Notes under the pieces: generated by a model
What the model was told of the DNA's origin: nothing
The model's input: the letters and a program-made list of their open reading frames with translations, nothing else
The model's database searches: none
In this document: positions 1-12,350 of the stretch, one piece after another
How positions within the stretch are numbered: position 1 is the first letter of the stretch
Layout of the letters: each line of letters opens with the position of its first letter
Assembly (NCBI GenBank): GCA_031255425.1
Contig: JAIRSN010000234.1
Span: 1-12,350 of the forward strand
Length of the DNA: 12,350 bases
Source: Dysgonamonadaceae bacterium
GTDB taxonomy: Bacteria; Bacteroidota; Bacteroidia; Bacteroidales; Azobacteroidaceae
Reading direction: 5' to 3'
Made by a program: the position numbers and the translations under genes

Positions 1-200
1 TTCAAATATAATAATACTCCTGGCTTATGCTTTTTTAGCACTCCTGCCAATTCAAAATACAAACATAGGGACTATTTGCGAAGCATAGGAAACGGCATCC
101 TGCGTTGCCCTTTCATCACACCATATATATATAGATAAAAGAGGCTACCCTCCGGACTGCACCTCCGCCCCCCCCCGGCATAGGCTTCGAGGCGGGAATA
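1..200. other. Gene-free stretch at left edge
   Basis: I see no credible gene here. The stretch is AT-rich up to about 140, with an alternating TA run at 125-134, then becomes C-rich, with nine consecutive C residues at 168-176. A 63-codon open frame on the minus strand (263-72) covers most of it, but it crosses the homopolymer and palindromic DNA and matches no family I know. The stretch leads into the large palindrome at 201-285. A TA run beside hairpin repeats also occurs near 6111-6122, so this may be part of a dispersed intergenic repeat. Confidence 0.5.
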
Positions 201-285
201 ACCGCTCGATGCAGCCGGCGTTAAAAATGGATTACTGTTTGAGCGAAGCGAGTTGTAATCCATTTAGCCGGCAAATCGAAGCGGT
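201..285. repeat. Large imperfect palindrome (three stacked arms)
   Basis: Three nested inverted repeats share one centre. The outer arms are 201-210 (ACCGCTCGAT) and 275-285, which pair with one extra A on the right. The middle arms are GCCGGC at 214-219 and 267-272. The inner arms are AAATGGATTAC at 225-235 and its exact complement at 255-265. The central loop (236-254) itself holds a short GCGAAGC-type hairpin. Pairing is read directly from the sequence; a role as a cruciform, structured RNA or miniature repeat element is inference. The two strands would fold about equally well. Confidence 0.75.
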
Positions 286-300
286 CCGCCAAGAAGCCAA

Positions 301-354
301 GCCTTGATTTTTTTTGGTTCTTTTTTGCATCAAGGCAAAAAAGAACAATCAGGC
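301..354. repeat. Strong hairpin with a 12-bp perfect stem
   Basis: GTTCTTTTTTGC at 317-328 pairs perfectly with GCAAAAAAGAAC at 335-346 around the loop ATCAAG. A second outer stem, 301-309 with 347-354, pairs with one bulged T. There is no open frame close upstream on either strand that obviously needs a terminator, so this is more likely a dispersed intergenic repeat than a simple terminator. It is followed at once by the GGCGCAGCCGT direct repeats. Confidence 0.75.
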
Positions 355-362
355 AAGCCGAA

Positions 363-392
363 GGCGCAGCCGTAGCTTGGCGGCGCAGCCGT
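363..392. repeat. Direct repeat GGCGCAGCCGT, two copies
   Basis: The 11-mer GGCGCAGCCGT occurs at 363-373 and again at 382-392. The longer form GGCGGCGCAGCCG at 379-391 is found again, exactly and in reverse complement, at 6210-6222 between aspS and argR. The two gaps therefore share a repeat family. I cannot assign a function. Confidence 0.7.
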
Positions 393-438
393 CTGAAGGC
401 AATCGAATCATATCCTTTTAATAAAAAAAAATTTTTAT

Positions 439-446
439 TACCTTTG
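439..446 (+). promoter_or_regulatory. metK promoter, -7 box TACCTTTG
   Basis: TACCTTTG matches the Bacteroidetes -7 consensus TAnnTTTG and lies just upstream of the SAM-II-like element. No clear TTTG-type -33 box is visible at the expected distance; the region upstream is an A/T run. Transcription would start near 452-455, giving a leader of roughly 135 nt that contains the whole aptamer. Confidence 0.6.
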
Positions 447-460
447 TCGCGGTATTAGAG

Positions 461-515
461 AGTGGACAGATTTGTAATGCTTGCAACCACAGAAAAAAAA
501 TGCTAAAAAATTCCG
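461..515 (+). ncRNA. SAM-II-like riboswitch aptamer in the metK leader
   Basis: The element has the parts of a SAM-II pseudoknot in the right order. P1 is GTGG at 462-465 with CCAC at 487-490. The first loop carries the conserved GATTT at 469-473. The 5' pseudoknot strand lies in TGCTTGCA at 478-485. A short A-rich linker follows, then TGCTAAAAA at 501-509. Pseudoknot pairing can form between GCA (483-485) and TGC (501-503), and between AAT (476-478) and ATT (510-512). SAM-II binds S-adenosylmethionine, the product of the gene downstream, so feedback control of metK is expected. The class is best known from Alphaproteobacteria, where it usually occludes the ribosome site. Here the aptamer ends about 72 nt before the ATG, so the switching part is not obvious. 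The assignment rests on remembered motifs, not on a covariance search. Confidence 0.8.
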
Positions 516-587
516 GTTACCCCATTTCAAATCTCCCGCCACATTACCATCCATAATAACAGTAAAATCTTTAAAAATTAATTAGAA

Positions 588-1856
588 ATGAGTTATTTAT
601 TTACCTCCGAATCCGTATCGGAAGGGCATCCCGACAAAGTAGCCGATCAGATTTCCGACGCGCTGCTGGACCAGTTTCTTGCCTACGATCCGGAATCCAA
701 AGTTGCATGCGAAACATTAGTAACCACCGGTCAGGTAGTGTTGGCCGGAGAAGTCAAATCCAAATCGTACATCGACATTCCCGAAGTAGCCCGGCGGGTG
801 ATAGAGCGAATCGGTTACACGAAAAGCGAATACCAGTTCGAGGCAAAGTCCTGCGGTATCCTTAGCGCCATCCACGAACAGTCGGGCGACATCAACCGCG
901 GCGTGGAACGGAAAGACCCGCTCAACCAGGGCGCCGGCGACCAGGGGATGATGTTCGGCTACGCAACGAAAGAAACCGCGAACTACATGCCGCTCGCCCT
1001 GGATTTATCCCACCAACTGCTGATTGAACTGGCGCATATCCGCAAACACGAAATCGCGTTGATGCCCTACCTTCGCCCCGATGCCAAATCGCAGGTGACC
1101 ATCCGTTACAACGACAGCGGAATCCCCGAAAAGATAGACACCATCGTCGTTTCAACCCAGCACGACGAGTTTATCCCCGGAGCAGACGAAGCGATGCAGG
1201 CAAAAATAGCGGAAGACGTCCGGACGATTCTGGTGCCGCGCGTAAAAGCGAAATACCCCGAATCGATACAGGTCCTGTTTGACAACGAGATAAAATACCA
1301 CGTCAACCCGACCGGGAAATTCGTTATCGGCGGCCCGCACGGAGACACCGGGTTGACCGGACGGAAAATCATCGTAGACACTTACGGCGGCAAAGGAGCG
1401 CACGGAGGCGGCGCATTTTCGGGCAAAGACCCTTCCAAAGTCGATCGTTCGGCAGCCTATGCCGCCCGTCACATCGCGAAAAACCTGGTAGCAGCCGGTA
1501 TTTCCGATGAGATATTGGTGCAAGTTGCCTACGCCATCGGGGTTGCCGAACCCATGAACATCTTTATCAATACGTACGGAAAGAGCAAAATCAACCTGAA
1601 CGACGGACAGATAGCGGAAAAAGTGGCGGCAATCTTCGACATGCGACCCAAAGCCATCGAAACCCGGCTGAAACTGCGTCATCCGATTTACCAGGAAACA
1701 GCCGCCTACGGTCACATGGGACGCCAACCGGAAACGGTAACAAAAACCTTTTCCTCCCGCTACGATAATGAGCCGTTCAAAGAAGTGACGGTCGAGTTAT
1801 TCACCTGGGAAAAGTTGGATTACGTAGATAAAATCAAGAAAACATTCGGAATCTGA
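588..1856 (+). CDS. metK: S-adenosylmethionine synthase
   Basis: This cytosolic enzyme makes S-adenosylmethionine from methionine and ATP, releasing phosphate and pyrophosphate. The 422-residue product is a full-length bacterial MetK. The N-terminal GHPDK motif (residues 13-17) binds ATP and Mg. The signature [12 protein letters not shown] is at 115-126, [13 protein letters not shown] at 248-260, and the P-loop-like [16 protein letters not shown] at 273-288. It is longer than the 384-residue E. coli enzyme, partly through small insertions in the middle and at the C-terminus, which I believe is normal for Bacteroidetes. The ATG at 588 is chosen because [17 protein letters not shown] matches family N-termini; no Shine-Dalgarno sequence is visible. 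The gene appears monocistronic, with a SAM-II-like aptamer in its leader and a hairpin after its stop. Confidence 0.97.
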
Positions 1857-1913
1857 ACGAATCATGAAAACAATCCGGCTCGTTTGTCTTTGATCCGACT
1901 TTCTGTCAAGTTA

Positions 1914-1970
1914 TTCCGGGGCAACAAGCGCTTTCGGGCGCTGTTCCCCGGAAGAACAAGCGTTATTTTT
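1914..1970 (+). terminator. Likely terminator after metK
   Basis: TTCCGGGG at 1914-1921 pairs with CCCCGGAA at 1946-1953. The stem continues with AACA/TGTT and GCGC/GCGC, with one bulged base at 1922 and one at 1927, leaving the loop TTTCGG. Sixteen pairs in all make a very stable hairpin. A run of five T (1966-1970) follows, but about 12 nt beyond the stem, farther than in a textbook intrinsic terminator. It sits between metK and the ald promoter, which fits termination. Confidence 0.6.
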
Positions 1971-2024
1971 AAGAAAATTAATCAAATTGTCACCTGAATT
2001 TTTTCACAATCCGAAAAGATATTA

Positions 2025-2032
2025 TACTTTTG
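2025..2032 (+). promoter_or_regulatory. ald promoter, -7 box TACTTTTG
   Basis: TACTTTTG matches TAnnTTTG. A T-rich run ending in TTTC lies about 20 bp upstream (near 2001-2005) and could serve as a poor -33 element. Transcription would start near 2040, giving a leader of roughly 27 nt before the ald ATG. Confidence 0.55.
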
Positions 2033-2066
2033 TCCCTGAAATAATTTATTAAATTCATAATGTATC

Positions 2067-3152
2067 ATGAAAATTGGTATTCCAAAAGAAATTAAAAACA
2101 ATGAGAACCGCGTTTCATTGACTCCGGGAGGCGCTTATGCGCTGATTCAACAAGGCCACGAAGTGTATATCCAAACCCATGCCGGAGCCAACAGCGGTTT
2201 CAGCGACGACAGCTATGTCAAAGTCGGCGCGAAAATACTCCCCACAGCAGAAGACGTTTTTGCCGGGGCGGAAATGATTATGAAAGTGAAAGAACCGATT
2301 GCCTGCGAATACAAGTTGATTCGTCCCAATCAGTTGTTGTTCACCTATTTTCACTTTGCTGCCGACGAAACGCTTACCCGGGCGATGATCGAAAGCAATG
2401 CCATCTGTTTAGCTTACGAAACGGTCGAAAAACCGGACCGTACCCTGCCGTTGCTGATTCCGATGTCGGAAGTTGCCGGGCGGATGTCCGTTCAGGAAGG
2501 CGCTAAATACCTGGAAAAACCGCAAGGAGGAAAAGGTATTTTATTGGGCGGCGTACCGGGCGTGAAACCTGCCAATGTATTGGTCTTAGGCGGAGGCGTC
2601 GTCGGGATGCATGCCGCGTTGATGGCTGCCGGACTGGGTGCCCAGGTAGCGATTATGGATATATCGCTTCCCCGCCTGCGTTATTTAAGCGAAACGATGC
2701 CCGCCAATGTGCAGACATTGATGTCGAGCCGTTACAATATCGAACAATTCCTTCCCAGTGCGGACTTGATTATCGGAGCCGTATTGATTCCGGGGGCAAA
2801 AGCGCCTCACCTGATCAATCGCGAAATGCTTCAACATATTTCCAGGGGGACGGTCCTGGTGGATGTAGCGATTGACCAGGGCGGTTGCTTCGAAACCTCT
2901 TGCCCGACCACCCATGCCGATCCGGTTTACGAAGTAGACGGCGTGATCCATTATTGCGTAGCCAACATTCCGGGAGCCGTACCGATGACTTCGACGGTTG
3001 CCTTGACGAATGCCACGCTGCCTTATGCGTCGCTTCTGGCGAACCTGGGCTGGGAAAAAGCGTGCGAAAAACACGCCGACCTGAAGGAAGGTTTGAATAT
3101 CGTACATGGAAAAGTTGTTAACAAAGCCGTAGCAGAGACATTTAACCTCTAA
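2067..3152 (+). CDS. ald: Alanine dehydrogenase
   Basis: The enzyme interconverts L-alanine and pyruvate plus ammonia, using NAD(H), in the cytosol. The 361-residue length is close to the usual 370. All key residues of the family are present at their usual numbers: Arg15 in the ENRVSLTP motif, Lys75 in MKVKEP, His96 in FTYFHFAAD, and Asp270 in DVAIDQGG. The NAD-binding glycine motif is at 174-180 (LGGGVVG) in a Rossmann domain spanning roughly 130-300. The ATG at 2067 is chosen because MKIGIPKEIK is the standard family start; the ATG at 2060 is out of frame. No Shine-Dalgarno sequence is seen, as is common in Bacteroidetes. The gene has its own promoter and ends at a hairpin, so it is probably a single-gene unit. 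A role in nitrogen balance or alanine use is known for the family, not shown here. Confidence 0.96.
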   Translation: MKIGIPKEIKNNENRVSLTPGGAYALIQQGHEVYIQTHAGANSGFSDDSYVKVGAKILPTAEDVFAGAEMIMKVKEPIACEYKLIRPNQLLFTYFHFAADETLTRAMIESNAICLAYETVEKPDRTLPLLIPMSEVAGRMSVQEGAKYLEKPQGGKGILLGGVPGVKPANVLVLGGGVVGMHAALMAAGLGAQVAIMDISLPRLRYLSETMPANVQTLMSSRYNIEQFLPSADLIIGAVLIPGAKAPHLINREMLQHISRGTVLVDVAIDQGGCFETSCPTTHADPVYEVDGVIHYCVANIPGAVPMTSTVALTNATLPYASLLANLGWEKACEKHADLKEGLNIVHGKVVNKAVAETFNL

Positions 3153-3169
3153 GTTTATACTATTCAACC

Positions 3170-3205
3170 GTGAACGGGCTAAGCGTATAAGCAAAGCCCG
3201 TTCAC
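3170..3205. terminator. Hairpin between the convergent ald and oxidoreductase genes
   Basis: GTGAACGGGCT at 3170-3180 pairs perfectly (11 bp) with AGCCCGTTCAC at 3195-3205 around a 14-nt loop. It lies 17 bp after the ald stop and 28 bp beyond the stop of the minus-strand gene. No proper T run follows on either strand, so intrinsic termination is possible but not certain. Its position between convergent genes favours a shared, two-way terminator. Confidence 0.5.
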
Positions 3206-3233
3206 AAAATTAAATCACACACTTCCGGAAATT

Positions 3234-4205
3234 TTACTTCGAACAGATCTGTTCCACCACCCAGTTGGTCAGCGCCCCGGTTTCTCCCGTCGAAGGGCAA
3301 GCGCCCTCTCCCTCCAGTTCGTTTACGATTGTTTGTATCATATCCATTTGAATATGTTGAGGTTTAGGAAAATTGAACGTTTCCACCCTGTTCCCCCTTC
3401 GCAGTTCGATGTCTGAAAAGGAAAAGGTGGAAAATGCAATCGAACCTTTTTCTCCGATGATTTCGATCCGGTCTCTTTCCGGCACACCGGAGGAAACATA
3501 CGACCAAACCGCCGAACCAATGGCTCCCGATTCAAACAGGAAAGAAGCGCCGACCGTGTCTTCCACTTCGTACAAGCCTCCCACGTTTCCGGTGATGCCG
3601 TTGGCTTTTATTATTTTCCCTGCCAGAAACATCAGGATGTCGAGGGTATGCGTCGCCATATCGTAGAAGTAACCGCCACCGGACAGGGCTTTTTTTATCC
3701 GCCAGGTATGAATGGAAACGTCGGTGTCGGTTGCCAGGGGCGGACGGAAAAATTCACCTTTCACAACGTGTATCTTGCCGGTAAGACCGCTGTCTATCAT
3801 TTCTTTTATTTTTAGAAAATAGTCCAGCGAACGGCGGTAGTATGCGACAAACAACTTTTGCCTGCATGTTTTGGCGGTTTCTATCATGCTCAAACATTCA
3901 TGGTAGGTCATCGCCATCGGCTTTTCGACATACACCGGCTTGCCGGCTTTCAGGGCGCGGATGGTCAATCCGGCATGGCTTTCGGGAGGCGTCGCGATAT
4001 AGACGGCATCCACTTCCGGGTCGCGGATCAGGTCATCGGCGTTTGAGTAGTATTTCGGAACATTGTGCCGGACGGCGTATTCCCTGGCTTTTTCCGCGTC
4101 GCGCCGCATCACGGCTACCAATGCCGCGTTTTTGCACTTGTAAAAAGCCGGACCGCTTTTGACTTCGCAGACGTCGCCGCAACCAATAATCCCCCAGCGT
4201 ATCAT
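3234..4205 (-). CDS. Gfo/Idh/MocA-family NAD(P)-dependent oxidoreductase
   Basis: The 323-residue product is a typical member of the glucose-fructose oxidoreductase / inositol dehydrogenase family. Its N-terminal Rossmann domain begins [11 protein letters not shown] (residues 2-12), with the conserved glycines. The family EKP motif (residues 94-96) carries the lysine that contacts the nicotinamide and substrate. In the C-terminal domain the [14 protein letters not shown] segment (176-189) supplies the Asp182 and His186 pair expected for catalysis. No signal peptide is present, so it is cytosolic. The substrate is probably a sugar or cyclitol but cannot be read from the sequence. Its start codon overlaps the aspS stop in an ATGA, so translation is probably coupled to that gene. 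I see no functional link to aspartyl-tRNA synthesis. Confidence 0.9.
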
Positions 4206-5953
4206 AAGGGAAGTGTTATTTTCAGATGCAACTCGTCCAATTGTTCCTGGGATACGGTAGAGGGAGCGTCAAACATAACGTCCCGTCCCGAATTGTTTTT
4301 GGGGAAGGCGATGCAATCGCGAATGGAGTCCAATCCGGCGAATAGGGACACGAGGCGGTCTAATCCGAAGGCAATCCCGCCGTGGGGGGGCGCCCCGTAT
4401 TTGAAAGCGTTCATCAGGAATCCGAACTGTGCCTGTGCCTGTTCTTCCGAAAATCCGAGGACGGAAAACATCTTTTGCTGCAATTCACTGTTGTAAATAC
4501 GGATCGAGCCGCCGCCGACTTCCACGCCGTTGATAACCATGTCGTAAGCGTTGGCTCGCACGTCGCCCGGACGGGATTCCAACAGGGGAATATCTTCCGG
4601 TTTGGGGCTGGTAAAGGGATGATGTTTGGCAAAATAACGCTTCAACTCTTCGTCGTATTCCAATAAGGGGAAGTCGGTTACCCAAAGGCAATTGAACTGG
4701 TTTTTGTTTCGCAGTCCCAGGCGGGCGCCCATTTCCAGGCGGAGTTCCGACAACTGTTTTTGGGTCTTTTCGACTTCTCCGCACAGGATCAGCAGCAAGT
4801 CGCCCGGTTGGGCTTTTGCCCGGTCGATCCACCCTTGCAGGTCTTGGGGGGAATAGAACTTGTCGACAGACGATTTCAGCGTTCCGTCGGCATCGTAACG
4901 TACGTAGACCAATCCTTTGGCGCCGATTTGCGGACGTTTTACATAGTCGGTCAGTTCGTCCAACTGTTTGCGGGTGTACGAGGCGCAGCCTTCCGCGCAA
5001 ATCATCCCCACATATCCGGCGCTGTCGAAGACGCCAAAGCCTTTGCCTGTTGTCAGGTCTTTGATTTCGATGAATTGCATCCCAAACCGGGTATCCGGCT
5101 TGTCCGAACCATACAGGCGCATCGCGTCGGCATACGGCAGGCGCGGGAAAGTGGGAATATCTATTCCCTTGATTGCCTTGAACAGGTATTGGGTCAATCC
5201 TTCAAAGATATTCAGTATATCTTCCTGTTCCACAAACGACATCTCGCAGTCGATTTGGGTAAATTCCGGTTGACGGTCGGCTCGCAGGTCTTCGTCGCGG
5301 TAGCATTTTACAATCTGGAAGTAACGGTCGAATCCCGACACCATCAATAATTGCTTGAACAGTTGGGGCGATTGCGGCAAGGCATAAAACTCTCCCGGAT
5401 TCATTCGCGAGGGCACAATAAAATCGCGGGCGCCTTCGGGGGTTGAGCCGACCAGTACGGGGGTTTCCACTTCCATAAAGTTTCGTTCGTTCAGGTAGCT
5501 GCGCACGGCAAATGCCATCCGGTGCCGCAATTCCAGGTTGGACCGAACGGAAGTTCTCCGTAAATCCAGGTAACGGTATTTCATTCGCAGGTCGTCGCCG
5601 CCGTCGGTGTCTTCTTCTATGGTAAACGGGGGCGTATCGGAGGGATTGAGCGTCGTCAACTCTGTTGCGATAATTTCGATCTCGCCGGTAGGGAGATTCG
5701 GGTTTTTGTTGGACCGTTCGGCAACTGTTCCTTTCACTTGAACGACCCATTCGCGTCCCAACTTTGCGGCCTGGTCGCACAACCCGGAATTGACATCCTG
5801 ATTGAAAACAACCTGGGTGATGCCGTAGCGGTCGCGAAGGTCTACGAAAATCATTCCGCCGAATTTCCGGGCTTTTTGTACCCATCCGGCTAATGTCACT
5901 GCTTGATTTAAATCGGTAAGGCGGAGCGCTCCGCAAGTTTTTGTTCTGTACAT
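4202..5953 (-). CDS. aspS: Aspartyl-tRNA synthetase (class II)
   Basis: It charges tRNA(Asp) with aspartate, using ATP, in the cytosol. The 583-residue length is that of a bacterial-type AspRS. An N-terminal OB-fold anticodon-binding domain covers about residues 1-105 ([21 protein letters not shown] near 21-41). The class II core follows: the [10 protein letters not shown] segment at 169-178, QSPQLFKQ at 194-201, and motif 2 at 217-233 with Arg219 and the RQPEFTQ stretch. Between motifs 2 and 3 is the bacterial GAD insertion. Motif 3, GGIAFGLDR, is at 525-533 and holds the ATP-binding arginine. The ATG at 5953 fits the family start MYRTKTCG. It is the first gene of a two-gene minus-strand unit with the oxidoreductase. 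I cannot tell whether it also charges tRNA(Asn). Confidence 0.97.
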
Positions 5954-5988
5954 GTATGTGGATTAAGAATTATTTATTATTCGAAGTG

Positions 5989-5996
5989 CAAAGATA
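5989..5996 (-). promoter_or_regulatory. aspS promoter, -7 box TATCTTTG
   Basis: On the minus strand TATCTTTG matches TAnnTTTG. It lies 35 bp upstream of the aspS ATG, giving a leader of roughly 27 nt. The region farther upstream is AT-rich and shows no clear TTTG at -33. Confidence 0.6.
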
Positions 5997-6036
5997 AATT
6001 AAATAATTCATATTCTTTTATTTTTTGACGAGCGCC

Positions 6037-6222
6037 GGCGCCGCAGGCGCTTTTATATTTTTGGGAGGCACGGCATATCGGTTTGGCTGCGGGTTATCAT
6101 CATCCTATACCTATATATATAAGGTGTAATGAAACAGTAAAAGCGGAAGCATCCGAAAACGTGCCGGAGTTAACATTTGCACTTTCGGAAAAACCCAAAA
6201 ATATAAAAGCGGCTGCGCCGCC
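6037..6222. repeat. MITE-like inverted repeat, arms of about 29 bp
   Basis: The right arm, 6194-6222, begins CCCAAAAATATAAAAGCG. The reverse complement of the left arm, 6037-6065, begins with the same 18 bases and differs at only two positions over 29. Inside are a shorter inverted pair (GGCACG at 6067-6072, CGTGCC at 6160-6165) and a central near-palindrome around the TA run at 6109-6126. I found no transposase frame. The layout, terminal arms around about 130 bp of non-coding DNA, resembles a miniature inverted-repeat element. Target-site duplications are not evident, so mobility is inference. Confidence 0.6.
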
Positions 6223-6370
6223 AAAAGCGGAAGCTCCGCTTTCGTGTTGGAGGTCTTTTTTGCAAAAGCGGAAGCTCCGCTTTCGTGTTGGAGGTCTTTT
6301 TCATAAAAGCGGAAGCTCCGCTTTCGTGTTGGAGATCTTTTTCATAAAAGCGGATACACCGCACCTCTTT
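6223..6370. repeat. 41-bp tandem array of short hairpins upstream of argR
   Basis: Three near-identical 41-bp units begin at 6223, 6264 and 6305, and a decayed fourth begins at 6346. Each starts with the hairpin AAAGCGGAAGCTCCGCTTT (8-bp stem, loop AGC), then CGTGTTGGAG and a T run. The decayed unit keeps AAAAGCGG but loses the rest. Related pieces (TATAAAAGCGGCTGCG) lie at about 6203 and 6376. The period is not a multiple of three, so the array is not a coding repeat. The T run is about 15 nt from the stem, too far for good intrinsic termination. The array lies upstream of the argR promoter, outside the predicted transcript. Confidence 0.85.
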
Positions 6371-6437
6371 AAAATTATAAAAGCGGCTGCGTGTCCCCAA
6401 AAAATTATGGGAATAAATATACAAGTGATGAAATAAA

Positions 6438-6451
6438 TGTATAATTTTGCA
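6438..6451 (+). promoter_or_regulatory. Candidate ArgR operator (ARG box) at the argR promoter
   Basis: TGTATAATTTTGCA resembles the ArgR half-site pattern TGnATAATTnTnCA and is symmetric at five of seven base pairs. It overlaps the -7 box, so a bound ArgR hexamer would block transcription of the whole operon, argR included. Only one box is visible, whereas ARG boxes often come in pairs. The assignment is inference from pattern and position. Confidence 0.35.
6442..6449 (+). promoter_or_regulatory. Arginine operon promoter, -7 box TAATTTTG
   Basis: TAATTTTG matches TAnnTTTG. Transcription would begin near 6455-6457, leaving a leader of only about 16 nt before the argR ATG. No convincing -33 element is seen. 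This is the only promoter-like box I find for the six-gene operon. Confidence 0.55.
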
Positions 6452-6471
6452 AGCTCAAAGGATATTTATAC

Positions 6472-6945
6472 ATGAAAACAAAAGAAGAACGATTATTAAA
6501 AATCACGGAACTGGTACGGAACAACTCCATCAACAACCAGGAAGAGTTATTGGTATTATTAAGTAACCACGGCTTTGAAATCACACAGGCAACCCTGTCG
6601 CGCGACATCAAACAATTGAAAATCATCAAATGCCCGGATGCCGGAGGAAGTTATATTTATACAATCCCGGGTGAATATGGATACCAGTCCAAACATCCGG
6701 ATATAAAAAAAGAAATGAGCGAACTGTCCGACCTCGGGTTCCTGTCCCTCGATTTTTCCGGCAACCTGGTCGTGATACGCACACGCCCGGGTTACGCGAT
6801 GGGCATCGCATCCGACATCGATAAACGATCGTCCGGCGCTATATTGGGCACAATTGCCGGCGACGACACGATTTTGTTAATCCCGAAAGAAGGATACAGC
6901 AGAATACAAGTTATCAAGACATTAAAAGAACTGAACATAAAATAA
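6472..6945 (+). CDS. argR: Arginine repressor ArgR
   Basis: ArgR senses L-arginine and controls arginine genes as a DNA-binding hexamer. The 157-residue length is standard. The N-terminal winged helix-turn-helix covers about residues 1-70, with the recognition segment QATLSRDIKQLKI at 39-51. The C-terminal domain (about 85-157) forms the trimer and binds arginine; its GTIAGDDT motif at 126-133 holds the Asp pair that contacts the ligand. An AAAGGA Shine-Dalgarno-like stretch at 6457-6462 lies 9 nt before the ATG, which is unusual here and supports this start. It is the first gene of the operon, and the acyltransferase follows after 1 bp. A possible ARG box overlaps the promoter, so self-control is likely. 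Confidence 0.95.
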   Translation: MKTKEERLLKITELVRNNSINNQEELLVLLSNHGFEITQATLSRDIKQLKIIKCPDAGGSYIYTIPGEYGYQSKHPDIKKEMSELSDLGFLSLDFSGNLVVIRTRPGYAMGIASDIDKRSSGAILGTIAGDDTILLIPKEGYSRIQVIKTLKELNIK

Positions 6946-6946
6946 G

Positions 6947-7501
6947 ATGAACAACGATATTTGTGTACTTATTGCCAACGAAAGTCATATCCGATACATC
7001 CCCACAATACTGAACACCATCGAAAAAGCCGCCAAAATCCGCGGAACCGGAATCGCCAAACGGACCCCCGAATACATCGAACAGAAAATGAAAGAAGGGA
7101 AAGCAATCATCGCGCTGGCAGGCGATACGTTTGCCGGGTTTTGCTACATCGAAAGCTGGGGCAACAAACAGTACGTGGCAAATTCGGGACTGATTGTAGC
7201 GGACGAGTTCCGGGGCAGGGGATTAGCGAAAGCAATCAAGCGGAAATCGTTTGAACTGTCGCGGGAGAAGTACCCCCATTCCAAGTTGTTCGGACTCACT
7301 TCCGGCGCAGCGGTGATGAAAATCAACACCGGGCTGGGATACGTCCCGGTCACCTTTGCCGAGCTGACAAACGACGAAGCCTTTTGGAGAGGCTGCCAGG
7401 GATGCGTCAATTACGATATATTGCAACGCACCGAACGGAGATATTGCATTTGCACCGCCATGTTATATGAACCGGAAAAAGAAAAATCACCTAAAAATTG
7501 A
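6947..7501 (+). CDS. GNAT-family acyltransferase, probable N-acylglutamate synthase
   Basis: The 184-residue protein has the GNAT fold: the acyl-CoA pyrophosphate-binding motif RGRGLA is at residues 89-94, preceded by the beta-strand ANSGLIVADEF. It lies 1 bp after argR and 5 bp before argG, and the window has no argA or argJ. As I recall, the homologous gene between argR and argG in Bacteroides thetaiotaomicron has been proposed from mutant fitness data to be the missing N-acylglutamate synthase, probably using succinyl-CoA. This gene most likely does the same first step, joining an acyl group to glutamate. The C-terminal part has four cysteines in a CxxC (150, 153) and CxC (167, 169) arrangement, unusual for a GNAT and possibly metal-binding. 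The choice of acetyl-CoA or succinyl-CoA cannot be read from the sequence. Confidence 0.8.
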   Translation: MNNDICVLIANESHIRYIPTILNTIEKAAKIRGTGIAKRTPEYIEQKMKEGKAIIALAGDTFAGFCYIESWGNKQYVANSGLIVADEFRGRGLAKAIKRKSFELSREKYPHSKLFGLTSGAAVMKINTGLGYVPVTFAELTNDEAFWRGCQGCVNYDILQRTERRYCICTAMLYEPEKEKSPKN

Positions 7502-7506
7502 AAATA

Positions 7507-8718
7507 ATGAACAAGCAAAAAGTAGTTTTAGCATACAGCGGAGGGCTGGATACCTCCTTTTGTGCCATGTATTTATCGCAGGAATTGGGCTATGAAGTAT
7601 ACACCGCGCTGGCGAATACGGGCGGCTTTTCCGAAGAAGAACTGAAGCAAACGGAGGAACGCGCCTGCCGGTTGGGAGCCGCCGGGCATGTGACGCTGGA
7701 CATTACGCAGGAATATTACGAGAAAAGCATCCGGTACATGATTTACGGGAATATCCTCCGCAACGGGACGTATCCCATATCGGTCAGTTCGGAACGTATC
7801 TTCCAGGCAATCGCCATCATCCGGTATGCGAAGGCGATCGGCGCAGACTATGTGGCGCACGGAAGCACCGGCGCCGGCAACGACCAGGTGCGTTTCGATT
7901 TGACCTTCGAAGTCCTGGCGCCCGAAATCGGCATCCTGACGCCCACCCGCGACCTGACCCTTACCCGCGGACAGGAAATCGATTACCTGAAAAAACACGG
8001 CTTCGAAGCCGATTTCGCCAAGATGGAATATTCGATCAACAAAGGGCTTTGGGGAACAAGCATCGGCGGGAAAGAAACCCTGCAACCGGAACAAACCCTG
8101 CCGGAAGAAGCCTATCCCTCGCAACTTCAGGAAAAAGGCGAAGAAACGCTGACCCTTTCTTTCTCGGAAGGCGAAATAGCGGCGGTCAACGGCGTGGCTT
8201 ACGCAGACAAGGTCCGGGCGATTCAGGAAGTTGAAAAGATTGCTTCCCGCTATGCCATCGGACGCGACATGCACGTCGGCGACACGATTGTCGGCATCAA
8301 AGGCCGTGTCGGATTCGAAGCGGCGGCGCCGATGGTCATCATCAATGCCCACAAAATGCTGGAAAAACATACCCTCACCAAGTGGCAACAATACTGGAAA
8401 GAACAGGTAAGCAACTGGTACGGAATGTTTCTGCACGAAGCGCAGTACCTGGATCCGGTCATGCGCGACATCGAGGCGTTTCTCCGCAACTCGCAGCGGA
8501 ATGTGACCGGAACGGTGATCGTCAAACTGCATCCCTACCGTTACACGCTGGTGGGAGTGGAGAGCGACTTCGACCTGATGAAAACCGATTTCGGCGACTA
8601 TGGGGAAATCAACAAGGCCTGGACGCCGGACGATGTAAAAGGGTTTACCAAAATCCTGGCTGTCCCGGCGGGAATTTATCACACCGTACAGAAGAAAAAC
8701 AACCGGAATGAAAATTAA
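7507..8718 (+). CDS. argG: Argininosuccinate synthase
   Basis: The enzyme joins citrulline and aspartate, using ATP, to make argininosuccinate, the step before arginine release by ArgH. I start it at the ATG at 7507, giving 403 residues beginning MNKQKVVLAYSGGLDTS. A TTG three codons upstream (7498) also opens the frame but overlaps the preceding stop and adds nothing conserved. The PP-loop ATP motif AYSGGLDTS is at residues 9-17. The citrulline and aspartate binding segment HGSTGAGNDQVRFD is at 118-131, followed by the synthetase domain and a C-terminal oligomerisation helix. It is 5 bp after the acyltransferase and overlaps argC by 11 bp, so translation of the two is probably coupled. Confidence 0.96.
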   Translation: MNKQKVVLAYSGGLDTSFCAMYLSQELGYEVYTALANTGGFSEEELKQTEERACRLGAAGHVTLDITQEYYEKSIRYMIYGNILRNGTYPISVSSERIFQAIAIIRYAKAIGADYVAHGSTGAGNDQVRFDLTFEVLAPEIGILTPTRDLTLTRGQEIDYLKKHGFEADFAKMEYSINKGLWGTSIGGKETLQPEQTLPEEAYPSQLQEKGEETLTLSFSEGEIAAVNGVAYADKVRAIQEVEKIASRYAIGRDMHVGDTIVGIKGRVGFEAAAPMVIINAHKMLEKHTLTKWQQYWKEQVSNWYGMFLHEAQYLDPVMRDIEAFLRNSQRNVTGTVIVKLHPYRYTLVGVESDFDLMKTDFGDYGEINKAWTPDDVKGFTKILAVPAGIYHTVQKKNNRNEN

Positions 8719-9679
8719 AGCAGGCATCATCGGCGGCGCCGGTTACACTGCCGGGGAATTGATCCGTTTGCTGGTACATCATCCGGACGTCGCAATCGAA
8801 TTTGTACACAGCAGCAGCAACGCCGGAAACCGGATCACGGACGTTCACGGCGGGTTGGTCGGGGAAACAGACCTGTCGTTTACCGGTTCGTATGATTTGC
8901 ATGTCCCGGATGTGCTGTTTCTCTGTTCCGCGCATGGCGACAGCCGGAAGTTTATGGAAACCCACCGGTTGCCGGAGTCGCTCAAAGTGATCGACCTCTC
9001 GATGGATTACCGTCACCGGGCGGGTGCGGAAGGATTTGTCTACGGGCTGCCGGAATTAAACCGGGCGGACATCCGGAAGGCGCAATACCTTGCCAATCCG
9101 GGCTGTTTTGCAACGGCGATCCAGTTGGCGTTGTTGCCCTTGGCGGCCAACCGCCGGCTGAAAAACGAAATCCATGTAAATGCCATTACCGGTGCAACCG
9201 GAGCCGGCGTGAAGCCGGGCATCACGACGCATTTCTCGTGGCGCGACAACAACCTTTCCGTCTACAAGGCTTTCGAACACCAGCACCTGCAAGAGATTCG
9301 CGAGTCGCTGAGCCGGCTTCAACCGGATTTCGGGAGAGAAATCAACTTTATTCCGGTAAGGGGAAACTTCTCCAGGGGCATTTTCGCCACGCTTTATACC
9401 GAATGTGAAAAATCTCCGGACGAAATACAGGCGCTTTATTCGGATTACTATCAGGACGCCGCCTTTACCCACGTCACGGACAGGCAGGTAGATTTGAAAC
9501 AGGTCATCCAGACAAACAAATGCCTTTTGCACCTGGAAAAACACGGCAACAAACTGCTGATTGTTTCGGTTATCGACAACCTGTTGAAAGGAGCTTCCGG
9601 CCAGGCAGTCCAGAACTTCAACCTGATGTTTGGTTTGGACGAAAAAGCGGGATTGAACTTAAAACCGGCAGGATTCTGA
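8708..9679 (+). CDS. argC: N-acyl-gamma-glutamyl-phosphate reductase
   Basis: ArgC reduces the N-acylglutamyl phosphate to the semialdehyde with NADPH, the third step toward ornithine. The 323-residue protein has the N-terminal NADP-binding motif GIIGGAGYTAGEL (residues 6-18). The catalytic cysteine is Cys133 in ANPGCFAT, and the family His-rich motif HQHLQEI is at 201-207. The stretch FIPVRGNFSRGI near the C-terminus replaces the shorter form of enterobacterial enzymes, and I believe it is typical of Bacteroidetes. The ATG lies inside the end of argG (11-bp overlap), and MKIKAGIIGGAGY matches the family start. In Bacteroides the pathway uses succinylated intermediates, so the true substrate may be N-succinyl rather than N-acetyl. 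Confidence 0.95.
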   Translation: MKIKAGIIGGAGYTAGELIRLLVHHPDVAIEFVHSSSNAGNRITDVHGGLVGETDLSFTGSYDLHVPDVLFLCSAHGDSRKFMETHRLPESLKVIDLSMDYRHRAGAEGFVYGLPELNRADIRKAQYLANPGCFATAIQLALLPLAANRRLKNEIHVNAITGATGAGVKPGITTHFSWRDNNLSVYKAFEHQHLQEIRESLSRLQPDFGREINFIPVRGNFSRGIFATLYTECEKSPDEIQALYSDYYQDAAFTHVTDRQVDLKQVIQTNKCLLHLEKHGNKLLIVSVIDNLLKGASGQAVQNFNLMFGLDEKAGLNLKPAGF

Positions 9680-9712
9680 TGATTCATCACTTACCATTTA
9701 AACTCCATTTAC

Positions 9713-10831
9713 ATGAACTTATTTAATGTATATGCCCGTTGGCGGATTGAGCCGGTCCGGGCGCAGGGATGCAGACTGTATGACAAAGACGGAACTGAAT
9801 ACCTGGATTTCTACGGCGGACACGCCGTTATTTCCATCGGGCATTCGCATCCGCATTACGTTGAGGCAATTACAAACCAGTTGAACAAGATTGGCTTTTA
9901 TTCCAACTCCGTGCAAATAGCCTTGCAGGAAGAATATGCGGAGAAGCTGGGAAAGCTGTCCGGTTACCCCGGATATTCCCTGTTTATGGTCAATTCGGGC
10001 GCCGAAGCAAACGAGAACGCCCTGAAATTAGCCTCGTTTTACAACCGGAGGAAGAAAATCGTCGCCTTCCGGCACGCCTTCCACGGAAGGATGTCTGCCA
10101 CGGTCCGGGCGACCGATATTCCGAAATATTGGGCGCCGGTTAATGAAAATTTAGAAGTTATTTTCTTACCTTTGAACGACGTTCCCGCCGTTCGGGAAGT
10201 CCTGAGCCGGGAAGACGTTTCGTCCGTCATTGTTGAAGGGATCCAGGGCATAGGCGGAATTATTGTTCCCGATCCGGATTTCTTGCAGGAATTGAGCCGG
10301 GTGTGCGAAGAAACGGATACGGTGTTGATCCTGGATGAAATCCAGTCGGGTTACGGGCGATCGGGGAAGTTTTTTGCGCACCAGTATGCCGGCATCCGCC
10401 CGGACATTATCACGATTGCCAAGGGAATGGGCAACGGGTTTCCGGTTTCGGGCGTGTTGATTTCCCCCAAATTCGAAGCCGTAGAAGGAAGGCTGGGGAC
10501 CACATTCGGCGGAAATCATTTGGCATGTGCGGCATCTCTCGCCGTTCTGGAGGTGATTGAAGAAGAAAAGTTGATCGAAAATGCAGCGGAAACCGGCGAA
10601 TACCTGATGTCCGGACTGAAGAAAGTACCCGGCATCAAAGAGGTACGGGGAAAAGGATTGATGATCGGGCTGGAATACGAAAAACCCATCAAACCGCTGA
10701 GAGACCGGCTGCTTTTCGAGAAGAAGGTGTTTACGGGAGCCACGGGAACACACGTTTTCCGTCTCTTACCGCCGCTCTGCGCAAGCAAAGAGATAGCGGA
10801 TGAATTGATAAAAAAAATAAATGAATTATAG
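9713..10831 (+). CDS. argD: N-acylornithine aminotransferase
   Basis: This PLP enzyme transfers an amino group from glutamate to the N-acylglutamate semialdehyde, giving N-acylornithine. The 372-residue protein is a class III aminotransferase. It shows NSGAEAN at 94-100 for cofactor phosphate, HAFHGR at 121-126 with the aromatic ring stacker, Asp208 in ILDEIQSGYGR, and the Schiff-base Lys237 in TIAKGMGNG. It is somewhat shorter than the about 400 residues of many ArgD proteins, mainly at the N-terminus, but no core motif is missing. It follows argC after 33 bp, the largest gap in the operon, and proC follows 12 bp later. Succinylated substrate is likely from the taxon, not from residues I can see. 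Confidence 0.94.
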   Translation: MNLFNVYARWRIEPVRAQGCRLYDKDGTEYLDFYGGHAVISIGHSHPHYVEAITNQLNKIGFYSNSVQIALQEEYAEKLGKLSGYPGYSLFMVNSGAEANENALKLASFYNRRKKIVAFRHAFHGRMSATVRATDIPKYWAPVNENLEVIFLPLNDVPAVREVLSREDVSSVIVEGIQGIGGIIVPDPDFLQELSRVCEETDTVLILDEIQSGYGRSGKFFAHQYAGIRPDIITIAKGMGNGFPVSGVLISPKFEAVEGRLGTTFGGNHLACAASLAVLEVIEEEKLIENAAETGEYLMSGLKKVPGIKEVRGKGLMIGLEYEKPIKPLRDRLLFEKKVFTGATGTHVFRLLPPLCASKEIADELIKKINEL

Positions 10832-10843
10832 TCTTAATTTCTT

Positions 10844-11641
10844 ATGGTAGTAACGATTATTGGAGGCGGAAATATGGGAAGCGCCATTGCCCGCGGGTTA
10901 GTTCAGGGGAGTGTTTTCAGGCCGGGAGACATTACGGTAGTGGATATTTCGGAAGCGCCGTTGAAGGCGTTGCGGGATTTCAATCCCGTTATCCGGACGG
11001 CGTTGAACAAGTACGACAGTGTGGAAAATGCCGATCTTATCATCCTCGCCGTCAAGCCGTGGCTGGTGAAGGAAACGATTGCGAATATCCGGTCCGGGTT
11101 GGATTATTCCAAACAAATCGTCGTATCCATCGCCGCGGGCGTAAGCATCCGGGACCTGGGCGAAATGCTGCATAAACCGGACAGCGAAGCCGCCTTGCCC
11201 GCCCTGTTCCGGGTGATTCCCAACACGGCAATTTCCATCCGGCAGAGCGTCAACCTCGTTGCTACGGAGAATGCCTCTCCCGAACAAAAGCAACTGATCC
11301 TCAAAATCTTTGGCGAGTTGGGATACGCTACCCTGCTCGACGAAAGCAAACTAAACGCAGGGACCGCCCTCGCTTCCTGCGGGATTGCCTATCTGTTCCG
11401 CTACGTCCGGGCGGCGGTGTTAGCGGGAGTCGAAATGGGATTTTATCCGAAAGAAGCACAAACCTTAGTTGTGAAAACCATGTTGGGCGCAGCCTCCCTG
11501 CTGGACGAAACACAAGAAAATCCCGAAGCAGAAATCGACAAAGTAACTACTCCGGGAGGTATCACCATCAAGGGACTGAACGAACTGGAAACCCACGGTT
11601 TTTCCGCCGCGATTATCAAAGCGATGAAAGCAAGCCGCTAA
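10844..11641 (+). CDS. proC: Pyrroline-5-carboxylate reductase
   Basis: ProC reduces pyrroline-5-carboxylate to proline with NAD(P)H, the last step of proline synthesis. The 265-residue length is normal. The N-terminal Rossmann motif IIGGGNMGSAIARGL is at residues 5-19. The C-terminal helical dimer domain carries the family signature TTPGGITIKGLNELE at 235-249. It is the sixth and last gene of the operon, 12 bp after argD. Placement next to argD fits the shared glutamate and ornithine semialdehyde chemistry of the arginine and proline routes, and the same order is known in Bacteroides. No good terminator is visible after it; a run of eight T at 11650-11657 has no clear stem before it. Confidence 0.96.
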   Translation: MVVTIIGGGNMGSAIARGLVQGSVFRPGDITVVDISEAPLKALRDFNPVIRTALNKYDSVENADLIILAVKPWLVKETIANIRSGLDYSKQIVVSIAAGVSIRDLGEMLHKPDSEAALPALFRVIPNTAISIRQSVNLVATENASPEQKQLILKIFGELGYATLLDESKLNAGTALASCGIAYLFRYVRAAVLAGVEMGFYPKEAQTLVVKTMLGAASLLDETQENPEAEIDKVTTPGGITIKGLNELETHGFSAAIIKAMKASR

Positions 11642-11870
11642 CGTTCCCGTTTTTTTTACTGGACCCTGCCGGGTTCAATTCATTGAGCTTTCCGACACAC
11701 AACGAACCGAATACCCGTACGATCTACCGGCAGCATTGTTGGTTGTGTATGAAGCCAATAATCCGGCGGGGTCTTCTACCGCAAACTGTACGGCTTTGTA
11801 TGCTGAATTTGGGCTTCCTGAGTCCCGAAAGAGAAGCTATTTAAAAATGAGAAGCGCGGGACTTTCAACT
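11642..11870. other. Gene-free spacer after proC
   Basis: I see no credible gene. A T8 run (11650-11657) is followed by a short stem, GGACCC with GGGTTC, around 11661-11676. A 74-codon open frame starts at 11736 on the plus strand and runs through the palindrome at 11876-11991. It has no recognisable domain and no promoter or ribosome site, so I do not call it. Degenerate remains of an older gene are possible but not shown. Confidence 0.4.
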
Positions 11871-11875
11871 TTATC

Positions 11876-11991
11876 TGTACTAGAGGTCTTAGACTACCCG
11901 TATAATCAAATAAGTTATGCCCACGCTTTCTACGCGAGCGTTTCACTTACTTATTCTTGATTATACAGAAATTGTCTAAGTTTCCAGTACA
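11876..11991. repeat. Long imperfect palindrome, about 115 bp
   Basis: Four nested arm pairs share one centre. TGTACT (11876-11881) pairs with AGTACA (11986-11991). CTTAGAC (11888-11894) pairs with GTCTAAG (11974-11980). TATAATCAAATAAGT (11901-11915) pairs with 11949-11965 with a 2-nt bulge. ACGCT (11923-11927) pairs with AGCGT (11937-11941). In total 33 pairs interrupted by short unpaired stretches. It could be a structured RNA, a miniature mobile element or a strong terminator region downstream of proC. It has no T run directly after it. Confidence 0.7.
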
Positions 11992-12045
11992 AGAATAAAA
12001 GCTAACGCTTTCTTAACTAATCATTAATTTCAAAAAAAACTTTTC

Positions 12046-12145
12046 GGTTTTATATAAAAAAACAGGTTTTTTCGTATAAAACCTCGCAGAAGTAGTAAGA
12101 TTCTTTGAAAGAAAAAAATAAATGCCGGGATTTTTCTCGCCCGGC
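12046..12145. other. Two further hairpins in AT-rich DNA
   Basis: GGTTTTATA (12046-12054) pairs with TATAAAACC (12075-12083). Downstream, GCCGGG (12124-12129) pairs with CCCGGC (12140-12145) around a T-rich 10-nt loop. The DNA around them is strongly AT-rich and has no gene I can support. Either hairpin could help end transcription entering from proC or from beyond the right edge; neither has a convincing T run after the stem on the plus strand. Confidence 0.45.
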
Positions 12146-12168
12146 AAGATTAAGTAAGCGATGCCACC

Positions 12169-12350
12169 GGGGTATGTCCCTGCGCTCTTGTGGGACGTCC
12201 CCGCGCTCTTGGGGGACATACCCCAAGCTTCGGGGGACATACCCAAAGCCCTGGGGGACATACCCCAAGCCCTGGGGGACATACCCGCGCTCTTGGGGGA
12301 CATACCCAAAGCCTTGGGGGACATACCCAAAGCCTTGGGGGACATACCCA
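12169..12350. repeat. 21-bp tandem array of GGGACATACCC cores, runs off the window
   Basis: The near-palindromic core GGGACATACCC recurs at 12213, 12234, 12255, 12276, 12297, 12318 and 12339, always 21 bp apart. A variant, GGGACGTCCC, is at 12192, and an inverted copy, GGGTATGTCCC, is at 12170-12180. Spacers between cores are about 10 bp and of few types: AAAGCCTTGG, a CCAAGCCCTGG-like form, and GCGCTCTTGG. Because 21 is a multiple of three, several frames stay open on both strands and mimic a heptapeptide repeat protein. I treat this as a non-coding tandem repeat, with the coding reading as a weak alternative. It continues past 12350. Confidence 0.85.

Follow-up and report, generated by a model that had tools for sequence, protein, structure and literature searches.

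The metA element, the alpha-proteobacterial form of SAM-II (RF00521), was also reported from the Bacteroides group, with Bacteroides thetaiotaomicron in a figure (Corbino 2005, PMC1273637), and "SAM-II long loops" (RF01726) were described from Bacteroidetes and marine samples (Weinberg 2010, PMC2864571, Table 1); these papers, like the others below, are cited from excerpts of their text. SAM-II switches of alpha- and beta-Proteobacteria are mostly tied to terminators (PMC2258182), the majority of SAM-II has been called transcriptional (PMC6061858), and the metX SAM-II riboswitch is used as an example of direct occlusion (PMC10907184). For metZ of Sinorhizobium meliloti, SAM binding was predicted to form a Rho-independent terminator, as is proposed below for the genus of our bacterium, and prediction of a SAM-II-driven antiterminator did not succeed for metA of the same organism (PMC9373788). 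As SAM-II in Bacteroidetes is already published, the aptamer presented here is no novelty, and interest centres on its expression platform. No description of an anti-aptamer for Bacteroidetes SAM-II was found in open-access PMC full text, supplements lying outside that scope. The first-pass annotation of the DNA had implied that the host group was unusual; the papers of 2005 and 2010 do not support this, and RF01726 proved common in the order, with a match in 266 of 393 genomes (263 above the cut-off).

The window, that is the whole stretch of 12,350 nucleotides analysed here from a Dysgonamonadaceae bacterium, was submitted in full to cmscan. A plus-strand match to RF01726 was obtained at 456-516 (55.3 bits, E 1.4e-8), above the gathering score of 44 and covering positions 1-60 of the 60 in the model; in this, and in its bacteroidete host, the aptamer resembles the published SAM-II long loops (PMC2864571). 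It shares with alpha-proteobacterial SAM-II (PMC1273637) the single stem with a pseudoknot and the position upstream of methionine/SAM genes, but differs from it in its target, metK, in having no terminator and in the absence of an RF00521 match up to E 10. Nor was SAM-V, a related pseudoknot SAM aptamer of marine alpha-proteobacteria and bacteroidetes (PMC6061858), among the eight other matches listed for the whole window up to E 10. The covariance check proposed in the first-pass annotation, which had named RF00521 and SAM-V, was thus positive for SAM-II through RF01726 only.

All the elements that had been picked out by eye were located on the plus strand. The sequence TACCTTTG (439-446, read directly) is presumably a Bacteroidetes-type promoter element of the TAnnTTTG motif named in that annotation, and a promoter-like element stands at a similar distance ahead of the aptamer in many relatives. 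The transcript would then begin with a 5' tail at 451-461, the start being placed from the promoter. By direct reading, the P1 stem pairs GTGG 462-465 with CCAC 487-490, the loop GATTTG occupies 469-474 and the elements TGCTTGCA (478-485) and TGCTAAAAA (501-509, with TGCTAAA at 501-507) follow; TTGCAACC lies at 481-488. Stem, loop, TTGCAACC and TGCTAAA are the elements of RF01726. The P1 5' strand together with GATTTG (462-474) is called the aptamer 5' half below. A simple longest-helix count gave 3 bp for the distal pseudoknot of the window; by the same count, own strands were no better than swapped ones in the genus (2.58 vs 2.56, p 0.53) and better in 66 other families (3.41 vs 3.14, p 0.002). 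The ATG of metK, encoding methionine adenosyltransferase (588-1856; NCBIfam TIGR01034, 503.4 bits, cut-off 309.4), is found on the same strand 71 nt after the end of the Rfam match. Judged from its sequence, the leader is a SAM-II riboswitch ahead of metK in a bacteroidete, as had been claimed, and its aptamer would be expected to bind SAM. All results on this switch are computed, from the aptamer to the covarying anti-aptamer pairing and the terminator-like hairpin of the relatives.

RF01726 was matched in 65 of 97 relatives, in 27 of the 38 genomes of the window's genus and only once in the 77% complete genome of the window itself. Related metK leaders with an Rfam match keep both the stem and TGCTAAA; leaders conserving neither, which the first-pass annotation had named as grounds for giving up the switch, did not occur among them. 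By metK, the named genomes that come closest belong to Bacteroidales bacterium OttesenSCG-928-M11, Parabacteroides, Tannerella and Tannerellaceae MAGs, names that point to Bacteroidales as the order; the nearest relative of the window is L055 (G013), with 91% metK identity. Five of the 11 genus genomes without RF01726 have a metK match (G003, G005, G010, G022 and G028); the other six have none in their assemblies. No match to any Rfam family up to E 1 was found in the six metK leaders of these five genomes (L214-L218 and L220). By eye, only about 20 to 37 nt separate the TTTG of the promoter from the ATG in L216, L217, L218 and L220, so that the riboswitch module can be absent as a block. G003 and G022 are small genomes (1.0-1.2 Mb, 99% complete). 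In the leader of the second metK copy of G018 (L219), whose contig starts shortly before it, Rfam was likewise not matched up to E 1, and an apparent terminator remnant, CTGATGAATTATCGGATTTTTTT, is present.

Two further features of the relatives were observed. A tRNA-Asp (gtc) ends a few bases before the aptamer in two genus relatives (L023, 1418-1493, and L034, 319-394); no TAnnTTTG promoter was seen between tRNA and aptamer there, so the switch may be co-transcribed with the tRNA and processed from it. L058 resembles these loci by eye, and ARAGORN found no tRNA in it. Right after TGCTAAA, where the distal pseudoknot strand usually lies, 18 of 26 genus loci, but not the window, carry a hairpin AACC..GGTT, a feature shared by 1 of 66 other families.

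For the window leader (451-587), energy minimisation predicts a fold of -18.5 kcal/mol that consists of a pairing between the aptamer and a downstream plus-strand segment at about 523-548, hereafter the anti-aptamer, which was delimited from this fold, from duplex prediction and from swaps within the genus. CATT 523-526 pairs with AATG 476-479, CAAATCT 528-534 with AGATTTG 468-474 and, as closing pairs, TACC 545-548 with GGTA 451-454, whereas the partner of GTGG is CCGCC 536-540 in the minimum-energy fold or CCAC 539-542 in the duplex. The 5' tail takes part in the fold only through GGTA and G460. The anti-aptamer is thus predicted to form an alternative pairing that excludes the aptamer, and corresponds to the part "not visible by eye" that the first-pass annotation had suspected. 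The support that it draws from the window alone is modest: the fold has a z of only -1.44, with 19 of 200 shuffles folding as well, and the duplex between aptamer and anti-aptamer reaches z -2.61 (p 0.04) without the 5' tail and p 0.083 with it. None of 25 other genus aptamers pairs better than the window's own with the window leader, and only 2 of 25 other genus leaders beat this leader in pairing with the window aptamer; when tail plus aptamer was used, 19 of the 25 paired better than its own. The case for the anti-aptamer does not rest on the significance of this single locus.

The related leaders compared came from loci that comprised the 30 best-scoring ones from the 97 relatives and the 30 best-scoring from the order (26 of the latter new), the other 36 matches among relatives outside the window's own genome, and 40 further loci hand-picked for unseen families and genera among the matches listed. 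Of 172 loci, 124 were kept and 48 dropped, namely L021, L064, L065, L066 and 44 named metK loci lacking the aptamer pattern, which fits only 36 of 80 named metK loci. L183 was the one dropped of the 40 later loci, and L067, whose match is below the cut-off, had been left out beforehand.

In the leaders listed, the aptamer 5' half has a near-complement in its own leader, about 15-45 nt downstream of TGCTAAA. This complementarity was compared with dinucleotide shuffles, the first 10 leader bases being omitted so that the pseudoknot strand could not count. For the aptamer 5' half, 62 order loci had a mean z of -1.67 (reversed control -0.01) and 35 named loci one of -1.82 (reversed -0.06); individual loci often fall short of significance, p at most 0.05 being reached in 27/62 and 17/35. 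The 27 genus loci gave z -0.87 with the aptamer alone (reversed -0.31) and z -3.28 when the 5' tail was added (20/27; reversed -0.46).

In a second type of analysis, the own leader of each locus was compared with the leaders of other loci, using one locus per family (66 families, excluding that of the window). Own duplexes averaged -14.84 and swapped ones -12.33, giving z -9.1 and the lowest p that 10,000 permutations allow. The loop alone gave z -7.0 and the P1 strand alone z -2.7; among the controls, the aptamer 3' half remained at z -0.8 and the reversed sequence, at z -1.6 (p 0.056), came near significance. With the 5' tail included, swapping in the genus (26 loci) yielded z about -7.9, p again being as low as the 20,000 permutations allow; the aptamer without tail reached p 0.023, and 12 hand-picked flavobacterial loci, L143 included, yielded z -3.1 (reversed -1.2). 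These values measure the locus-specific part only, since swapped leaders are also complementary to a conserved aptamer, and swapping lowers the effects of shared ancestry and base composition without abolishing them. These results point to an anti-aptamer that is conserved and covaries with its own aptamer across the sampled families.

In most genus leaders, the anti-aptamer is joined to a terminator-like hairpin. Hairpins with a T-rich tail and an energy of -4 kcal/mol or lower were detected in 21 of 27 genus leaders, or 20 of 26 distinct organisms (L068 is from the same organism as L017), compared to 9% of shuffles; they are mostly of the kind TTCTGATA-loop-TATCAGA. The exceptions are L001, L023, L029, L035, L047 and L055, and in L055 the 5' tail pairing is kept and the hairpin is weak (-2.2). 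Outside the genus, hairpins of this strength (10/62 and 5/35; shuffles 7% and 6%) are not clearly above shuffles. The anti-aptamer ends in the left arm of the genus hairpin, and this arm forms about 8 to 10 bp with the transcript 5' tail. Both helices were evaluated in 21 leaders, of which 20 were genus loci and one was L053 from the same family, the six exceptions being left aside. These leaders gave 18 distinct rows; the rows were anchored by predicted duplexes and therefore lean towards the structure. In the antiterminator helix formed with the tail, 86.7% of cells were paired, 4 pairs were changed on both sides (11 such cells) and the outermost pair failed in 13/18 rows; its covariation score was reached by 0/500 shuffles, and all slid versions scored far lower. 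In the terminator hairpin, 87.5% of cells were paired; both sides had changed in 5 pairs, and the outermost pair failed in 14/18 rows. When the leaders were folded (26 genus loci plus L053), the terminator was formed in 3 of 21 free leaders (L046, L049 and L058, the last with no aptamer pairing in its fold) and in 21 of 21 leaders in which the aptamer was masked, in agreement with mutual exclusion of anti-aptamer pairing and terminator. By their anatomy, most genus leaders would be SAM-OFF attenuators.

No such device was found in the window, where the usual place of hairpin and T-tract corresponds to about 543-575 on the plus strand. No intrinsic terminator was detected on the plus strand of 400-700, which includes the whole interval from aptamer to ORF, and the window scored 0 in the leader comparison. 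A terminator of the window's own was accordingly rejected as a candidate; the best remnant seen by eye, TTAC..GTAA, has no T-tract. We read this as a lineage that has probably changed or lost its output step.

The model that we favour, and hold to be likely, is that the SAM-II switch turns metK off at plentiful SAM by way of the anti-aptamer and not by direct cover of a ribosome site. At low SAM, the segment around 523-548 would pair with the aptamer 5' half, that is the P1 5' strand and the pseudoknot loop, and hold the leader in an ON shape. When SAM is present, the aptamer would fold and release the anti-aptamer. In most genus relatives the freed segment would run into the left arm of the intrinsic terminator and transcription would stop before metK. 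As the terminator is missing in the window, the free anti-aptamer must act in another way there, Rho loading on its C-rich sequence being the likeliest, unless regulation has weakened; the OFF direction and this last step are what the model suggests for the window. A broader version, which we put forward as speculation that may well prove wrong, would have SAM-II act indirectly throughout Bacteroidota via a conserved anti-aptamer covarying with its own loop and P1 strand, the output devices differing (an intrinsic terminator in the genus; elsewhere, the window included, either the start region or a C-rich, gated Rho site), so that the window would have been caught switching from intrinsic to Rho-dependent output with the sensor unchanged. 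A conserved anti-aptamer with a seemingly interchangeable output device appears to be new as far as the literature was searched. It provides a testable common logic for how Bacteroidota SAM-II switches reach their gene, and the genus relatives that have terminators allow natural comparison, their output device being different behind the same sensor. The RF01726 model, which describes the aptamer only and leaves both the anti-aptamer and the genus terminator outside, could be extended simply on this basis.

For the metX SAM-II riboswitch the mechanism described is direct occlusion, with the pseudoknot lying over the ribosome-binding site (PMC10907184); such occlusion is very improbable at this locus, where the first-pass annotation had already disfavoured it. 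The aptamer ends 71 nt before the ATG, and the distance from GCTAAN to the ATG is 50 to 292 nt (median 82) in the 124 loci. In S. meliloti metA the Shine-Dalgarno sequence lies inside the switch (PMC9373788), whereas none was seen by reading before the window ATG, nor was a ribosome site found in or next to the pseudoknot 3' strand. In this respect the annotation was right that the platform departs from the textbook, and its interpretation of the switch as a whole is partly supported. To our knowledge, Bacteroidota generally do not use Shine-Dalgarno sequences, which makes direct occlusion of a ribosome site unlikely as a rule in this group. Control of translation could also be achieved at a distance, if the freed anti-aptamer or nearby leader paired with the metK start (for instance TTCCC with ATGGGA) and blocked initiation. 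We regard this as rather unlikely, and the evidence for leader pairing with the start is mixed. In the 66 families the leader is complementary to its start from -3 to +12 (z -3.0, reversed -0.2) and from -15 to +15 (z -5.5, reversed -1.9), and CCC-bearing leaders go with ATGGG starts (19/33 vs 9/33, Fisher p 0.012); yet in the named set the same comparisons gave z -0.4 (reversed -1.1), z -2.4 (reversed -2.0) and p 0.10. For the anti-aptamer itself, without overlap of segments, z was -3.15 against -15..+15 in 61 order loci and -3.35 against ATG..+30 in 35 named loci, but with one locus per family the z of -1.8 against -15..+15 was outdone by the reversed control (-2.5), and the signal in genus loci was weak (p 0.06). 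An initial z of -4.4 for anti-aptamer against start was set aside because in short leaders the segments shared up to 8 nt. Moreover, the window start is ATGAGT and its leader contains no CTCAT to pair with it. As the anti-aptamer part fails its reversed control and the wider leader-start signal partly holds, translation stays a rival only.

A Rho-dependent stop would be the last step of the favoured model in the window's lineage: folding with SAM would free a C-rich, G-poor leader for Rho, and without SAM the anti-aptamer pairing would hide it. This remains tentative, although it fits somewhat better than a translational block. The putative rut-like loading tract, at 520-569 on the plus strand, has an excess of 16 C over G in 50 nt, the highest of 26 genus leaders (the next has 10), in a locus that has no terminator. 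C exceeds G in 63 leaders of the 66 families, and upstream of the anti-aptamer, where complementarity does not force the composition, C is 0.28 and G 0.10, compared to 0.11 and 0.09 downstream, with a duplex prediction defining the "upstream" boundary. Control of Rho by riboswitches is moreover an established kind of regulation (Hollands 2012, as cited in PMC10907184). On the other hand, the C content of the anti-aptamer is no higher than that of a plain complement of the aptamer, one genome amounts to one event, and L029 and L035, genus leaders that also have no strong terminator, are not C-rich. The window could instead have kept its SAM-II aptamer after losing the control of metK, the anti-aptamer being a remnant. 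Such decay, to which we give about the same low credence as to the translational block, would account for the missing terminator and the weak 5' tail pairing, and the five genus genomes with metK and no RF01726 match point the same way; but the window aptamer is above the Rfam cut-off with its core intact, and its fit with its own leader, surpassed by 0/25 aptamers and 2/25 leaders of the genus, speaks against it.

Elsewhere in the window, an arginine/proline block extends over 6472-11641. Its argC and proC score above curated cut-offs and its argG-like and argD-like ORFs below them; the argR-like ORF reaches 130.0 bits for a cut-off of 130.45, and one ORF of the block has no NCBIfam match. 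Before the argR-like ORF, at 6222-6354, a 41-bp tandem repeat is present in 3.2 copies, each with the palindrome-like AAAGCGGAAGCTCCGCTTT. Repeats of 21 bp (GGGGGACATACCC..) occupy 12169-12350 up to the end of the window, and a minus-strand frame over them reads repeated GYVPQGF.
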